Shown here one piece after another: positions 1 to 64,000 of a stretch of DNA of 64,000 nucleotides (the first letter of the stretch is position 1; the number at the start of each line of letters is the position of its first letter). The stretch is from Streptomyces carminius (GTDB taxonomy: Bacteria; Actinomycetota; Actinomycetes; Streptomycetales; Streptomycetaceae), in assembly GCF_002794255.1 (NCBI RefSeq), contig NZ_PGGW01000011.1, positions 186,001 to 250,000 of the forward strand, written 5' to 3'. The position numbers and the translations under genes are program-made. The notes under the pieces were generated by a model, which saw nothing but the letters and a program-made list of their open reading frames with translations, had not been told where the DNA came from and did not search any database.

Positions 1-576
1 CCGCCGCCGGTGGCGGGCCGTCCGACCGGCGAGCGGCCGCACCCTGACGCGACGGGAGTCCCCGGTGGTGTGGCTCCGGCGGGTCGGGGAGTGAGGCCCC
101 GGACTCAGCCAGGGGCTTTCCCCGCCGAGCCGGGCGAGTTTCGGCGCGGACCGTTACGTAACGGTAGGGTGTCTCCGGGGGAGGGCGGTCGCGGCCCGGT
201 GGCTCGCCGTCCGTGAACCCCGGAGTCCCCGCGCTTCCGGGACGCGTACCGCCGGTACGGCACGGCCTCCCGGTGGCCGAGGCGAGGAGGCGGGCCGCGG
301 GGCCGCGGATGAGAGGCTGACGCGTATCGGCCGGGTTCCCGGGGGTACACGCGGAGCCGGTCCCGCGCGCGATCCGCCCCCGGGGGGAGATCCGGTGCCG
401 GTACGCCGGACACGTCCCCCGGGCTCCCGGCCGGAGGACGTCCGGGCGCTGCCGGGGAAGCGGGAGAGTCGGGAGCGGTCGCCGGGCGGCGAGGAGCCAC
501 TGCCGGGGGCCGACGAGCGAGCACACGAGGAACTGGTGAGACGGTTGCGCAGGTACTGGGTCGAGGCGGACGCGCG
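1..576. other. No convincing gene
   Basis: Very GC-rich stretch before prfC. Several frames stay open, as expected at this base composition, but none has a recognisable domain. The best small candidate is a plus-strand frame at 395-595 (66 residues) ending in a charged helix-like stretch; it overlaps the prfC start by 19 bases. I do not call it a gene. Confidence 0.4.
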
Positions 577-2205
577 GTGCGAGGGTCCGCGGTGAGCGGG
601 GCCGGCGGGCAGGCGGCCGGTGGTGCGGCCGGTGAGGCGGTGCGGCGGCGGACGTTCGCGGTGATCAGTCATCCGGATGCGGGGAAGTCGACGCTGACCG
701 AGGCGCTGGCGCTGCACGCGCGGGCGATCACTTCGGCGGGTGCGGTGCACGGCAAGGCCGGGCGGCGCGGGGTCTCCTCGGACTGGATGGAGATGGAGAA
801 GGCCCGGGGGATCTCGGTGACCTCGGCGGTGCTGCAGTTCGCCTACCGCGATCATGTGCTGAACCTGCTGGACACGCCGGGGCACGCGGACTTCTCCGAG
901 GACACCTACCGGGTGCTGGCGGCGGTGGACTGCGCGGTGATGCTCATCGACGCGGCCAAGGGGCTGGAGGAGCAGACCCGCAAGCTGTTCGACGTGTGCC
1001 GGCACCGCGGCGTCCCGGTGATCACGTTCGTCAACAAGTGGGACCGGCCCGGCCGCGAGGCGCTGGAACTGCTGGACGAGATCGAGTCCGAGTTCGCTCT
1101 CAAGCCCACGCCGGTGACGTGGCCGGTGGGGGAGGCCGGTCATCTGCGGGGGCTGGTCGATGTGCGCGAGCCGGAGCGGATGCTGCGTTACAGCCGCGCC
1201 CCGGGCGGGGCGCGGGCGGCGGCCGAGGAGGCGGTCGCGGCCGGGCGGGCGGCGGCGGAGGAGAGCGCCGACTGGGAGCGGGCGGTGGAGGAGCTGGAGC
1301 TGCTGCGGGCCGACGGCGCCGAGCACGACCGGTCCGCGTTCCTGGCGGGGAAGTCCACGCCGGTGTTCTTCGGCGCGGCGGTGTCCAACATCGGGGTACG
1401 GCTGCTGCTGGACGCGCTGGTGGACCTGGCCCCGGCGCCCGGTGCGCGGGAGCTGGCCGGCGGCGGGCACCGCCCCGTGGGCGCACCCTTCTCCGGGCTG
1501 GTGTTCAAGGTGCAGGCCAACATGGACCGCTCCCACCGGGACCGGATCGCGTTCGTGCGGGTGTGCTCGGGGGTCTTCGAGCGCGGCATGACGGTGATCC
1601 ATGCCGCGTCGGGGCGGCCGTTCGCCACCAAGTACGCGCACAGCGTCTTCGGCCAGGACCGCTCCTCGGTGGACCTGGCCTATCCCGGCGATGTGGTCGG
1701 GCTGGTCAACGCCGCCGCCCTGCGGGTGGGCGACACCCTCTACAGCGGAAAGCCGGCCGTCTTCCCGCCGATGCCGACCTTCGCGCCCGAGCACTTCGCG
1801 GTGGCCCGGCCGGCCGACATCGGCCGTTCCAAGCAGTTCCGGCGCGGGATCGCGCAGCTGGACGAGGAGGGTGTGGTGCAGGTGCTGGTCTCCGACCGGC
1901 GCGGGGAGCAGGCGCCGGTGCTGGCGGCGGTCGGGCCGATGCAGTTCGAGGTGGTCACCCACCGGATGGAGCACGAGTTCTCCTCCCCGGTGCGGCTGGA
2001 GCCGCTGCCCTACCACCTGGCCCGGGCCACCGACGCGTCCGGCGCCGACAAGCTGGACCGCACCCGGCTGGTGAAGGGGGAGCCCTTCACCCGGCTGCGG
2101 GACAGGGCGCACCTGGCGCTCTTCCCCAGCCGGTGGCAGGCCGACTCCTTCGCCCGGGAGTTCCCCGGCACCCGTCTGGAGACCCTCATCGCCGCCCACG
2201 AATGA
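577..2205 (+). CDS. prfC: Peptide chain release factor 3
   Basis: Translational GTPase that recycles release factors RF1 and RF2 after peptide release, in the cytoplasm. The G1 motif (HPDAGKST) lies near residue 32, the G2/switch region (RGISVTS) near residue 70, G3 (DTPGHADF) near 98 and G4 (NKWD) near 152. An EF-Tu-like domain 2 and an RF3 C-terminal domain follow. The 542-residue length fits the family (about 530), the small excess being an alanine/glycine-rich N-terminus. ATG 577 is used; a GTG about 15 bases downstream is an alternative. A hairpin at 2225-2245 follows the stop. Confidence 0.95.
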   Translation: MRGSAVSGAGGQAAGGAAGEAVRRRTFAVISHPDAGKSTLTEALALHARAITSAGAVHGKAGRRGVSSDWMEMEKARGISVTSAVLQFAYRDHVLNLLDTPGHADFSEDTYRVLAAVDCAVMLIDAAKGLEEQTRKLFDVCRHRGVPVITFVNKWDRPGREALELLDEIESEFALKPTPVTWPVGEAGHLRGLVDVREPERMLRYSRAPGGARAAAEEAVAAGRAAAEESADWERAVEELELLRADGAEHDRSAFLAGKSTPVFFGAAVSNIGVRLLLDALVDLAPAPGARELAGGGHRPVGAPFSGLVFKVQANMDRSHRDRIAFVRVCSGVFERGMTVIHAASGRPFATKYAHSVFGQDRSSVDLAYPGDVVGLVNAAALRVGDTLYSGKPAVFPPMPTFAPEHFAVARPADIGRSKQFRRGIAQLDEEGVVQVLVSDRRGEQAPVLAAVGPMQFEVVTHRMEHEFSSPVRLEPLPYHLARATDASGADKLDRTRLVKGEPFTRLRDRAHLALFPSRWQADSFAREFPGTRLETLIAAHE

Positions 2206-2224
2206 CCGGCGGAGCCCGAGGCGG

Positions 2225-2245
2225 GCCGGGCACCGGCTGCCCGGC
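2225..2245 (+). terminator. Hairpin after prfC
   Basis: Perfect 8-bp stem (GCCGGGCA / TGCCCGGC) with a 5-base loop, 19 bases after the prfC stop. There is no U-tract, as is common in actinomycetes. Confidence 0.5.
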
Positions 2246-2287
2246 ACCCGTACGGCCGGGCCGGACGCCAGGCCGGTCCGGCTCAGG

Positions 2288-2790
2288 CGTGCCCAGGTGT
2301 CGGCGACGGTACGCCGGTCGGTGGCGGCAGCGGTGAGGCCGGCGTCGGCCAGGTCGTCCCCGTCGGCCGGGCAGGGCAGGACGAGCGCGGGGTCGGCGGC
2401 GGTGACGACACCGGTGAGTTCCAGGGTGTCGCCGCCGTGTGCGGCGATCACCTCGGCCGTGCCCTTCGGCTCGACGGAGTCCCACAGTTCGACCACCGCC
2501 ACCCGGGCCGTACCGCCGTCGGCCGACCGCTCCGGTTCGGGGACGAGGTCCTCGCGCAGCGCGCAGCACGCGCAGGCGTGGACCAGCGGCACCGAGGCGG
2601 AGCCCAGTTCGCCGGAGGCGTCGCGCACGGTGCGCCGTACCGTGCCGTCGGCGGCGCCGGACAGTTCGTGGTGGAGCGGGGGACTGCCCGGCAGGGCGCG
2701 CAGCGGCCCCTCCACGGTCTCGCGACGGGCGTCGGCGTGCGGCCCGGCGACGATCACCACGGGGAGCGCGCGGTCCGCCGTCGTCAGCGC
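2288..2790 (-). pseudogene. CobW-like zinc-responsive protein, truncated
   Basis: On the minus strand just after L31, a frame encodes about 165 residues typical of the CobW-like proteins found with zinc-free ribosomal proteins in Streptomyces. It shows the VVIVAG start, the HACACCALREDL metal-binding motif (CxCC) and ELWDSVEPKG, ending at ADTWARL. Resemblance then stops. The remaining two thirds of the family's usual length are missing, and the frame runs on antisense to prfC. The usual ATG overlapping the L31 stop reads CTG here. Zinc-linked function is known for the family; the decay is inferred from the missing C-terminus and start codon. Confidence 0.7.
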
Positions 2791-3038
2791 GCCCCGCGTG
2801 TTCCGTAGCGGCGTTCGAATCGCTCGACGCGTCCGGCGGTGTCCAGGACCCGCTGGGTGCCGGTGTAGAACGGGTGGCTGGCCGAGGAGACCTCGACGTC
2901 GACCACGGGGTAGGTGTTGCCGTCCTCCCACTCGATCGTCTTGTCGCTGCCCATGGTGGAGCGGGTGAGGAAGGCGAAGCCGGCGCTCTTGTCGCGGAAG
3001 ACGACGGGGCGGTACGGGGGGTGGATTCCGGGTTTCAC
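2784..3038 (-). CDS. rpmE: Ribosomal protein L31, zinc-free type B
   Basis: Large-subunit protein bL31, 84 residues. It lacks the CxxC pairs of the zinc-binding form and has the type B pattern ([13 protein letters not shown] near the N-terminus, [11 protein letters not shown] near the C-terminus). In actinobacteria these cysteine-free paralogues replace the zinc-containing versions when zinc is scarce, freeing metal. GTG 3038 is chosen because GGAGG lies 8-14 bases upstream. It sits 44 bases after L33 in the same direction and is probably co-transcribed from the Zur-box promoter. The cobW remnant follows at once. Confidence 0.93.
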
Positions 3039-3082
3039 GGTGGTGTTCCTCCGGTCGTGCGGTTCGGGGTGGGGGCCGGGGG

Positions 3083-3247
3083 TCAGCGTTCCTCGCGGAA
3101 GTCGGCATGTCGCCGTGCGACGGGGTCGTACTTGCGCAGCGCCATGCGGTCGGGGTCGTTGCGTCGGTTCTTGCGGGTGACGTAGGTGTAGCCGGTCCCC
3201 GCGGTGGAGCGGAGCTTGATGACCGGGCGCAGTTCGTCGCGTGCCAT
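3083..3247 (-). CDS. rpmG: Ribosomal protein L33, zinc-free form
   Basis: Large-subunit protein bL33, 54 residues, starting [12 protein letters not shown] and ending FREER. It lacks the cysteine pairs of the zinc-ribbon L33, which marks the zinc-independent paralogue. The ATG at 3247 is only 7 bases from a good minus-strand -10 hexamer (TATACT, 3255-3260), so the mRNA may be leaderless; no Shine-Dalgarno is visible. A Zur box directly upstream suggests repression when zinc is plentiful. It heads the L33-L31 pair, divergent from L28-S14. Confidence 0.93.
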
Positions 3248-3260
3248 GCCCGCTAGTATA

Positions 3261-3282
3261 TGACAATGGTTTCCATTACCGA
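3261..3282. promoter_or_regulatory. Zur box between divergent ribosomal protein genes
   Basis: AT-rich dyad (TGACAATGGTTTCCATTACC) with perfect AATGG/CCATT arms, matching the shape of Streptomyces Zur operators. It lies between rpmG (minus) and rpmB (plus), directly upstream of the rpmG -10 hexamer at 3255-3260. Zinc-loaded Zur bound here would block both promoters. The box is seen directly; the regulator is inferred from family knowledge. Confidence 0.8.
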
Positions 3283-3316
3283 AAAGGGAGCCGTCCCCCG
3301 CGAGAGAGGACCCGCC

Positions 3317-3553
3317 TTGTCCGCCCACTGCCAGCTGACCGGCGCCGTGCCGGGCTTCGGCAAGAAGATCTCCCATTCCCACCGGCGCACCTCCCGCCGC
3401 TTCGACCCCAACATCCAGCGCAAGCGGTACTGGCTGCCGAGCGAGGGCCGCCATGTCCGGCTCACGCTGAGCACGAAGGGCATCAAGACCGTCGACGTCA
3501 TCGGGATCGAGGCCGCCGTGGCCCGTATCCGGGCGCGGGGAGGGAAGGTCTGA
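3317..3553 (+). CDS. rpmB: Ribosomal protein L28, alternative form
   Basis: Large-subunit protein bL28, 78 residues, with the SAHCQLTG start and the basic [13 protein letters not shown] core. One cysteine remains but there are no CxxC pairs, consistent with the zinc-independent paralogue. TTG 3317 is chosen over upstream in-frame starts because GAGAGAGGA lies 6 bases before it and family proteins begin at this serine. It is transcribed away from the Zur box and overlaps rpsN by one base (TGATG). Confidence 0.92.
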
Positions 3554-3858
3554 TGGCGAAGAAGAGCAAGATCGTCAAGAACGACAGGCGCCGGGCGACC
3601 GTCGAGCGGTACGCGGTCCGGCGCGCGGAGCTGAAGGAGATCATCCGCCGCCCGTCCGCCACCGAGGACGAACGCGCCGCCGCCCTGGCCGAGTTGCGGC
3701 GCCAGCCGCGCGACGCGAGCGCGACCCGGGTGCGCAACCGCGACGCCGTGGACGGCCGGCCGCGCGGCCATCTGCGCAAGTTCGGGCTGTCCCGGGTGCG
3801 GATGCGCGAGCAGGCGCACGCCGGCTTCCTGCCCGGGGTGACCAAGTCCTCCTGGTGA
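3553..3858 (+). CDS. rpsN: Ribosomal protein S14, zinc-free form
   Basis: Small-subunit protein uS14, 101 residues. It starts [10 protein letters not shown] and carries the C-terminal [18 protein letters not shown] signature. The CxxC zinc motif of the short S14 is absent and the length is that of the long cysteine-free form. Its start overlaps the rpmB stop, so the two are translationally coupled under the same Zur box. A strong hairpin ends the operon. Confidence 0.94.
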
Positions 3859-3865
3859 CATGTCC

Positions 3866-3896
3866 CCGGGCGGCGGATTGTCGCGCCGCCGCCCGG
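3866..3896 (+). terminator. Hairpin after rpsN
   Basis: Perfect 11-bp stem (CCGGGCGGCGG / CCGCCGCCCGG) with a 9-base loop starting 8 bases after the rpsN stop. Confidence 0.7.
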
Positions 3897-4063
3897 TCCG
3901 GAGCCCGTCGCACCGCCGTCAGCGGCCGCGGAAGGCTGTGTCCGCGGGGGTCGCCGACGTCGTGGGCGGTCCCGCGGATGGAACGGGGCGCGTTGAGCGT
4001 CGTTGTGAGTGAGGACCGGGGGTGAGCTCCTGGTGCGGTGGCCGGGAAGGCCTGCGGGGAGGC

Positions 4064-4615
4064 TCACGGCGTCCGGTGCCGCTTCCCCCGCCGGAGTCGG
4101 GGGAAGCGGCACGAGGCGGAGGACCACCCCCGTACCGGGCGTGCCCGGGCGACTCCGGGAACGCGGCGAGGTGCCGTGCCGGGCATCGCGGGCCGGTGAG
4201 CCTTCCCGGGCCGCCGCGCCTGGGTTCCGGTCCGCTTCTCCTCGCGGGTGCCGCGCGGAAGGGTGGCGGCCATCGTGTCGCTGGGAGCGTCCAGTGCGAG
4301 GCGGTGCCGTCGCCCGCGCGGCACGACGGTTGCGGTTCCAGCGTCCAACTTGATCTCCTCCTCCTCGCCTCCCGGCTGTTCCGGACGGAGGGTGAGGCGT
4401 GTTCCGCCGGTGAGGCAGGAGACGAACTCGCCCGCTTAGGTGTGGACTTCCCAGCGGTCGCCGTGGATGTCGGCGTCGGTCTCCGCACGGGCGACCATCA
4501 GCAGCCGGCCGTCCCGCTCGAGTTCGGTGTCCGCTGTGGACCGCTCGGTGCGCACCTGGCCGCCTGGGTGAAGGTGGACCAGGGAGCCGAAGAGTTCGAT
4601 CCGGGTGGCAGCCAT
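4064..4615 (-). pseudogene. Cupin-domain protein with internal stop
   Basis: Two collinear pieces in one frame give a small cupin protein. Residues 1-59 (starting MAATRIELFGSL, ending DIHGDRWEVHT) are followed by an in-frame TAA at 4436-4438. The same frame then continues AGEFVSCLTGGTRLTL, VVPRGRRHRLALD and PSDTMAATLPRGT. These match the two halves of a cupin barrel (HWE...H start; GTATVVPRG..HRL end). The start at 4615 has a GGAAGGA site. Similarity fades near 4221, but the frame stays open to 4064. It follows the broken hydrolase gene in the same direction, and both genes of the putative operon are inactivated. Confidence 0.65.
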
Positions 4616-4702
4616 GTCAGGACATCCTTCCTGCAAGGGCCTTTCATCGGGTGGGGTGGTGGGCGTGGGTGCCCCGTGCTTGCCGGGGCGACCGCGACGA
4701 CG

Positions 4703-5604
4703 TCACTCGGCCAGGGCACGGCGCAGGGCTGCGGCGAGTTCGGCGATCTGCCGCTGCGACACCTCGGCGGACAGGACCGCCTGTGACCCGTGGAACGTGC
4801 CGGGCCACTGGTGCAGCTCGACCGACACGCCGGCCTGCAGCAGGCGCAGGGCGTAGTCGATGCCCTCCTCACGCAGCGGGTCGAACTCCGCGGTGGCGAT
4901 GTAGGCCGGTGGCAGGCCGGACAGGTCGGTGGCCCGGGCCGGGGCGGCGTACGGTGTGGCGGGCCGGGAACCCAGGTAGTGCCGCCACACGGCGGTGATT
5001 GTGTCGCGATCATGCCAGGGTGTGCCGGTGAAGTTCCGCTGCGACCACGTCTCCTGGCGGTCGTCGAGCAAGGGCTGGTTGAGCAGCTGGAAGCGGATCG
5101 AGGGCCCCTGCCGGTCGCGGGCCCGCAGCGCCACCGCGGCCGCGAGACCCGCGCCTGCGCTGTGCCCCCCCCGACAGCGATCCGTTCGGGGTCGATGCCG
5201 AGTTCGGCCGCGTGCTCGGCCGCCCAGGCCAGTGCGGCGTACGCGTCGTCCAGGGCTGCCGGGAACCGGTTCTCGGGGGACCGCCGGTAGTCCACCGAGA
5301 CCACCAACGCGTCGGCCCCGTCGGCGAGCCGGGCGGCCCAGGGGTGGTCGGTGTCCAGGTCGCCGAAGACGAATCCGCCGCCGCGCAGCCAGATGAGGGC
5401 GCCCTGTGCGTCGTGCGGGCGGTAGACCCGTACCGGCACGTCCGGATCGGCGCGCACCGTACGGTCCTCGATCTCCAAGTTCACGGTGTCCGGTGCCGGC
5501 CTCGCGGCTGCCGCGCGCTCGGCGAAGTCCCTGCGCGCGGTGACCGGGTCGTTCAGATCGGCTTTCGGGAAGAACGGGACGAACGCTTCGAGTTCGGGAT
5601 CCAT
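4703..5604 (-). pseudogene. Alpha/beta hydrolase (HSL/Aes type), frameshifted
   Basis: Carboxylesterase-like protein of the hormone-sensitive-lipase family. The first frame (start MDPELEAFVPFF) carries the oxyanion motif as LRGGGF. The second carries SAG from the nucleophile elbow, then FQLLNQPLLDDR, the acid region EFDPLREEG and the histidine region GTFHGS. The frames meet in an 8-base C run (5165-5172, G run in the mRNA) next to the catalytic serine: nine G would give VGGGHSAG. About 300 residues joined, normal for the family. ATG 5604 has GAGG 9 bases upstream. A sequencing error or slippage in the run could also explain it. Confidence 0.75.
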
Positions 5605-5710
5605 GACGCCCATCCTCGCGGCCGCCCCCCGCGAGGTCGCCCGCCGTCCGTCGCGCGTTCGGCCCCGGCCGCGCACCGATCGGCGCACTTTCTCCTCCTG
5701 TCCTTCCTCC

Positions 5711-6745
5711 ATGGAGGCTCTGGCCGTACGGCTGTCGAAACTGGATCCGTACTCAGAAGGAGCCATCCGCGTCGTCGCGTTCTACGACACGCTGATGCGC
5801 CGACGGGTGGATCTCCCAGCCCTCGCCCGGGCCTCGGCGGGCCTGGCCGAGTGCGTGGCCGGGATCCGGCTCCACGGCACGGGGCGGGCGGTCCGCGTCT
5901 CGCCCGACGGCGGAGAAGCGCCCGTCCCGCCGTCGCCTGCGTCCACCACGGCGCCGATCACCCTCGACGAGGAGGAGATCGGCACGGTGTGGCTGGAACG
6001 CCCCGGTACTCCCGGCCCGCTCGACGAGGTGCTGCTGGACCGGCTCGCCCTCGCCGCTGCGGCGACCGTCGAGCGGTACGGTCCGGCCCGCACCACCATG
6101 GCCGACCCCGCCCTCCTCGAACTGGCGATCAGCCCCAACGGCGACGAGGCGGCCAGAGCCCGCGCACTACGGCTCCTGGGCTTCGCCGCCGACCGGCCGG
6201 TCCACGCCGTCGCCGTGCGGTCACGGCTTCCGCTCGACCAGGTCGGCGCCCTGATCTGTCCGGCCCGCCCGGTCAAGGCGGCACTGCTCGCCGACGTGGG
6301 TGTCATCCTGGCCACCACCGTGGGCCGGGCCCGGTTCCCGGCAGGCGTACGCGCCGGCATCGGCACCGCAGGCAGCCCCGACCGGTCCTGGCAGCAGGCC
6401 CGCACCGCCCTCCGCTTCACCACCTCACGCCGACCGGTTGTCCACCACGAGGACCTGGGGGCGTTGGCGCTCCTCGCACAGGTGCCCCGGGAGATCGCGC
6501 GAGAGAACGGCGACGTGGCCGCGATCGCACGCCTCGCCGGTAATCCGGACGATCTGGAGACGCTGGACGCCTACTGCGCCACCGGCTCGCTACGCCGGGC
6601 CGCCGATCTTCTCCACCTCCACCACAGCAGCGTCGCCCGCCGACTCGAACAGATCGCAAGCACCCTCGGTATCGAACTCACCGAACCCGCCGGCCTGATA
6701 CGGGCCGCCCTCGCCCTCACCACATGGCGGCTGCTCAACGGCTGA
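5711..6745 (+). CDS. PucR/CdaR-type transcriptional regulator
   Basis: DNA-binding regulator, 344 residues from the ATG at 5711. The N-terminal half shows no recognisable sensor signature. The middle holds a GGDEF-like domain typical of PucR proteins (VGRARFPAGVRAGIGTAG, SWQQARTALRFT). The last 70 residues form the PucR helix-turn-helix (LDAYCATGSLRRAADLLHLHHSSVARRLEQI). It is divergent from the hydrolase/cupin pair across about 106 bases, so it probably regulated them, but its targets are now broken. A very strong hairpin follows. Confidence 0.8.
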   Translation: MEALAVRLSKLDPYSEGAIRVVAFYDTLMRRRVDLPALARASAGLAECVAGIRLHGTGRAVRVSPDGGEAPVPPSPASTTAPITLDEEEIGTVWLERPGTPGPLDEVLLDRLALAAAATVERYGPARTTMADPALLELAISPNGDEAARARALRLLGFAADRPVHAVAVRSRLPLDQVGALICPARPVKAALLADVGVILATTVGRARFPAGVRAGIGTAGSPDRSWQQARTALRFTTSRRPVVHHEDLGALALLAQVPREIARENGDVAAIARLAGNPDDLETLDAYCATGSLRRAADLLHLHHSSVARRLEQIASTLGIELTEPAGLIRAALALTTWRLLNG

Positions 6746-6752
6746 GGAGGTC

Positions 6753-6806
6753 CCGCCGCGCCGCCGGGGCGTCCCGACAAGAAGGGACGCCCCGGCGGCG
6801 CGGCGG
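6753..6806. terminator. Strong bidirectional hairpin
   Basis: Perfect 23-bp GC-rich inverted repeat (6753-6775 with 6784-6806) and an 8-base loop, between the convergent PucR-type gene and the 2Fe-2S protein gene. It can end transcription from both sides. Confidence 0.85.
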
Positions 6807-6832
6807 TGACACGGGTCGGCTGTCGAGCCGCC

Positions 6833-7264
6833 TCAGTCCGTCAGCCGTCCCCGTATCCGGCGGGAGGGTGTGAAGGCGTGGAGGTCGAGGATGCCGGGTG
6901 GATCGGCGAGGCCGGGGCCGCCCCGCTCGACCCAGGCCGTGATGTCGGCGATGTCGTCGGCGGGGCCGGGGTCGTTGACCAGGCCGAGCCAGACCGGTCG
7001 TCCGCCTGCCGCGCGTCCGGCGGGGGAGGGCTGGACGACGATGACGTTGGCCTGCTCGCAGGCGTCCAGGCAGTCGGTGACCCGTACCGTCGCGGTGCCC
7101 TCCAGGGCCCGGCGCAGATCGCGTAGCTGGGCGGCGTGGTCGAGTCCGGGGACCTTGGCGCTGCCGCAGCAGCAACCGCGGCAGACGGTGACGGTGCACC
7201 GTTCCGTCCCCGGTCCCGATCCCGCGGGCGAAGTGGTGGCGGTACGGCGGTTGCGCCTGCTCAT
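6833..7264 (-). CDS. 2Fe-2S thioredoxin-like ferredoxin protein
   Basis: Small protein of 143 residues with the cysteine pattern of thioredoxin-like 2Fe-2S proteins: TVTVCRGCCCGS near residue 25 and DCLDACEQANVIVVQPS near residue 65. The extra adjacent cysteines (CCC) are unusual. The ATG at 7264 overlaps the 3' end of the metal P-type ATPase gene by 4 bases, so the two are translationally coupled. A link to metal or redox handling beside the pump is inferred; the exact role is unknown. Confidence 0.75.
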   Translation of the reverse strand: MSRRNRRTATTSPAGSGPGTERCTVTVCRGCCCGSAKVPGLDHAAQLRDLRRALEGTATVRVTDCLDACEQANVIVVQPSPAGRAAGGRPVWLGLVNDPGPADDIADITAWVERGGPGLADPPGILDLHAFTPSRRIRGRLTD

Positions 7265-9252
7265 CGAGGTCCTTCCGCGGAGGCGTTCTTCCAGGCGGCC
7301 TCGCGCAACAGGCGCAGACCGTTGAGGCCGACCACGACGGTGGACCCCTCGTGCCCGGCGACCCCGAGGGGCAGGGGAAGGGTACCGATCAGGTCCCAGG
7401 CCACCAGGACGGCGATGAACGTGCCGGCGATGACGAGGTTCTGGACCACCAGCCGGCGGGCGGCCCGGGACAGCTCCACCACGGCGGGCACGGCGGCGAG
7501 TTCGTCGCGGACCACGATGGCGTCGGCGGTCTCCAGGGCGAGGTCGGAACCGGCCCCGCCCATCGCGACCCCGCAGTGCGCGGCGGCCAGCGCGGGGGCG
7601 TCGTTGACGCCGTCCCCGACGAGCAGCACCTTCCTGCCCTGCCGCTCCCACGCCTGGACGGCTGAGGCCTTGTCCTGCGGGAGGACCCCGGCGCGGACGT
7701 CGGTGATGCCGACCTGCGCGGCCAGCCGCCTCGCGGCGCGCTCGTTGTCACCGGTCAGCAGTGCCGGCGGCCGGCCGGTCGACTCGGCCAGCGCCGCGAC
7801 GGCGGCCGCGGCGTCCGGTCGCGGCCGGTCGGCGATCCCCAGCACACCGACCGGGGCCCCGTCGCGGAGCACCACGATCGCGGTCCGCCCGGCCTCCTCC
7901 AACTCCCGCACGGTGGCGTGGACCGGGCCGGTGCCGGGCGGCAGGAGCCGGGCGGGGGAGCCGACCCGGACGGTACGGCCGCCGACGACGGCGCTCACCC
8001 CCCGGCCGGGGGCGGCGGTGAAGCCGGTCGCCTCGGCGAGGGGGAGACCGCGTTCGCGGGCCGCGCCGGTGACGGCGCGGGCCAGCGGATGCTCGCCGGG
8101 GCGCTCGGCCGCGGCCGCCAGGGCCAGCAGCCCGTCCTCCGTCAGACCGCTGCCGGGCAGCGGACGCAGCTCGGTGACACGCGGGGTGCCCTCGGTGAGG
8201 GTGCCGGTCTTGTCGAACGCGACCGTGTCGATCTGCCCGAGGCGCTCCATGACGACCGCGGACTTGACCAGCACGCCGTGGCGGCCCGCGTTCGCGATGG
8301 CCGACAGCAGTGGCGGCATCGTGGACAGCACCACCGCGCACGGGGAGGCCACGATCATGAAGGTCATCGCGCGCAGCAGTGCCGACCGCAGTTCGTCGCC
8401 GAACAGGAGCGGGACACCGAAGACCGCCAGCGTCGCGATCACCATGCCGATGGAGTACCGCTGTTCCACCTTCTCGATGAAGAGCTGGGTGGGGGCCTTG
8501 GTCTCGGAGGCCGCCTCGACCATCCGCACGATCCGGGCGATCACCGTCTGCGACGGATCCCGTTCCACCCGCACCGTGAGCGCTCCCGTGCCGTTCATCG
8601 TGCCGGCGAACACCTCGTCCCCGGCCCGCCTGCCCACCGGCAGCGGCTCGCCGGTGATGGTGGCCTGGTCCACCTCGCTCTCCCCGGCCACGACCCGGCC
8701 GTCCGCCCCGATCCGCTCGCCGGGCCGGACCAGGACGGTGTCCCCGACCGTCAGTTCCCCGGCCGGGACCTCCTCCTCCGCCCCGCCGGGCAGCAGCCGG
8801 GTGGCGGTGGCCGGGGCGAGATCGAGCAGGCCGCGTACGGAGTCCGCGGTGCGGGCGGTCGCCACCGCCTCCAGGGCGCCGGAGGTGGCGAAGATGACGA
8901 TCAGCAGTGCCCCGTCGAGGACCTGGCCGAGGGCGGCGGCGCCGAGCGCGGCGGCCACCATGAGCAGGTCCACGTCGAGGGTCCTGTCCCTGAGCGCTCT
9001 CAGCCCCTCCCGGCCCGGTTCCCAGCCGCCGGTGACGTAGACGGCGGCGAACAGCGGCCCCCACAGCCAGGCGGGCGCTCCCAGCAGGTACGGAGGGAGG
9101 GCGGCCAGGAACAGTGCCAGGGCCGCGAGTGCCCAGCGGGCCTCGGGCAGGGCCAGGATCCGGGTACGCCGGTGCGGCGCGGCACCGGCGGCGCGCTCTC
9201 CCGGTGGCGCCGAAGTGGCCGGTGCGGTCGGCGTGGTCGGTGCGGTGGTCAT
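7261..9252 (-). CDS. Heavy-metal P-type ATPase (P1B)
   Basis: Membrane ATPase that exports transition metals, 663 residues. It has the actuator TGEP (about 210), the transmembrane metal motif SPC (about 302), the phosphorylation site DKTGT (about 347), TGDN, and the hinge GDGVNDAP. A HEGST motif near residue 633 in the last membrane segment, SPC, and no N-terminal CxxC metal domain place it nearest the P1B-4 (Co/Fe-type) pumps; this subgroup is inferred. It is divergent from an ArsR repressor and overlaps the 2Fe-2S gene. Confidence 0.9.
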   Translation of the reverse strand: MTTAPTTPTAPATSAPPGERAAGAAPHRRTRILALPEARWALAALALFLAALPPYLLGAPAWLWGPLFAAVYVTGGWEPGREGLRALRDRTLDVDLLMVAAALGAAALGQVLDGALLIVIFATSGALEAVATARTADSVRGLLDLAPATATRLLPGGAEEEVPAGELTVGDTVLVRPGERIGADGRVVAGESEVDQATITGEPLPVGRRAGDEVFAGTMNGTGALTVRVERDPSQTVIARIVRMVEAASETKAPTQLFIEKVEQRYSIGMVIATLAVFGVPLLFGDELRSALLRAMTFMIVASPCAVVLSTMPPLLSAIANAGRHGVLVKSAVVMERLGQIDTVAFDKTGTLTEGTPRVTELRPLPGSGLTEDGLLALAAAAERPGEHPLARAVTGAARERGLPLAEATGFTAAPGRGVSAVVGGRTVRVGSPARLLPPGTGPVHATVRELEEAGRTAIVVLRDGAPVGVLGIADRPRPDAAAAVAALAESTGRPPALLTGDNERAARRLAAQVGITDVRAGVLPQDKASAVQAWERQGRKVLLVGDGVNDAPALAAAHCGVAMGGAGSDLALETADAIVVRDELAAVPAVVELSRAARRLVVQNLVIAGTFIAVLVAWDLIGTLPLPLGVAGHEGSTVVVGLNGLRLLREAAWKNASAEGPR

Positions 9253-9300
9253 CGGCGGAGGGCCTTCCGGTGGAACGAACGGGATTCCGGGCCCTCACCA

Positions 9301-9330
9301 TACAGGAACAGTTGAACAGCCTTTCATGTA
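9301..9330. promoter_or_regulatory. Candidate ArsR/SmtB-type operator
   Basis: Imperfect dyad TACAGG...TGAACAGCCTTTCA...ATGTA between the divergent ATPase and ArsR genes. The inner 14 bases (9313-9326) begin TGAA and end TTCA, resembling SmtB/NmtR operators. A site here would control both genes. Confidence 0.5.
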
Positions 9331-9352
9331 TTGGGTTCCGTAGGATGGCTCC

Positions 9353-9742
9353 ATGGGCCATGGCGCGAGACCTCCCGAGAACAGCGCGGTTCCGCGTGCC
9401 CGGCTGACCGCGCGGAACGCGCCGAAGGTCGCCGAGACCCTCCAGGCCCTGGCCACCCCCTCCCGGCTGCTGATCCTGGCCCGGCTGCGCGAGGGACCCT
9501 GCCCCGCCACCGAGCTGGCCGCCGCCGTCGGCATGGAGCAGTCCGCCTGCTCCCACCAGCTGCGCGTCCTGCGCACCCTCGGCCTGGTCACCGGCACCCG
9601 CCAGGGGCGCTCCGTCGTCTACGCCCTGCACGACGACCATGTCGCCGAACTCCTCGACCAGGCCCTCTACCACGTGGAACACCTGCGGCTCGGTCTCGCC
9701 GATCCTCCCGCCGGGGCGGACGCGCCGACCGCCGCCTCCTGA
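9353..9742 (+). CDS. ArsR/SmtB-family metal-sensing repressor
   Basis: Winged-helix repressor, 129 residues. The DNA-recognition helix region reads ATELAAAVGMEQSACSHQLR. The C-terminal helix carries DDHVAELLDQALYHVEHL, whose D/H...H/H spacing matches the alpha-5 metal site of SmtB, CzrA and NmtR, pointing to Zn, Ni or Co sensing. It lacks the alpha-3 cysteine pair of arsenic-sensing ArsR. It lies 100 bases from the divergent P-type ATPase start, with a candidate operator between, and is probably its repressor. Confidence 0.88.
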   Translation: MGHGARPPENSAVPRARLTARNAPKVAETLQALATPSRLLILARLREGPCPATELAAAVGMEQSACSHQLRVLRTLGLVTGTRQGRSVVYALHDDHVAELLDQALYHVEHLRLGLADPPAGADAPTAAS

Positions 9743-9891
9743 ACGGCCGCGCCGCTGTCCGAGCCGGGTGCGGCCACTCGAACGGACCGGGAAAGGAGTG
9801 GCCCGGACATGTCCGGGACGTTCGCCGGGTACCCCTGGCCCGCCGGCGGTGCGAGCCGCCGGGCCGTTCCGCGAGTCGCCCGGAGGAAACG

Positions 9892-10311
9892 ATGGCCCAG
9901 CAGATCAACGAGATCATGACGGCCGACCCCACCACCGTCACACCGCAGACCCCGATCGTGGAGGTCGCCCGGCTGATGCGGGAGGAGGACATCGGCGAGG
10001 TGCTGATCGCCGAGGACGACCACCTGCGCGGCCTGGTCACCGACCGTGACCTGGTCGTGCGGGCCGTGGCGGACGCCCGCGACGTCGAGGCCACCGCGGC
10101 GCAGGACGTGGGCAGCACCGATCTGGTCACCTGCTCCCCCCACGACGACGTCTCCGAGGCGGTCCGGCTGATGCGGGAGCACGCGCTGCGCCGACTGCCG
10201 GTGCTGGACGGCGACGTCCTGGTGGGAGTGGTCAGCCTCGGCGACCTCGCAGTGGAGCGGGACCGCGGCTCCGCACTGGGCGACATCAGCGTCGCCGAGC
10301 CGAACCGCTGA
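9892..10311 (+). CDS. Paired CBS-domain protein
   Basis: Stand-alone protein of 139 residues made of two CBS domains: MTADPTTVTPQTPIVEVARLM with GLVTDRDLVVRAV, then DLVTCSPHDDVSEAVRLM with GVVSLGDLAVE. Such proteins bind adenine nucleotides or act in hypoxia/dormancy responses (the mycobacterial Hrp1 type). ATG 9892 has GGAGGAAA 4 bases upstream. It is monocistronic, with a hairpin directly after the stop. The exact ligand cannot be read from sequence. Confidence 0.85.
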   Translation: MAQQINEIMTADPTTVTPQTPIVEVARLMREEDIGEVLIAEDDHLRGLVTDRDLVVRAVADARDVEATAAQDVGSTDLVTCSPHDDVSEAVRLMREHALRRLPVLDGDVLVGVVSLGDLAVERDRGSALGDISVAEPNR

Positions 10312-10312
10312 C

Positions 10313-10343
10313 CACGGCCACCGGTTGCCGGCCGGTGGCCGTG
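10313..10343 (+). terminator. Hairpin after CBS gene
   Basis: Perfect 12-bp stem (CACGGCCACCGG / CCGGTGGCCGTG) with a 7-base loop, beginning 2 bases after the CBS stop. Confidence 0.75.
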
Positions 10344-10686
10344 CGCCGAACACGCCGCGGAAACCCGGTGTCCCGGCCGGCCCGCTGCCGGGGCCGCCTC
10401 GCCCGGTCCCGGGTTCGGCCGGGGCGGCGCCGGGGACGGGCCGGGCAGGTACCGGCCGACGCCGGTGGAGCCCCGGCGGGCGCTTCACCGGTTCGCCGGG
10501 GTGGCCGAGGAGGAGGTGGTCGGCACCGGTGTGCCCCGGGCCGCGGTTCACGGCCACGGGGACGGATGCGCCACCGGGCGGAGCCACCGGCACGGGGAGC
10601 CGGGGAGCCGGGGAGCCGGGGACGACGGGTCTGGTCCCGGCCGCGGGCGGTAGCCCTTCCGGAGGGGACGGGAAGGGAGCGCATCG
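10344..10686. other. Intergenic stretch without a gene
   Basis: GC-rich DNA with open frames on both strands but no recognisable domain. Tandem CCGGGGAG repeats near 10600-10622 are simple sequence. It presumably holds the promoter of the next hydrolase gene. Confidence 0.45.
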
Positions 10687-11451
10687 GTGCCGGACGGCCG
10701 ACGACAGCCGTACCGCCGGCGATGGGACGGCGGGGTGCGGAGCCTGGAGGCGGGCCAGGACCACGCCCGGGGCCTGACCGTGGTCCTGGTACCGGGGCTC
10801 GGGGCGCTGGGCTGCCTGCTGGACACACTGGCCGGATGCGCCGGCTGGGCACGCTCCTTCCTGCTCGACGTGCCCGGTTTCGGGCACCGGCCGCCGCGCC
10901 CCTGTGCTGCCGGGACACCCGCGATCGCCGACACGGTGTCGGGGTGGCGGGACGCGGTGGTCGGTGACGCGCCGGTCGTTCTCGTCGGCCACTCCACCGG
11001 AGCCCGGGCCGCCCTCCGGGTCGCCGCCCGGGAGTCCGGTCGAGTACGGGCCCTGGTGCTGATGGGGCCGACGTTCCCGCCGGAGCAGCGGCGGCTCCCC
11101 GGCCTGCTGCGCGGCTCCGTCCGCGACCTCCGGCGCGAACCGCTCGGACTGCTCCCGGCGACCGTGCCGTACTACCTGCGCGGCGGCCGCCGCGAGCTGA
11201 CCCGGCTGATCCGCTCCGCCCGGCGCGACGAGCCCGAACGGACCATCACCGAGGTCCGCTGCCCGACGTTGCTGGTCCGGGGCGAGCACGACGCGTTCGC
11301 GCCGCGGGAATGGGTGCAGCGGCTCGCGGCGGCCGCACCCCACGCGTGGTCCGCCACCGTGCCGGGCGCGCACAACTTCCCGTTCCGGCGCGGCGGGCCG
11401 ACTGCCGCGCTGGTCGCACAGGCGGCCCGCCGGGCCGGTCGCACCGGCTGA
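10687..11451 (+). CDS. Alpha/beta hydrolase
   Basis: Alpha/beta-hydrolase-fold enzyme, 254 residues. It shows VVLVPGLGALG near the oxyanion position and the nucleophile elbow VGHSTG with serine near residue 101. The acid lies in LLVRGEHDAF near residue 200, and the catalytic histidine in VPGAHNFPF near 227. That is a full triad in normal order. GTG 10687 has a purine-rich site (GGAAGGGA) upstream. The substrate is unknown; the short N-terminus gives no export signal, so it is probably cytoplasmic. Confidence 0.8.
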   Translation: MPDGRRQPYRRRWDGGVRSLEAGQDHARGLTVVLVPGLGALGCLLDTLAGCAGWARSFLLDVPGFGHRPPRPCAAGTPAIADTVSGWRDAVVGDAPVVLVGHSTGARAALRVAARESGRVRALVLMGPTFPPEQRRLPGLLRGSVRDLRREPLGLLPATVPYYLRGGRRELTRLIRSARRDEPERTITEVRCPTLLVRGEHDAFAPREWVQRLAAAAPHAWSATVPGAHNFPFRRGGPTAALVAQAARRAGRTG

Positions 11452-11492
11452 GGGCACGCGGGCCGGGGACCACCGACGCCCGGGCGCGGGAC

Positions 11493-11508
11493 TGTGACGC
11501 GGGTCACT
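11493..11508. promoter_or_regulatory. Candidate Crp-type operator
   Basis: TGTGACGCGGGTCACT fits TGTGA-N6-TCACA with one mismatch and lies 16 bases before the sigma factor start. The position, very close to the start codon, would favour repression or autoregulation. The match is seen; binding is inferred. Confidence 0.4.
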
Positions 11509-11523
11509 CGGGAGTGAGAACCC

Positions 11524-12111
11524 GTGCGCCGGGCCGGGCGTCTGGCAGGTGTGAGATCACGCAGGAGAGCACTGCACGAGCTGGATGAGGAGCGCCTCCT
11601 CCGGCTGGTGGCACGGGGCGACCGCGGTGCGTTCGACGAGCTGTACCGGCGCACGTCGCCGTGGCTGGCGGTGCGGCTGCGCCGCCGCTGCGCGGACGAG
11701 CAGATCGTCGCCGAGGTCATGCAGGAGACGTATCTGGCGGTGTGGCGCGCGGCGGGCGCGTTCGCCGGGAGCGCGGTCGGCGGTACGGCCGTCGGGTGGC
11801 TCTGGACGATCGCGGCACGCCGCCTCGTCGACGCGTTCCGGCGCCGCGCCCACCACGCCGAGCCGCCGGTCGCCGCCGCCGAGCGGACGCCGGTACCCGC
11901 CGCCGAGGAGGTGGCGCTGGCCGGGGCGGTCGACGGAGACGTCGGCGACGCCCTGCGGCGGCTGGCACCGGAACTGCGGCAGGTGCTGCAGGCCACGGTC
12001 CTCGACGGACTCTCCGTCAGGGAGGCCGCCGTCCTGCTCGGGCTGCCCGAGGGCACGGTCAAGACCCGTGCCCGCCGGGCCCGGATCGCGATGCGAAAGG
12101 CACTGACATGA
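11524..12111 (+). CDS. ECF-type RNA polymerase sigma factor
   Basis: Sigma-70 family factor of the extracytoplasmic type, 195 residues. Region 2 (FDELYRR...VMQETYLAVWRAAG, then GWLWTIAARRLVDAFRRR) spans residues 35-105. Region 4 (LRQVLQATVLDGLSVREAAVLLGLPEGTVKTRARRAR) spans 155-190. No region 3 or extra domain is present. GTG 11524 has GGGAG 9 bases upstream; an internal GTG at 11551 is possible. It overlaps the zinc-finger anti-sigma gene by 4 bases, the usual coupling for a sigma/anti-sigma pair. Confidence 0.9.
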   Translation: MRRAGRLAGVRSRRRALHELDEERLLRLVARGDRGAFDELYRRTSPWLAVRLRRRCADEQIVAEVMQETYLAVWRAAGAFAGSAVGGTAVGWLWTIAARRLVDAFRRRAHHAEPPVAAAERTPVPAAEEVALAGAVDGDVGDALRRLAPELRQVLQATVLDGLSVREAAVLLGLPEGTVKTRARRARIAMRKALT

Positions 12112-12926
12112 GCGGGGAGCACGCCTCGGCGCGACTCGTCCACGGCTATGTACGCGGTGACAGCGGCATCGCCGCCGACGAGGTCTGGGCCCTGGAGGCC
12201 CACCTGGAGACCTGCGGGACCTGCCGCGGCCGACTGGCCGAGGCGGTGGCCGCCGAGGCGCCCGCGGTCACCTCCCTCCTGGACACCGTGCGGTCCGGCC
12301 TGGACGCGCGGCTGGACGCCGTGGCACCGGTGCCGTCGCGCCGGCGCCGCCGGACGCGGCTGTCGCTCTGGATGACACCGGCGATGGCCCCGTGGCTGGC
12401 CATGGCCGTCGGCCTGACCCTGATCGCGCTGCTGCTGGACCTCGCCGTCCCTGACGCCGGCGAGATGTCGCCGGTGCTGCTGCTGGCTCCCGTGCTGCCG
12501 CTGCTCGGTGTCGCCGGGGCCTGGTCGCGCGGCCTGGACCCGGCGCACGAACTGACGGCCTCCGCCCCGCGGGCGGGGCTGCACCTGCTGCTGTGCCGCA
12601 CCGCGTCCGTGCTGGCCGTCCTCGTTCCCGCGCTGCTGGTGAGCGGCTGGCTGACCGGGGTGATGGTCGCGCAGTGGCTGCTGCCCGCCCTGGCCTTCAC
12701 CGCGGCGGCCCTGGCGCTGGGCGGCGTCATCGGCGTCGACCGCGCCGTCCTCACGCTGGGAGGCGGGTGGGCGGCCGTGATCCTGGCGCCGGCCCTGGCC
12801 GCCGGCCGCACTCCGTTCGCCCTGCAGCCGGACCGGCTGCCCGCCTGGGGACTGCTCCTCGCCCTCGGGGCCGCCGTGGTGATCGCCCGCAGGAGCGCGT
12901 ACTCGGAGCTGGGGAGCTCTCGTTGA
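12108..12926 (+). CDS. Zinc-finger anti-sigma factor, membrane-bound
   Basis: Protein of 272 residues. The N-terminus carries a zf-HC2/ZAS-like motif (VWALEAHLETCGTCRGRL, H-x3-C-x2-C) that usually clamps the partner sigma factor. After a basic linker come about six hydrophobic segments (from APWLAMAVGLTLIALLLDLA onward), far more than the single segment of a simple anti-sigma. The extra membrane part may sense the envelope or dock on the ABC transporter encoded next. The start overlaps the sigma gene (ATGA). Confidence 0.8.
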   Translation: MSGEHASARLVHGYVRGDSGIAADEVWALEAHLETCGTCRGRLAEAVAAEAPAVTSLLDTVRSGLDARLDAVAPVPSRRRRRTRLSLWMTPAMAPWLAMAVGLTLIALLLDLAVPDAGEMSPVLLLAPVLPLLGVAGAWSRGLDPAHELTASAPRAGLHLLLCRTASVLAVLVPALLVSGWLTGVMVAQWLLPALAFTAAALALGGVIGVDRAVLTLGGGWAAVILAPALAAGRTPFALQPDRLPAWGLLLALGAAVVIARRSAYSELGSSR

Positions 12927-12946
12927 CCACCGGAAAGGACCATCGC

Positions 12947-13756
12947 ATGACGCCTGCGCCGAGCGCGGCCGACATCGCGCCCAAGACCTGTGCCTGGGAG
13001 ATCCGGGCCACCGACCTGAAGGTACGGGCCGGACGGAGGAAGACGGCCGTCGACGGGCTCAGCCTCTCGCTGGGCACCGGCGCCCACGGCCTCCTGGGGC
13101 CCAACGGGGCGGGGAAGACCACGCTGATCCGGGCACTGGCCACCGTGCTGCGTCCCGCCGCGGGCGAACTGGAGCTGTTCGGCACCTCCGTGGACGGGGC
13201 GGGCGACCTGCGGTCCGTGCGACGCCGGATCGGCTACCTGCCGCAGGAGTTCGGCTACTACAAGCGCTTCACGGTGCGCGAGTTCGTCGAGTACATGGCC
13301 TGGCTGAAGGAGGTGCCGAAGGCGGACATCCCCGCGGCCGTCCAGCGGGCCGTGGAACGGGTGGGCCTGGCGGACCGCGCCGACGAGCGGATGAAGGCCC
13401 TGTCCGGCGGCATGGTGCGGCGGGCCGGAATCGCCCAGGCCATCGTCAACGACCCGGCGGTGCTGCTGCTGGACGAGCCGACGGTCGGCCTGGACCCGGC
13501 CCAGCGGATGCGGTTCCGCGAACTGCTGCAGGAGTTGGGCCGCGACACCTGCGTGGTGGTCTCCACCCATCTGGTCGAGGACGTCGCGGCCGCCTGCTCC
13601 GACGTGGTGGTCTTCGCCGACGGCCGGCTCGTCTACCAGGGCACCCCGCGGGACCTGGCCGCGGCGGGTGGCCCCGAGGACCCGGGCGACAGCCCGCTGG
13701 AACGCGGCTACTCGGCGCTGCTCAGCGGCTCCGGGCAGGAGAGGGGCGCCTGGTGA
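12947..13756 (+). CDS. ABC transporter ATP-binding protein
   Basis: Cytoplasmic ATPase subunit, 269 residues. It has Walker A (GPNGAGKTT, about 50), a Q-loop (LPQEFGYYKRF), the signature as LSGGMVRR, Walker B (LLLDEPTVGLDP), and the switch histidine in STHLVEDV. The sequence is of the CcmA/NatA exporter kind. ATG 12947 has GGAAAGGA 7 bases upstream. It overlaps the following permease by 4 bases and belongs to the sigma/anti-sigma operon. Confidence 0.9.
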   Translation: MTPAPSAADIAPKTCAWEIRATDLKVRAGRRKTAVDGLSLSLGTGAHGLLGPNGAGKTTLIRALATVLRPAAGELELFGTSVDGAGDLRSVRRRIGYLPQEFGYYKRFTVREFVEYMAWLKEVPKADIPAAVQRAVERVGLADRADERMKALSGGMVRRAGIAQAIVNDPAVLLLDEPTVGLDPAQRMRFRELLQELGRDTCVVVSTHLVEDVAAACSDVVVFADGRLVYQGTPRDLAAAGGPEDPGDSPLERGYSALLSGSGQERGAW

Positions 13757-15147
13757 ACGGTCGTGTGCTGGGCATCGAGCTCAGGCGTTCCGCCGCCCCG
13801 TGGGCCGGTGCCGTCATAGCGGGGGGCGCCCTGGCGTTCCTCCACCTGATCGACGGGATGTGGTGGAACGGCACCGCCCGGTGGACGGCGCAGTGGACGC
13901 CGATGGCGCTGACGACCCGCGCCATGCTGTTCTACCTGTGGCCGGTCGCGGTGGGCATCGGGGCGCTGCAGGGGCTGCGCGACTCCCGCTCGCGGATGAC
14001 CGAACTGCTGACGACCACCCCGCGGCCGGCCTGGAGCCGCGCGGCGCTGCCCGCGGGTGCCACGGCGATCACGCTGGCGGCGGGTTTCGGTCTCCTCGTC
14101 CTGTGGGGCGGAGTCCAGGTGGCCCTGGGCCCCACCGCCTACCCGCACCTCGGCTGGCTGCCGATCTCCCTGGTGGGGGCGCTGGCCCTGGTCGCGGGCG
14201 CCCTGTTCGGCATGGGCGTCGCGCGGGCGCTGCCCTCGGCCCTCACCCCGCCGGCCCTGGTGATCGCCGCTCTGGCGGCGACCGTCCTGCTGGCGCGGCA
14301 CGCGGACGACCGGTTGCCGTCGGGACTCGCCCCGAACCGGCTCTCCCTGCTGTCACCGGCGACCCCGGAGCCCCGGCAGGTGCTGCTGACCCTCTCCGGC
14401 ACCGCGCACCTCGGCCAGACGCTCTGGCTGCTCGGCCTGCTCGCCACCGGCTTCGCGCTGCTGGTGGCCGCCGCCCCCAGGACGCGCCTGCTCGCGACGG
14501 TTCCCGTGCTGGCCGGTGCGGCCCTGGCGCTGCTCGTCCTCCCGGCACACGCGCGCGAGACCTATGTCGTCGACCGGACCGCCGCCGCCCCGGTCTGTGA
14601 CGGCCCGGTGTGCGTGGCGCGGATCCACCAGTCGCGCTTGCCCGGACTCGCGCCGCGCGGCAAGGAGGCACTGCGCGTCCTGCGCGACGCCCTCGGCGAC
14701 CGGGCGCCGGACGCGGTGCGGGAGGAGACCGCGCTGCGCGCGACCGGCGAGAAACGCGCACTCCCCGGCGACACGGTGCTCGTCAGCTTCGACGACCCGC
14801 TGATCGCCGGCGCGGACGGTGAGCGGCTCACCCGCGTCCTGGTCGCCCAGGGCCTGGCACCCCACTGCTACCCGCGCAGTGCCCGGGAGAGCGGGACACA
14901 GTACGAGGTGGTCGTGCAGAGCGTCGCCGCGAGCTGGGCCCTCGGCGAGTCCGGGATGAAGCCGCTGGAGAAGCCCGCGGCCGACGAGTACTCGCGCAAG
15001 GCCTGGCAGGAGGCCGAAGTCGCCTGGCAGCGGCTGACGGCGCTGCCGCCGGGCGAGCAGCGCGCCCGGATGGCCCGGGTGCGCGGCGCCGCCCTGTCCT
15101 GCTCGTACGACCAGCTCGACATCCTGAAGGGAGAGACGTCCCGGTGA
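13753..15147 (+). CDS. ABC transporter permease-like membrane protein
   Basis: Integral membrane protein, 464 residues, with about seven hydrophobic segments in the first 280 residues (for example AAPWAGAVIAGGALAFLHLI and VAVGIGALQGL). A soluble C-terminal domain of about 185 residues has two cysteine pairs (APVCDGPVCVAR) and lies outside the membrane in the simplest topology. It has no strong family signature. The GTG start overlaps the ATPase gene and the stop overlaps the next membrane gene, so it is the likely main permease of this exporter. Confidence 0.7.
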   Translation: MNGRVLGIELRRSAAPWAGAVIAGGALAFLHLIDGMWWNGTARWTAQWTPMALTTRAMLFYLWPVAVGIGALQGLRDSRSRMTELLTTTPRPAWSRAALPAGATAITLAAGFGLLVLWGGVQVALGPTAYPHLGWLPISLVGALALVAGALFGMGVARALPSALTPPALVIAALAATVLLARHADDRLPSGLAPNRLSLLSPATPEPRQVLLTLSGTAHLGQTLWLLGLLATGFALLVAAAPRTRLLATVPVLAGAALALLVLPAHARETYVVDRTAAAPVCDGPVCVARIHQSRLPGLAPRGKEALRVLRDALGDRAPDAVREETALRATGEKRALPGDTVLVSFDDPLIAGADGERLTRVLVAQGLAPHCYPRSARESGTQYEVVVQSVAASWALGESGMKPLEKPAADEYSRKAWQEAEVAWQRLTALPPGEQRARMARVRGAALSCSYDQLDILKGETSR

Positions 15148-15734
15148 GATGGCTGATGCTGTACGCGCGTTCCCGGCAGGTGCCGGCGTCGGCCGCCGCC
15201 GTCGTGCTCACCGCCTCGACGGCGTGGGCCCTCACCGGGGGCGAGGGAGAGGAACCGGTGGACCCGCGCCTCCCGGCCCTGATCCTCGCCGCGGGGGTGG
15301 CGGCCGCCGCCGTGGGGCTCGGCGGACAGGACACCGCCCTGGACCGGACGGCCGCGATCCGGTGGGCGCCCCGCCGGGCGGCACACGTCCTGGCGATCGG
15401 CGGGGCCGTCGCCGCGGTGCTGCTGGCCGTGCACGCGCTGGGGGCGGAACTCGCCCCGGCCGCGTTCGTCGTCCGGGACAGCGCGGGCCTGGCGGGTCTG
15501 GCCGCGATCGGGGCGGCGGCCTTCGGGGCGGCGTACGCGTGGACCCTGCCGGTCGGCTGGCTCGCGTTCACCCTCTTCGCCCCGCCCCCGACCGGCGTTG
15601 CGGGGCAGGTGAGCGGCTGGCTGCTCCTGCCGCCCGGCACGGCGGCGGCCACCTGGACCGCGCTGGCCCTGACGGTGACCGGCACCCTGCTCTACGCGGC
15701 GGCGGGGCCGAACGGCCCGGGAACCGGTCGCTGA
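15144..15734 (+). CDS. Small membrane protein of the ABC operon
   Basis: Protein of 196 residues with about five hydrophobic segments and few charged residues except short loops. The GTG start overlaps the preceding permease stop by 4 bases. It is likely a second membrane subunit of the exporter. I recognise no family; assignment rests on operon position and composition. Confidence 0.6.
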   Translation: MRWLMLYARSRQVPASAAAVVLTASTAWALTGGEGEEPVDPRLPALILAAGVAAAAVGLGGQDTALDRTAAIRWAPRRAAHVLAIGGAVAAVLLAVHALGAELAPAAFVVRDSAGLAGLAAIGAAAFGAAYAWTLPVGWLAFTLFAPPPTGVAGQVSGWLLLPPGTAAATWTALALTVTGTLLYAAAGPNGPGTGR

Positions 15735-15893
15735 CCGTCCCCGCGGCGAGCGGAAAGCCGATGCCCACGGCACTGGCGAGCCGGTGGGCGACCGGTGGCG
15801 GCGCGGGACCGTCCGGACGGTCCCGGGCACCCTCACCCGATCCTCCTGTCGCCGCGCCGGTCCGCCGGTTCCTCCGCCGGCCGCCCATATCGG

Positions 15894-15909
15894 TCTACAG
15901 CAGTGCAGA
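15894..15909. promoter_or_regulatory. BlaI-type operator, imperfect
   Basis: TCTACA-GCAG-TGCAGA, a dyad with one mismatch and a 4-base centre, 91 bases before the blaI-type start. A possible -10 (TACGAT) lies downstream at 15944-15949. It shares arms and spacing with the perfect palindrome at 19757-19774. Autoregulation by the BlaI-type repressor is inferred. Confidence 0.55.
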
Positions 15910-15999
15910 AGGTTTGCGAGTGCCGATCCGGCTGCCACTCGCCTACGATGTACGGCCGACCCGGCCGAGGCGACGGGGGCGTGGCTGGAAGGAGACGGC

Positions 16000-16407
16000 A
16001 TGGTGGACGAGGGCGTGACCGGACAGTCCCGGCGGTCCCGTGCGCGTCGGCGCGGTCAGGGCGAGCTGGAGGTGCAGGTGCTGTCGGCGCTGGGCGAGGC
16101 GCCGGGGCCGGTGGACACCGCCTGGGTGCGGGAGCGGCTCGGCGGCGACCTGGCGTACACCACGGTGATCACCATTCTGACCCGGCTGCTGGCCAAGGGC
16201 GCCGTGGTGCGGGAGAAGTCGGGGCGCTCCTTTCTGTGGTCGCCGACGGCGGACGAGGCGGGGCTGGCGGCGCTGCGCATGAGGCGGGTCCTGGACGGGG
16301 AGAGTGACCGTGAGGCGGTGCTGGCGAGCTTTGTGACCTCCCTGCCACCGGGGGACGAGCGGCTGCTGCGGGAACTGCTGGAGCGTGCCGAAGATCCGGA
16401 GGAATGA
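16000..16407 (+). CDS. BlaI/MecI-family repressor
   Basis: Winged-helix repressor, 135 residues. The family core reads GELEVQVLSALGEAPGPVDTAWVRERL, then AYTTVITILTRLLAKGAVVREKSGRSFLWSP; the C-terminal part has the dimerisation helices and LPPGDERLLRELLERA. BlaI proteins bind TACA/TGTA dyads and are cleaved after a membrane metalloprotease senses a signal. GGAAGGAG precedes ATG 16000. The M56 protease gene follows 7 bases after the stop, the classic sensor/repressor pair. Confidence 0.9.
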   Translation: MVDEGVTGQSRRSRARRRGQGELEVQVLSALGEAPGPVDTAWVRERLGGDLAYTTVITILTRLLAKGAVVREKSGRSFLWSPTADEAGLAALRMRRVLDGESDREAVLASFVTSLPPGDERLLRELLERAEDPEE

Positions 16408-16414
16408 CACGGTC

Positions 16415-17347
16415 ATGGGAGTCTTCGTCTTCCTGCCGTTGGTCCTGCCGCTGACCGCCTGGCCGATCGCCCGGCTGGCCGAGCAGCATCTGCATCCGCG
16501 CACCGCCACCGTCCTGCTCTCGGCCGCGACGGGGGCGCTGGCGGTGTGCAGCACGGTGTGCCTGGTGCTGCTGATGGTGGTGGGCACCGCGCAACTGCCG
16601 GGCAATCCGCTGCCGGACGGCTGGTCGGACGAGGAGGTGCGCGAGGCGGTCCCCTACGACGAGGTGGCGGGCCGGGCGGCCATCCCCGCCCTCCTCGCCG
16701 TCCTCGTGGCCGGCGCGCGGACGCTGTGGACGCACCGCCGGGTGGGGCGCCGGGCCCTGCGGGCGCTGGCGGGTGCGCGCGGCTCGGAGGTGGCCGTCCT
16801 GCCCGATCCGGAGCCCTACGCGTACGCGCTGCCCGCCGGTCCGGGCCGGGTCGTGGTGTCCACGGGAATGCTGGCGTGTCTGGAGGGCGGGGAGCGGCGG
16901 GCACTGTTCGCGCACGAGCGGGCGCATCTGCGCGGAGGGCACCACCGCTTCCTGCTTCTGGTGCGGCTGGCGGCGGGGGCGAACCCCTTCCTGCGGCCGC
17001 TGCGGACCGCGGTGGTCTACACCGTGGAACGGTGGGCGGACGAGGAGGCGGCGGCCGCGGTCGGCAGCCGGCGGGCGGTGGCCCGGGCGGTCGGGAAGGC
17101 GGCGCTGGTCTCCCGCGGCACCGGCCCGGCCGCGCCGCTGGCCCATCTCGCCGCGGCCGGGCCGGTGCCGCGGCGGGTGGCGGCGCTGCTGGGTCCGGCT
17201 CCGGCGGTGCGCAGCTGGCCGCCGGTGTTCACCACGGCCGGTCTCGCGGCCTGGACGGCCGCGGCGGGTACCACCGTCTCGGCCCTGTCCTCGGCGAACT
17301 CCGCCGTCACCCTGTTCCTCGTCCTGAAGGCCGCCACCCCGCTGTAG
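16415..17347 (+). CDS. M56-family membrane metalloprotease (BlaR1-like)
   Basis: Membrane protease of 310 residues. Two hydrophobic segments at the N-terminus are followed by a third near residue 85, then the zinc site ALFAHERAHLRGG (HExxH) near 165 and ERWADEEAA, which supplies the third zinc ligand region. Two further hydrophobic stretches lie at the C-terminus. No penicillin-binding sensor domain is fused, as usual for actinobacterial members. It probably inactivates the BlaI-type repressor encoded just upstream. ATG 16415 is used. Confidence 0.82.
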   Translation: MGVFVFLPLVLPLTAWPIARLAEQHLHPRTATVLLSAATGALAVCSTVCLVLLMVVGTAQLPGNPLPDGWSDEEVREAVPYDEVAGRAAIPALLAVLVAGARTLWTHRRVGRRALRALAGARGSEVAVLPDPEPYAYALPAGPGRVVVSTGMLACLEGGERRALFAHERAHLRGGHHRFLLLVRLAAGANPFLRPLRTAVVYTVERWADEEAAAAVGSRRAVARAVGKAALVSRGTGPAAPLAHLAAAGPVPRRVAALLGPAPAVRSWPPVFTTAGLAAWTAAAGTTVSALSSANSAVTLFLVLKAATPL

Positions 17348-17380
17348 TGGCTGCTGTGGTGGATACGGCGCGCAGTGGAG

Positions 17381-17641
17381 TCAGCGGCCCTTGAGACGTT
17401 CGACGAGCGCGATGCCACCGGCGGCCAGGGTGACCTGGACGGCCAGTTCGATCCAGTCGACGCCGTCCGTGTCCGCCACTCCCACCCCCGTGGCGACGGC
17501 GGTGCCGACCAGGGCGGCGAGGACGCCGACGCCGATGGTCAGCGGTACGCCGGTGCGCTGGCGGCCCGGCAGGGCCGGTCTTCCCAGGATGCCGATGACG
17601 ATACCGATCGCAACCGCGCTGATGAGGCCGGAGATCTCCAT
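17381..17641 (-). CDS. GlsB/YeaQ/YmgE-family small membrane protein
   Basis: Protein of 86 residues with three hydrophobic segments and glycine-rich helices (ISAVAIGIVIGILGRPALPG, LTIGVGVLAALVGTAVATGV, VQVTLAAGGIALVERLKGR). This is the pattern of the transglycosylase-associated/YeaQ family, common in stress regulons. ATG 17641 has GGAAGGA 6 bases upstream. It is the last gene of the minus-strand cluster running from 19.6 kb, separated from terB by a strong hairpin. Confidence 0.8.
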   Translation of the reverse strand: MEISGLISAVAIGIVIGILGRPALPGRQRTGVPLTIGVGVLAALVGTAVATGVGVADTDGVDWIELAVQVTLAAGGIALVERLKGR

Positions 17642-17695
17642 GCCGTTCCTTCCGCGGTGTGCCGTGGTTCCGTGGTTCCCGTGGCGCAGTGGGTG

Positions 17696-17737
17696 CCCGT
17701 CTCCCGGTCCGCCGAGGAGCCCGGACCGGGAGACGGG
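17696..17737 (-). terminator. Hairpin after TerB-like gene
   Basis: Perfect 16-bp stem (17696-17711 with 17722-17737) and a 10-base loop, between the TerB-like gene and the GlsB-type gene. Confidence 0.8.
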
Positions 17738-17746
17738 AACGACCGC

Positions 17747-18202
17747 TTACAGGTCGAATTCGTGGGGTGCCAGGTCCAGGGCGTAGCAGGCGTCACGGAC
17801 CACGGTCCGCTCGGTGGCGTCGAAGTCGCCGTCGGCACCGCCGATGACGATGCCGATCTGGATCACGGCGCGGGCCTCGGCCGGCTTCTTCCTCGCCTTG
17901 GCGACTTCCTGCATCACGCTGACTCTGCCGAGTTCGAAATCGGCGGTCAGCGTTTCCAGATGGGCGTCGAAGCGGCGCTGCAGATCGGCGGCCGGGAAGT
18001 TCCGCAATACCTCGTTGTTGGTGATCAGATGGGCGACGCGTCGGCGCTCGGCCGGGTCGATCGTGCCGTCCGCCGCCGCGACGAGGGCGCACATCGCCAT
18101 GGACGCGTCGCGGAACGCGCCGCTCTTGAGGTCGTTCCTCTTCGCCTCCAGTTGGGCCTGCATCGTCTGGGCGGATTCCTTGAGGCGGTCCCACAGGGCC
18201 AT
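17747..18202 (-). CDS. TerB-family tellurite-resistance-like protein
   Basis: Soluble all-helical protein, 151 residues. Two TerB acidic metal-binding loops are visible: VAAADGTIDPAERRRVAHLI near residue 45 and GGADGDFDATERTVVRDACYALDL near the C-terminus. TerB domains occur in envelope and phage stress systems with TerC/TerD, absent here. ATG 18202 has CGGAG upstream. It stands between two hairpins, so it may have its own promoter or depend on read-through. Confidence 0.85.
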   Translation of the reverse strand: MALWDRLKESAQTMQAQLEAKRNDLKSGAFRDASMAMCALVAAADGTIDPAERRRVAHLITNNEVLRNFPAADLQRRFDAHLETLTADFELGRVSVMQEVAKARKKPAEARAVIQIGIVIGGADGDFDATERTVVRDACYALDLAPHEFDL

Positions 18203-18223
18203 GGCAACTCCGTCTGTCGTCGG

Positions 18224-18255
18224 GGGTCCGGGCCGCGCCTTCGCGGCCCGGACCC
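18224..18255 (-). terminator. Hairpin after Spo0M-like gene
   Basis: Perfect 14-bp stem (18224-18237 with 18242-18255) and a 4-base loop downstream of the Spo0M-like gene. Confidence 0.75.
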
Positions 18256-18302
18256 GGATTTCCTGTCACGAGGGTGCGGGGACGAGGGGCGGGCGGATCC
18301 CG

Positions 18303-19304
18303 TTACCCCTCTTCGCCGCCTTCGCCGCCTTCGCCGCCCTCGTCCTCGAAGGCGTCGCCGATCTCGTCGACGACCTCGGCCGCCACCAGTCCGCCCGCGA
18401 CACCGACGGCGAGCCCGGCGGCGCCCGCCGCGACGGCGGTGCCCATGCCGGGGCCGGAGCGGTGACCGTCGTGGTGGTCACCGTGGTGCCCGTCGTGGGG
18501 AGCGGGGTGGCCGTACGGCGCCGGGGCGCCGTACGCGGCACGGTTGTCCACCAGCTGCCGGATCCAGCCGTCGACCTCGGTGTTCCAGTCGCGGACGTCC
18601 TGGTGGCCGACGGTGAAACGGGTGAGGGCGTCGTGGCCGCCGGAGAAGAGGCCGCCGCGCTTGTCCGCCTCCAGCACCACCTCCGTCCCGCCGGGGTTGG
18701 CCAGGAAGGTCACCTCGATCTCGCTGAACGCGTGCGCGTACTGCGGGGCGGGGGAGAGCTCGATCTCCTGGTAGAAGGGGAGGGTCTGGCCGGTACCGCC
18801 GATGTGGCCGTACTCCAGGTCGGCCGACCTGAAGCCGAAACCGAGCTGCCCCAGGGCCGTCAGAACCGCGTCCTGCGCCGGCAGCGGGCCGACGCTCAGC
18901 GGGTCGAGGTCCCCCTTGTCCTTCGCGCCGGCCACCCCCAGCTCGGTGCGCACCCCCAGGACGATGCCCAGCGGCTGGCCGTGCAGCTCGGTGACGGGGG
19001 TCTCCCACGGCAGCGCGACGGTGAACGGAACGCTGTGTTCCTCCCCCTCGGCCAGCCGGAAGCCGCCGCCGACGGTGAAGCGCTCGAAGGCGATCCCGCC
19101 CTCGGACTCGCCTTCCTCGTGCTCGACCTCGACCCGGGCGACCAGCTCCAGGGAGATGTGGTCGATGTCGAAGTCGGCGCTGCCGCCCTTGAGGTGAACC
19201 TGACCGGTGAGGGCACCGCCGGGCAGGAAGGGACCGGGGTCGAGGACCGTGTCCACGGTGGGTCCGCCCACGCCGAGCGAGCCGAGCAGCCGTTTGAACA
19301 CCAT
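18303..19304 (-). CDS. Spo0M-family (arrestin-like) protein
   Basis: Protein of 333 residues. Residues 1-250 follow the Spo0M arrestin-like beta-sandwich (MVFKRLLGSLGVGGPTVDTV, GQVHLKGGSADFDIDHISLE, EHSVPFTVALPWETPVTEL). Spo0M affects sporulation and cell-envelope shape in Bacillus; streptomycete homologues are uncharacterised. The C-terminus is unusual: a histidine-rich stretch (HDGHHGDHHDGHRSG), a glycine-rich hydrophobic helix, then an acidic tail (EDEGGEGGEGGEEG). ATG 19304 has AAGGAG 10 bases upstream. Confidence 0.85.
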   Translation of the reverse strand: MVFKRLLGSLGVGGPTVDTVLDPGPFLPGGALTGQVHLKGGSADFDIDHISLELVARVEVEHEEGESEGGIAFERFTVGGGFRLAEGEEHSVPFTVALPWETPVTELHGQPLGIVLGVRTELGVAGAKDKGDLDPLSVGPLPAQDAVLTALGQLGFGFRSADLEYGHIGGTGQTLPFYQEIELSPAPQYAHAFSEIEVTFLANPGGTEVVLEADKRGGLFSGGHDALTRFTVGHQDVRDWNTEVDGWIRQLVDNRAAYGAPAPYGHPAPHDGHHGDHHDGHRSGPGMGTAVAAGAAGLAVGVAGGLVAAEVVDEIGDAFEDEGGEGGEGGEEG

Positions 19305-19410
19305 GATGGCGTTCTCCTTACCTTTCGTGTGTGCGTGCGAAGGGAGCGTGGCGCCGCACCGGCGGAGGAAGGGAAGGTGCCGGTGCGGTGCCACGGCGGT
19401 CTCCGCCGGG

Positions 19411-19632
19411 TTACCCGGCCGTGGTGTCCAGCACGGCCAGGGCCTGGGCCCAGCGGACGTACTTCAGCTCGGCCAGGTCGGCCACGGTCTTCACGCCGAA
19501 CGCCTCGTCCAGCAGCTCGCCGTCGCGGTCCGAGACGCCCTTCAGGGCGGAGACGGGTGCCTGGAGTATCTCCGGCAGGGACTTGTCCGCCCACGCCTTG
19601 TCCAGCACCTTGTCCAGATCGATCGAAGCCAC
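19411..19632 (-). CDS. Small helical protein of the Spo0M cluster
   Basis: 73-residue protein starting at GTG 19632 with GGGAGG upstream. It is predicted all-helical. The second half (LDEAFGVKTVADLAELKYVRWAQAL) looks like a helix-hairpin-helix fold of the kind usually found in DNA or protein adaptor domains. It is the first gene after the BlaI-like palindrome at 19757 and is followed by the Spo0M-like gene. Function unknown; partnership with Spo0M is inferred from position. Confidence 0.65.
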   Translation of the reverse strand: MASIDLDKVLDKAWADKSLPEILQAPVSALKGVSDRDGELLDEAFGVKTVADLAELKYVRWAQALAVLDTTAG

Positions 19633-19756
19633 GCATGCCCTCCCAGGCTGATTGGTGTGCGAGCGGGGTGCCGGGGCCCGGCTCGTCGCGCCGTGCCCGC
19701 TACCGTGGGACGCGCGCCTGCGGACGACCGGGAGCTTCCTGGTCGCCCCTCGCTCT

Positions 19757-19774
19757 TTCTACACGTCTGTAGAA
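19757..19774. promoter_or_regulatory. Perfect BlaI-type palindrome with divergent -10 sites
   Basis: TTCTACA-CGTC-TGTAGAA, an exact 7-4-7 dyad in an AT-rich pocket between the minus-strand Spo0M cluster and the plus-strand CNNM pair. TAGAAT (plus, 19770-19775) and TAGAAA (minus) inside or beside it make good -10 hexamers in both directions. The shape matches the site upstream of the BlaI-type gene 3.9 kb away. Confidence 0.65.
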
Positions 19775-20068
19775 TCATAAGGGGCGGGAACACCCGTCCG
19801 TGACGCCTCGGAAGGATCCGGACGTGAAAGTCCGAAAACAGTCGGCGATACCGGCACGCCGTCCCACGCCGACCGCCCGGACCCACCCGGTCCCGCCGGA
19901 GCGCCGGGCGGGGAAACGTGCCCGTCACCGGCCTGCGCGGCAACCGCGGAGCACGGCCGTGTCGCTTCCCGTACAGTCCGCCGAAACCGAGGAGCCGTTC
20001 TTGCCAGCCCTTCCACAGGGTGAGATCCGCCGTATCCAACCCGTCGCCTGTCCGGGAGGTGGTGAGCG

Positions 20069-21430
20069 GTGACCGCCTGGTTCGGTCTGCTCGCCGTCCT
20101 CGTCCTCACCTTCGGCACCGGGTACTTCGTCGCCCAGGAGTTCGCCTACGTCGCCGCCGACCGGCTCGCGCTGGAGCGGCAGGCCGCCGCGGGCGACAGA
20201 CGCGCCGCCCGGGCGGTGAAGGTGCTGAGCCGGCTGTCGTTCATGCTCTCCGGAGCCCAGCTGGGCATCACCGTCACCGGCCTGGTCGTCGGCTTCCTCG
20301 CGGAACCGGCGCTCGCCGAGCTGCTGCGTCCGGTCCTGACAGGCGCCGGAGTCCCGGAGGCCGCCGTGGGCGGGGTGGCGCTGACGGTCGCGTTCGTCCT
20401 GGCCATCGTGCTGCAGATGGTCATCGGCGAACTCGCGCCCAAGAACCTGGCCCTGGCCGTCCCGGACCGGCTCGCCAAATCCCTTGCCTCCTCCACCCTG
20501 GTCTATCTGAAGGTGGCCGGCCCGGCGATCCACGTCTTCGACAGCACCGCCAACAGGCTGCTGCGCCGGGTCGGCATCGAGCCGGTGGAGGAACTCCACC
20601 ACGGCGCGACGCTGGAGGAGGTCGGACACCTCATCGAGGCCGCGCACGAGCGGGGCCACCTCCCGCGGCACACGGCCGACCTCGTCGACCACGCCCTGGA
20701 GTTCGGCGACCGCAACACCGGCACGGTCATGGTGCCCCGGGTGGAGACCGCCTTCGTCGCGGCGACCGCCCCGGCGACCGAGGTGATCGAGCTGATCGCG
20801 GCCCACGGCCACTCCACCTACCCCGTGCTCGGCGACCGCCCCGACGACGTCGTGGGCGTCATCGGCGTGCGCGACCTGATGGGCCAGGAGGAGGCCGCCG
20901 TCGCGGCGGCGACCGCGGGCGAGCTGGCCCGCCCCGCACTGCTGCTGCCCGAGACCCAGCCGCTGCCGGACGCTGTCGACCAGATGCGTGAGCGGGGTGA
21001 GGAGTTCGCCGTCGTCCTGGACGAGCACGGCGGTCTCGCCGGGATCATCACCTTCGAGGACATCGCCGAGGAACTGGTCGGCGAGATCGCCGACGAGACC
21101 GACCGCCTGGCCGAGACGGCGGTGCCCGACGGCGACGGCTGGCTGGTGGACGCCGGTCGCCGGCTGGACGAGGTCGCCCAGGCCACCGGCATCCACCTGC
21201 CCGAGGCCGAGGACTACGAGACGGTCGCCGGGCTGGTCATCGACCACCTCGGCCGCTTCCCCACCGTCGGTGACCGCATCACCCTCGACCTGCCGACGCA
21301 GAACGGGCACGCGGCCGTCGAGGTGCTGTCCCTGGACCGGCACGTGCCCAAGAGGGTACGGCTGGTCCGTACCACCGACCCCGATCCCGACCCCGACACC
21401 GCGCAGGCCGGCCGGGGAGAGAACGCATGA
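20069..21430 (+). CDS. CNNM/CorC-family membrane protein with CBS pair
   Basis: Protein of 453 residues. The DUF21/CNNM membrane domain covers residues 1-200 with about four membrane segments and the motif VIGELAPKNLAL. A CBS pair follows (MVPRVETAFVAA, GVIGVRDLM; EEFAVVLDEHGGLAGIITFEDI), then the CorC_HlyC domain (GWLVDAGRRLDEV). CNNM proteins move or regulate magnesium or other divalent cations. GTG 20069 has GGGAGG upstream. The 290-base leader has no recognisable riboswitch. It overlaps the second CNNM gene by 4 bases. Confidence 0.88.
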   Translation: MTAWFGLLAVLVLTFGTGYFVAQEFAYVAADRLALERQAAAGDRRAARAVKVLSRLSFMLSGAQLGITVTGLVVGFLAEPALAELLRPVLTGAGVPEAAVGGVALTVAFVLAIVLQMVIGELAPKNLALAVPDRLAKSLASSTLVYLKVAGPAIHVFDSTANRLLRRVGIEPVEELHHGATLEEVGHLIEAAHERGHLPRHTADLVDHALEFGDRNTGTVMVPRVETAFVAATAPATEVIELIAAHGHSTYPVLGDRPDDVVGVIGVRDLMGQEEAAVAAATAGELARPALLLPETQPLPDAVDQMRERGEEFAVVLDEHGGLAGIITFEDIAEELVGEIADETDRLAETAVPDGDGWLVDAGRRLDEVAQATGIHLPEAEDYETVAGLVIDHLGRFPTVGDRITLDLPTQNGHAAVEVLSLDRHVPKRVRLVRTTDPDPDPDTAQAGRGENA

Positions 21431-22440
21431 GCCCGTGGACCGCCTTGCTGGTCACCGTCCTGCTGCTGATCGCCAGCGGCTTCTTCGTCGCCGCCGAGTT
21501 CGCTCTCGTCGCGGCCAAGCACCACCGCATGGAACGCTACGCCGACCAGGGCCGCAGAGGGGCGAAGTCGGCGCTGGCCGGAATGCGGGAGCTGTCGCTG
21601 ATGCTCGCCGGCGCCCAGCTCGGCATCACCGTGGCCACCCTCGGTCTGGGCAGCATCTCCAAACCGGCGATCTCCTACCGAGTCGAACCCCTGCTGGAGT
21701 CCCTGGGGCTGCCGGGCGGGCTGTCGTACGGCATCGCGTTCCTCTTCGCCATGACGGTCGTGGTCTTCCTCCACATGGTCGTCGGGGAGATGGCGCCCAA
21801 GTCCTGGGCGATCGCCCACCCGGAGAGCTCCGCGATGCTGCTGGCACCGGCCTTCCGCGGCATCACCCTGTTCGTGCGGCCGCTGCTCTGGGTGCTCAAC
21901 AAGATCAGCAACGGGCTGGTGCGGCTGTGCCGGGTCACCCCGCGCGAGGAGCTGACCTCGGTGCACAACCGGGAGCAGCTCACCCATCTCATCGTCGAGT
22001 CGCAGCGCCTGGGCCTGATCACCGAGAGCGACTCCGGCCTCCTGACCCGCACGCTCACCGCTCCGCAGGAGCAGGTCGGCGCACTGATGGTCCCCGCCGA
22101 CCGTGTCGTCGCCGTTCCCGCCGACGCGGACGCGGACACCGTCCTCGCCACCACCTCCCGGCACGACCGCACCCGGCTGCTGGTGCTGGACGGCACGCGG
22201 GTTCTCGGCTCGGTCCACGCACGTGACGCGCTGGTGGCCCGTGCCCGCGGCCGCGCCACCACGGCTCGTGCCCTGGCCCGCCCGGTACCGGAACTGGAAC
22301 CGCACAACACCGTCGCGGACGGCATCGAGCTGCTCCGGCAGCGCCGCGCGACACTCGCCGTCATCCGGGACGACCAAGGCGGCCTGGCCGGGATCGTGAG
22401 TCTGGACGATCTGATCGCCCGCCTGACCCACGCGGCGTGA
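21427..22440 (+). CDS. CNNM-family membrane protein, shorter paralogue
   Basis: Protein of 337 residues. The DUF21 domain (FFVAAEFALVAAKHHR; VVGEMAPKSWAIAHPE) is followed by a CBS pair (ALMVPADRVVAVP; LAVIRDDQGGLAGIVSLDDL), without the CorC_HlyC domain of its neighbour. CNNM proteins act as dimers, so the coupled pair may form a heteromer. The start overlaps the upstream stop (ATGA). A hairpin ends the operon. Confidence 0.87.
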   Translation: MSPWTALLVTVLLLIASGFFVAAEFALVAAKHHRMERYADQGRRGAKSALAGMRELSLMLAGAQLGITVATLGLGSISKPAISYRVEPLLESLGLPGGLSYGIAFLFAMTVVVFLHMVVGEMAPKSWAIAHPESSAMLLAPAFRGITLFVRPLLWVLNKISNGLVRLCRVTPREELTSVHNREQLTHLIVESQRLGLITESDSGLLTRTLTAPQEQVGALMVPADRVVAVPADADADTVLATTSRHDRTRLLVLDGTRVLGSVHARDALVARARGRATTARALARPVPELEPHNTVADGIELLRQRRATLAVIRDDQGGLAGIVSLDDLIARLTHAA

Positions 22441-22447
22441 CCGGGCC

Positions 22448-22485
22448 GGGCGCCTCGCGGTCGGCACATCCGCCGCGAGGCGCCC
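22448..22485 (+). terminator. Hairpin after CNNM operon
   Basis: Perfect 13-bp stem (GGGCGCCTCGCGG with its complement at 22473-22485) and a 12-base loop, 8 bases after the stop. Confidence 0.75.
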
Positions 22486-22669
22486 AGGCGTCGGTACGTC
22501 AGGTAAGCCGCCGGGGCGACGTGGGCCGGGACGACACCCGGAGCCTCAAGCGGAATCGTGTGCGCCGCCCGACGGCGGCCGGCCGAGCAGCCGAAGGGGC
22601 GGAACGCCGACTCCGCCGAACCCTGTCCGCCGCGCCACCGCGGCTCCTCTCCGCCGACGACTTGGTAGG

Positions 22670-23581
22670 GTGCGTGGGCTCACCGGCTGGGGAGCCACGG
22701 CAGTGCTCAGGGAGAGGGGCCGGGCAGCGGTGCAGGCGTCAGAGGTGCCGCGTGCGGTGGCCGCGGCTTTGTCGGTCGCCTCGTCACTCGGTCTGGCAGC
22801 CGAGGACGCGGCCGTTCTGCAGAACTCGAACAAGCTCACTTTGCGGCTGCTGCCCGGTGATGTCGTGGCCCGGGTGGCGCCTGTGGCGGATCAGATCGCC
22901 CGGTTCGAGGTCGAGCTCGCTCGTCGGCTCGCCGGGGCCGGGTGTCCGGTGGCCGCTCTCGAGCCGCGCGTGGAGCCACGCGTCCATGAGCGGGACGGCT
23001 TCACGGTCACGCTGTGGACCTACCACGCACCCGTGACACCCGGGGAGATCTCACCGGCCGACTACGCCGACGCGCTCGGGCGGCTGCACGCCGGCATGCG
23101 CGAGATCGATGTTCCGGTGCCGCGCTTCACGGACCGGGTCGGGCAGGCCCGGCGACTCGTGGCGGACCGCGACCGCACTCCGGCGCTCGCCGACGCGGAC
23201 CGGGAACTGCTCGGCGACACACTGCGGAGCCTGGGGCGGGCGATCGGCGGGCACGGCGGCGCCGAGCAGTTGCTGCACGGCGAGCCGCATCCGGGCAACG
23301 TGCTCGCCACGGAGAACGGGCCGCTGTTCATCGACCTCGAGACGTGCTGCCGCGGGCCCGTCGAGTTCGATCTCGCCCATGCGCCCGAAGAAGTCGGCGA
23401 GCACTGTCCGGGGGCTGATCAGGACATGCTGCGCCAGTGCCGGATCCTCGTACTGGCGATGATCACGGCTTGGCGCTGGGACCGGGACGACCAACTCCCC
23501 GACGGGCGCCGGCTGGGCACACAGTGGCTCGGCCGGCTCCGGGCGGCACTCGACCGCGACGGCCTGGACACCCGTGGCTGA
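22670..23581 (+). CDS. Aminoglycoside-phosphotransferase-fold kinase
   Basis: Kinase-like protein of the APH family, up to 303 residues. The catalytic loop reads LLHGEPHPGNVLA, with E in place of the usual catalytic D, near residue 202. The metal site is FIDLETCCRGPVEFDLAH, with LETCC in place of DWE. GTG 22703 (GGGGAG upstream) or GTG 22730 may be the true start. The changed catalytic residue is usual in the actinobacterial subgroup. The substrate is unknown; there is no evidence of drug resistance. Confidence 0.75.
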   Translation: MRGLTGWGATAVLRERGRAAVQASEVPRAVAAALSVASSLGLAAEDAAVLQNSNKLTLRLLPGDVVARVAPVADQIARFEVELARRLAGAGCPVAALEPRVEPRVHERDGFTVTLWTYHAPVTPGEISPADYADALGRLHAGMREIDVPVPRFTDRVGQARRLVADRDRTPALADADRELLGDTLRSLGRAIGGHGGAEQLLHGEPHPGNVLATENGPLFIDLETCCRGPVEFDLAHAPEEVGEHCPGADQDMLRQCRILVLAMITAWRWDRDDQLPDGRRLGTQWLGRLRAALDRDGLDTRG

Positions 23582-23771
23582 CCGCAGGCCTCCGAGGGCG
23601 TAGCCGGCCGGCTGCCGATGTCCGGGTGCCATCGGGCCACCGTGCCCGCAGAGCCCGATCACCCACGCCGCCCGATCACCACGCCCAGGACCCGGCTTCC
23701 GTGGCAGAGCATCCGCAGCGCTGCCCTCCGGCCAGGGCACAAGTCCCCGTGTCCCGGGCCTCACCGTGAGG

Positions 23772-24395
23772 TCAGGTGTGGGCCGGGCCGACCGGCTGGC
23801 GGAGAATGGTGCGCAGCCGCTCCGGTGCCGTCCTGCGGGCGTCGGAGAGGTAGATCTCGTGGTGGTGCCCGCGAGGGACCAGCTTCTCGGCGGGCAGGAA
23901 CTCCTCGTGCATCCGCGCGATGGTGGGAGCCTCCTCGTCGTACGGTCCGACATGGAGGATCTGCACGCACCGCCCCTCGCTGTAGTCGTCGAATCTCACA
24001 CGGTGGCCGGCGCTGAGCTTCTTCGCCCTCTCGACGTGCTCCATCGCCTCGCCGACCATGGCGGAGGTGACCCCGCCCGGCTGAACGATCATGAGCGTCC
24101 AGAGCCACTCGTCATGGTCACGGGTCCTGAAGGCGTCGAGGTCCTCCGCGGACCACAGTCCCTCCAGCGGACCGACGGTGTGCGTCCGGCCCAGCTCCCT
24201 CCCGGCGACCGCGCGCACGGCGTAGGCGGTCGCGTACAGGGCCTGGACCGCCGCGCGGTAGTCGGCCGATGTGTTGGGATCGCCGCGGCCGTCCACCATC
24301 AGGAAGCTCATGCGCGGCACATCGACGATCTGGAACCGGTCACGTCCGGCCGAGTAGAGGTCCCGCCGTTCCTTCTTGATGTCGTAGTTCCGCAT
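23772..24395 (-). CDS. GyrI-like small-molecule-binding protein
   Basis: Protein of 207 residues of the GyrI-like/AraC-effector-binding fold, with FLMVDGRGDPN near residue 30 and the paired second half GRCVQILHVGPYDEEAPTIARM, ending in a strand (HHEIYLSDARR). Stand-alone members bind or hydrolyse hydrophobic cationic compounds. It carries no DNA-binding domain. ATG 24395 is chosen over an upstream in-frame start because GGAAAGGA precedes it. It has no obvious operon partner. Confidence 0.82.
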   Translation of the reverse strand: MRNYDIKKERRDLYSAGRDRFQIVDVPRMSFLMVDGRGDPNTSADYRAAVQALYATAYAVRAVAGRELGRTHTVGPLEGLWSAEDLDAFRTRDHDEWLWTLMIVQPGGVTSAMVGEAMEHVERAKKLSAGHRVRFDDYSEGRCVQILHVGPYDEEAPTIARMHEEFLPAEKLVPRGHHHEIYLSDARRTAPERLRTILRQPVGPAHT

Positions 24396-24619
24396 GAGGA
24401 CGTCCTTTCCGGCGTGCTCGGCATGCCTTTCCACGCCTCAGGTCTACATCCGGGGGAGGGTTTCACGACTCCCCTCTCGGCCTGCTCGGCACCGCCCTGA
24501 AACGGGCCCGCCGCGAGAACGTCCCGGCCGCGAGCCCCGGGCCGTCAGACAGTGGGGGACCCTTCAGGCGCCGGCCCGTTCCGCCCGGCCGGAGCGCTCG
24601 CCCTCCGGGAGGGGCCGGG

Positions 24620-25045
24620 TCAGATCACACGGAACGGATCGGCGGTGGCGCGGACGTCCGTGAGATCGTCGACGGCGGTCGGTGATCCGGTCGATCGCGG
24701 CAGTGGAACGGCCGGCGTTCGCCGCCTCCCCGCGCAGTCTCTCCAGGCGCTTGCCCGTCATGGCGAGATTGTGGTGGGCGTTCTTGATGACCCACTCGCT
24801 CAGCGACTCGCGGGACTGCCCGGCCATGGCGTCGAGCTGGGTCTCCAGTTCCTCGATGGCGTCGGCCAGGTCGAGCGCCTCCTTCGCGTCCGGGTCGACC
24901 AGGTTCAGGACCTCCCGCTCGACGGTCGGGCGTTGGGCGGGGGAGTCCCACAGCACATGGGTCAGCACCGACAGGTCGGTCTCCGCCACCGCCTCACGCC
25001 CGTCGACGTACGCGGATGCCTGGAGCAGCCCCGCCGTCACCCCGC
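24620..25045 (-). pseudogene. RavA/MoxR-type AAA ATPase, C-terminal fragment
   Basis: About 140 residues match only the C-terminal helical region of a RavA-like AAA+ ATPase (LLQASAYVDGREAVAETDLSV, HVLWDSPAQR, LSEWVIKNAHHNL, GRSTAAIDRI). The nucleotide-binding core is absent: upstream of about 25045 the frame holds no similarity and no start. Near 24675-24683 an extra base shifts the frame; in the shifted frame it ends DDLTDVRATADPFRVI with a TGA at 24620, a natural-looking terminus. It is thus 5'-deleted and frameshifted. Confidence 0.7.
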
Positions 25046-25634
25046 CACCGGCGGCCGACGCCGTCTCCCTCGTTCCCTCCGGTCGGCTCCGCCTCTTCGC
25101 GCGGAGCACCAACACTGTATGGACGGTGAGCCGACAGCCGAGCCGTTCCAGGCGATTCGGCCCCGGTGCCTGCACGACCGGGCCACGTTTCGAGGGCGCG
25201 CCGAGATGATCTCGGGCCGGCCACCCGGCTGCTCCGGCCACGCGGCGTGTACGTCTGTGACGCGGAGCCCGGCGTGTGCCCGGGGCTGACGCGTTCCCGC
25301 TCGGCGGGACGTGCTGATTGCGGCTGCCTGCGGCGGGATGTACGGGACATCCGGGTCGGAGAGGGTGGACGCGACCCCTGGTGATCAGGGTTCTCGAAGT
25401 CTTTGATCGCGAACAGGGAGTGCGTTCGCGCGTCGTCCCCCTGATCGGTGTCCTGCGGTGCCACCGCGGGCCCATCGGCCCATGCCGCCCGCCCGGGGAA
25501 CTCGCCTCGCTCCGCGAGACGCCGGACCGGCCCCGGGTCCGAGGTGGGTGCGGGGCCGCCGTTACCGACCGGGTTCTCTGCTCTCCCCGTGCCTGCTCGC
25601 GGTCCTGGGTGGGGCGATCGGCCCGGCCGGCACC
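25046..25634. other. Scrambled junction region, no intact gene
   Basis: Between two gene remnants. Frames are open on both strands but carry no domain. It probably contains the rearrangement that removed the 5' part of the RavA-like gene and the 5' part of the old integrase. Confidence 0.45.
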
Positions 25635-25964
25635 GCCCGGCTGTTCGCCGGGCCGCGCGGTGGGCGGATCACCACCGCGGTGTTGCGGGACGCCACCCGC
25701 TGGGACGAGGTCGTCGCCCGGCTCGGCTACGAGCACCTGCGCCGCCACGACCTGCGGCACACCGGGCTGACGTGGATGACCGACGCCGGGGTCCCGCTGC
25801 ATGTGCTGCGGAAGATCGCCGGGCATGGATCACTGGCCACCACCCAGCGCTATCTGCATCCGGATCTGCGGTCGATCACCGAGGCGGGCCGCTCGCTCAG
25901 CGCCCACCTGTCGGTGGCGGCCGGCCCGCCTAAGCCGCCGGGGGCGGTGCGCCGGGTGCTGTAG
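25635..25964 (+). pseudogene. Tyrosine integrase, C-terminal relic
   Basis: The last 110 residues of a phage/AICE-type tyrosine recombinase: LFAGPRGGRITTAVLRDATR, then the HxxR box (HDLRHTGLTW), the second histidine (IAGHGSLATTQ) and the nucleophile tyrosine (QRYLHPD). The N-terminal arm- and core-binding domains and the first catalytic arginine are absent, so it cannot work. It differs from the intact integrase at 40470 (HDLRHTCASL, TLDTYAH). It lies 197 bases outside attL and is read towards it, as expected for the end of an earlier element. Confidence 0.75.
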
Positions 25965-25999
25965 GCATCCCACAACCGGACAGAGAAGCCGGATGATCT

Positions 26000-26064
26000 T
26001 GGTCCCCGAGGAAACGTGCTCTGATCTGCGGTTTCTTCCCGCTGCTGGTCCCCAGGTGGTCCCC
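26000..26064 (+). repeat. Three TGGTCCCC repeats near the integrase relic
   Basis: Direct copies at 26000-26007, 26046-26053 and 26057-26064, between the integrase relic and the attachment repeat. They are placed like integrase arm sites and differ from the arm sites of the present element, so they probably belonged to the lost element. Confidence 0.45.
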
Positions 26065-26109
26065 GCAGGGGTGGCGGCGTCCCGGTCGGCCTGGTGTGCC
26101 GTCAGGCGA

Positions 26110-26157
26110 CGGAAGGCGCTCCGACCTGGGATTTCTCCCCGGTTGAAGCGCCTTCCG
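26110..26157. terminator. Inverted repeat next to attL
   Basis: Perfect 11-bp arms (CGGAAGGCGCT / AGCGCCTTCCG) with a 26-base loop, just outside the left attachment repeat. A terminator or an end structure of the older element. Confidence 0.4.
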
Positions 26158-26161
26158 AAAC

Positions 26162-26205
26162 TGTCGGGACGACAGGATTTGAACCTGCGACCCCTTGACC
26201 CCCAG
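26162..26205 (+). repeat. attL: 44-bp copy of the tRNA-Pro 3' half
   Basis: Identical over 44 bases to 41811-41854, covering the tRNA-Pro 3' end to the anticodon loop (minus-strand sense). The sequence diverges at 26206, so this copy is not a complete tRNA. It marks the left boundary of the integrated element. Confidence 0.9.
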
Positions 26206-26300
26206 GCGCGTGCCGACCACTGATCGCTGCACGGGTGCTGTGCTGGGGCGGCCTAGATCCCGTCCTCCGTGACACGGACGTCTGCCGACGTGCGTGCCTG

Positions 26301-26322
26301 TTGATGTCAACTGCTGATGTCA
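26301..26322 (+). repeat. Left integrase arm site (paired TGATGTCA)
   Basis: TTGATGTCA and GCTGATGTCA, starting 12 bases apart and 96 bases inside attL. The same pair with the same spacing occurs at 41751-41772 inside attR. Such shared repeats around an att core are typical integrase or excisionase arm sites. Confidence 0.65.
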
Positions 26323-26386
26323 CAACGTTGATTTTCCGCGTACGGTGCGCGGTGACTGTGTGCTCAGCAAGAAATCTATGTGTTGG

Positions 26387-27871
26387 TCAGTGCGTTGACG
26401 GTTGCCACGACCGAGGCAAGTTTAGACAGAATGGTGAGGGTTGGCCACTGGGAGAAAATATGCCGGATGGGGATGAGCCAAACGCTCCATTGAAGTCGAC
26501 GGTGCCGCCATTGAAAGCCGCATTATCGAAACTGACTGTTTCGCCGTTGAATCCTGCGTCGGTGAAGCTAATTTCACCACTGCTGAATACTGCATAACCA
26601 AAGTCGACGAACCCGTCAAAGAAGGTCACTTGATTGAAGTTGGTTGTGCTGCCCGAGAACGCTGCATAAGTGAAAATTACTACGCCGCCAGATATTGTTG
26701 TGTCATCGAATTCGATCGTGCCGCCATTGAAGCTAGCGCGATCAAAATTTACTATGCTGCCATCAAAAGAAGCATCCCTAAAGGCCAGTTTTCCACCATT
26801 GATGCTTGCGCCTTCAAAGTGGATGGCGCCGCCGTTGAATCCTGCATCGTTGAATCTAAGTACGCCGCCGTTGATGGCGGCATGACTAAAGGTGATCGAA
26901 TCTCTGCTAATGGTTGCATGATTGAAGTCGATTCCGCCATTGTTGATTTCTGCATGTTCGAAGTTAACTGTGCCGCCGTTAAAGTTTGCGTAATCAAATC
27001 GAACGGTGCTGCCGTTGAATTCTGCTCCATTGAAGTTGACTGTGCCGTTAGAGAATGTTGCGTGGTTGAAGTTGACTGTGCCGTCAAGGAACTTCGTATG
27101 GTTGAAGTTGACTGTGCTGCCGGAGAATGTGGTGTTGTTGAAATCGACCATGCTGCCGGAGAATGTCGCGTTGCTGAAATCGACCATTCCGCTGCGGAAA
27201 GATGCTCCGGAGAAATCCCCGCCGTCGAAGACGACACCGGTGAAGTCCAGGTCGTGCCCCTCCCAGGAACGAGGGTGTTCGGGTGGGAGGCTGAGGTGGT
27301 CGCGGATGAGGCGGATCACAGTATGCCGGACCTCTCGCAGAGCCAAGTAGGTGTGTCGGGCGCCTGCGTCTTCCGATGGAAAGTCAGTCTGGGAAGTGTA
27401 GGGGAGGCGGAGGTAGGCGCACAGAACGTCGATGCAGGTCTGGCGCAAGTCACGGGTGGGGGCATCGTCAGCTAGGCCAGCCAGGGCGTGAACGCCGCCC
27501 AAGCGTACTGCGGCTGATTCTTCGCCGAGTTGGGAGACGGCGGTGGTGAACCGCTCGGTGTGTAGGCGGGTGGCGTCCCGTAGGGCGCCATCCTCGTCGA
27601 TACGTTGGCGCCGGTAGGCCACCACTAGAGCTACTAGGGCACCGGCTCCAGCGACCACTCCGAAGGACAACTTCACCAGGTCGAACAGAGTTTTGGAGGT
27701 GAGCTGCCGCTCAGGCTTGAGATTCTGCACATCCAGTAGACCCCATCCGGTGAGGAACACCGCAGCGGCCACGGTGATCGCCGTACTAAAGGTCAAGGCA
27801 AGCGCGGTCCCTACGGGCCACAGGCGCAAGCCGCGTGATTCATCCTGACGTCGGGGCAAGTTTGGTCTCAC
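26387..27871 (-). CDS. Membrane protein with twenty 12-residue repeats
   Basis: Protein of 494 residues, function unknown. Two membrane segments (GTALALTFSTAITVAAAVFL; FGVVAGAGALVALVVAY) are followed by a helical domain (RFTTAVSQLGEESAAVRLGGVHALAGL, ending near residue 195). From about residue 220 to 465 come roughly 20 imperfect dodecapeptides of the type TVNFNHATFSNG, with F at the fourth and ninth positions. These predict a right-handed beta-helix related to pentapeptide repeats. A 60-base sample in the repeats is about 47% G+C, far below the neighbours, which suggests recent transfer. GTG 27871 has only a weak ribosome site. It is the outermost cargo gene. Confidence 0.8.
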   Translation of the reverse strand: MRPNLPRRQDESRGLRLWPVGTALALTFSTAITVAAAVFLTGWGLLDVQNLKPERQLTSKTLFDLVKLSFGVVAGAGALVALVVAYRRQRIDEDGALRDATRLHTERFTTAVSQLGEESAAVRLGGVHALAGLADDAPTRDLRQTCIDVLCAYLRLPYTSQTDFPSEDAGARHTYLALREVRHTVIRLIRDHLSLPPEHPRSWEGHDLDFTGVVFDGGDFSGASFRSGMVDFSNATFSGSMVDFNNTTFSGSTVNFNHTKFLDGTVNFNHATFSNGTVNFNGAEFNGSTVRFDYANFNGGTVNFEHAEINNGGIDFNHATISRDSITFSHAAINGGVLRFNDAGFNGGAIHFEGASINGGKLAFRDASFDGSIVNFDRASFNGGTIEFDDTTISGGVVIFTYAAFSGSTTNFNQVTFFDGFVDFGYAVFSSGEISFTDAGFNGETVSFDNAAFNGGTVDFNGAFGSSPSGIFSPSGQPSPFCLNLPRSWQPSTH

Positions 27872-27928
27872 CCATCACAAGACCACGTAGACGCCCGGTC
27901 GGTTGCAGACAGCCTCGGTGTCAGAGAA

Positions 27929-28588
27929 TCAAGCGTGTCCGATCGGCACTTCGGCCACGACTTCCCACTCGTAGACCCTGCGGTCCCGGTGAAGCTCGAT
28001 CAGGGAGGCGGTGGGCACGTCTAGCCGTACCGACTGCTCGCCAGCCACAGTGATCGCTTCCACGACGGGAGCCGCATCCTGGGTGCGATTGCTGTACGCG
28101 ATGCTCACGTGTGGCCTGTAGTGGCTGCTGTTCTCGGGGACCCCGTCAACGCCCCAGACTGAACCGATCCCCGAACGGATCGCCGCCCGAACGGCGCGGA
28201 TCGCCTTCTCTCCCTCCTCGTCCGGCGGAAGGACAACGGCCTCATCAGCGACGACGACTTGCCCGAAGGTGGGAGTTGGAACAGAGAGAACGGCCAACCG
28301 CTCACGCACCGCTGTTTCGATACGTGCAACATCTGCGGGAGCTACACCGGACGTGAAGCCGATTCCCTGCATGGTCAGGTGCAGCCACGAGACGGGAACG
28401 GGCTCCAGCCCGGGGAATCGGGCTAGCACTCGTTGGTACCCCTCGACCAACCGATGAAAGGCCGTTTGCCCCTCGAAGGTCAGGTGCCAGGTGAGCGCAC
28501 GCTGACCCACTTGCCAACCGGGGCGCCACCACCAGTGGTCCCGCATCTCTTTCGCGTGCTGGCCCGGCGGCAAGTCCGCGAAGCCCAT
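27929..28588 (-). CDS. 2H phosphoesterase (2'-5' RNA ligase-like)
   Basis: Protein of 219 residues of the LigT/2H superfamily. The two catalytic histidine motifs are present: WLHLTMQG (HxT) near residue 68 and HYRPHVSIAYSN (HxS) near 160. 2H enzymes open cyclic 2',3'-phosphates in RNA or nucleotides, and related enzymes act on signalling nucleotides. Its role in the element is unknown; tRNA repair or immunity counter-action is speculation. The start touches the GntR-type gene stop, so the two are coupled. Confidence 0.8.
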   Translation of the reverse strand: MGFADLPPGQHAKEMRDHWWWRPGWQVGQRALTWHLTFEGQTAFHRLVEGYQRVLARFPGLEPVPVSWLHLTMQGIGFTSGVAPADVARIETAVRERLAVLSVPTPTFGQVVVADEAVVLPPDEEGEKAIRAVRAAIRSGIGSVWGVDGVPENSSHYRPHVSIAYSNRTQDAAPVVEAITVAGEQSVRLDVPTASLIELHRDRRVYEWEVVAEVPIGHA

Positions 28589-29373
28589 CAGACCTCCGAA
28601 GGGGAGTCGGTCTCAGTCGGTTCCTGGTCTACGTCGTACTCATCCACGACGACGATGCGATCGGCCGGCCAGGTGGACTCCGAGATCTCCAACACCGTGC
28701 CGTCGGTCGCACGTGCCGTGTGCACCACGTTCAGGACCGGCGCGCCGTGCGGGAGCTCCAGAAGAGCAACCTCTTCCGGAGTCGGCATCCGGCTTCGCCA
28801 TAGGTCTCTCACCGTCGCATAGCGCTGACCTGATAGGTCTTCGACACAGAGGAAGAGGGCTTTGGGTACCACGGTCGGCTCTTCTAGGAAGGTACCGCCC
28901 GCGATGGCTACCGGGATGTAGCTGGCTCCTACCTCCTCGGGGCGCCCGCTCTTCTTGTCGAGAAGGCGCCGTCGCCTGACCACGACTTCCGTTCCCGGGG
29001 GCACGCCCATGGCTTCCGCAATGTGGGCGGGGACCGGCGCCCGACCGGCGAACCCGATCTCGTGCTGTAGGTCGCTGGTCAGAAGCCGCTCGTCCTTGCG
29101 GGCACGCCCGTACCGGTGGCGCGACCGCCGCTGACGGGGGCGGTCGCGCTTCACGAACGTCCCACGCCCGTGCCGCGACTCGATCAGCCCTTCGGCCCGT
29201 AGCACCCCAAGCCCCTGCCGCAAGGTAGGCAGGCTCACGCCGAACCGCTTCGCCAGTTCGGTTTCAGCAGGTAGGCGGCCCTCCCGCTCATCGAACGCCC
29301 CTTCCCGGATCTCAGCACGCAACGCGTTCGCCACCCGGTGATACTTCGCCACCCCAGCCACCGCATCAGTCAC
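28588..29373 (-). CDS. GntR/UTRA-family regulator (KorSA-like)
   Basis: Transcription regulator of 261 residues. An N-terminal GntR winged helix (RLPAETELAKRFGVSLPTLRQGLGVLRAEGLIESRHGRGTFV, residues 30-72) is joined to a UTRA/HutC effector domain ending near residue 245. In pSAM2, KorSA of this family represses the pra activator and so holds replication and excision off. GTG 29373 with GGAGG 7 bases upstream is preferred to the longer frame. Palindromic GACCTGAG sites upstream are likely its operators. A 2H phosphoesterase gene is coupled downstream. Confidence 0.88.
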   Translation of the reverse strand: MTDAVAGVAKYHRVANALRAEIREGAFDEREGRLPAETELAKRFGVSLPTLRQGLGVLRAEGLIESRHGRGTFVKRDRPRQRRSRHRYGRARKDERLLTSDLQHEIGFAGRAPVPAHIAEAMGVPPGTEVVVRRRRLLDKKSGRPEEVGASYIPVAIAGGTFLEEPTVVPKALFLCVEDLSGQRYATVRDLWRSRMPTPEEVALLELPHGAPVLNVVHTARATDGTVLEISESTWPADRIVVVDEYDVDQEPTETDSPSEV

Positions 29374-29505
29374 GTTCGTCCTCCTTCTCGCTCCCAGCAT
29401 GCCCCCGGGAGCCGTCATGGTCCAACACAGGACTACAACTCAGGTCCTCAACTCCTCTTGATGAGTCGCGAGCAAGGGGCTATGGTCTTCTCAAGTCCTA
29501 AAGAG

Positions 29506-29521
29506 GACCTGAGCTCAGGTC
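29506..29521. promoter_or_regulatory. Palindromic operator GACCTGAGCTCAGGTC
   Basis: Exact 16-bp palindrome in the divergent region between the GntR-type gene and the transfer operon. Related half sites (CTCAGGTCCT near 29440, AGTCCT near 29495) flank it. Placement suggests autoregulation by the GntR-type protein and control of the rightward promoter. Confidence 0.65.
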
Positions 29522-29875
29522 TCCCTTAGGCCTGTTTGAGCACGTCAGCAGACACGCCGCAAGACCGCTCCAAAGCGCCTGGAGGGCCCGTGACACGGGC
29601 TCGAAGGAAGCGCTCGGTCTTTGAGAACTCCATAGAGCGATGAGGTCGCCGCCTCCTCCGATAAGGCGGTCGGCGCGGCACAGGATCGCGCACCTGTACG
29701 ACTTCAACCTCTTCCGCAGCGCCTCGGATGTGCTGCGGCCGGTTGCCTCCGCTGCTCGTCTCGTACGAGCAGCGCCGAGGGGAGCCGGATGTTCCTGCTC
29801 TACGGCCGCAGCCCCGGTGGTGCAACACCGGGGCCGCCTTGCTGGGCCGTTCCTCGTTGAAGGGATCCACGACCC
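29522..29875 (+). other. Structured leader before the transfer operon
   Basis: 354 bases without a recognised gene. Two perfect hairpins lie inside: CTGCTCGT/ACGAGCAG at 29752-29772 (5-base loop) and GCCCCGGTG/CACCGGGGC at 29811-29834 (6-base loop). The second ends 42 bases before the first gene of the operon. It may attenuate transcription or hide the ribosome site. A small regulator such as Pra is not visible. Confidence 0.5.
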
Positions 29876-30142
29876 ATGAAGCACAGTGTTCCACTTCGGG
29901 CGGTTGGTGCCGCCGATCCGGCCGGCGGGGAGCCGTCGGCCGCCGAGCTGGACGCGATCGAGCGGGAGCTCCCGCTCATCGTGGCGGAAGTCGAGTTGCT
30001 GGACGCGCAGATCACGGTGCTGGACCGGCCGGTGTCCGAGTTGGACGCGCGCCGGATCCGGCGGGCGCGGCGCCGGGTGCTGGCCGCCCGGCGGGCCCTG
30101 ACCAACCGGCGCGGCGCCGGGGTGTCGGGGGTGGGCGCATGA
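29876..30142 (+). CDS. DUF6284-type small AICE protein
   Basis: 88-residue protein, first gene of the element's rightward operon. The core ELDAIERELPLIVAEVELLD, then ITVLDRPVSELDARRIRRAR, is the conserved helical pattern I associate with DUF6284, a family found almost only in actinomycete mobile elements. It is probably a two-helix hairpin. Function unknown. The next gene's ATG overlaps its stop. Confidence 0.75.
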   Translation: MKHSVPLRAVGAADPAGGEPSAAELDAIERELPLIVAEVELLDAQITVLDRPVSELDARRIRRARRRVLAARRALTNRRGAGVSGVGA

Positions 30143-30456
30143 CTCCCTTGACCTTCGGGGACCTGGATGCCGCTCTGCGGGCGCTGCGCCTGCTGGCGGT
30201 GGAGTACCCGCACCTTCCCGCCCCGTGCGTGACCATCTCCACCGTCTACCCCGACCGGCTGGAGCTGGCGCTCCACGACGACCTGGCCGCGTTCGAGGAG
30301 TGGCGGGAAGTCCTGGGCATCGCCCCCGGCGCCGTCGGCTACGGCGAGCAGCGCGACGGCCGCACTCGGGTGCTGACCGCCTCGGTCGACTACGCCGGCG
30401 CCCGCGTCCGGCTGGTCGGCTACGGCACGGTGGCCACCGTAGGGGAGGCGGCATGA
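30139..30456 (+). CDS. Small hypothetical AICE protein
   Basis: 105-residue soluble protein (MTPLTFGDLDAALRALRLLA...). The second half reads LAAFEEWREVLGIAPGAV then strands, suggesting an alpha/beta fold. No family recognised. It overlaps its neighbours at both ends by 4 bases (ATGA), so it is translated as part of the tightly packed operon. Confidence 0.65.
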   Translation: MTPLTFGDLDAALRALRLLAVEYPHLPAPCVTISTVYPDRLELALHDDLAAFEEWREVLGIAPGAVGYGEQRDGRTRVLTASVDYAGARVRLVGYGTVATVGEAA

Positions 30457-31616
30457 TGCCCGCACCCAGGACGCTGACCACGGCACAGAAGGTCGTACTG
30501 ACCGCCGCGTTCCTGCCCATGCTGGCTACGGGCGTGGCCGGGGGGATCGGCACGTACAGCAACATCAGCCGCGCCTACGGCTCCGGCACCGCCCTCGGAG
30601 CGGTCGCGGCCGGGGAAGGCGCCACCGCGGTGCTGGCCCTGGTCCTGCTCGGGTTGACGATGCTGGGCCAGTCCTCCCCCTGGCCGGTCCGGGCCGGACT
30701 GTGGGCGCTGCCCGCCGCCGCCTCGGTGATGGCGGCCATGGCCGCCGACGGACCGGCCCTGACGGTCATCTACGCCATCACCCCGATGGGCATGTGCGTG
30801 GCCGCCGAAGGCATGGCGTTCTTGGCCCGCCGTATCGTGGTCCACGCCGACGGCCGCGACGCCGAGGCCGAGGCGCGGGCCGCCGCTGTGGTGCGGGAGC
30901 TGGCCTATCACCGCGCGGTCGCCGCCAACCACCCGGACGAGAAGGCGCGGGCCAAGGCCGAGCGCACCGCGTGGAAGCTGGCCCGCACCGTCGGCGCCAA
31001 AGACGCCGCACTGGGCGGGCGGCTGCTGGACATCCAGCGCGACCGCCTCACCACCGGCGCCGACGCCGCCCTGGCGGAAATGTTCTCCACCCCCGCCCCG
31101 GGCCCCGTCGCGCTGGCCGTGGAGCCCGTGACGCCTCCCGTCACACCGGCCGTGATGGCGGGTGTGACGCCGCTCCCGCAGCGGGACGGCGAGCCCGCCG
31201 GGGACACGGGCGTCACGGGTGGGTGTGACGCCGAAGACACGCAGGTCAGCGACACCCCCGAGCAGGACGGGCCGCCCGAGCCGGAGCCCGTGACGCTCCC
31301 CGTCACACCGGCCGTGACGCCCGTGACGCCTCCCGGTGCGCCATCTTCCGATGAGGTGCTGTGGTGGCCGGTGGAGCAGGCCGTGACGCTGGACGAGGTG
31401 GCCGCCGTCGCCGGCGTGCCGACCCCGCAGCCGGGCGAGCCGCTGAGCGATGAGCAACTGATCGTGGTGCTGCGGCACCTGCGCTACTCGGTGGACCCGC
31501 CGCTGTCCTACCGGCAGGCCGTGGCCGCCTTCCGGGAGGCCGGATACGTCGGCGGTGAGCAGCGGGTGCGCACCGCCTGGGGCGCGGTGATGTCCCAGGA
31601 GGAGAACACCCCATGA
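30453..31616 (+). CDS. DUF2637-like transfer membrane protein
   Basis: 387-residue protein. The first 130 residues hold four hydrophobic segments (VVLTAAFLPMLATGVAGGIG; TAVLALVLLGLTML; VRAGLWALPAAASVMAAMA; LTVIYAITPMGMCVAAEGMA), a pattern of DUF2637/Spd-like spread proteins next to TraB. A helical basic segment and a proline-rich linker with VTPPVTPAV-type repeats follow. A C-terminal domain (LSYRQAVAAFREAGYVGGEQRVRTAW) resembles a helix-turn-helix. The linker DNA carries eight GTGACGC heptamers. Role in intramycelial spread is inferred. Confidence 0.65.
   Translation: MMPAPRTLTTAQKVVLTAAFLPMLATGVAGGIGTYSNISRAYGSGTALGAVAAGEGATAVLALVLLGLTMLGQSSPWPVRAGLWALPAAASVMAAMAADGPALTVIYAITPMGMCVAAEGMAFLARRIVVHADGRDAEAEARAAAVVRELAYHRAVAANHPDEKARAKAERTAWKLARTVGAKDAALGGRLLDIQRDRLTTGADAALAEMFSTPAPGPVALAVEPVTPPVTPAVMAGVTPLPQRDGEPAGDTGVTGGCDAEDTQVSDTPEQDGPPEPEPVTLPVTPAVTPVTPPGAPSSDEVLWWPVEQAVTLDEVAAVAGVPTPQPGEPLSDEQLIVVLRHLRYSVDPPLSYRQAVAAFREAGYVGGEQRVRTAWGAVMSQEENTP
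31128..31389. repeat. GTGACGC heptamer array
   Basis: Seven direct copies begin at 31128, 31164, 31225, 31290, 31314, 31323 and 31383, with one inverted copy (GCGTCAC) at 31210. Most encode Val-Thr, but the copy at 31225 is read in another frame (Cys-Asp), so protein repeats alone do not explain it. It may be a binding array for the transfer translocase. Confidence 0.5.
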
Positions 31617-31948
31617 CGCTGCCGGTCTACTCCTGGCGCTTGGCCCCGGGCGGGCTGGCCACCCGCCGCCAACTGCGCGCCATGGGACTGCGGCCCGGTG
31701 GGCAGGACGTGGCCGCGGTACTGCGGCGCCCGCGCCGTCGCCGCGGCCCGCTGGTCGCCTACCTCTACCACGTCGACCGCGCGAAGCCGGTCCGTCTCAT
31801 GACGGCGGCCAGGTGGGCGGCGCTCGCCAAGGCGAACGCCGCGCGCCGCACCTGCCCAGTGTGTGGGCGGGACGCCGGATACGTCATCCCCGTCTCGCTC
31901 GGGATGTGCGTGCCCTGCGCCGACGCCCCTGCGGCACTGGCCGCCTGA
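31613..31948 (+). CDS. RRQL-motif zinc-binding protein
   Basis: 111-residue basic protein with the RRQLRAMGLRPGGQD motif near residue 20 and a C-terminal CxxC...CxxC zinc ribbon (RRTCPVCGRDAGYVIP, LGMCVPCADA). Such RRQL proteins are frequent in actinomycete integrative elements; their role is unknown, perhaps nucleic-acid binding. The start overlaps the upstream stop by 4 bases. Confidence 0.78.
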   Translation: MTLPVYSWRLAPGGLATRRQLRAMGLRPGGQDVAAVLRRPRRRRGPLVAYLYHVDRAKPVRLMTAARWAALAKANAARRTCPVCGRDAGYVIPVSLGMCVPCADAPAALAA

Positions 31949-31979
31949 AAACCCCTGCTCGACCTGACCGGGCGTTGTC

Positions 31980-32017
31980 CCGGCGCGGCCCCTTGCCTGC
32001 CAGCACGGCCGCGCCGG
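31980..32017 (+). terminator. Hairpin between RRQL and membrane protein genes
   Basis: Perfect 11-bp stem (CCGGCGCGGCC / GGCCGCGCCGG) with a 16-base loop, inside the transfer operon and 26 bases before the next start. Probably an attenuator rather than a full stop. Confidence 0.5.
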
Positions 32018-32043
32018 TCCCCACCTAGATGGAGGACTCCAGC

Positions 32044-33690
32044 ATGACGGAAACCACGATCCCCCCGACACCCCCACCCGAGACCGACCCCACACCTGCC
32101 CCTGCGGCTCCTGCTCCGGCCCCGGTGGTCGAGCAGGCACCGCCCTCCGACGCCGCCGCCGACAACACGGGGCACGCCCCGGGTGGGTGGCCGGTGGTGC
32201 CGCTGGCGCTGTCGGGGGCGAACACCACCGTCGGTGCGGTTTCGGCTGCCGCGCTGGCTGCTGGGCCGCTGGCTGCGGTGGTGGCCGCGACCGGGGCGGT
32301 GGTGCTGGGCACGGCCGCCGCCACCCGCGCCCGCCGCACCACTCCGAAGCGGGAAGCCCGGCGGGCAGCCGCCCGGACGGCCGGACGGAACGCGGCTGCT
32401 GCGGCGGCCCGGCGCACCGGCCACCGGAGCCTCCCTGTGGCTGCGGGCCGGTCCGGTGGTGCGGCCAAGCCCGGTCGCGCGGGCGGCCGGACGCGCCGCG
32501 GCAACGGCGCGTCTGGCAGTGCAGCGTCCCGGCACCGCAGCACTCCCGCCGCGGTGGCTGGGGCCGGGAAGCACTTCGGCAAGCACCACCGGCCCGGCAG
32601 CAAGCCGGGTGGTGGTGCGGCCGGCCGTTCTGGGGCCGGGCGCGGCGGTGGGCTGCTGAACCGGGCCGCTGCGGCGCGGTCTGGGCAGCGGGCCGCCGCG
32701 CCCACGCGGGCACAGCGGCGGGCGCAGACGGCTGCGGCGCGGCGGGCGGTGGCCGATGCCCGCCGCGCGCACGGCCCGGCCGCCCGTACCGCCGCCCGGC
32801 TCGCCGCCAAGAACCACAAGCAGCAGAAGCAGCAGAAGGCCGGTGGGCGGGGGCTGGCCGCCGCCCTGAACCGGGCCCGCACCGCCCGGGACCAGGCCGC
32901 CCGCCGGGGCCGGGCGGCCCGCGACGCCCGCACCGCCGGTGCGGTGGCAGCTCGCCGTTCGGCGCTGCGCAAGGCACCGGCCCGGCGGGCGGCGCGGCGG
33001 GCGCTGTGGCGCTCCGCGGCCCGCTCCTACGGCCGCTGCCTGCTCGCCGGGCTGCTGGCCGCCCCGCTCGGGCTGCTCGGCATGGCCACCACGCCCCTGG
33101 GCCGCCGGCTCGGGTGGGCGTGGCTGATGTATCCCGGCCGCCGCCTGTTCTGGCGCCTGGTCGGCCGGGCCCGCACCGAGCGCGAGCAGCGCGACACCGC
33201 GATCCGTGACCGGCTCGCCGCCGAGGAAGCCGCCGCCGACACCACGGCCGAGGAGAACGCGCACGAGGTGGGGGACCGCGTGCGGCGGCCCACCCACCTG
33301 CTCCCCACCCACCCCGATGCCACCCGCTCTGTGGAGGTTGTGAACGTGTCTGGTTTCCGCTTCGAAGAGGCCGCCGCCGAGATGGAAGAGGCGGCCCGCA
33401 CCTACACCCCCGACGGCGCCATGGAAATCCTGGCCATGATCGAGAACCTGCCCGCCGCGATGACCTCGGTGGCCAACACCTTCCGCATCCTGGCCGAGCG
33501 CTCCGACGACGAATTCCCGCTGGAGAAGGAGGTCGCCGCCGGGTTCGAGGACATCTACGCCGCGCTGGTGGCCGCCATCGACAAGGCCGAGGAGATGGGC
33601 CCGCTCTTCCGCCGGGTCCACGAAGCCGACATCGCCCGCCACGAGGACCCCCGCAACGGCACCGAAGCTGAGAAGGGCTGGAACGTCTGA
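32044..33690 (+). CDS. Alanine/arginine-rich transfer membrane protein
   Basis: 548-residue protein. A Pro/Ala-rich N-terminus leads to a hydrophobic segment (residues 60-100, AAALAAGPLAAVVAATGAVV). A long Ala/Arg-rich, highly basic region (about 105-320) follows and could bind DNA. Then come a second membrane pair (LLAGLLAAPLGLLGMA; LGWAWLMYPGRRLFW) and an acidic helical C-terminal domain (FRFEEAAAEMEEAA...). ATG 32044 has GGAGGA 8 bases upstream. It overlaps traB by one base, so it is a likely TraB partner at the membrane. Confidence 0.65.
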   Translation: MTETTIPPTPPPETDPTPAPAAPAPAPVVEQAPPSDAAADNTGHAPGGWPVVPLALSGANTTVGAVSAAALAAGPLAAVVAATGAVVLGTAAATRARRTTPKREARRAAARTAGRNAAAAAARRTGHRSLPVAAGRSGGAAKPGRAGGRTRRGNGASGSAASRHRSTPAAVAGAGKHFGKHHRPGSKPGGGAAGRSGAGRGGGLLNRAAAARSGQRAAAPTRAQRRAQTAAARRAVADARRAHGPAARTAARLAAKNHKQQKQQKAGGRGLAAALNRARTARDQAARRGRAARDARTAGAVAARRSALRKAPARRAARRALWRSAARSYGRCLLAGLLAAPLGLLGMATTPLGRRLGWAWLMYPGRRLFWRLVGRARTEREQRDTAIRDRLAAEEAAADTTAEENAHEVGDRVRRPTHLLPTHPDATRSVEVVNVSGFRFEEAAAEMEEAARTYTPDGAMEILAMIENLPAAMTSVANTFRILAERSDDEFPLEKEVAAGFEDIYAALVAAIDKAEEMGPLFRRVHEADIARHEDPRNGTEAEKGWNV

Positions 33691-35837
33691 TGACCACCAA
33701 CACCGCCAACACCGCAAGTGGTGGGCCGGTGCTGGATTGGGCGGCCGGTCACGGACCCGTGACCGGCGCCCTGTCCGCCACCACCGGCGCCTTCGCCGCC
33801 GCCACCACCGGCGCCGCCACCGGTATGCCGCCCGGCTGGGCCCTGGCGGTCGGCGCCGCCGGGGCCCTGGGCCACACCATCGCCGGACTCCGAGTGCGCA
33901 ACGCCGGGCGCACGGTCGCCACCCGGGCCGCCTGCTGGCTGCTCGGGGCCGGGTGGACCACCTGGGCCATGGCCACTGGACCGCTCACCTGGACGGCGCT
34001 GGGCTCGCTGGCCGCGCTCGGGGTGGGCATCGGGACCGCCAACCGGTCCGCCGACCTCTACGAAGAAGCCCGCGAGGAGGAGGCGATCGCAGCGGCCGAG
34101 CGGCAGGTGGCCGCCGAGCTGTCCGCCGAGCGGCGCGCGATCGCCGCCGAGTGGGCCGACCGCATCCAGCGGGTGTGCGGCATCACGGTGCGGGTGCTGG
34201 CGGTGGAGATGTGGCCCACCGGTACCGGCTTCTCCCTCGACGCCGAACTCCCCCCGGGCGGCGCCACCTACGACAAAGTCGCCAAGGAGGCGCCGCGGCT
34301 GTCGGCGGACGCCAGGCTGCCGCACGGCTGCACCGCCACCGCCTCCCCCGGCATCGACCAGGGCCGGGTCATCCTCGATGTGACCACCGTCAATGTGCTG
34401 GCCGAGGAGCGCACCTACCCCGACGACTACGGCCCGCTGTCGGTGCTCACGGGGATTCCGTGGGGGTACCGGACCAACGCCGAGGAGATCCGCACCTACC
34501 TGCGCGAACAGTGCGCCCTGGTCGTGGGCCCGACCGGGTCGGGCAAGACCAACATGGTGCACGTCATCCTGGCCGGGTTCGCCCGCGCAGACGACGTGCT
34601 CACCTTCGTCATCGACCTCAACGCCGGATCCGCCGGCCTCCCGTGGGTGCTCCCCGCCCTGTCCGGAGACCTGCGGGGCCCGGACGGGGCGCCGGTGCGG
34701 CCCGGGATCGACTGGCTGGCCGCCACCCACGAAGAGGCCACCATCATGCTGGATGCGGTGCTGCGCATCGCCCGGCACCGCAAGACCGTCTATCAGGACC
34801 TGATGGCCCGCGCGAACACCGACCTGCTCCCGATCAGCGCGCGGATTCCGCAGATCATGCTGGTGGTCGACGAGGGTGCGGAGATCCTGACCAGCACCGA
34901 CCGCGCCATGCGCCAGCTCGCGGCCAAGATCCTGGAGGTCATCCGCATCGCCCGCGCCATGGGCGTGCGCACCGTCCTGACCGCGCTGGGGGCCACCGGC
35001 TCAGTGCTGGGGAACCTGATGATCCGCCGGGAAGCCAAAGTCCGGGTGGCGCTGACGGGCGGGGAGACCGAGGGCATGGACCTGTCCAAGATGTTCCCCG
35101 GCACCCGCGGCCTGCGCACCGACCAGGCCCCGTACAAGGGCTCGGGGTTCCTGGGCACCCCCGAGGAGACGGCCGGACTGTTCAAGGCGTGGCGGATCCT
35201 GCCCAACCAGATCCGCGACATCACCACCGCCACCACCGACCGCCACCCGGTCTTGGACGCCCCGTCCAAGGAGGCGGCCGGAGACGCCTACACCCGCCGC
35301 TGGGACCCCGACCGCACCGCATGGATGCGCGACACCACCAGCGGGTCGGACACGAGCACCGGCACCGGCACCACCGCGGCGCAGACCACCGGCAGCGGGC
35401 GGGACGGACTGAACCTCTCCGCCCTACGCAACGAGCAGCCGGAGCAGGGCCCGGAGCCGGACGCCGATGCACTGGCCGCCCGGTTCATGGCCGAGATCGA
35501 CAAGACGTTCGGCACCACCGCCGAACCCGGCACCCCGGACCGGCCCGAGCAGCGGGACGACAAGCCGCCCACGGCACCCCGGCCGGGGCTGAACCTCTCC
35601 GCCCTACGCGGACAGGGAGAGCAGGCGCCGGAGGCCGGTCCGGCATGGCTGGCCGACGCGATCGACGCGATCGCCTCCGCCGGCGCCGCAGGGATGAAGC
35701 CGTCCGCGATCGCGGAACTGGTCGGCAAGGACCGCAAGACCGTCCGCGCCGCCCTGCGGGCCGCGGCCGAGCGCGGGGAGCTGGTCTACCGGGACAACGG
35801 GCCGCACTCGGTCTACCTCCACCCCGACCACGCCTGA
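33690..35837 (+). CDS. traB: FtsK/SpoIIIE-type DNA translocase TraB
   Basis: 715-residue hexameric DNA pump that moves double-stranded DNA between mycelia in AICE transfer. Hydrophobic segments lie between residues 45 and 120. Walker A (GPTGSGKTN) lies near residue 282 and Walker B (QIMLVVDEGAE) near 390. The C-terminal 70 residues form a winged helix (GMKPSAIAELVGKDRKTVRAALRAAAERGELVY) that in related TraB proteins recognises short repeats in the clt locus. Two LNLSALR copies occur in the linker. Two repeat arrays near the gene are candidate targets. No relaxase is encoded. Confidence 0.92.
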   Translation: MTTNTANTASGGPVLDWAAGHGPVTGALSATTGAFAAATTGAATGMPPGWALAVGAAGALGHTIAGLRVRNAGRTVATRAACWLLGAGWTTWAMATGPLTWTALGSLAALGVGIGTANRSADLYEEAREEEAIAAAERQVAAELSAERRAIAAEWADRIQRVCGITVRVLAVEMWPTGTGFSLDAELPPGGATYDKVAKEAPRLSADARLPHGCTATASPGIDQGRVILDVTTVNVLAEERTYPDDYGPLSVLTGIPWGYRTNAEEIRTYLREQCALVVGPTGSGKTNMVHVILAGFARADDVLTFVIDLNAGSAGLPWVLPALSGDLRGPDGAPVRPGIDWLAATHEEATIMLDAVLRIARHRKTVYQDLMARANTDLLPISARIPQIMLVVDEGAEILTSTDRAMRQLAAKILEVIRIARAMGVRTVLTALGATGSVLGNLMIRREAKVRVALTGGETEGMDLSKMFPGTRGLRTDQAPYKGSGFLGTPEETAGLFKAWRILPNQIRDITTATTDRHPVLDAPSKEAAGDAYTRRWDPDRTAWMRDTTSGSDTSTGTGTTAAQTTGSGRDGLNLSALRNEQPEQGPEPDADALAARFMAEIDKTFGTTAEPGTPDRPEQRDDKPPTAPRPGLNLSALRGQGEQAPEAGPAWLADAIDAIASAGAAGMKPSAIAELVGKDRKTVRAALRAAAERGELVYRDNGPHSVYLHPDHA

Positions 35838-35857
35838 CACCAGTTACACACAGCTAC

Positions 35858-35975
35858 TGCGTAGTGGGTAGTGGGGCACACCCCACTACCCACTACGCAT
35901 GCCCCAACGGCCCACACGGGCCGTCTGACCGGTGCTTCCCCACTGGGGACCCCAGTACCCACTAGCCACCCCACT
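35858..35975. repeat. Large inverted repeat with CCCACTA copies after traB
   Basis: Perfect 19-bp arms (35858-35876 with 35881-35899) around a 4-base CACA loop, starting 21 bases after traB. Each arm has two TAGTGGG/CCCACTA units, and two more CCCACTA copies follow at 35958 and 35969, making six. It could be a terminator, the clt transfer site bound by TraB, or both. Confidence 0.65.
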
Positions 35976-36020
35976 ACCGGCACACACCGTGACCGACACC
36001 CACCGTACAAGGAGGCAGTC

Positions 36021-36329
36021 ATGACCCGCCGCACCCCGCACCCGCCCCCCACCGGGGGCCACCTCCCGCACCTGCCCGCCGAGGTCTACCGGCAGTTAGG
36101 CGATCGCCCGGTCGTCATCATCCACGCACCCGCCCCGCGGCGCCCGGCCGCCGCCTACGCGGTGCCGCTCGCCATCGGACTGGCCGCCGGATTCGGCTTC
36201 ATCGGCCTGGTCGCCGCGGGCATCGCGCTGTTCGAGTTCGCCGCCCGCACCGCCGCCCTGCTCGGCACCCTGGCCGGCCCGATCGGCATCGGCACCTTCT
36301 TCCAACTCGCCCGCCCCAAGCACAAGTGA
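36021..36329 (+). CDS. Small two-segment membrane protein (Spd-like)
   Basis: 102-residue protein. A proline-rich N-terminus with LPAEVYRQLGDRPVVIIH is followed by two hydrophobic segments (AVPLAIGLAAGFGFIGLVAAGIALF; TAALLGTLAGPIGIGTFFQLA). Small membrane proteins of this kind next to traB assist plasmid spread in Streptomyces. AAGGAGG lies 7 bases before ATG 36021. No specific family assigned. Confidence 0.65.
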   Translation: MTRRTPHPPPTGGHLPHLPAEVYRQLGDRPVVIIHAPAPRRPAAAYAVPLAIGLAAGFGFIGLVAAGIALFEFAARTAALLGTLAGPIGIGTFFQLARPKHK

Positions 36330-36332
36330 CGC

Positions 36333-36379
36333 CCGGAGCGGACCGCCCACTCTCGCCAAAGAAGCGCGGTCCGCTCCGG
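36333..36379 (+). terminator. Hairpin 1 with loop TCTCGCCAAAGA
   Basis: Perfect 14-bp stem (CCGGAGCGGACCGC / GCGGTCCGCTCCGG) whose 19-base loop contains TCTCGCCAAAGA. The same loop core sits in the hairpin at 37541-37585. It lies between the small membrane gene and the methyltransferase gene. Confidence 0.65.
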
Positions 36380-36417
36380 CACTCCCAGCCTCAGCAAGAG
36401 ACTCAGGAGGTCCCAGC

Positions 36418-37533
36418 ATGACCCATCCTCCCGACCCGGTGCGCATTGGTTCGGTGTGCACCGGCTACGGCGGCCTGGACATGGCCGTCCAAGCCGTGTT
36501 CGGCGGCTCCCTGGCGTGGGTGGCCGACAACGACCCCGGCGCCGCCCGGATCCTGGCCCACCACTGGCCGCAGGTACCCAACCTCGCAGACATCACCGCC
36601 GTGGACTGGCGCGCGGTGGAGCCGGTGGACATCGTGTGCGGCGGCTACCCCTGTCAGCCGTTCAGCACCGCCGGCAAACGGAAGGGAGTCACCGATGACC
36701 GCCACATCTGGCCGCACATCGCCCGTGCCCTTGGCGTACTACGACCCCGGTACGCGGTCTTTGAGAACGTCGCAGGGCACCTTTCCCTCGGATTCGACAC
36801 CGTCCTCACCGACCTTGCCGCCCTCGGGTTCGATGCGCGGTGGTGCACTCTTCGCGCATCCGATGTCGGTGCTCCCCACCGGCGCAACCGCCTGTTCCTC
36901 CTCGCCTGGCCTGCCCACCCCCCGCGCGAGGGACGCCAAGGGCCGCGGCTACCGCGATGGCCTGCCGACGGTGGCCGCGCTGCTGCCCACTCCCTCGACC
37001 TCGGAGGCGACCGGGACCGGGCACGCGGCACAGGGCGGGATGAACCTGCGGCACGCCGTCTCCCTGCTGCCCACCCCGGTGGCCGGGGACGCCCGGGGAG
37101 CCCGGCAGGCCACCGCGCCGAACCCGCGCAGCACCTCACCGACCCTGACCGACCTGACCCACAGTGGCACCCTGCTGCCCACTCCGCGGGCGACGGACGG
37201 GACCAAGGGCGGTCCGAACCAGCGCGGCAGCAAGGGGGATCTGACCCTGCCCTCGGCAGCCCACCGGATTGGGGCCCCTACACCCCGGCCGTCCGGCGCT
37301 GGGAAGCCGTCCTCGGCCGCCCCGCCCCGGGGCCAGTTGACGCTCTGGGACGGCTGAACCCGCTCCTGGTGGAGTGGCTGATGGGCCTGCCCGCCGGCCA
37401 CGTCACCGACGTGCCCGGGCTGTCCCGCACCGCCCAGCTCAAGGCCCTGGGCAACGGCGTCGTTCCCCACCAGGCCACCACCGCCCTGCGGCTACTGGCC
37501 ACTGCGGAGACCGACACCGCCCACGCGGCCTGA
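36418..37533 (+). CDS. dcm: DNA cytosine-5 methyltransferase
   Basis: 371-residue C5-cytosine methylase. Motif I is GSVCTGYGGLDMAV (residue 11), motif IV the catalytic CGGYPCQPFS (about 78), motif VI FENVAGHLSL (about 118), motif VIII-like GAPHRRNRLFLLAW (about 158). The end matches motifs IX-X (RLNPLLVEWLMGLP, QLKALGNGVVPHQA). The variable region between (about 170-275) is low-complexity in this frame, whereas the +1 frame there encodes an ordered-looking LPTP-repeat protein. Together with GC3 this suggests overlapping genes. ATG 36418 has AGGAGGT 8 bases upstream. It may protect or mark the element's DNA. Confidence 0.85.
   Translation: MTHPPDPVRIGSVCTGYGGLDMAVQAVFGGSLAWVADNDPGAARILAHHWPQVPNLADITAVDWRAVEPVDIVCGGYPCQPFSTAGKRKGVTDDRHIWPHIARALGVLRPRYAVFENVAGHLSLGFDTVLTDLAALGFDARWCTLRASDVGAPHRRNRLFLLAWPAHPPREGRQGPRLPRWPADGGRAAAHSLDLGGDRDRARGTGRDEPAARRLPAAHPGGRGRPGSPAGHRAEPAQHLTDPDRPDPQWHPAAHSAGDGRDQGRSEPARQQGGSDPALGSPPDWGPYTPAVRRWEAVLGRPAPGPVDALGRLNPLLVEWLMGLPAGHVTDVPGLSRTAQLKALGNGVVPHQATTALRLLATAETDTAHAA
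36695..37357 (+). CDS. Overlapping LPTP-repeat protein inside dcm, +1 frame
   Basis: 220-residue frame wholly inside the methyltransferase gene. It has its own ATG with AAGGGAG 6 bases upstream. It reads LAYYDPGTRSLRTSQGTF, SPTLPPSGSMRGGALF, then repeated LLPTP units (SLLPTPVAGDAR, TLLPTPRATDGTKGGPNQRG) and ends QLTLWDG. From memory, this LPTP pattern is widespread in actinophage proteins annotated as methylase-associated. Hand counts over part of the overlap give GC3 near 75% in both frames, then about 86% in this frame versus 67% in the dcm frame around 37190-37280. Real overlap is likely; expression is unproven. Confidence 0.6.
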   Translation: MTATSGRTSPVPLAYYDPGTRSLRTSQGTFPSDSTPSSPTLPPSGSMRGGALFAHPMSVLPTGATACSSSPGLPTPRARDAKGRGYRDGLPTVAALLPTPSTSEATGTGHAAQGGMNLRHAVSLLPTPVAGDARGARQATAPNPRSTSPTLTDLTHSGTLLPTPRATDGTKGGPNQRGSKGDLTLPSAAHRIGAPTPRPSGAGKPSSAAPPRGQLTLWDG

Positions 37534-37540
37534 CAAGCGC

Positions 37541-37585
37541 CCGGGGCGGTCGCCTCATCTCGCCAAAGATCCGCGACCGCCCCGG
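37541..37585 (+). terminator. Hairpin 2 with loop TCTCGCCAAAGA
   Basis: Perfect 13-bp stem (CCGGGGCGGTCGC / GCGACCGCCCCGG) with a loop containing the same TCTCGCCAAAGA as hairpin 1, between dcm and the primase-polymerase gene. Both downstream genes start in the shared context AGGTCCCAGCATGACCCAT. Confidence 0.65.
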
Positions 37586-37622
37586 CCAACCAGCCCACTA
37601 CAGACCCGTTGGAGGTCCCAGC

Positions 37623-38525
37623 ATGACCCATGACGCACGCTCCGCGCTGCTGGCCGCGGCCCTGGCCGCCGCCGGGCGCGGCTGGCACGTCTTCCCCTTG
37701 CGGCCCGGCAGCAAGGTGCCCGCCCTGCACGGTGCGAAGGCGTGTTCCCGTACCGGGCCCTGTGCGGGCGGGCACGTGAAGTGGGAGCAGCGCGCCACCA
37801 CCGACCCCGGCCGCATCCGGGCCGCGTGGGCACAGGCGCCGTACAACGTCGGCATCGCCACCGGCCCGTCCGGGCTGGTCGTCATCGACCTGGACACCCC
37901 GGAGCACAAAGGCAAGAGGGACGCGCCTTGCGGCGCGACGACCTTTGCGGCGCTCTGCGAGCGCGCCGGGCACGCCGTCCCGGCCACCTACCGCACCCGG
38001 ACCGCGAGCGGCGGCACCCACCTGTACTTCACCGCCCCGCCCGGTGTGCGGCTGCCCAACACCGCGGGAACCATTGCCGCTTCGGTCGACACCCGGGCGT
38101 GGGGCGGATACGTGGTCGCCACCGGCAGCATCACCCCGGGCGGGCGGTACGAGGCTCTGTGCGCCGCTGAGACGGCCGCGGTGCCCGGATGGCTGCTCAG
38201 CATCCTCCGCCCGGCTCCCGCGCGCGCTGCGGGGCCGCTGCGGCTGCCTGCGGTGGACGGCAGCCGCGCCGCCGTGGCCGCGCTGGAAGCCGAATGCGCC
38301 GTGGTGGCCGCGGCTCCCGAGGGCGGGCGGAACGTCGCCTTGAACCGCAGCGCGTTCAAGGTGGGGCGGTTCGTCGCATGGGGCGACATCCCCCGTCACA
38401 TGGTGGAGGTGGCCTTCCAAGAGGCTGGAGAGGCGGCAGGACTCACCGCTGTCGAGTGCCGCGCCACGATCCGCAGTGCCCTGGACAGCTCCCTGCGCAC
38501 CGCCCGCCCCCGGGAGGCGGCATGA
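37623..38525 (+). CDS. Bifunctional DNA primase/polymerase (Prim-Pol)
   Basis: 300-residue replication protein of the archaeo-eukaryotic primase type found in AICEs and plasmids. The N-terminal Prim-Pol domain shows GWHVFPLRPGSKVPAL (residue 20), catalytic acids in VVIDLDTPEHKG (about 84), the SGGTHLYFTAP motif (about 130), and GGYVVATGSI. The C-terminal helical tail (GRNVALNRSAFKVGRFVAWG) is typical. It carries no helicase domain; the DUF3631 protein two genes downstream probably supplies that. It overlaps the next gene by 4 bases. Confidence 0.88.
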   Translation: MTHDARSALLAAALAAAGRGWHVFPLRPGSKVPALHGAKACSRTGPCAGGHVKWEQRATTDPGRIRAAWAQAPYNVGIATGPSGLVVIDLDTPEHKGKRDAPCGATTFAALCERAGHAVPATYRTRTASGGTHLYFTAPPGVRLPNTAGTIAASVDTRAWGGYVVATGSITPGGRYEALCAAETAAVPGWLLSILRPAPARAAGPLRLPAVDGSRAAVAALEAECAVVAAAPEGGRNVALNRSAFKVGRFVAWGDIPRHMVEVAFQEAGEAAGLTAVECRATIRSALDSSLRTARPREAA

Positions 38526-38881
38526 CCGCCCCCATCACCCCCCGCTTGGAAGGCCACCCCGCACCCCCGGCCGGCCTGTGCACCGCCCGGCCGCCCGCAC
38601 CCCCGGCGGCCGGAGGCGACCCGAAGGACGCCGCCCGTCAGGGCGTCCGCTCTGTTCCTCGTTCGAACCCGCGCCGTGGCAATGGCCGGTACCCGATCGC
38701 GTGGCTGCACATCACCGCACCCGGTCGCGGCGCGGTGCCCACGGCCCGGTCGTGGTGCGAGTGCGGCCACGACCGCAGCGCCGTCGGCACCGCCCGCGTG
38801 CTGGCCCTGATCGACGCGCACGCCGCGCACCGGGACCGCTGCCCGCTCCGCACCCCCCAGGAAGGGAGGGCCGCCGCATGA
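38522..38881 (+). CDS. Small cysteine/histidine protein of the replication block
   Basis: 119-residue protein. A proline-rich N-terminus precedes a conserved-looking core with WLHITAP and a metal-binding-like pattern SWCECGHDRSAVG...LIDAHAAHRDRCPL. Similar small proteins lie between primase and helicase genes of other AICEs. It is probably a zinc-finger accessory; function unknown. It overlaps genes on both sides by 4 bases. Confidence 0.65.
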   Translation: MTAPITPRLEGHPAPPAGLCTARPPAPPAAGGDPKDAARQGVRSVPRSNPRRGNGRYPIAWLHITAPGRGAVPTARSWCECGHDRSAVGTARVLALIDAHAAHRDRCPLRTPQEGRAAA

Positions 38882-40065
38882 CCACACCCCAGACAACCAC
38901 CACCGCATCCGCCGTCGACGGGGCCGCGCTGCTGGACGAGGTGGAGCGCTTCCACCGGCGCTTCAACGTCTTCCCCACCGAGGCCGCTTACGTCGCCGTG
39001 ACCCTGTGGGATGCTCACGCGCACCTGCTCGACTGCTTCGACTCCACCCCGCGGCTCGCCTTCCTCTCCCCGGAGCCCGGTTCGGGGAAGTCCCGGGCGC
39101 TGGAAGTGGTCGAAACGCTCGTGCCGCGTTCCATGGCCGCCGTGGACGCTTCGGCCGCGGCCCTGTTCCGGTCGGTGGCCGGGCTGGACGGCGGGCGTCC
39201 CACGATCCTGTTCGACGAGATTGACACCGTCTTCGGGCCGAAAGCCGGGGAGAACGAGCAGCTTCGCGGGTTCCTCAACGCCGGGCACACCCGCGGGCGG
39301 GTGATGTACCGGTGCGTGGGGGACGGCTCCAACCAGCAGGTACAGGGCTTCCCCTCGTTCTGCGCGGTGGCGGTGGCCGGACTCGGCTCGCTGCCGGACA
39401 CGATCCTGACCCGCTCGGTCATCATCCGCATGCGCCGCCGCGCCCGGAACGAGAAGGTGGAGCCCTTCCGCACCCGCATCCACGTCGCCGAGGGCAACGC
39501 CCTGCGCGACCAACTCGCTGCCTGGGCCGAAGCCATCCAGGAGCAGGTGGCCGACGCCTACCCGCAGATGCCCGAGGGGGTCACCGACCGGCCCGCCGAC
39601 GTGTGGGAACCGCTAATCGCGGTGGCGGACGCCGCCGGGGGCGACTGGCCGCGCCGGGCCCGGGAAGCCTGCCTGACGCTGGTCAAGGCATCCCAGGTGA
39701 ACGACAAGGCCAGCATTGGTATCCGGCTGCTGACCGACCTGCGCGACCACGTGCTGATCGGGGTGGACAAGCTGCCCACCGTCGCCATCCTCGACCGGCT
39801 CAACGCCCTGGACGACGCCCCTTGGGCCGATCTGGACGGCCGGCCGCTGGACTCCCGGCGGCTCTCCCGGATGCTGGGCCAGTACGTCACCGCCGACGGT
39901 GACCCGATCGCCTCCCGCAACATCCGCACCGCCGGAGGAGTCCTCAAGGGCTACCACGCCGAGGACCTGCACGACGCTTGGCAGCGCTACTGCCCGCCCC
40001 CTCCGGAAACTCCGCTACCTCCGCTCCAGCCGCTACAGCCCAGCTCACACCCCCTGCCCGCGTAG
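38878..40065 (+). CDS. DUF3631 helicase-like replication protein
   Basis: 395-residue P-loop protein. Walker A reads LSPEPGSGKSRALE near residue 65 and Walker B TILFDEIDTVFG near 105. A sensor-like segment (SVIIRMRRRA) near 183 precedes the DUF3631 C-terminal region (IGIRLLTDLRDHVL, SRRLSRMLGQY). Proteins of this family work with Prim-Pol to replicate integrative elements after excision. An array of TGTAGCGG iterons begins inside its 3' end and continues downstream. Confidence 0.85.
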   Translation: MTTPQTTTTASAVDGAALLDEVERFHRRFNVFPTEAAYVAVTLWDAHAHLLDCFDSTPRLAFLSPEPGSGKSRALEVVETLVPRSMAAVDASAAALFRSVAGLDGGRPTILFDEIDTVFGPKAGENEQLRGFLNAGHTRGRVMYRCVGDGSNQQVQGFPSFCAVAVAGLGSLPDTILTRSVIIRMRRRARNEKVEPFRTRIHVAEGNALRDQLAAWAEAIQEQVADAYPQMPEGVTDRPADVWEPLIAVADAAGGDWPRRAREACLTLVKASQVNDKASIGIRLLTDLRDHVLIGVDKLPTVAILDRLNALDDAPWADLDGRPLDSRRLSRMLGQYVTADGDPIASRNIRTAGGVLKGYHAEDLHDAWQRYCPPPPETPLPPLQPLQPSSHPLPA

Positions 40066-40226
40066 CGGACCCCGCCCGATGTAGCGGCTACACCCGGCCG
40101 CCCCGGACCCACCCGCCCGGGGCGGCCGGACCGCTCCCGAGGACGGCCGTAGCCGCTACACGCCGCCCTGCCGCTACACCAAACCCGCCGCTGACCTGCG
40201 CTGTAGCGGCGTGGCGGATGTAGCGG
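40012..40226. repeat. TGTAGCGG iteron array, candidate origin
   Basis: Six exact TGTAGCGG/CCGCTACA octamers at 40030(-), 40080(+), 40153(-), 40171(-), 40202(+) and 40219(+), plus 7-base matches at 40012 and 40062, within 215 bases. Some form dyads (TGTAGCGGCTACA at 40080). The place, between the replication and excision genes, fits an origin bound by the replication proteins or an excisionase control region. Confidence 0.65.
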
Positions 40227-40272
40227 ACCCCGGAAAGCCGAGACCAGCCCTCTGCGGAGGAGGCATGCCCGC

Positions 40273-40470
40273 ATGAGCCCAGCACTGCCCCCGACCCACC
40301 AGGCGCTCACGGTCCCCGAAGTCATGGCAGCGCTCCGGATGAGCCGCCCCAAGGTCTACGACCTCATCCGGTCCGGCGCCCTGCCCAGCTACACCGAGGG
40401 CCGTTCCCGGCGCATCCCTGCCGAATCGCTCCGCACGTACATCCAAGCCAAGCTCCAGGAGGCTGCCTGA
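40273..40470 (+). CDS. xis: Excisionase, HTH_17 type
   Basis: 65-residue MerR-like helix-turn-helix protein: LTVPEVMAALRMSRPKVYDLIRSGALPSYTEGRSRRIPAESL. AICE Xis proteins bind beside att and turn the integrase towards excision. ATG 40273 follows a GGAGGAGG site at a slightly long distance. Its stop overlaps the integrase start by one base (TGATG), so the two are co-translated. The iteron array lies directly upstream. Confidence 0.9.
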   Translation: MSPALPPTHQALTVPEVMAALRMSRPKVYDLIRSGALPSYTEGRSRRIPAESLRTYIQAKLQEAA

Positions 40471-41744
40471 TGGCCAAGCGCCGTGCCAATGGCGAAGGCA
40501 CCATCACCAAACGGACGGACGGCCGATACCAGGCAGCCGCGTACGTCTACCGCCCGGACGGCACCCGCGTCCGCAAGTTCGTCTACGGCAAGACCCGTGC
40601 TGAGGTGGCACAGAAGCTCACCGAGATGCAGGAGAAGACCCGGCAGGGCATCCCGGCCGCCACGTCCGCGATGCCCTTCGGGGACTACCTCGCCTACTGG
40701 CTCGCGACCGTGGCCGCCGCGCGGCTCAAGCCCTCCACCTTCATGAGCTACGAGGTGATGGCACGCCTGTACATTGCTCCCTCACTCGGCCGGAAGAAGC
40801 TCAACCGGCTCAGCCCCGCCGACGTACGGCGCTTCCTCGCGGAGTTCCGCGACGGCTGTCTGTGTTGCCTGCGAGGGCTGGACGCGAACCGCGCCGAGGA
40901 CGAGCGGAAGTGCTGCGCCAAGGGACGGTGCTGCCACCGCCATCCGTCCGCGCGCACCGTGCAGTACGTCCATGCCGTACTGCGGTCCGCCCTGCAGCAA
41001 GCGATGCGGGAAGAACTCATCGCGCGCAACGTGGCACGCATCGTGGAGACGCCCACCGTCGTCCGGCAGGAGGTACGGCCGCTGGACCGGACCGAAGTGC
41101 GGATGCTGCTGAAAGCGGCTCGCTCGCACCGGCTGTACGCGCTGTGGCTGCTGCTGGTCTCCACGGGCCTGCGCCGCGGGGAAGTGCTCGCGCTCACCTG
41201 GGATGACATCGACCTCGGCCGGGGGCAACTGCGGGTGCGCCGGAATCTCCAGCGCATCAAGAAAGAGCTGGTCTTCGGCACCCCGAAGACGGCCCGTTCT
41301 CAGCGCACCGTCTCCCTGCCCCGGCGGTGTGCGGCTGCTCTCAGGGAGCACCAGAGCGCGCAGCGCGCGGAGCGGGCCGCGGCCGGGTTGAAGTGGGACC
41401 CGCTGCCGCACCAGCCGAGCGGGCTGGTCTTCACCACACCCACCGGCCGGCCGACCGATCCGCGGAGCCTGAACCGGATGCTCACCGTTCTCTGCCGCAA
41501 CGCGAAGGTGCGCAGGGTGCGGGTGCACGACCTCCGGCACACCTGCGCCTCACTCCTGCTGGCTCAGGGAGTGGATGCCCGGACCATCATGGAGACGCTG
41601 GGGCACAGCACGATCACCATGACGCTGGACACCTACGCGCACGTGATGGACACGACGCTCAGAGCAGCCGCCGAGCGGATGGAGGACGCGTTGGGCCCGG
41701 AGGGCGGGGGAGAGGGCGAGGAAGCCGCTCAGCCGCCCGGGTGA
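40470..41744 (+). CDS. int: Tyrosine integrase of the AICE
   Basis: 424-residue site-specific recombinase for the tRNA-Pro attachment site. It has an arm-binding start (GEGTITKRTDGRYQAAAYV), a core-binding domain from about 70, and the catalytic residues R in STGLRRGEVL, HxxR in HDLRHTCASL, H in LGHSTITM, and Y in LDTYAHV. An unusual insertion near residues 130-155 is rich in Cys and His (CLCCLRG...KCCAKGRCCHRH) and may bind zinc. The stop lies 66 bases before the attR core, the standard layout. It is the intact counterpart of the relic at 25.6 kb. Confidence 0.95.
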   Translation: MAKRRANGEGTITKRTDGRYQAAAYVYRPDGTRVRKFVYGKTRAEVAQKLTEMQEKTRQGIPAATSAMPFGDYLAYWLATVAAARLKPSTFMSYEVMARLYIAPSLGRKKLNRLSPADVRRFLAEFRDGCLCCLRGLDANRAEDERKCCAKGRCCHRHPSARTVQYVHAVLRSALQQAMREELIARNVARIVETPTVVRQEVRPLDRTEVRMLLKAARSHRLYALWLLLVSTGLRRGEVLALTWDDIDLGRGQLRVRRNLQRIKKELVFGTPKTARSQRTVSLPRRCAAALREHQSAQRAERAAAGLKWDPLPHQPSGLVFTTPTGRPTDPRSLNRMLTVLCRNAKVRRVRVHDLRHTCASLLLAQGVDARTIMETLGHSTITMTLDTYAHVMDTTLRAAAERMEDALGPEGGGEGEEAAQPPG

Positions 41745-41750
41745 CCCCGG

Positions 41751-41772
41751 TTGATGTCAGCCGCTGATGTCA
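41751..41772 (+). repeat. Right integrase arm site (paired TGATGTCA)
   Basis: TTGATGTCA and GCTGATGTCA, 12 bases apart, identical in layout to 26301-26322 and 39 bases inside the attR core. Confidence 0.65.
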
Positions 41773-41805
41773 GAAGCCCCCTGGGAAGATCCCAGGGGGC
41801 TTCTG
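41771..41805. terminator. Strong hairpin between int and tRNA-Pro
   Basis: Perfect 16-bp stem (41771-41786 with 41790-41805) and a 3-base loop. It can end both int (plus) and the tRNA transcript (minus). Because it lies on the element side, insertion gives the tRNA a new terminator. Confidence 0.85.
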
Positions 41806-41810
41806 ACCAG

Positions 41811-41886
<76 letters not shown>

Positions 41887-42123
41887 ATGCCCTCCCGGCT
41901 CGGGGCTGGCCCCTCGCCGATCGCGCACGGAAACCATACCGCACTCCGAGGGGTGGATGCGCACGCCGGGTGCCGGGACAGTGGCGGATGGGCAGGGCTT
42001 TCCGGCGGTGCTCCACCCGGCTCCACCGGTCCCGCGCGGGGTGCGCACCGCCCCGGTAAACCCTTCTGTAACATTAGTGTCACTCACCGTGTGAAGCGGA
42101 ATCCGGTCCGCCACTCTGGTGCC

Positions 42124-42528
42124 ATGCACGCACGACTCACCCCTCGCGCCCTGGCAGCCCTCGTCTGTCTCTTCCTCCTCCCCGCCACCGCCTGCCAGCA
42201 GAGCAACGGCAGCGCGGCCAGTGAACCCTCCCCCACCGAGATGCCCCTCTACTCCGTCATCGAGGAGGAGGAGAGCGGACCGTCGCGGAGCATCGTCGTC
42301 GAGGTCAGTACCACCGAGGGCCTGCGGCTCGTCTTCGACGACGTGGCCACGCGTCTGACCGACGAGGCGGGCTACGTCGTCCGGATCAACTGCGCCGGCA
42401 GCTATCCGGAGAACCGCCTCGCCACCGGCCGGTACGCGGTCGGTGACACCGGCGCGACCGTCACCGGGCTGAAGCGGAACCAGAAGGAGTTCAAGCCCGT
42501 CCCCGGGGCGGAGTGCCCGCGTGAGTGA
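42124..42528 (+). CDS. Small secreted lipoprotein
   Basis: 134-residue protein with a signal peptide (RALAALVCLFLLPATAC) ending in a lipobox-like ATAC; cysteine near residue 24 is the likely lipid anchor. The mature part holds two beta-rich pieces (SIVVEVSTTEGLRLVFDDVA; GYVVRINCAGSYPENRLATGRYAVG). No family recognised. ATG 42124 is preferred to an upstream frame because the signal peptide begins there. Confidence 0.7.
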   Translation: MHARLTPRALAALVCLFLLPATACQQSNGSAASEPSPTEMPLYSVIEEEESGPSRSIVVEVSTTEGLRLVFDDVATRLTDEAGYVVRINCAGSYPENRLATGRYAVGDTGATVTGLKRNQKEFKPVPGAECPRE

Positions 42529-42650
42529 TCCCGGTCGGAGGGAGTGAGTGCGGCGGCGTCGCGCAGGGTGGATATCCGGTCCTGGTTTGTCCGGGCCCTG
42601 GCGGGAAACGCGGTCTCCCTGGCCGTTGGTCCCGAGGACTGGAGTAGCAC

Positions 42651-43997
42651 GTGAGCCGTTCGCGGATAGTGATCGTCGGTGCGGGGTTCGCCGGATACCA
42701 GACCGCCAGGACGCTGTCGCGCAAGCTCCGGGGAGCGGCCGAGATCGTCCTGGTGAACCCGAACGACTACTTCCTGTATCTGCCGCTGCTGCCCGAGGTG
42801 TCGGCGGGCCTGCTGGAGGCCCGCCGGGTCTCGGTGTCGCTGGCCGGGACGCTGCCGAGGGTGCGGCTGGTGCTCGGCGAGGTGCACGGGGTGGACCTGG
42901 ACGGGCAGGCGATCTCGTACACCGACCCCGAGGGGCGTGAGAAGCGGCTGGGGTACGACCGGCTGGTCCTCACCGTCGGCAGCGTGAACAAGCTGCTGCC
43001 CATCCCGGGCGTGGCCGAGCACGCGGTCGGGTTCCGGGGCATGCCCGAGGCGCTGTACCTGCGCGACCACATCAGCCGGCAGATCGCCCTGGCCGCCAAC
43101 GCCGAGGACCCCGAGGAGTGCCGGGCGCGCTGCACCTTCGTGGTGGTCGGGGCCGGCTACACGGGGACCGAGGTGGCCGCGCACGGCAAGATGTTCACCG
43201 ACTCGCTCGCCCGCCAGCACGCCCGCAGCGCCGGCGGGCTGCGGGCCGACGCCCGGCCCCGCTGGATGCTGATCGACGTCGCGGACCGGGTGCTGCCCGG
43301 GCTGGACGAGAAGCTGTCCCGGACGGCGGACCGGGTGCTGCGCAAACGCGGGGTGGAGATCCGCACCGGGACCTCCGTGAAGGAGGCCACCCGGGACGGG
43401 GTGCTGCTGAACACCGGCGAGTGCGTTCCCACCCGCTCACTCATCTGGTGCGTCGGGGTACGGCCCGACCCGTTGGTGGAGCAGCTCGGGCTGCCCACCG
43501 AGAAGGGGCGGCTGGTGGTCGACGAGTACCTCAACGTCCCCGGTCACCCGAAGGTGTTCGCCTGCGGTGACGCCGCGGCGGTGCCGGACCTGACCAAGCC
43601 GGGGGAGTACACGCCGATGACCGCCCAGCACGCCCACCGGCAGGGCAGGACGGCCGCCAACAACATCATGGCCTCCTACGGCATCGGCACCCGCCGCCCC
43701 TACAAACACAGCGACCTGGGCTTCGTCGTCGACCTCGGCGGACTGCAGGCCGCGGCCAACCCCTTCAACATCCCGCTGTCCGGGCCGGTCGCCAACCTCG
43801 TCACCCGCGGCTACCACCTCGCCGCGATGCCCGGGAACCGGATCCGGGTGGCCGCCGACTGGGCGCTGGACGCCGTGCTGCGGCGGCAGGCCGTCCAGCT
43901 CGGGGTGCTGGACGCCTGGTCGGTGCCGCTGGACACCGCCTCGCCCGAGACGGCACGGCTGCGGGGTGAGCAGGAGACCGCCGGGCAGCGCGGGTAG
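42651..43997 (+). CDS. Type II NADH dehydrogenase
   Basis: 448-residue FAD enzyme passing electrons from NADH to menaquinone without pumping protons, at the inner face of the membrane. The FAD dinucleotide fold is IVIVGAGFAGYQTA (residue 5), the second fold for NADH VVVGAGYTGTEVA (about 166), and the FAD-closing motif VFACGDAAAVPD (about 302). The C-terminal region (LVTRGYHLAAMPGNRIRVAADW) holds the quinone/membrane part. GTG 42651. A long hairpin follows, so it is monocistronic. Confidence 0.9.
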   Translation: MSRSRIVIVGAGFAGYQTARTLSRKLRGAAEIVLVNPNDYFLYLPLLPEVSAGLLEARRVSVSLAGTLPRVRLVLGEVHGVDLDGQAISYTDPEGREKRLGYDRLVLTVGSVNKLLPIPGVAEHAVGFRGMPEALYLRDHISRQIALAANAEDPEECRARCTFVVVGAGYTGTEVAAHGKMFTDSLARQHARSAGGLRADARPRWMLIDVADRVLPGLDEKLSRTADRVLRKRGVEIRTGTSVKEATRDGVLLNTGECVPTRSLIWCVGVRPDPLVEQLGLPTEKGRLVVDEYLNVPGHPKVFACGDAAAVPDLTKPGEYTPMTAQHAHRQGRTAANNIMASYGIGTRRPYKHSDLGFVVDLGGLQAAANPFNIPLSGPVANLVTRGYHLAAMPGNRIRVAADWALDAVLRRQAVQLGVLDAWSVPLDTASPETARLRGEQETAGQRG

Positions 43998-44027
43998 CGC
44001 GCGTACGGGGCGCTCCGCCCCGCCGAA

Positions 44028-44071
44028 CGGATGCCCGTGGCGGGCCGAAAGCGGCCCGCCACGGGCATCCG
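44028..44071 (+). terminator. Strong hairpin after the NADH dehydrogenase
   Basis: Perfect 20-bp stem (44028-44047 with 44052-44071) and an AAAG loop. Confidence 0.85.
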
Positions 44072-44282
44072 TGTGTGCCGCTGTGGCACGGATTCGGGTG
44101 GACAACGGGCAGTCGTCGACGGCCCTTCGGGCACGCCCGGGCACGCCCGGGCGCCGTACAAGGCTTCGAGCAGCGCCTTCCCCCGCCCGGAAGTCCCCGG
44201 AAGCGGGCCCAAGCGGTCATGATCCCTGCCGGGAAGAACCTGGCCAGACCTCCCCCCGGACGGTAGAAATCTCCCCACGCAT

Positions 44283-44300
44283 CCGAACGGGCATGTTCGG
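44283..44300. promoter_or_regulatory. Dyad upstream of the DeoR-type regulator
   Basis: CCGAAC-GGGCAT-GTTCGG, an exact 6-6-6 inverted repeat 42 bases before the start. Candidate autoregulatory operator. Confidence 0.4.
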
Positions 44301-44341
44301 GCGCCCGGAACTGGAACGACCGGCACAGGGAGGAGCGGCGA

Positions 44342-45103
44342 TTGAACGCCGAGGAGCGGCAGCGAGAGATCCTCGCCATGGCCCGCCGGCTGGGCTCGGT
44401 CGAGGTCGTCGCGCTCGCCGAGAAACTGTCCGTCGCCAAGGAGACGGTCCGCCGCGATCTGCGGGTCCTGGAGGACCACGGCCTGGTGCGGCGCACGCAC
44501 GGAGGCGCCTACCCGGTGGAGAGTGCCGGCTTCGAGACGACCCTCGCCGTCCGCACGACCCGGCACGTTCCGGAGAAGCGGCGGATCGCCGCCGCCGCGG
44601 TCGACCTGCTCGGTGACGCCGAGACGCTCTTCGTCGACGAGGGCTTCACCCCCCAGCTCATCGCCGAGGGACTGCCGCGCGACCGGCCGCTGACCGTCGT
44701 CACCACCTCGCTGGCCACCGCCGGAATACTGGCCAAGGCGGACAACTTCACCGTGCTTCTCCTCGGCGGCCGGGTACGGGGCGGGACGCTGGCCACGGTC
44801 GACCACTGGGCCACCCGCATGCTCTCCGGGTTCGTCATCGACCTGGCGTACGTGGGGGCCAACGGCATCTCCCGCGACCACGGGCTCACCACACCCGACC
44901 CGGCGGTCGGCGAGGTGAAGGCCGCGGCCGTACGGGCCGCGCGCCGCAGGATCTTCGCGGGGACGCACACCAAGTTCGGGGCGGTCAGCTTCTGCCGGTT
45001 CGCGGAGGTGTCCGACTTCGAGACGATCGTCACCGGCAACGCGCTGCCCTTCGCCGAGGCGCACCGCTACTCGCTCCGGGGGCCGCACGTCATCCGGGTG
45101 TAG
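44342..45103 (+). CDS. DeoR-family sugar regulator
   Basis: 253-residue repressor. An N-terminal helix-turn-helix (EERQREILAMARRLGSVEVVALAEKLSVAKETVRRDLRVLEDHGLV) precedes the DeoR sensor domain with LFVDEGFTPQLIAEGL, TVVTTSL, and the lysine motif KFGAVSFCRFA. DeoR proteins bind phosphorylated sugars. TTG 44342 has GGGAGG 8 bases upstream. It precedes a polyol/sugar ABC operon in the same direction and probably controls it. Confidence 0.88.
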   Translation: MNAEERQREILAMARRLGSVEVVALAEKLSVAKETVRRDLRVLEDHGLVRRTHGGAYPVESAGFETTLAVRTTRHVPEKRRIAAAAVDLLGDAETLFVDEGFTPQLIAEGLPRDRPLTVVTTSLATAGILAKADNFTVLLLGGRVRGGTLATVDHWATRMLSGFVIDLAYVGANGISRDHGLTTPDPAVGEVKAAAVRAARRRIFAGTHTKFGAVSFCRFAEVSDFETIVTGNALPFAEAHRYSLRGPHVIRV

Positions 45104-45231
45104 GGCCCCGCGGCCGGACCGCACCGGCACACCGCCTCACCGGCCGGTCCTCCACACCGTGAACGAACACCGCCCGCCGACGGCACGGCACCGCATGCCC
45201 GCGGACGCCGTCCCACCCGACTTCAGGCGAC

Positions 45232-45265
45232 AACAGGCAACACCAGGCAACAGGCAACACCAGGC
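45232..45265 (+). repeat. Exact 17-bp tandem duplication in 5' leader
   Basis: AACAGGCAACACCAGGC occurs twice head to tail, ending where the ribosome site (AAGGA, 45266) of the solute-binding gene begins. The rarity of AC-rich, unstructured repeats here suggests a role in translation or a slippage duplication. Confidence 0.6.
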
Positions 45266-45277
45266 AAGGAGCCCGAC

Positions 45278-46636
45278 ATGTACAGAAGGACCCGGCACAC
45301 CGCACGTGCCCTGATCGCCGCGACAGCGGCCGGAACCCTCCTCGCGTCCTGCAGCGGAGCCGGCGGCACCGCCTCCTCCGACGGTGACTCCATCAACGTC
45401 CTGATGGTGAACAACCCGCCGATGGCCGAGCTGCAGAAGCTGACCGCCGAGCACTTCACCAAGGAGACCGGCATCGAGGTCAACTTCACCGTCCTGCCGG
45501 AGAACGACGTCCGCGACAAGATCAGCCAGGACTTCTCCAACCAGGCCGGGCAGTACGACGTCGCCACCATCAGCAACTACGAGACGCCCATCTACGCCAA
45601 GAACGGCTGGCTGCACGCCCTCGACGAGTACATCCAGGACGACGCGGAGTACGACCACGACGACATCCTGCCCTCGATGCGGCAGTCGCTCACCGGCGGG
45701 GACGGCAAGCTCTACGCCCAGCCGTTCTACGGCGAGTCGTCCTTCCTGATGTACCGCAAGGACGTCTTCGACAAGCACGGCCTGGAGATGCCCGACAAGC
45801 CCACCTGGCAGCAGGTCGCCGACCTCGCCGAGAAGGTGGACACCGCCGAGAAGGACATGAAGGGCATCTGCCTGCGCGGCCTGCCTGGCTGGGGCGAGGT
45901 GATCGCCCCGCTGACCACGGTCATCAACACCTTCGGCGGCACCTGGTTCGACGAGGACTGGAACGCGAAGCTGACCTCGCCCGAGACCACCGAGGCCGTG
46001 AAGTTCTACGTCGACCTGGTGCGCGAGCACGGCGAGGCGGGCGCCGCCCAGGCCGGGTACGCCGAGTGCCTGAACAACATGACCCAGGGCAAGACCGCCA
46101 TGTGGTACGACGCCACCGCCGGCGCCGGGTCGCTGGAGGCCGGCGGCTCACCGGTGAAGGGGAAGATCGGTTACGTCCCCGCCCCGGTGGAGGAGACCGA
46201 GAGCTCCGGCTGGCTCTACACCTGGGCCTGGGGCATGCAGAAGGCCTCCAAGAACGCCGACAACGCCTGGAAGTTCATCTCCTGGGCCTCCGGCAAGGAG
46301 TACGAGCAGCTCGTCGGCGAGGAGATCGGCTGGGCCAGCGTCCCGGCCGGCAAGCGCACCTCCACCTACGAGATCCCCGAGTACCTCGAGGAGGCCGGCG
46401 CCTTCGCCGACATCACCCGGGACGCCATCGCCTCGGCCGACCCGAAGTCCCCGGGCACGCAGAAGCGGCCCGCGCCCGGCATCCAGTTCGTCGGCATCCC
46501 GGAGTTCACCGACCTGGGCACCAAGGTCTCCCAGCAGATCAGCGCGGCCATCGCCGGAAGCAAGTCCGTCGAGGAGGCGCTCAAGGCGTCGCAGCGGCTG
46601 GCCGAGAAGGTCGGCGAGGAGTACCGGAACCGATGA
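45278..46636 (+). CDS. Polyol/sugar ABC transporter binding lipoprotein
   Basis: 452-residue extracellular solute-binding protein of family 1. The signal peptide ends in the lipobox LLASC (cysteine near residue 25). The mature part is close to mannitol/sorbitol binding proteins (PPMAELQKLTAEHFTKETGIEV, FTVLPENDVRDKISQDF, YDVATISNYETPIYAKNGWL). It captures substrate outside the membrane for the two permeases. It is coupled to permease 1 by a 4-base overlap. No ATPase gene is present, so a shared MsiK-type ATPase is probable, as in other streptomycete sugar importers. Confidence 0.88.
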   Translation: MYRRTRHTARALIAATAAGTLLASCSGAGGTASSDGDSINVLMVNNPPMAELQKLTAEHFTKETGIEVNFTVLPENDVRDKISQDFSNQAGQYDVATISNYETPIYAKNGWLHALDEYIQDDAEYDHDDILPSMRQSLTGGDGKLYAQPFYGESSFLMYRKDVFDKHGLEMPDKPTWQQVADLAEKVDTAEKDMKGICLRGLPGWGEVIAPLTTVINTFGGTWFDEDWNAKLTSPETTEAVKFYVDLVREHGEAGAAQAGYAECLNNMTQGKTAMWYDATAGAGSLEAGGSPVKGKIGYVPAPVEETESSGWLYTWAWGMQKASKNADNAWKFISWASGKEYEQLVGEEIGWASVPAGKRTSTYEIPEYLEEAGAFADITRDAIASADPKSPGTQKRPAPGIQFVGIPEFTDLGTKVSQQISAAIAGSKSVEEALKASQRLAEKVGEEYRNR

Positions 46637-47613
46637 CCGTACAGCTCACGGCGGAGTCCCCGCCGCCCACCGCGCCTCCCTCCCGGGCCCCCGCGCGGCC
46701 CGCAGCCGCCCAGCCACCCGGCCGGCTGCGGGCCTGGGCCACCCGCGCCCCTCTGCTGCCCGCGCTGGTCTTCCTGATCGCCGTCACCCAGCTGCCGTTC
46801 GCGGCGACACTGGTGATCTCCCTCTTCGACTGGTACGCCCTGAACCCCGACGCCCGTGAGTTCACGGGGCTGTCCAACTACGGTTCGGTGCTCTCCGATC
46901 CGGCCATGCGGTCCTCGGTGGTCACCACGGCGGTGCTGACCGCCACCGTGGTCCTGGCCAGCCTCGTCCTCGGGCTCGTCCTGGCGCTGCTGCTGAACCG
47001 CTCCTTCCGGGGACGGGGCCTGGTGCGCACCATGCTCATCGCGCCCTTCCTGATCGTCCCCGTGGCCGCCGCGCTGCTGTGGAAGCACGCCCTGTTCAAC
47101 CCGGAGTACGGGCTCTTCAACGGCGCCCTGAACTGGCTGGGCTCACTGGTGGGGATGGAGGAGGTCATCCAGCCCGACTGGATCTCCGAGATGCCGCTGC
47201 TCGCGGTGGAGGCCTCGCTGGTGTGGCAGTGGACGCCGTTCATGATGCTCATCGTGCTGGCCGGGCTGCAGAGTTTCCCGACGGAGACGCTGGAGGCCGC
47301 CCGGCTGGACGGCGCCGGCGGCTGGCAGATCTTCCGCCATCTGACGCTGCCGCACCTGCGGCGCTATCTGGAGCTGGGCGGGCTGCTGGGCTCGATCTAC
47401 ATCGTGCAGCACTTCGACGCGGTGTTCACGATCACCGCCGGTTCGCTGGGCACCGCCAACCTGCCGTACACGATCTACCACACCTTCTACCGGGCGCACG
47501 AGTACGGGCTGGCCTCCGCCGCGGGTGTCCTCGTCGTCATCGGCTCGATCGTCATCGCCACCTTCGCCCTGCGGGTGGTCTCGTCCCTGTTCAGTGAGGA
47601 GGTGTCCCGATGA
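46633..47613 (+). CDS. Sugar ABC permease, MalF type
   Basis: 326-residue inner-membrane permease with six segments. The EAA coupling motif reads ETLEAARLDGAGGWQIFRHLTLPHLR near residue 225. The N-terminus has a proline/alanine-rich tail of about 40 residues. It overlaps genes on both sides by 4 bases. Together with the following MalG-type permease it forms the membrane pore. Confidence 0.9.
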   Translation: MTVQLTAESPPPTAPPSRAPARPAAAQPPGRLRAWATRAPLLPALVFLIAVTQLPFAATLVISLFDWYALNPDAREFTGLSNYGSVLSDPAMRSSVVTTAVLTATVVLASLVLGLVLALLLNRSFRGRGLVRTMLIAPFLIVPVAAALLWKHALFNPEYGLFNGALNWLGSLVGMEEVIQPDWISEMPLLAVEASLVWQWTPFMMLIVLAGLQSFPTETLEAARLDGAGGWQIFRHLTLPHLRRYLELGGLLGSIYIVQHFDAVFTITAGSLGTANLPYTIYHTFYRAHEYGLASAAGVLVVIGSIVIATFALRVVSSLFSEEVSR

Positions 47614-48521
47614 CGTCCACCGCGCCCTCCCCGGCCGTACCGGGCACCGCGCCGGCCCGCCCGGCGCCGCGTCCGGCGGAGCACCCGGACCTGCGCCGCA
47701 CCCGGCGCCGCAACGCCGCCCTGAGCCTGCTGGCCTGGGTGATGGGGCTCGCCTTCTTCCTGCCGGTCGCCTGGATGGTGCTCACCTCGCTGCACTCCGA
47801 GGCCGACGCCGCCACCAACCCGCCCTCGCTCGCCGCGCCCCTCACCCTGGAGAGCTACCGGGAGTTCTTCGGCGCCGGGGGCGGGGCGAGCCCCTGGCCG
47901 CCGCTGATCAACTCGGCCATGGCGTCGGTCTTCTCCACGGTCTTCGTGCTGCTGCTGGCGTTCCCGGCGGCGTACGCCCTGTCCATCCGGCCGGTGCGCA
48001 AGTGGCGGGACGTGCTGTTCTTCTTCCTGTCCACCAAGATGCTGCCGATCGTGGCCGGACTGCTGCCGATCTACCTGTTCGCGAAGAACACCGGCATGCT
48101 CGACAACATCTGGCTGCTGGTCATCCTCTACACCTCGATGAACCTGCCGATCGCCGTGTGGATGATGCAGTCCTTCCTCGCCGAGGTGCCCACCGCGCTC
48201 ATCGAGGCCGCCCAGCTCGACGGGGCGCGGCTGCCCACCGTCCTGGCCAGGGTCATCGCGCCGGTGGTGGGGCCCGGTATCGCCGCCACCGCGCTGATCT
48301 GCTTCATCTTCAGCTGGAACGAGATGCTGTTCGCCCGGGTGCTGACCTCGGTGACCGCGCAGACCGCGCCCGTGTTCCTGACCGGGTTCATCACCAGCCA
48401 GGGGCTGTTCCTGGCCCAGGTGTGCGCCGCCTCGGTCGTCATCTCCCTGCCGGTGCTCGCCGCGGGGTTCGCCGCCCAGGACAAACTGGTCCAGGGCCTG
48501 TCGCTAGGAGCCGTGAAGTGA
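47610..48521 (+). CDS. Sugar ABC permease, MalG type
   Basis: 303-residue permease, partner of the gene upstream. The EAA motif reads ALIEAAQLDGARLPTVLARVIAPVV near residue 195; six hydrophobic segments include NAALSLLAWVMGLAFFLPVAWM and ICFIFSWNEMLFARVL. It overlaps permease 1 and the dehydrogenase gene by 4 bases each. Confidence 0.9.
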   Translation: MTSTAPSPAVPGTAPARPAPRPAEHPDLRRTRRRNAALSLLAWVMGLAFFLPVAWMVLTSLHSEADAATNPPSLAAPLTLESYREFFGAGGGASPWPPLINSAMASVFSTVFVLLLAFPAAYALSIRPVRKWRDVLFFFLSTKMLPIVAGLLPIYLFAKNTGMLDNIWLLVILYTSMNLPIAVWMMQSFLAEVPTALIEAAQLDGARLPTVLARVIAPVVGPGIAATALICFIFSWNEMLFARVLTSVTAQTAPVFLTGFITSQGLFLAQVCAASVVISLPVLAAGFAAQDKLVQGLSLGAVK

Positions 48522-49507
48522 GAGCCGCCGTCATCGAGTCCGTCGGCAAGGCCGTCCTGACCACCGTGCCCGATCCCACGCCCGGGCCGCGCGAGGTGGT
48601 CGTGAAGGTCGCCGCCTGCGGGCTGTGCGGTACGGACCTGCACATCATGCAGGGGGAGTTCGCGCCCACGCTCCCCATCGTGCCCGGGCACGAGTTCGCC
48701 GGCGAGGTCGTCGCCGTCGGGGGCGGGGTCACCGAGCTGGCCGCCGGTGACCGGGTGGCGGTGGATCCCTCGCTGTACTGCCACGAGTGCCGCTACTGCC
48801 GCGTCGGCCACAACAACATGTGCGAGCGCTGGGCGGCCATCGGCGTCACCGTGGCGGGCGGCGCCGCCGAGTACGCCGTCGCCCCGGTGGCCAACTGCGT
48901 GAAGCTGCCCGAGCACGTCGATGTCCAGGACGCGGCGCTGATCGAGCCGCTGTCCTGCGCGGTGCGGGGCTACGACGTGCTCGCCGCGCGGATGGGCGCC
49001 AACGTCCTGGTCTACGGCTCGGGGACGATGGGCCTGATGATGCTGGAACTGGCCAAGCGCACGGGCGCGGCGCGGGTCGACGTGGTCGACATCAATGCCG
49101 GGCGCCTGGCCACCGCCAAGGAACTGGGCTGCACCGCCGCGGCCGCCGCGGCCGACGAACTCGACCGCCCGCAGGGCTGGGACGTGGTCATCGACGCCAC
49201 CGGCAACGCCAAGGCGATCCAGGACGGGCTGGGCCGGGTGGCCAAGGCCGGAACGTTTCTGCAGTTCGGTGTCTCCGACTACGCCACGAAGGTGACCATC
49301 GAGCCGTACCGCATCTACAACCAGGAGATCACCATCACCGGCTCCATGGCGGTGCTCCACAGCTACGAGCGCGCCGCCGACCTCTTCGCGACGGGGATCA
49401 TCGACCCGAAGGTCTTCATCAGCGACCGGCTTCCGCTGGACAGCTACCCGGACGCGCTGGAGCGGTTCGCGGCGGGGGTGGGACGGAAGATCGTGGTGGT
49501 GCCGTGA
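48518..49507 (+). CDS. Zinc-dependent sorbitol/polyol dehydrogenase
   Basis: 329-residue medium-chain dehydrogenase. Catalytic zinc ligands are C in CGLCGTDLH (about 36) and HE in PGHEFAGEV (about 58). Structural zinc is held by the four cysteines of CHECRYCRVGHNNMC (about 88-103). The NAD fold is VLVYGSGTMGLMMLEL. It probably oxidises the imported polyol to a ketose. GTG 48518 overlaps permease 2. It is the last gene of the DeoR-linked operon. Confidence 0.88.
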   Translation: MRAAVIESVGKAVLTTVPDPTPGPREVVVKVAACGLCGTDLHIMQGEFAPTLPIVPGHEFAGEVVAVGGGVTELAAGDRVAVDPSLYCHECRYCRVGHNNMCERWAAIGVTVAGGAAEYAVAPVANCVKLPEHVDVQDAALIEPLSCAVRGYDVLAARMGANVLVYGSGTMGLMMLELAKRTGAARVDVVDINAGRLATAKELGCTAAAAAADELDRPQGWDVVIDATGNAKAIQDGLGRVAKAGTFLQFGVSDYATKVTIEPYRIYNQEITITGSMAVLHSYERAADLFATGIIDPKVFISDRLPLDSYPDALERFAAGVGRKIVVVP

Positions 49508-49530
49508 GGGCGTGCCCGCTGTAAGGGGCG

Positions 49531-50997
49531 TCACGGCGTGTCAGGAGTGCCGGGAGTGCCGGAGGCGTCCGCGGGCGGCCGGGAGACCGGCTGCCCGTAC
49601 GGGCCGACCAGCTCCCGGTCCCACCAGGCGCCCGTGGAACGCAACTCCCGCCAGGTGGTGAAGCGGTAGCGGTACAGCAGGGCGCGCACCTGGGCGGGCG
49701 GGTGGTCGGGGAAGGGGTTGGTGCGCAACAGGCGCAGCGTGTCCGGGTCGTTCTCCAGCAGCCGGTGCAGCAGCCGGGTGAACCAGGGCGCGGCGTAGGA
49801 GGGCGAGAGCGCGGCGAACCACAGCAGCCAGTCCAGCCGCAGGTGGTACGGCGCGTACTGCCGGGGCAGCCGCCGCAGGTCGCCCGGCTTGCCCCGGAAC
49901 CCGTACTCCCGCCACCGGGTGCTCTCGGTGGTCCGCTCCTCGTCGGTGCCCTCGATCACCACCTCGTGGCGCAGCCGGGTGACGCTGCCGAAGGCGCCGT
50001 AGGTGTTCACCAGGTGCAGGGGGTTGAAGGAGCGGTTCATCTGCTGACGGCGGGTGAGCAGGTTGCGCACCGGCCACCAGCTGAGCACCAGCACCAGTAC
50101 CGTCACCCCGATGACGGCGGCCACGTACCACGGCGGCACCTGGCCGTACTCCCGCGTCCCGGCGACGGGGGAGCTGTCCACGGCCGCCAGGGCGAGCACG
50201 ACCGTCAGCCAGTTGAGCCAGGCGAAGTTGCCGGAGGCCACCAGCCACAGCTGGGTGGCGATCACGGCCAGCCCGGCCGCGCTCGCCACCGGCTGCGGGA
50301 AGAACAGCAGGAAGGGGACGACGAGCTGGGTGAGGTGGTTGGCCGCCACCTCCACCCGGTGCACCGGCTTCGGGAGGTGGTGGAAGAACCAGCTCAGCGG
50401 CCCCGGCATCGGCTGCGTCTCGTGGTGGTAGTCCAGACAGGTCAGGTTCCGCCAGCAGGGGTCGCCGCGCCACTTGATCAGGCCCGCGCCGAACTCCAGC
50501 CGGAACAGCAGCCACCGCAGCAGCAGGAGCACCAGCATCGGCGGGGCCACGTCCGCGTTGCCGAGGAAGACCACCAGGAAACCGGCCTCCAGCAGCAGCG
50601 ACTCCCAGCCGAAGGCGTACCAGGTCTGCCCGACGTTGACGATCGACAGGTACAGCACCCACAGCAGGGCCCACATCAGCATGGCCACCGCCAGCGGCAC
50701 CCGGTCGGCGGCGCCCAGCAGGACCGCGGCCGACAGCGCCGCGCCCGACCAGGCCACGGCCGCGAAGAAGCGGTCGGAGTAGTGCCGGTGGAACAGCGAC
50801 GGCGAGGCGCGGAAGGGCACCCGGCGCAGGAAGTCCGGCACCGGGGTCAGCCCGCGCTCGCCGAGCAGCGCCCGGAACTGCAGGGCCGCCGAGACGAACG
50901 CGACCAGATAGAGGGCGGCCACGGCCCGCTGCAGGACCAGGCGGCTCAGCCAGTACTCGGGTGCCTCGAACCACTCCATGGCGCCCATGGGTACCAC
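49531..50997 (-). CDS. Lipase-maturation-factor family membrane protein
   Basis: 488-residue multi-spanning protein of the LMF1 family, about nine hydrophobic segments in the first 300 residues. Family landmarks include LLLRWLLFRLEFGAGLIKWRGDPCW, LTCLDYHHETQPMPGP and, in the soluble end, YAPYHLRLDWLLWFAALSP. Eukaryotic LMF1 helps lipases fold; the bacterial role is unknown. ATG 50988 or 50979 are alternative starts; no good ribosome site is visible. Convergent with the dehydrogenase gene. Confidence 0.85.
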   Translation of the reverse strand: MVPMGAMEWFEAPEYWLSRLVLQRAVAALYLVAFVSAALQFRALLGERGLTPVPDFLRRVPFRASPSLFHRHYSDRFFAAVAWSGAALSAAVLLGAADRVPLAVAMLMWALLWVLYLSIVNVGQTWYAFGWESLLLEAGFLVVFLGNADVAPPMLVLLLLRWLLFRLEFGAGLIKWRGDPCWRNLTCLDYHHETQPMPGPLSWFFHHLPKPVHRVEVAANHLTQLVVPFLLFFPQPVASAAGLAVIATQLWLVASGNFAWLNWLTVVLALAAVDSSPVAGTREYGQVPPWYVAAVIGVTVLVLVLSWWPVRNLLTRRQQMNRSFNPLHLVNTYGAFGSVTRLRHEVVIEGTDEERTTESTRWREYGFRGKPGDLRRLPRQYAPYHLRLDWLLWFAALSPSYAAPWFTRLLHRLLENDPDTLRLLRTNPFPDHPPAQVRALLYRYRFTTWRELRSTGAWWDRELVGPYGQPVSRPPADASGTPGTPDTP

Positions 50998-51149
50998 CGG
51001 TGGCCGCCGCCATGCGGCAGCCCCGGGCGGGAGCGGGGCCGTACGGGTGACGGGCGGGTACCGCGGAAGCCGGGCGGCGGTCCTTACGGATCGCTGACGT
51101 GCCGTCCTCCCGGCGCCCGTGGCGCCCGCCGGGTCCCTAGCGTGGCGGC

Positions 51150-52268
51150 ATGCGCGTACTGGTCACCGGAGGGGCGGGCTTCATCGGCTCGCACATCGTC
51201 GACGCCCTGCGGACGGCGGGCCACGAGCCCTTCGTCCTGGACACCGCCCCCGCCCCCGCCGCCGGGGGCACCGGGGTGCGGGCCGACGTCCGCGACGGGC
51301 AGGCGGTGGCCCGCGCCCTGCGCGGGGTGGACGCGGTCTGCCACCAGGCCGCGATGGTCGGCCTCGGCCGGGACTTCGCCGACGCCCCCGCCTATGTGGG
51401 CGCCAACGACCTGGGCACCGCCGTGCTGCTGGCCGCGATGGCGGACGCGGGGGTACGGCGCCTGGTGCTCGCCGGGTCGATGGTCGTGTACGGCGAGGGC
51501 CGGTACGACTGTCCCCGCCACGGCACGGTGCGGCCCGGCCCCCGCCGCCCGGCGGACCTGGCGGCGGGCCGCTTCGAGCCGCCCTGCCCGCACTGCGGCG
51601 CCGAACTGGCCCCCTGCGCGGTCGGCGAGGACGCCCCGGCCGACCCGCGCAACGTCTACGCCGCCACCAAGCTGGCGCAGGAGCACCTGAGCGCGGCCTG
51701 GGCCCGGGCCACCGGCGGACGGGCCGTCAGTCTGCGCTACCACAACGTGTACGGGCCCGGGATGCCGCGCGACACCCCCTACGCCGGGGTGGCCTCCTTC
51801 TTCCGCTCAGCGCTGGAACGCGGCGAGCCGCCCCGGGTGTACGAGGACGGGGCGCAGCGCCGCGACTTCGTCCATGTGGCGGACGTCGCCGCGGCCAACC
51901 TCGCGGCCCTGGACGCGGTCGGCGGACTGCCGGAGGGCACCCTGCGGGCGTACAACACCGGCAGCGGCGAGCCGCACACCGTCGGCGAGACGGCCCGTGC
52001 GCTGGCGGCGGCCTTCGGCGGGCCCGGGCCGGTGGTGACGGGGGAGTACCGGCTGGGGGACGTACGGCACATCACCGCCTCCTCGGCGCGGCTGCGCCGG
52101 GAGCTGGGCTGGCGGCCGGCGGTCGGCTTCAGTGAGGGGATGGCGCGCTTCGCGAAGGAGCCCCTGCGGGAGCGGGCACCGGAGCCGTCCCCGTCCCCGC
52201 CCCCGTCCCCGCCCCCGTCCCCGTCCCCGTCTCCGGCGGGGGAGTGGGGGCCGCCGCGGGCAGGATGA
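51150..52268 (+). CDS. NAD-dependent sugar epimerase/dehydratase
   Basis: 372-residue extended short-chain dehydrogenase. The NAD fold is VLVTGGAGFIGSHIVDAL (residue 4), the catalytic pair is YAATK (about 170), with S in LAGSMVVYGEG, and the substrate motif RYHNVYGPGMP. A CPHC...C insertion (FEPPCPHCGAELAPC) is unusual for the family and may bind metal. The fold ends near residue 338; the Pro/Ser tail is encoded antisense to the end of the sensor kinase gene, a 140-base overlap. Likely acts on a nucleotide sugar for surface glycans. Confidence 0.85.
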   Translation: MRVLVTGGAGFIGSHIVDALRTAGHEPFVLDTAPAPAAGGTGVRADVRDGQAVARALRGVDAVCHQAAMVGLGRDFADAPAYVGANDLGTAVLLAAMADAGVRRLVLAGSMVVYGEGRYDCPRHGTVRPGPRRPADLAAGRFEPPCPHCGAELAPCAVGEDAPADPRNVYAATKLAQEHLSAAWARATGGRAVSLRYHNVYGPGMPRDTPYAGVASFFRSALERGEPPRVYEDGAQRRDFVHVADVAAANLAALDAVGGLPEGTLRAYNTGSGEPHTVGETARALAAAFGGPGPVVTGEYRLGDVRHITASSARLRRELGWRPAVGFSEGMARFAKEPLRERAPEPSPSPPPSPPPSPSPSPAGEWGPPRAG

Positions 52269-53391
52269 CCTCGAAGCGGCAGCCGCCGGGCACGTTCCGC
52301 ACCGAGGCCCGCCCGGCGTGCGCCTCGACGATGCCGCGCACGATGGCCAGTCCCAGCCCGGCACCGGCCGGGGGCGTACGGGCGTCGCTGCCGCGCCAGC
52401 CGGTGTCGAAGACGCGCGGCAGGTCCTCGGCGGGGATGCCGCCGCAGCCGTCGGTCACCGACAGCACCACCGCGTCCCCCGGTCCCCCAGCGCTTCCCAC
52501 GCCCTCCGCGCGGCGGGCGGCGACGGCCACCGTGCCGTCGGCCGGGGTCCGGTGGATGGCGTTGACCAGCAGGTTCGCCAGGACCCGGGTCATCTCCCGG
52601 CCGTCCACCTCCACGGGCACGGTGTCCACACCGTCGTCGGCCAGCCGCACGCCGCGCTCGGCGGCCAGCGGTCCGGCGCCCGCGATGGCGTCGCTGACCA
52701 GGTCGTACACCGACATCCGGGTGGGGGACAGGGCCAGCGAACCGGCCTGGATGCGGGAGAGCTCGAACAGGTCGCCGACCATGGCGCTGAGCCGCTCGAC
52801 CTCGGAGCGGATCTGCCGGTGGTAGCGGTCGGGGTCCTCGGCGATGCCGTCCTCCAGCGCCTCGGCCATGGCGCGCAGCCCGGCCAGCGGGGAGCGCAGA
52901 TCGTGACTGATCCAGGCGACCAGCTCGCGCCGGGAGGACTCCAGGGCGCGTTCCCGCTCCCGGGCGTCGGCCAGTGAGGCACTGGCCTCGGCCAGCCGCC
53001 GGGCCAGGGAGGCCAGTTCGGCGGGGGCGGGGGAGTCCGGCGGGATGAAGCCGCCCTCCCGGCCGAGGGTGCGGGCGGCCCGCTCCAGCGCGCGGTGCCC
53101 GGCGATGAGCCGGCTGCCCAGCAGCAGCGCGGTCAGGGCGGACGCGGCGGCGGCCACCGCGCACACCACCGTCACCACCGTCAGGTCGTGCCGGTTGAGG
53201 AACATCGCCCAGGCCACCGAGAGCGTCCCGGCCAGCATCGCACCGACCGTGACGGCGGTCAGGACGGCCAGCGAGACGGCCACCGAGCGGCGGCGCAGCG
53301 CGCGCAGCGCCAGCGCGCCCGCCGCGCCCACGGCGGCGGCCCCGGCCCCGGCGTACAGGGCGATGAGCAGCAGATCGGAGACGGGCGGCAT
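52129..53391 (-). CDS. Sensor histidine kinase
   Basis: 420-residue two-component sensor. Membrane segments lie in residues 1-100 (LLLIALYAGAGAAAVGAAGA; SLAVLTAVTVGAMLAGTL; VVTVVCAVAAAASALTALLL). The phosphoacceptor H is in LVAWISHDLRSPLAGL (about 167), the N box in RVLANLLVNAIHRTP, G1 in SVTDGCGGIP and G2 in GAGLGLAIV. A TGTGAGTGAG-type tail overlaps the epimerase gene tail to tail. Start ATG 53391 overlaps the response regulator stop by one base. Confidence 0.9.
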   Translation of the reverse strand: MPPVSDLLLIALYAGAGAAAVGAAGALALRALRRRSVAVSLAVLTAVTVGAMLAGTLSVAWAMFLNRHDLTVVTVVCAVAAAASALTALLLGSRLIAGHRALERAARTLGREGGFIPPDSPAPAELASLARRLAEASASLADARERERALESSRRELVAWISHDLRSPLAGLRAMAEALEDGIAEDPDRYHRQIRSEVERLSAMVGDLFELSRIQAGSLALSPTRMSVYDLVSDAIAGAGPLAAERGVRLADDGVDTVPVEVDGREMTRVLANLLVNAIHRTPADGTVAVAARRAEGVGSAGGPGDAVVLSVTDGCGGIPAEDLPRVFDTGWRGSDARTPPAGAGLGLAIVRGIVEAHAGRASVRNVPGGCRFEVILPAAAPTPPPETGTGTGAGTGAGTGTAPVPAPAGAPSRSAPSPH

Positions 53392-54170
53392 CAGTCCTCC
53401 TCCTCCCGGGCGCCGCGGGGCGCGCCCGCCGGGGTGCCGTCCGCGGCGCCGTCCGGGATGCCGTCGAAGCGGTAGCCCACCCCCCACACGGTGACGATCA
53501 GCCGGGGACGGGCCGGGTCGGCCTCCACCTTGTGGCGCAGCCGCCGCACGTGCACGGTCACGGTCGACAGATCGCCGAAGTCCCAGCCCCACACCGCCGA
53601 CATCAGCTCCGCGCGGCCGAAGGCCCGGCCCGGGTGGCGCAGGAAGTGCGCCAGCAGGTCGAACTCGCGCAGTGTCAGGGAGAGCGGTCCGCGCGCGTCG
53701 CGCACGGACCGCGCCACCGGGTCCAGGGTGATGCCGCCGCCGTGCAGCAGTGGTCCGGCGGCGGGCCCCTGCCGCACGGCGGCGGCCCGGCGCAGCACCG
53801 ACGCCACCCGCAGCACCAGCTCGCGCGGGCTGAACGGTTTGGTGACGTAGTCGTCCGCGCCGACCTCCAGGCCCAGGACCCGGTCCTCCTCGTCACCGCG
53901 GGCGGTGAGCATCACCACCGGCACCGGGCCGCTCTCGCGCAGCCGGCGGCACACCTCCAGGCCGTCCAGACCGGGCAGCATCAGGTCCAGCACCACCAGG
54001 TCGGGCGGCGCCTGCCGGGCGCGGGCGAGCGCCTCGGGACCGTCGGCGGCCCGGTCCACGACGAAGCCCGCCCGGTCCAGATAGCCGGCCACGACCTCGG
54101 TGACGGTCGGGTCGTCGTCGACGACGAGCACCCGGCGGGACGGGGCGGGGGGCGGCGGGGGGACGGTCAT
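53391..54170 (-). CDS. OmpR-family response regulator
   Basis: 259-residue transcription factor. The receiver domain has the acidic pocket VVDDD, phosphoacceptor D in LVVLDLMLPGLDG (about 61), T in VVMLTARG and K in YVTKPFSPREL. The C-terminal winged helix ends TVTVHVRRLRHKVEADPARPRLIVTVWGVGYRF. A poly-proline N-terminus and an acidic tail are extra. ATG 54170 has no clear ribosome site. Partner of the sensor kinase downstream; divergent from the glycosyltransferase operon. Confidence 0.92.
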   Translation of the reverse strand: MTVPPPPPAPSRRVLVVDDDPTVTEVVAGYLDRAGFVVDRAADGPEALARARQAPPDLVVLDLMLPGLDGLEVCRRLRESGPVPVVMLTARGDEEDRVLGLEVGADDYVTKPFSPRELVLRVASVLRRAAAVRQGPAAGPLLHGGGITLDPVARSVRDARGPLSLTLREFDLLAHFLRHPGRAFGRAELMSAVWGWDFGDLSTVTVHVRRLRHKVEADPARPRLIVTVWGVGYRFDGIPDGAADGTPAGAPRGAREEED

Positions 54171-54294
54171 GAAAAGGAGTCTGACACCCGCCCCGGCCGG
54201 TGTCCCCGGGCCGGGACGGGGGGCGGGGAGGCGTCCGCGTTTCGTAAGACCGCCAAGTCCGTTACGCCCTTTATGTGTCCGTAGGGTGAGGGGA

Positions 54295-54960
54295 ATGACC
54301 GACCCCATGACCCCCCGCGGGGAGATAGTGCTGCCCTGTCTGAACGAGGCCCGGGCGCTGCCCTGGGTGCTGTCCAGGATCCCGGACGGCTGGCGGGCTG
54401 TCGTCGTCGACAACGGCTCGACGGACGGCTCGGCCGGTCTCGCCCGCGAACTCGGCGCCCGGGTGGTGTCCGAACCGCGCCGCGGCTTCGGCGCGGCCTG
54501 CCATGCCGGACTGCTGGCCGCCGAGGCGGAGCTCGTCGCCTTCTGCGACTGCGACGCCTCGCTCGATCCCGGCGCGGTGGAACGGGTCGCCGCCCCCGTC
54601 CGGGCCGGCACCGCCGACCTCGTCCTGGCCCGCCGCCGGCCCACCGGGCGCGGGGCCTGGCCGCTGCACGCCCGGGCCGGGAACCTGGCCCTGACCCGCA
54701 TGGTGCGCCGCCGCACCGGACTGCGCCTGCACGATCTGGGGCCGCTGCGGGCGGCCCGGCGCCGGGCGCTGCTGGAGCTGGGGCTGACCGACCGGCGCAG
54801 CGGCTACCCGCTGCAGATGGTGGTGCGCGCCGCCGACGCCGGCTGGCGGGTGGCCGAGACCGAGGTGCTCTACCGGCCGCGCACCGGCCGCTCCAAGGTG
54901 ACCGGCACCTGGCGCGGCACCTGGCAGGCCGTCCACGACATGCGCGGGGTGCTGCGGTGA
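54295..54960 (+). CDS. Family 2 glycosyltransferase
   Basis: 221-residue GT-A enzyme. Nucleotide-sugar site: LPCLNEARALPWVL (about 13) and VVVDNGSTDGSA (about 40); the metal-binding acidic motif is FCDCDASLDPG (about 85); acceptor region near GPLRAARRRALLELGL. No C-terminal membrane anchor, so it resembles short DPM-like or glucosyl-glycerate-type enzymes. ATG 54295 has GGTGAGGGGA directly upstream. First gene of a three-gene coupled set, divergent from the two-component system. Confidence 0.88.
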   Translation: MTDPMTPRGEIVLPCLNEARALPWVLSRIPDGWRAVVVDNGSTDGSAGLARELGARVVSEPRRGFGAACHAGLLAAEAELVAFCDCDASLDPGAVERVAAPVRAGTADLVLARRRPTGRGAWPLHARAGNLALTRMVRRRTGLRLHDLGPLRAARRRALLELGLTDRRSGYPLQMVVRAADAGWRVAETEVLYRPRTGRSKVTGTWRGTWQAVHDMRGVLR

Positions 54961-55652
54961 GCGCCCCGGGCCCCCGGGACGGGCTCACGCTGCTGGTGAT
55001 CGCCAAGGAGCCGGTGCCGGGCCGGGTCAAGACCCGGCTCACCCCGCCCTTCACCCCCGCCGAGGCGGCCGCGCTGGCCGCGGCGGCGCTCGCCGACACC
55101 CTGGCCGCCGTCTCGGCGCTGCCCGCCCGCCGCCGGGTGCTGGTCCTCGACGGACGGCCCGGCCCCTGGCTGCCGGACGGCTGGGAGGTGCTGCCCCAGT
55201 GCCCCGGGGGTCTGGACGAGCGGATCGCCCACGCCTTCGCCCGGTGCGACGGTCCCGCCCTGCTGGTGGGCATGGACACCCCGCAGCTCACCGGCGCCCT
55301 GCCGGCCCCGGTACTCGCCCCGGGCGCCTGGGCCGGGCGCACCGCCTGGTTCGGCCCGGCGGCCGACGGCGGGTTCTGGGCGCTGGGCCTGGCCGAACCC
55401 GCCCCGGACCTGGTGCGCGGTGTGCCGATGTCCACCACGCGCACCGGCGCCGTCCAGCGGAGGCGGCTGCTGGACGCCGGACTGACCGTACGGGACCTGC
55501 CGGTGCTGCGGGACGTGGACACCGCCGCCGACGCGGCCCACGTCGCCGCCGAGTGCGCCGCGCGGCCGGGCGGCCGCTTCGCCGCCGAGTACGCGCGGTG
55601 CGCCCGGCGGGTACGGGACGGGGCCCGGGTGGGGCGGGCGGTGGTCCGGTGA
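54957..55652 (+). CDS. DUF2064 (GT-A-like) nucleotidyl/glycosyl transferase
   Basis: 231-residue protein with the DUF2064/TIGR04282 pattern: LLVIAKEPVPGRVKTRLTPP (residue 11), LLVGMDTPQLTG (about 103) and PAADGGFWALGL (about 136). The fold is related to MobA/CofC nucleotidyltransferases. Usually paired with a family 2 glycosyltransferase, as here. Substrate unknown. GTG 54957 overlaps the upstream stop; the stop overlaps the methyltransferase start. Confidence 0.85.
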   Translation: MSAPGPRDGLTLLVIAKEPVPGRVKTRLTPPFTPAEAAALAAAALADTLAAVSALPARRRVLVLDGRPGPWLPDGWEVLPQCPGGLDERIAHAFARCDGPALLVGMDTPQLTGALPAPVLAPGAWAGRTAWFGPAADGGFWALGLAEPAPDLVRGVPMSTTRTGAVQRRRLLDAGLTVRDLPVLRDVDTAADAAHVAAECAARPGGRFAAEYARCARRVRDGARVGRAVVR

Positions 55653-56515
55653 CCGCCCCGCCGTACCCGCTGCCGCACCCGCCGCCGTACCCACCCCCGT
55701 ATCCGCGGCGGCACCCGGCACCGTCCCCGGCGCCGGACGGCCTCCCCTGGCGCGCCGGTCCGTACGCCCGCGCGCTGCGCACCGGGCGCGGCCCCCTGTA
55801 CCTGCGGCGCTCCGACGACGGTCGGCTGCTGCCGCTGGAGGTCGAGCGGTGGTGCGCCGGGGCGGACGAGGCCGACCGCACGGTGCTGCGGCGCTGTACC
55901 GGCCCGGTGCTCGACATCGGCTGCGGGCCGGGCCGGCTGGTCGCCGCCCTGGCCGCGCTGGGCCGTCCGGTGCTGGGCATCGACACCGCGCCGGAAGCCG
56001 TCGCCCGCACCCGTGCCCTGGGCGGAGCGGCGCTGTGCCGTTCGGTGTTCGGCCCGCTGCCGGGCGAGGGGCGCTGGGGCAGCGCCCTGCTGCTCGACGG
56101 CAACATCGGGATAGGCGGCGACCCGGCCGTCCTGCTGGAGCGGGTGCGCGGTCTGCTGGCCCCCGGCGGGCTGCTGCTGGCCGAGGCGGCGCCGGAGGAG
56201 GTCGAGGAACGAGTGGAGGTCCGGCTGGACGACGGCGGCGGCGACGGTGGTGGTACGCAGCCCTGGTTCCCGTGGGCCCGGCTGGGCCGGACGGCCCTGC
56301 GGCGGCGGGCCAGGGCGGGCGGCTGGACGGTGGTGGCCCAGTGGAGCGCCTACGGGCGTTCCTTCCTCGCCCTGCGCGGCCCGGCCGAACGCGCCGGCCG
56401 GGCCGAACGCGCCGACAGCCGTGCCGACACCCCGCGCACCACGGGGGCACCGGCCGCCACCGCGGCCGTCACCAGCGCCGTCACCGACACCGCCAGCAGC
56501 CAGGAACGCGGATAG
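55649..56515 (+). CDS. SAM-dependent methyltransferase
   Basis: 288-residue class I methyltransferase. Motif I is VLDIGCGPGRLVAAL (about 88), motif II GIDTAPEAVARTR (about 110), motif IV SALLLDGNIGIGG, and post motif LLAPGGLLLAEAAP. The N-terminus is proline/tyrosine-rich. The enzyme core ends near residue 245. The alanine/threonine tail of about 45 residues is encoded antisense to the end of the convergent membrane gene (166-base overlap). Target unknown; probably the product of the neighbouring glycosyltransferases. Confidence 0.85.
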   Translation: MTAPPYPLPHPPPYPPPYPRRHPAPSPAPDGLPWRAGPYARALRTGRGPLYLRRSDDGRLLPLEVERWCAGADEADRTVLRRCTGPVLDIGCGPGRLVAALAALGRPVLGIDTAPEAVARTRALGGAALCRSVFGPLPGEGRWGSALLLDGNIGIGGDPAVLLERVRGLLAPGGLLLAEAAPEEVEERVEVRLDDGGGDGGGTQPWFPWARLGRTALRRRARAGGWTVVAQWSAYGRSFLALRGPAERAGRAERADSRADTPRTTGAPAATAAVTSAVTDTASSQERG

Positions 56516-56820
56516 TCCAGCGGCAGCAGCGACGGGTGGCGGGGGCCGGGCCGCAGCAGTACCGGCAGCGCCACCAGTGTCAGGCACCCGGCCACCACCA
56601 GCCCGCCCCGCCACACCGGCCGGGCGGGCGCCCGCCGCAGCACCCGTCCGGCCGCCAGCACCAGCGGGACCAGCAGCAGGTCGTGCACCGCGACCGCACC
56701 CGCCAGCCACACCACCACCGCCGCCGGGGTGCCCGCGCGGGTGCCGGTCAGCAGCAGCCAGACGCCGGCCGCCAGCAGCCCTCCGCCCGCGATGCCCAGC
56801 AGCGTCCGTACCGTCCACAT
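56350..56820 (-). CDS. Four-segment membrane protein
   Basis: 156-residue protein (MWTVRTLLGIAGGGLLAAGVW...) with four hydrophobic segments, the last SWLLAVSVTALVTAAVAAGA, and a very basic tail (RSARPARSAGPRRARKERP). No family recognised. ATG 56820 overlaps the oxidoreductase stop (ATGA), so it may anchor or serve that enzyme. Its 3' end overlaps the convergent methyltransferase gene. Confidence 0.65.
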   Translation of the reverse strand: MWTVRTLLGIAGGGLLAAGVWLLLTGTRAGTPAAVVVWLAGAVAVHDLLLVPLVLAAGRVLRRAPARPVWRGGLVVAGCLTLVALPVLLRPGPRHPSLLPLDYPRSWLLAVSVTALVTAAVAAGAPVVRGVSARLSARSARPARSAGPRRARKERP

Positions 56821-57977
56821 CACAGCACCTCCAGCCGGGTGACCCACTTGGTCTGGAGCACTCCCGGCCGGTTGGGGGCGATGATCCGCGCCGGATGGCC
56901 GTGGTCGGGGTGCAGCGCCTCGCCGTCGATCCGCAGCGCCAGCAGCGTCAGCGGGTCACGGGCGTAGGAGGGGCCCAGCTCCGTCACGGCGAAGGCGCCC
57001 CGGCGCTGGAGCGAGACCACCCGCACCCGGCTGCCGTCCGGCGCCCCGGCCCGCCGCAGCAGGTCACGGACCCGCACCCCGCCCCAGCGGGCCGACGCGC
57101 TCCAGCCCTCCACGCAGGCGATCGGCAGCCGCTCCTCGTGCTGCTCCAGCTCCGCGAGCCCGTCCAGGGTCAGCGCGTACGGCCGGGGCCCGTCGACGAC
57201 CAGCCGCCAGTCGCGCAGCGCCTCGCCGGTGACGCCCGCGGCGGCGGCCGTACGGTTGACCGGCAGGCCCTGCGGGCCGTGCCCGGGATGGCGCGGGGCG
57301 AGCAGCAGCAGCGGCCGCAGCGGGGCGAGGGTCTGGCCCGCCGTCACCGCCGTCACCGCGCCGGCCGCCGCGCCCACGCCCAGCAGCAGCGACCGGCGGT
57401 CGGGGGCGTCGGCGGCGGGCAGCGCCCGGGTGCCCGCCGAGCGGCGCCGCCAGTGCGCGGCGATCACCGGCGCCCTGACGGCCAGATGCAGCAGCAGGGA
57501 GCCCGCCAGCACCCAGGCCAGCGCCCAGTGCACCCGCCGGAACGAGAACGGCCAGACGTACCACTGCACGGTGTTCAGCAGCCCGAGGAACACCTCCAGC
57601 AGCGCCGCGCCCACCAGCAGCCCCACCGACAGCCGCTCCAGGGCGTGCAGCGGCGAGCGGGCCACGGGCCGGGCGAACAGCCGCGGATAGACCGCCCACA
57701 GCTTGGCCAGCAGCAGCGGGACCGCGGCGAGGCCCGTCGCCACGTGCAGTCCCTGGGTGAGGCGGTAGCCCCACACCGGGCGGGACGGCAGCCGCGGGGC
57801 CGCCCAGGTGGGCGGCTCCTGGAGCACATGGCTGACCAGGCCGGTGCCGAAGCACACCAGGACCGCCGCGCCCAGCCACCGGCCCAGGACGGTCGCGGTG
57901 CGCGGATCGTGCAGGGCGCCGCGGAAGCGCGGCCACCACGACGGGACGCGGGGGGATCCGGCGGGCACGTTCCTCAC
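56820..57977 (-). CDS. Membrane-anchored molybdopterin oxidoreductase
   Basis: 385-residue protein. The N-terminal half has about five membrane segments with spaced histidines (GLVSHVLQEPP, LTQGLHVATGLAA, RRVHWALAWVLAGSLLLHLAV), as in cytochrome b561-type heme anchors. The C-terminal half is a sulfite-oxidase-like domain: WRLVVDGPRPYALTLDGL, the cofactor cysteine in IACVEGWS, and RIIAPNRPGVLQTKWVTRLEV. It may form a YedY/MsrP-like complex in one chain. GTG 57977 overlaps the glycosyltransferase-like gene upstream. Confidence 0.82.
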   Translation of the reverse strand: MRNVPAGSPRVPSWWPRFRGALHDPRTATVLGRWLGAAVLVCFGTGLVSHVLQEPPTWAAPRLPSRPVWGYRLTQGLHVATGLAAVPLLLAKLWAVYPRLFARPVARSPLHALERLSVGLLVGAALLEVFLGLLNTVQWYVWPFSFRRVHWALAWVLAGSLLLHLAVRAPVIAAHWRRRSAGTRALPAADAPDRRSLLLGVGAAAGAVTAVTAGQTLAPLRPLLLLAPRHPGHGPQGLPVNRTAAAAGVTGEALRDWRLVVDGPRPYALTLDGLAELEQHEERLPIACVEGWSASARWGGVRVRDLLRRAGAPDGSRVRVVSLQRRGAFAVTELGPSYARDPLTLLALRIDGEALHPDHGHPARIIAPNRPGVLQTKWVTRLEVL

Positions 57978-59428
57978 CACCCGGTGATCAGCAGATGGTT
58001 GACGGCCAGCGCCACGGCCGCCTGCGCGGCCAGCCACCGGCGGTGGTGCCGGGCCGGCAGCAGCGCGGCGGCCGGGAGCAGCCACAGCGTGAACGGCAGC
58101 CAGATGCGCTCGGTCTCGGCCTTGCTCATCCCCGACAGGTCCGCCGCCAGCACGGCGCACAGCGCGCCCGCCAGCAGCACCGCCGGCGCCACCGGCACAC
58201 CGGCCCCGGCGACCCGGGCGGCGCCACCGCGCCCGAGTGCCGCCGCCCGCCGCAGCCCGGCGGCCGTGGCCGGTCCCACCACGGCGACCTGCGCGGCGAG
58301 GTTGGCCCACACATAGTACGCGTACGGCCGCACCCCGCCCGCGCCCTGGTGGTAGCGCTCGACCAGCGTGGTGTAGCCCGCGTACCACCAGAAGCCGCCC
58401 GCGGTGAACGCCACCGCCCACGGCGCGATCCCCAGCAGCACGTACGGCACCGGCCGCGCGGTACGGGCCGCCACCAGCACCGCCGCCGCGAGCGGCGCCA
58501 GCAGCACCAGCCCGTAGGACAGGTACAGCGCCCAGCCCAGGAGGAGGCCCGCGCCCAGCGCGGCGGCGCGCGGCGCGCGCACCGCGCCGGTGGCGGACAG
58601 GGCCAGCAGGGCCAGACCCCAGGCGGCGACGGCGGCGAAGTAGCCGTCCGCCGAGACGCCGACCCACACCGCGGCCGGGGACAGGACGAGGAAGGGCGCC
58701 GCCCGCCGCGCGGCCCGCTCGGCGCCCAGCGCCCGCAGCGCCACCAGCACCGCCACCACCGCGGAGGTGCCGGTGGTCACGCACCAGGCCGCCGCCCAGC
58801 CGCCGCCCGCCAGCCCGATCCGGTCCAGCCCGGCGAAGGTCAGCACCGCGCCCGGCGGATGCCCGGCGACATGGGCCGGCCAGTTGCCGGGGGACTGGAG
58901 CAGGATGCGGTCGGTGAAGGTGCTCAGGAACTCCCCGAGGCCGTGGACCTCGCCGACCGACCGCAGGTACTCGTGCTTCGAGGTCAGTTGCCCGGCGGCC
59001 CCCCGCCGCCAGCCGTCGACCAGCGCCAGCGACCACGTCCAGGCCAGCGCGGCCGCCCAGGACGCCGCCAGCAGCGGCCGCCAGCGCAGCCGCCGGGCCA
59101 GGACGGGGCCGTACGCGACGGTCAGGGCGGCCAGGACGAGGGCGGCGGGGGTGCCCGGACCGGCGTGCGGCAGCCACCGCGCGAGCAGCGGTGGCCAGGG
59201 CACCCGCAGCGTCTCGCGGGGGTCGTACGCGGACCAGCCGACGAGCGCGGCCAGGGCGAACAGCGCGCAGGCGGCGCCCGCGGCGTACAGGTCGTACCGG
59301 ACCCGGCGGGACTCCCGGCGCGGCTCCGGGCGTGGCTCCGGGCGCGGTGCGCGGCGGGGCCGCCCGCGGGTCTTCGGGCGGGGAGCCGTACGGGGAGGCC
59401 GGGGCGGGCGTAGTGGCGGAGTGCTCAC
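57974..59428 (-). CDS. Multi-spanning glycosyltransferase-like protein
   Basis: 484-residue protein with about eleven hydrophobic segments. A large extracytoplasmic loop (residues 115-170, LTSKHEYLRSVGEVHG, NWPAHVAGHPPGAV) holds the conserved acidic and HPPG features of GT-C enzymes such as family 87/39 lipid-linked sugar transferases. GTG 59428 is chosen to skip a charged Pro/Arg extension; the frame is open to 59596. It is coupled to the oxidoreductase gene. The polyprenyl-phosphate sugar may come from the family 2 enzyme at 54.3 kb. Confidence 0.75.
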   Translation of the reverse strand: MSTPPLRPPRPPRTAPRPKTRGRPRRAPRPEPRPEPRRESRRVRYDLYAAGAACALFALAALVGWSAYDPRETLRVPWPPLLARWLPHAGPGTPAALVLAALTVAYGPVLARRLRWRPLLAASWAAALAWTWSLALVDGWRRGAAGQLTSKHEYLRSVGEVHGLGEFLSTFTDRILLQSPGNWPAHVAGHPPGAVLTFAGLDRIGLAGGGWAAAWCVTTGTSAVVAVLVALRALGAERAARRAAPFLVLSPAAVWVGVSADGYFAAVAAWGLALLALSATGAVRAPRAAALGAGLLLGWALYLSYGLVLLAPLAAAVLVAARTARPVPYVLLGIAPWAVAFTAGGFWWYAGYTTLVERYHQGAGGVRPYAYYVWANLAAQVAVVGPATAAGLRRAAALGRGGAARVAGAGVPVAPAVLLAGALCAVLAADLSGMSKAETERIWLPFTLWLLPAAALLPARHHRRWLAAQAAVALAVNHLLITGW

Positions 59429-59594
59429 CCGCCTCACGCTAGGCCGGTACGCGGCCGCCGGTGCCCCGGAGCGGCCGGACGTCACCGGGCCGTCAGATCC
59501 GTCCCGCCCCGCCTCCGCCGGGGCGTCGTTGACCGGGGCGGGAAGCGGACCGTAGCTTTCCGGGAAGCGCTTGCCGCGACGAGGGGACGCACAC

Positions 59595-60578
59595 ATGCCG
59601 CTGACCGACCTGCCGCTGGACCAACTGCGCGCCTACCGGCCCGAGGTGGCCGAGCCGGAGGACTTCGACGACTTCTGGGCCAAGACCCTGGCGGCGGCCC
59701 GGGCGGCGGAGTCCGGCCCGGCGGAGTACCGGCGGATCGCCGACGCCCCGCTGACCGGTGTGGAGGTGTACGACGCGCGCTTCCCCGGCTGGGCCGGCCA
59801 GCCCGTCGCGGCCTGGCTGATCCTGCCGCGCGGCGCCCGCGGCCCGCTGCCCGTGGTGGTCAACTACATCGGCTACAGCGGCGGCCGCGGCCTGTACATC
59901 GAGCACCTGCTGTGGAGCGCGGCCGGATACGCCACCCTCGTCGTCGACAGCCGGGGCCAGGGCCACGACACCCCCGATCCGCACCAGGAGACCAGCCCGC
60001 AGTACGTGGGCGGCTTCATGACCCGCGGTCTGGACGACCCCGCGAACCACTACTACCGGCGGCTGATGACCGACTGCGTGCGCGCGGTGGACGCGATGCG
60101 CGGGCACCCGGCGGTGGATCCGGACCGGGTGGTGGCCGCCGGTGCCAGCCAGGGCGGCGGACTGGCCCTGGCGGTGGCCGCGCTGGCCCCGGAGAAGGTG
60201 GCGGCGGCCCTGGTGGACGTGCCGTTCCTGTGCCACTTCCGGCGCGGCGCGGAACTGGCCACGACCGGTCCGTACCCGGAGATCGCCCACTACCTGGGGG
60301 TCCACCGGCGCACCGACCCCGACGCCGTCTTCGCCGTCCTGAACTACTTCGACGGACTGCACTTCGCGCCCCGCGCCACCGCTCCCGCGCTGTTCAGCGT
60401 CGGTCTGATGGACCCGATCTGCCCGCCCTCGACGGTCTTCGCGGCCTACCACCGCTACGCGGGCGCGCAGAAGGACATCCGGGTGTGGCACTTCGCCGAC
60501 CACGGCGGGGGCCGTGCCTCGCAGCCGTACGAGCAGTTGCTGTGGCTGCGCGGACGCGGTCTGGCGGCGGACGGATGA
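59595..60578 (+). CDS. Acetylxylan esterase / cephalosporin-C deacetylase
   Basis: 327-residue carbohydrate esterase of family 7. Landmarks are the N-terminal DFDDFWAKTLAAAR, the RGQG motif in VVDSRGQGHDTPDP (about 115), the nucleophile serine in AAGASQGGGLAL (about 182), the acid D in GLMDPICPPST (about 272), and the histidine in FADHGGG (about 303). Removes acetyl groups from xylo-oligosaccharides or cephalosporin C. No signal peptide, so cytoplasmic. GAGGGGA precedes ATG 59595. Convergent with the sugar-binding lipoprotein. Confidence 0.9.
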   Translation: MPLTDLPLDQLRAYRPEVAEPEDFDDFWAKTLAAARAAESGPAEYRRIADAPLTGVEVYDARFPGWAGQPVAAWLILPRGARGPLPVVVNYIGYSGGRGLYIEHLLWSAAGYATLVVDSRGQGHDTPDPHQETSPQYVGGFMTRGLDDPANHYYRRLMTDCVRAVDAMRGHPAVDPDRVVAAGASQGGGLALAVAALAPEKVAAALVDVPFLCHFRRGAELATTGPYPEIAHYLGVHRRTDPDAVFAVLNYFDGLHFAPRATAPALFSVGLMDPICPPSTVFAAYHRYAGAQKDIRVWHFADHGGGRASQPYEQLLWLRGRGLAADG

Positions 60579-60630
60579 GCCGGTCCGCCGGGCGCTCCGG
60601 CCGGCGGGGCGCTCCTCCCCGGGCGTGGTG

Positions 60631-61902
60631 TCAGTCGCCGCGGCCGCGGCGGCCGGCGAGGATCTCGGTGATCTCCTCGGAGGTCTCGCGCGCCGCGGTG
60701 GCCGGATCGGCGCCGCGCAGCACGGCCGTCTGGTAGTCCTTGACCGGGTTGTCCGCCTCCAGCTCGCCCCACCGGGGCGAGTTGGGGGTGGCGTGGCCGT
60801 TCCGCGAGCCCTCGGCCATCGCCGCCGTACCGGGGTCGCCGCGCAGTTCGCCGACCAGTTCGGTGCTGTTGGGCACCACGCTCATCGTCCGGGCCAGCTT
60901 CCGCTGCCACTTCTCGCCGGTCAGCAGTTTGACGAAGGCGTAGGCCGGGTCCCAGTCGTCCGTCCGCTCGGGGACGATCAGCACCGAGCCGCCGGTGAAC
61001 ACCGCCCCCGGCTCGCCCTCGCGCTTGCCGGGTACGGGGAAGAAGCCGAGCCTGCCCGTCAGCCCAGGGTTGGTCTCGGTGATCAGCTCCGCGGCGCCGG
61101 GCACGTCGATGATCTGGGCCACCTCGCCCGCCGCGAAGACCTCGCGCTGGTCGGGCTCGGCCTCGTCGGCGTCGGCGGGGCCGGCGCCGTGGGAGTGGAG
61201 TTCGCGGTAGAACTCCATGCCGCGCAGCGCCTCGGGGGTGTGGAGGGTGCCCGACCACCGGCCGCTGCGCTCGACGGCGAGATCGCCGCCCTCGTCCCAG
61301 ACGAAGCCCGCCAGGACGTACCAGTTCCGGCCGGGGAGGTAGATGCCCTGCTGCCCGGGCCGGTCGAGCCGGTCGGTGGCCTCGATCCACTCCTCGCGGT
61401 CGGCGGGCGGCTCGGTGATCCCGGCCTGCTCGAAGAGGTCCCTGCGGTAGATGACGACGCGGTTGGCGGCGTAGAAGGGGACGCCGTACTGGAAGCCGCC
61501 GATCTTCCCCGGCTCCTTCAGACCGGGGATCCAGTAGTCGCCGCCGAGGTCGTACACCCAGTTGGTGAGGTTCCGGACGCCGCCCGCGGCCACGTACCGG
61601 GCCACCTGGGTGTTCCCCACCTCGATCACGTCCGGCGGGTCGTCCGAGGCCAGGGCGTCGGCGACCTTGTCACCGATGCCGGACCAGTCCTGGACGGCGA
61701 CCTCCACCTCCACTTCGGGGTTGCTCCGCTCGTAGTCCCGCACGACGGCCGCGGTGAGGCCCTCGGAGAGGCTGCCCCGCATCAGCCAGACCCGCAGGGT
61801 CCGGTTCGGGTCGCCGGAGCCCGGCAGGGTGCCGCAGCCGCCGACGGGCAGCAGGACGGCCAGGGCGGTGAGGAGCGTGGCAAGGCGCTGGCGGACGGGC
61901 AT
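60631..61902 (-). CDS. Orphan sugar-binding ABC lipoprotein
   Basis: 423-residue solute-binding protein of family 1. The signal peptide RLATLLTALAVLLPVGGC ends in lipobox VGGC (cysteine near residue 23). The mature part has LRVWLMRGSLSEGLTAAVV, VIEVGNTQVARYVAAGGV, FQYGVPFYAANRVVIYRRDLF. It probably binds an oligosaccharide. No permease or ATPase gene lies nearby, so it must use a transporter encoded elsewhere or act as a sensor. ATG 61902 with a G-rich site is preferred to the longer frame. A GntR-type palindrome lies upstream. Convergent with the esterase. Confidence 0.85.
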   Translation of the reverse strand: MPVRQRLATLLTALAVLLPVGGCGTLPGSGDPNRTLRVWLMRGSLSEGLTAAVVRDYERSNPEVEVEVAVQDWSGIGDKVADALASDDPPDVIEVGNTQVARYVAAGGVRNLTNWVYDLGGDYWIPGLKEPGKIGGFQYGVPFYAANRVVIYRRDLFEQAGITEPPADREEWIEATDRLDRPGQQGIYLPGRNWYVLAGFVWDEGGDLAVERSGRWSGTLHTPEALRGMEFYRELHSHGAGPADADEAEPDQREVFAAGEVAQIIDVPGAAELITETNPGLTGRLGFFPVPGKREGEPGAVFTGGSVLIVPERTDDWDPAYAFVKLLTGEKWQRKLARTMSVVPNSTELVGELRGDPGTAAMAEGSRNGHATPNSPRWGELEADNPVKDYQTAVLRGADPATAARETSEEITEILAGRRGRGD

Positions 61903-61953
61903 GGCGGGCCCCCGGGGGGTGGTGCGGATACGACGGGGTGAGACGTCCACAGG

Positions 61954-61979
61954 CTTGGTGTATACCAAGCATCTGTCAA
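61954..61979 (-). promoter_or_regulatory. GntR/HutC-type operator and -35
   Basis: Dyad CTTGGT-GTAT-ACCAAG at 61954-61969 contains TGGT-N4-ACCA, the spacing of DasR-type dre sites. A consensus minus-strand -35 (TTGACA, 61974-61979) lies 4 bases upstream, so bound repressor would cover the promoter of the sugar-binding lipoprotein gene. Confidence 0.6.
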
Positions 61980-62647
61980 GGTCCAGACCGTTGCGATGAT
62001 GGAGGGAGCGCCCCTCCGAGCCGATCCGTGATCACCCGGTGACCGGAGAGCGATGTGAACGGCGTTCCCCGGGCCCGCCGTACGCGCCGCCCCGGCCGCT
62101 CACGGCTGCCCGCCGGGCTCGTCCACCGAGGGAGGCGGGCACATCTCCTCGCCCGGTGTGACGCGCGCATCCGGTGCCCGGGCCTCCAGCTCTCCGCGTC
62201 CTTTCCCGCGCCTCTCCGTCCTTTCACCGGAAAGGACCAAGAGGCGCCTCCGGAGGTTCTCCGCGGCGACGGCGAACGGCATTGCGGTGGGAAATCCCCG
62301 CCGCTAGGCTGCACGTCGTGACTGCCGGGTCGGCCATGGGCCACACACGAGCGGGGCGCCCGGCCTCGACATGAGGCCGAGGCGGGCGAGAGGCCCGCCC
62401 CCGCACACCTCGATCCCCTTTCTTCCACAGCGCGTTCGCGCGCTGTTCCCGCGTGCCCGGCGATCCGCCGCGGCCCTCGCCGTTCCCTGCCGCCGGCCGT
62501 ACGAGCGCCGGTCCGGCGAGTGAGCCGCGGACCGGGTGAATTCCGGCACGCCTCCCGCCACCGACACGCCCGGGCGAAAGCGCCGAGGCGTGGGTCCGCC
62601 ATGCCCGCGGACATTTCACGGGCTTTTTCCCGAGCAGAGAGCAGAGA
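61980..62647. other. 668-base stretch without a gene
   Basis: GC-rich DNA between divergent genes. Open frames on both strands have no recognisable domain. A TAGGCT hexamer near 62304 could be a -10 for the rightward gene, which would then have a leader of over 300 bases. An 18-codon frame starting GTG 62319 is too weak to call. Confidence 0.4.
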
Positions 62648-63490
62648 ATGCCGAACGATTTCAACCAGCAGGTCATCGAGGAATTCCGTGCCAACAACGG
62701 ACGGGTCGGAGGACCTTTCGAAGGCGCCCGGCTGATCCTCCTGACGACCACCGGGGTCCGCTCCGGCACCCCCCACACCACCCCGGTCGGTTGTCTCCCG
62801 GACGGCGACCGCATCCTGGTCATCGGCTCGGCCGGGGGAGCACCCCGCCATCCGGACTGGTACCGCAACCTGGTGGCCGAACCGCGGGTCACCGTCGAGG
62901 ACGGCGTCTTCACCTACGCGGCGGAGGCCACCGTCCTGACCGGTGCCGAACGCGACCGCCTCTTCGCCCGGGCCGCCGAGGCCGACCCCGGCTGGGCCGA
63001 GTACCAGGCCCGGACGGAGCGAGTCCTCCCGGTGGTCGCCCTCCGGGAGATCCCGGGGCCCCCGGACCTGGGCACGGCGTCGATGGGGGAGGCGCTGAAG
63101 CTCGTACACGACGCGTTCCGGCGCGAACTCGCCCTGATCCGTGCGGAGGTCGCCGCGTCGGGCCCCGGGCTGGGCGCCCAGCTGAAGGTCAACTGCCTGA
63201 CCTTCTGCGGAGGACTGCAGCACCACCACACCATGGAGGACACCGGGATGTTCCCGGCCCTCGCCGGGCAGCGCCCCGAACTCGCCCCGGTCGTGGAGCG
63301 GCTGCACGAGGAGCACCGGAACATCGCGGCCCTGGTGGCGGAGCTGCGCGAGGCCGTCTCCGCCGACGGCGCGGACCGCGCCCGTACGCTCGCCGAGGTC
63401 GAGCGGCTCACGGCCGAGCTGGAGGGCCATCTGGCGTACGAGGAGGAGCAGTTGATCCCCGTCCTCGACGCCGGGACGCCGGCCCCCTGA
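62648..63490 (+). CDS. Deazaflavin nitroreductase fused to hemerythrin
   Basis: 280-residue two-domain protein. Residues 1-135 match the Ddn/F420H2-dependent nitroreductase family (GARLILLTTTGVRSGTPHTTPVG, WYRNLVAEPRVTVEDG). Residues 145-275 form a hemerythrin HHE four-helix bundle with iron ligands in CGGLQHHHTMED (about 197), LHEEHRNIAAL (about 220) and HLAYEEEQLIPVL (about 263). The di-iron site may sense or bind oxygen, NO or peroxide, and F420H2 the reductant. ATG 62648 follows GCAGAGAGCAGAGA, a weak site. It stands alone. Confidence 0.85.
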   Translation: MPNDFNQQVIEEFRANNGRVGGPFEGARLILLTTTGVRSGTPHTTPVGCLPDGDRILVIGSAGGAPRHPDWYRNLVAEPRVTVEDGVFTYAAEATVLTGAERDRLFARAAEADPGWAEYQARTERVLPVVALREIPGPPDLGTASMGEALKLVHDAFRRELALIRAEVAASGPGLGAQLKVNCLTFCGGLQHHHTMEDTGMFPALAGQRPELAPVVERLHEEHRNIAALVAELREAVSADGADRARTLAEVERLTAELEGHLAYEEEQLIPVLDAGTPAP

Positions 63491-64000
63491 CCGGACGCCC
63501 GCGGAGGTCCGGGGCGGGGGAGCCGCAGGCGGGACCCGGGCCCCGGGCTTCGGACCTCGAGCCGCTCCGCGACCCCGACCACCGCGATCCCGCCGATGCC
63601 CTGGGCGGTCAGTGGGAAGGCCGGGAGATCCAGGAGCTTCCGCATGCCCGCAGACCAGGGACGCCGCCCGGCCGCGGACGACCGACCGGAGTGTGCGGCC
63701 GGGCGACTTCGGTATCCGGCCGGACGGCGCCGGGCGCGGGCGGGGCCGCTCCAACGCCGAGATCGCCGCCGTGCTCCGTCTGGCCGCCCCCACGGTGAAG
63801 ACGCACGTCTCGCGGATCCTCACCGGGCTCGGTCCGAACAGCCGGGTCCGGATCACTTTGCTGGTCCACGACGCCGGACCGCTGGGGGCCGGGGGCCGGG
63901 GGCCAGGGGGTCGGGGGAGCCGGAGGAGCCGGGAGGCCCCGGGGGGCCGGGCGGCGGTATCCGGGCGGCGCTGACGGCCCCGTACGGGACCCCGGGAATC
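63491..64000. other. Right end of window, gene remnant only
   Basis: Apart from the LuxR-type relic at 63740-63880 I see no gene. From about 63890 to 63940 there are short GGGGGCC/GGAGCC repeats of simple sequence. Confidence 0.45.
63740..63880 (+). pseudogene. LuxR-type helix-turn-helix relic
   Basis: About 45 residues (RSNAEIAAVLRLAAPTVKTHVSRILTGLG, then SRVRITLLVHDAG) match the C-terminal DNA-binding helices of NarL/FixJ response regulators. The receiver domain and linker are absent and no start lies upstream. The frame runs on into low-complexity sequence. It is a decayed regulator fragment. Confidence 0.6.

Follow-up and report, generated by a model that had tools for sequence, protein, structure and literature searches.

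Can one stretch of DNA be read for two proteins in two frames at once, and, if so, what would the second protein do for the first? The question is raised by a locus in a 64,000-nucleotide stretch of Streptomyces carminius (contig NZ_PGGW01000011.1), here called the window, in which a C5-cytosine methyltransferase (dcm) ORF, alpha, encloses a second ORF, beta, in the +1 frame. A first-pass annotation, made from the sequence alone, had placed the two ORFs at 36418-37533 and 36695-37357, with a beta ATG at 36695 downstream of a Shine-Dalgarno (SD)-like site, and had claimed that the dcm frame keeps catalytic motifs at both ends. Both claims held, and motifs IV, VI, IX and X are in frame. The features of the locus are listed below with their basis; the alpha motifs are named for what we take them to be from general knowledge of C5-methyltransferases.

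36418..37533, + strand: alpha, C5-cytosine methyltransferase ORF, 371 aa, running from motifs I-VIII through a shadow linker to motifs IX-X (PF00145, phrog_363)
36649..36657, + strand: alpha motif IV, Pro-Cys-Gln (PCQ) (sequence)
36681..36688, + strand: probable ribosome-binding site of beta, GAAGGGAG, inside alpha (conservation across 23 aligned genes)
36695..37357, + strand: beta, nested +1 ORF, 220 aa, LPTP-module protein (start and end kept in near relatives; selection tests)
36695..36905, + strand: dual-coded stretch, beta N-terminal domain (RTSQ..TLPPSGSMRGGALFAHP) under alpha motifs VI-VIII (alpha four-fold rate)
36763..36771, + strand: alpha motif VI, Glu-Asn-Val (ENV), within the dual-coded part (sequence)
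36906..37265, + strand: beta-dominated stretch, LPTP modules in +1 with alpha as an open shadow (codon-position rates, amino acid identity)
36911..36982, + strand: beta module 1, type 4, LPTPRARDAKGRGYRDGLPTVAAL (module clustering)
36983..37066, + strand: beta module 2, type 2 (module clustering)
37067..37174, + strand: beta module 3, type 3 (module clustering)
37175..37270, + strand: beta module 4, type 1, LPTPRATDGTKGGPNQRGSKGDLTLPSAA (module clustering)
37351..37392, + strand: alpha motif IX counterpart, RLNPLLVEWLMGLP, with the beta stop codon at the motif start (sequence)
37447..37473, + strand: alpha motif X, LGNGVVPHQ (in ALGNGVVPHQ) (sequence)
37623..38525, + strand: neighbour, Prim-Pol replication protein of a mobile element (PF09250, E 1e-46)
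38476..40065, + strand: neighbour, DUF3631 protein, coordinates of the longest ORF (PF12307, E 4e-64)
40470..41744, + strand: neighbour, tyrosine integrase (PF00589, E 9e-28)

The criterion of a C5-methyltransferase core with motifs I-VIII was met by the PF00145 match to alpha (residues 9-163, E 6e-29, 101.9 bits). The NCBIfam dcm profile TIGR00675 scored 92.7 bits over residues 12-163, below its cut-off of 100.65 bits; on a single-chain relative, L127, it scored 120.5 bits, likewise over the N domain (8-167). Motifs IX and X are present in the alpha frame, where phrog_363, which spans residues 5-367, and phrog_1008 give matches extending to residues 367-368. Beta matched no Pfam or NCBIfam family in a profile search with E up to 1. 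The DNA methyltransferase family phrog_1008 matched both chains, with beta 94-181 on profile positions 132-215 and alpha 255-368 on 202-325; this double match was the first sign that beta holds a part carried by other methylases in one chain.

With a Prim-Pol protein, a DUF3631 protein and a tyrosine integrase as neighbours, the locus fits an integrative element. The label AICE is plausible, though unproved; the ORF at 33690-35837, first thought to be FtsK-like, gave a sub-threshold DUF87 match and nothing more. Beta has one match in the window's own genome. Counting that genome, LPTP-protein matches were found in 41 of 199 genomes of the genus (15 candidates scored per genome, many matches covering only part of beta) and in at least 7 of 396 genomes of a phylum sample (A3 profile), a lower bound with 5 candidates scored per genome.

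Constraint on the two reading frames

Long chance ORFs are common at this G+C, so an open +1 frame alone is weak evidence; the window also has a 742-aa ORF that overlaps another in a different frame. This is the point in favour of the rival explanation that a single frame is functional, the +1 ORF being a chance shadow or dcm having decayed. A hand tally in the first-pass annotation had put third-position G+C at about 75% in both frames over 36750-36920, and at 86% in +1 against 67% in dcm over 37190-37280. The tally was nearly right: the counts are 43/56 (77%) in dcm and 42/56 (75%) in +1 for the former stretch, and 25/30 (83%) in +1 against 19/29 (66%) in dcm for the latter. Across the whole variable stretch, 36906-37265, the values are 109/119 (92%) in +1 and 81/119 (68%) in dcm, with the flanks at 82/92 (89%) and 54/58 (93%) in the dcm frame.

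Rates of change were taken from an alignment of 23 genes, the window's and 22 of 80 loci. In this alignment the beta ATG occupies the same site in 22 of the 23 genes (in L012 an ATG lies one codon earlier), preceded by AAGGGA in 19 and by AAAGG or AAGGGG in the other four. The alpha Gly codon at 36685-36687, within the ribosome-binding site, is GGA in 20/23 genes, GGG in 3/23 and never GGC, which is the commonest Gly codon in these genes (495/1108). QLT is found near the beta C-terminus in 20/23. The start and end of beta are conserved among near relatives. Beyond the near relatives the start is less certain: an SD-like match of at least 4 bases precedes the rule-chosen start in 49 of 53 other host loci and the start in 23 of 26 loci of a group without LPTP, and it precedes the beta start in 53 of 82 phage or viral loci, none being found in the remaining 29. 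Rule-chosen starts in those 82 are GTG in 43 and ATG in 32. The C-terminal QLTLW resembles the motif of ImuB, and it was considered as a sliding-clamp motif and rejected: it is lost in divergent members (QLTIEDA, QLTIGDV), and the same bases also encode alpha just before motif IX.

When the window was compared with the other genes, the difference rates at alpha codon positions 1/2/3 were 0.167/0.124/0.367 upstream of beta, 0.106/0.067/0.216 in 36695-36905, 0.418/0.197/0.172 in 36906-37265, 0.231/0.177/0.290 in 37266-37357 and 0.190/0.169/0.426 after beta (184 of 6322 aligned variable-region columns, with mismatched frames, were omitted). Since alpha position 1 is beta position 3, the pattern in 36906-37265 is that of a gene read in +1. 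Over all pairs of the 23 genes, four-fold rates in the five consecutive stretches were 0.408, 0.267, 0.111, 0.328 and 0.436 in the alpha frame and 0.168, 0.121, 0.451, 0.288 and 0.129 in the +1 frame. Mean amino acid identity in 36906-37265 was 0.707 in +1 against 0.458 in the alpha frame; upstream of beta it was 0.574 in +1 and 0.761 in the alpha frame. Purifying selection in 36906-37265 is thus carried by the +1 frame, with the alpha frame held open.

In 36695-36905 both frames are constrained. The alpha four-fold rate per site was 0.257 there, lower than the 0.423 and 0.434 of the flanks (Mann-Whitney p 7e-6). The drop sits at the beta start, the rate in 36566-36694 still being 0.428. The last 30 codons of beta are weakly constrained (alpha four-fold rate 0.291, p 0.01). 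These p values are indicative only, as sites and pairs are not independent, and the constraint in 36695-36905 has no clean beta-free control: the fused class gave one usable pair, and a group of 26 loci first labelled 'none' was rejected as a control, as it carries a +1 protein of its own. The 26 loci, among L048-L080, lack LPTP and have a different, one-module small +1 protein between motifs VIII and IX. Their rates flip likewise (alpha 0.120, +1 0.561; 24 given, 20 kept), as do those of viral nested loci (15 pairs; alpha 0.140, +1 0.379). Mosaic loci (27 pairs) showed mixed rates in the variable region, 0.331 in alpha and 0.247 in +1, without a clean flip, as expected with modules lying in both frames. 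L069 and L070 were excluded from this comparison by class, and near-identical rows were dropped.

The alpha frame also stays open where beta dictates the sequence. All 82 purely nested sequences (modules only in +1, IX-X in alpha; window included) lack alpha-frame stops between motifs VIII and IX. When each locus's own synonymous codons were permuted in the +1 frame, about 101 stops, and 33 open loci, were expected for those 82. No purely nested locus with an alpha stop was found among the typed relatives. With mosaic loci that have IX-X in alpha added, 60/60 beta-seeded loci, i.e. those fetched with beta or its phage relatives, and 42/42 alpha-seeded loci were open (102/102). Alpha is in all likelihood read through to IX-X, even though beta sets the sequence on the way. 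Stops do occur singly in the group without LPTP, inside the +1 protein (beta) in L068 and inside alpha in L069 and L070. A +1 frame freely interrupted in homologues, which would have refuted the first-pass proposal, was not found beyond single exceptions such as L068. Two proposals of that annotation held: selection acts on both frames, with a signal in four-fold rates and stop counts stronger than had been claimed, and the variable region of the methylase, 36906-37265, is the shadow of the second protein, with purifying selection in +1.

A further rival explanation is that a programmed +1 frameshift of the ribosome, close to where motif VIII ends, joins the modules to the N domain. In its favour, the +1 modules come directly after motif VIII, and the window is C-rich at the junction. 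Against it, the alpha four-fold rate already drops at the beta ATG (0.428 to 0.257), well before the junction is reached, the beta start site is conserved in near relatives, and the product would lack IX-X in the window's class unless a second shift led back. We regard this explanation as very unlikely, noting that slippery-site conservation is not among the evidence.

Overlaps beyond the near relatives

Among the relatives of beta are 115 phage records, all actinobacterial phages by organism name, which bears out the first-pass description of an LPTP protein of actinophage type. Beta queries match Mycobacterium, Gordonia, Arthrobacter, Streptomyces, Rhodococcus, Propionibacterium and Rothia phages. 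Matches of lower strength (E 1e-6 to 0.9) were obtained to phages of Microcystis, Synechococcus, Sulfitobacter and Acidovorax, and to a Methylorubrum megaplasmid. Six weak-match loci were read in detail, and in all of them a beta ORF lies in +1 over the methylase ORF.

A distant set of 166 loci was assembled from these six and 160 from two viral scans, the second of which gave at least 557 relatives, 80 of them kept. The beta motif was found in 150/166, and in 150/150 it lies in +1 over the methylase N domain; the 16 loci without the motif include L294, although its overlap is plain by eye. Loose patterns place motif IX in beta in 116 of the 150 loci and never in alpha, place motif X at the alpha end in 108, and give IX in beta together with X in alpha in 94.

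After removal of 20/150 redundant loci and 2/130 that were too short, alpha was open to the beta end in 109 of 128 distant loci against 10.8 expected, stops before the beta end being present in 19. Among non-redundant loci below 50% G+C, alpha was open in 45/51 against 1.4 expected, so high G+C does not account for the overlap. These counts are unrestricted; counts limited to distant loci where alpha outlasts beta were discarded as circular for alpha, and the +1-frame count in that limited set (109 loci; no stops, 191.5 expected) is circular in part and was left unused. Where the profile of the beta N-terminal domain (HB) hit the +1 frame of other methylases, the match was likewise not taken as sole evidence, since conservation of the alpha frame by itself makes the +1 translation similar; reliance was placed on starts, shared modules, stop counts and four-fold rates.

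The comparative signal for the overlap far exceeds chance. A single functional frame, with a chance shadow or a decayed dcm, is opposed by the substitution flip, by the absence of stops where about 101 were expected and by the open alpha frame of the distant loci below 50% G+C, and is all but excluded.

Modules and chain boundaries among relatives

The 182 loci with both methylase ends comprise 106 nested, 41 mosaic, 16 split, 12 single-chain and 6 odd architectures, and 1 with none; the one-module group without LPTP is counted as nested. Because the searches began from the window's proteins, the sample favours the window. In the first set typed, 9 of 168 sequences were incomplete and three odd ones (L046, L064, L162) were set aside; L129 was typed differently in the first (168) and later (182) sets. 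In the split loci IX-X lies in +1 and the alpha frame is stopped in 16/16, so that alpha there lacks IX-X. Eleven of the 16 are regular, and five (L129, L162, L200, L202, L207) have modules in +2 and may possibly hold further shifts or errors.

Clustering of 650 modules, with the own-genome copies L175, L205 and L212 omitted, gave 22 types with at least 5 members, 15 of which occur in both the +1 and the alpha frame. Of the occurrences of the type 1 module, 90 are in +1, 22 in the dcm frame and 4 in +2. Despite similar N domains the order of modules differs, being 4-2-3-1 in the window, 4-5-10-1 in L009 and 4-2-10 in L015. Where modules lie in the +1 and alpha frames only, those in +1 come first in 40/41 loci, the exception being L127. 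We conclude that the four LPTP modules of the window are interchangeable units.

The architectures have changed often, as a tree of 146 N domains needs at least 27 changes, compared with 51.1 for shuffled labels. In the pair L173/L174 the N domains share 93% nucleotide identity (last 60 bases omitted) and the variable regions 50%, and one locus is split and the other nested. A second sister pair with a swapped variable region, L183/L186, was considered and found unsupported (N domain 78.5%, variable region 62.6%).

In single-chain relatives the array comes after the region aligned to M.HhaI 12-173 and before IX-X. The target-recognition domain of HhaI lies between the parts formed by residues 12-173 and 270-309. 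The post-array part of the single-chain relatives, corresponding to window 37351-37392, aligned to HhaI 270-309 at -1.6 bits, which is not significant. The boundary between the chains differs among relatives, and the modules are shared with single-chain relatives. AlphaFold2 gave no fold for beta (pLDDT 57.5, pTM 0.20) and no usable module model for the LPTP array of the single-chain relative L127 (residues 201-331 below 50 pLDDT); target recognition by the modules therefore rests on position and modularity.

A proposed two-chain enzyme, its rivals and its precedents

The most likely reading, to which we give a probability of about 0.8, is that the two frames of this locus code for the two chains of a single C5-cytosine methyltransferase; translation, assembly and target recognition are all inferred. 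Alpha would supply catalytic motifs I-VIII and, beyond a shadow linker that is tolerated, motifs IX-X. Beta would be translated separately in +1 from the SD-like site and ATG inside alpha, and its N-terminal domain and four LPTP modules would form the displaced target-recognition region, acting in trans; the modules would correspond to the variable region between VIII and IX of single-chain family members. The two chains most likely assemble into the active enzyme, an inference without expression or biochemical data behind it, in which beta would determine the target sequence, perhaps more than one, with each module giving a specificity of its own. It is plausible that methylation would protect the mobile element from host restriction. 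The two-chain reading is preferred because single-chain relatives fuse the same parts, because alpha of the split relatives lacks IX-X, and because there is precedent. Several targets are suggested by the several modules of each beta, by analogy with multispecific phage enzymes.

Alternatively, beta may be a real protein that modulates the methyltransferase or host restriction enzymes, alpha alone being complete with a reduced recognition region. This is consistent with the catalytic motifs at both ends of alpha and with the lack of a recognisable catalytic domain in beta. Against it, the alpha shadow linker, the would-be DNA recogniser, is poorly conserved (identity 0.458), the same module types occur in frame in single-chain relatives, and in other relatives the +1 side bears IX or IX-X, which fits a subunit and not a regulator. 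We consider a modulator unlikely, and the first-pass suggestion of a modulator or alternative product is accordingly sharpened: beta is most likely the enzyme's own target-recognition part, made as a separate chain.

Two-chain C5-methyltransferases are already known, and the two-chain enzyme proposed here would be a variant that retains IX-X in alpha and has an array of several modules as beta. M.AquI and M.EcoHK31I are each made up of two polypeptides (PMC3404938), and M.EcoHK31I has been termed naturally split (PMC3439449). M.EaeI is also a two-chain C5-methyltransferase. In M.EcoHK31I the large chain has motifs I-VIII and X and the predicted target-recognition domain (TRD), and the small chain has IX (PMC3404938); the small chain is reportedly encoded in +1 within the large one (Lee, Kam and Shaw 1995). 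The window is similar to this reported arrangement in having its small chain in +1 inside the large, and the M.EcoHK31I motif division is seen by eye in the distant L168, L291 and L292 and by pattern in 94/150. However, motif IX of the window is in alpha (37351-37392), beta ending where IX begins, and the array of four LPTP modules is on the small chain, unlike the predicted TRD of M.EcoHK31I, so the window is a variant and not a member. The comparison rests on motif layout and involved no sequence of M.EcoHK31I. M.AquI pairs a catalytic I-VIII chain with a second chain bearing IX-X together with the distal variable region (PMC3404938). Split relatives, for example L067, L075, L081 and L083, resemble it (IX-X in +1 in 16/182 relatives), whereas the window has IX-X in alpha and one ORF nested in the other.

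The multispecific phage C5-methyltransferases (SPbeta, phi3T) hold several exchangeable recognition modules between VIII and IX. In position and modularity the window's modules would fit this pattern, but they are on a second chain, in another frame and without known targets. The phrog_1008 profile has as a single chain the parts that in the window are divided between two frames. In Mycobacterium phage Babsiella a nested ORF, gp55, is annotated inside the methylase gp54; the record notes are silent on the overlap and give no function beyond product names.

The nearest account in the searched literature is that of the ShiLan gp65 methylase, which hides an out-of-frame HNH gene (PMC11855218). 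By analogy, beta could be a selfish out-of-frame insertion; in ShiLan, too, an out-of-frame ORF lies within a methylase, there a phage one, and the host frame is open (PMC11855218). Yet neither HNH nor any other nuclease family of Pfam or NCBIfam was matched by beta (E up to 1), beta overlaps conserved methylase motifs without being an insert, and gp65 is not the same gene as the gp70 relative met here. The ShiLan gene is a different one and represents another kind of element, and a selfish insertion is excluded for practical purposes. Conserved frame transitions have been surveyed (PMC3711429), and the relevant parts of that survey do not mention the window's methylase family; the relevant parts of PMC6456624 and PMC12707154 hold nothing on this overlap. 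No account of it was found in the full-text literature searched, which was read by titles and the starts of abstracts and left most subscription papers out of scope.

A bolder reading, whose claims are made jointly and could as easily fail as hold, extends the two-chain reading in three ways. The overprinted gene would deliver a modular and probably multispecific recognition array in trans. The modules would be exchangeable and readable in either frame, with a chain boundary that slides as recombination and small indels interconvert one-chain, nested, mosaic and split forms. The overlap itself would be old and maintained in phages from several bacterial phyla.

In bacteria, a long overlap of genes on the same strand is readily written off as an artefact of high G+C; here there is one that selection on both frames supports, and its product can be put to the test. 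The two-chain reading offers a reason why these methylases get annotated as short or doubled genes, and the modules are natural material for testing DNA-target recognition by a separately supplied subunit. A family of proteins without annotation, present in many actinophages and in other phages, gains a suggested function, and the one-chain, nested, mosaic and split forms within one family show how overlaps arise and resolve.

The beta C-terminus and a gene near the integrative element

The end of beta, the +1 product nested in the methylase frame (alpha), and one further gene of the window are located as follows.

37336-37357, beta C-terminus with the QLTLWDG end (from the sequence)
26387-27871, minus strand, pentapeptide-repeat protein (PF13576 match)

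In Streptomyces members the QLTLWDG end of beta resembles a clamp-binding motif, and this resemblance is absent from divergent members. The pentapeptide-repeat gene lies close to the integrative element.

One-module beta and phage loci

A second beta type, with one module and likewise encoded by a +1 ORF over the methylase, was found in 26 loci among L048-L080, in Leucobacter, Microbacterium, Actinomyces and others. Its pattern is FRTPLASD..RGGE....RGTIALSHQIIDL. For L049, a representative of this type, neither Pfam nor NCBIfam gave a match.

In Mycobacterium phage Babsiella (L169), gp55, a "DNA methylase domain protein" nested in gp54, is already present in the public annotation:

JN699001, 1640-3487 and 2178-2486, nested pair (public annotation)

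In Mycobacterium phage ArcusAngelus (L170) beta was matched at two places in the single genome, suggesting that this phage carries two related methylase loci.

Irregular members and the plasmid pair

The N-domain profile matched the methylases of L084, L086, L106 and L119 as two separate pieces. What lies between the pieces may be inserted DNA, of the sort known from other phage methylases as hidden HNH elements. Modules or motifs IX-X lie unexpectedly in the +2 frame in L129, L162, L200, L202, L207, L046 and L064, possibly reflecting further frame shifts or sequencing errors. Stops interrupt beta in L068 and alpha in L069 and L070.

The related methylases L173 and L174, from Streptomyces plasmids, are 93% identical in N-domain DNA (computed without its last 60 bases), whereas their variable regions show 50% identity and appear unrelated. 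The architecture also differs within the pair, one being split and the other nested. The recognition region appears to have been replaced by recombination.
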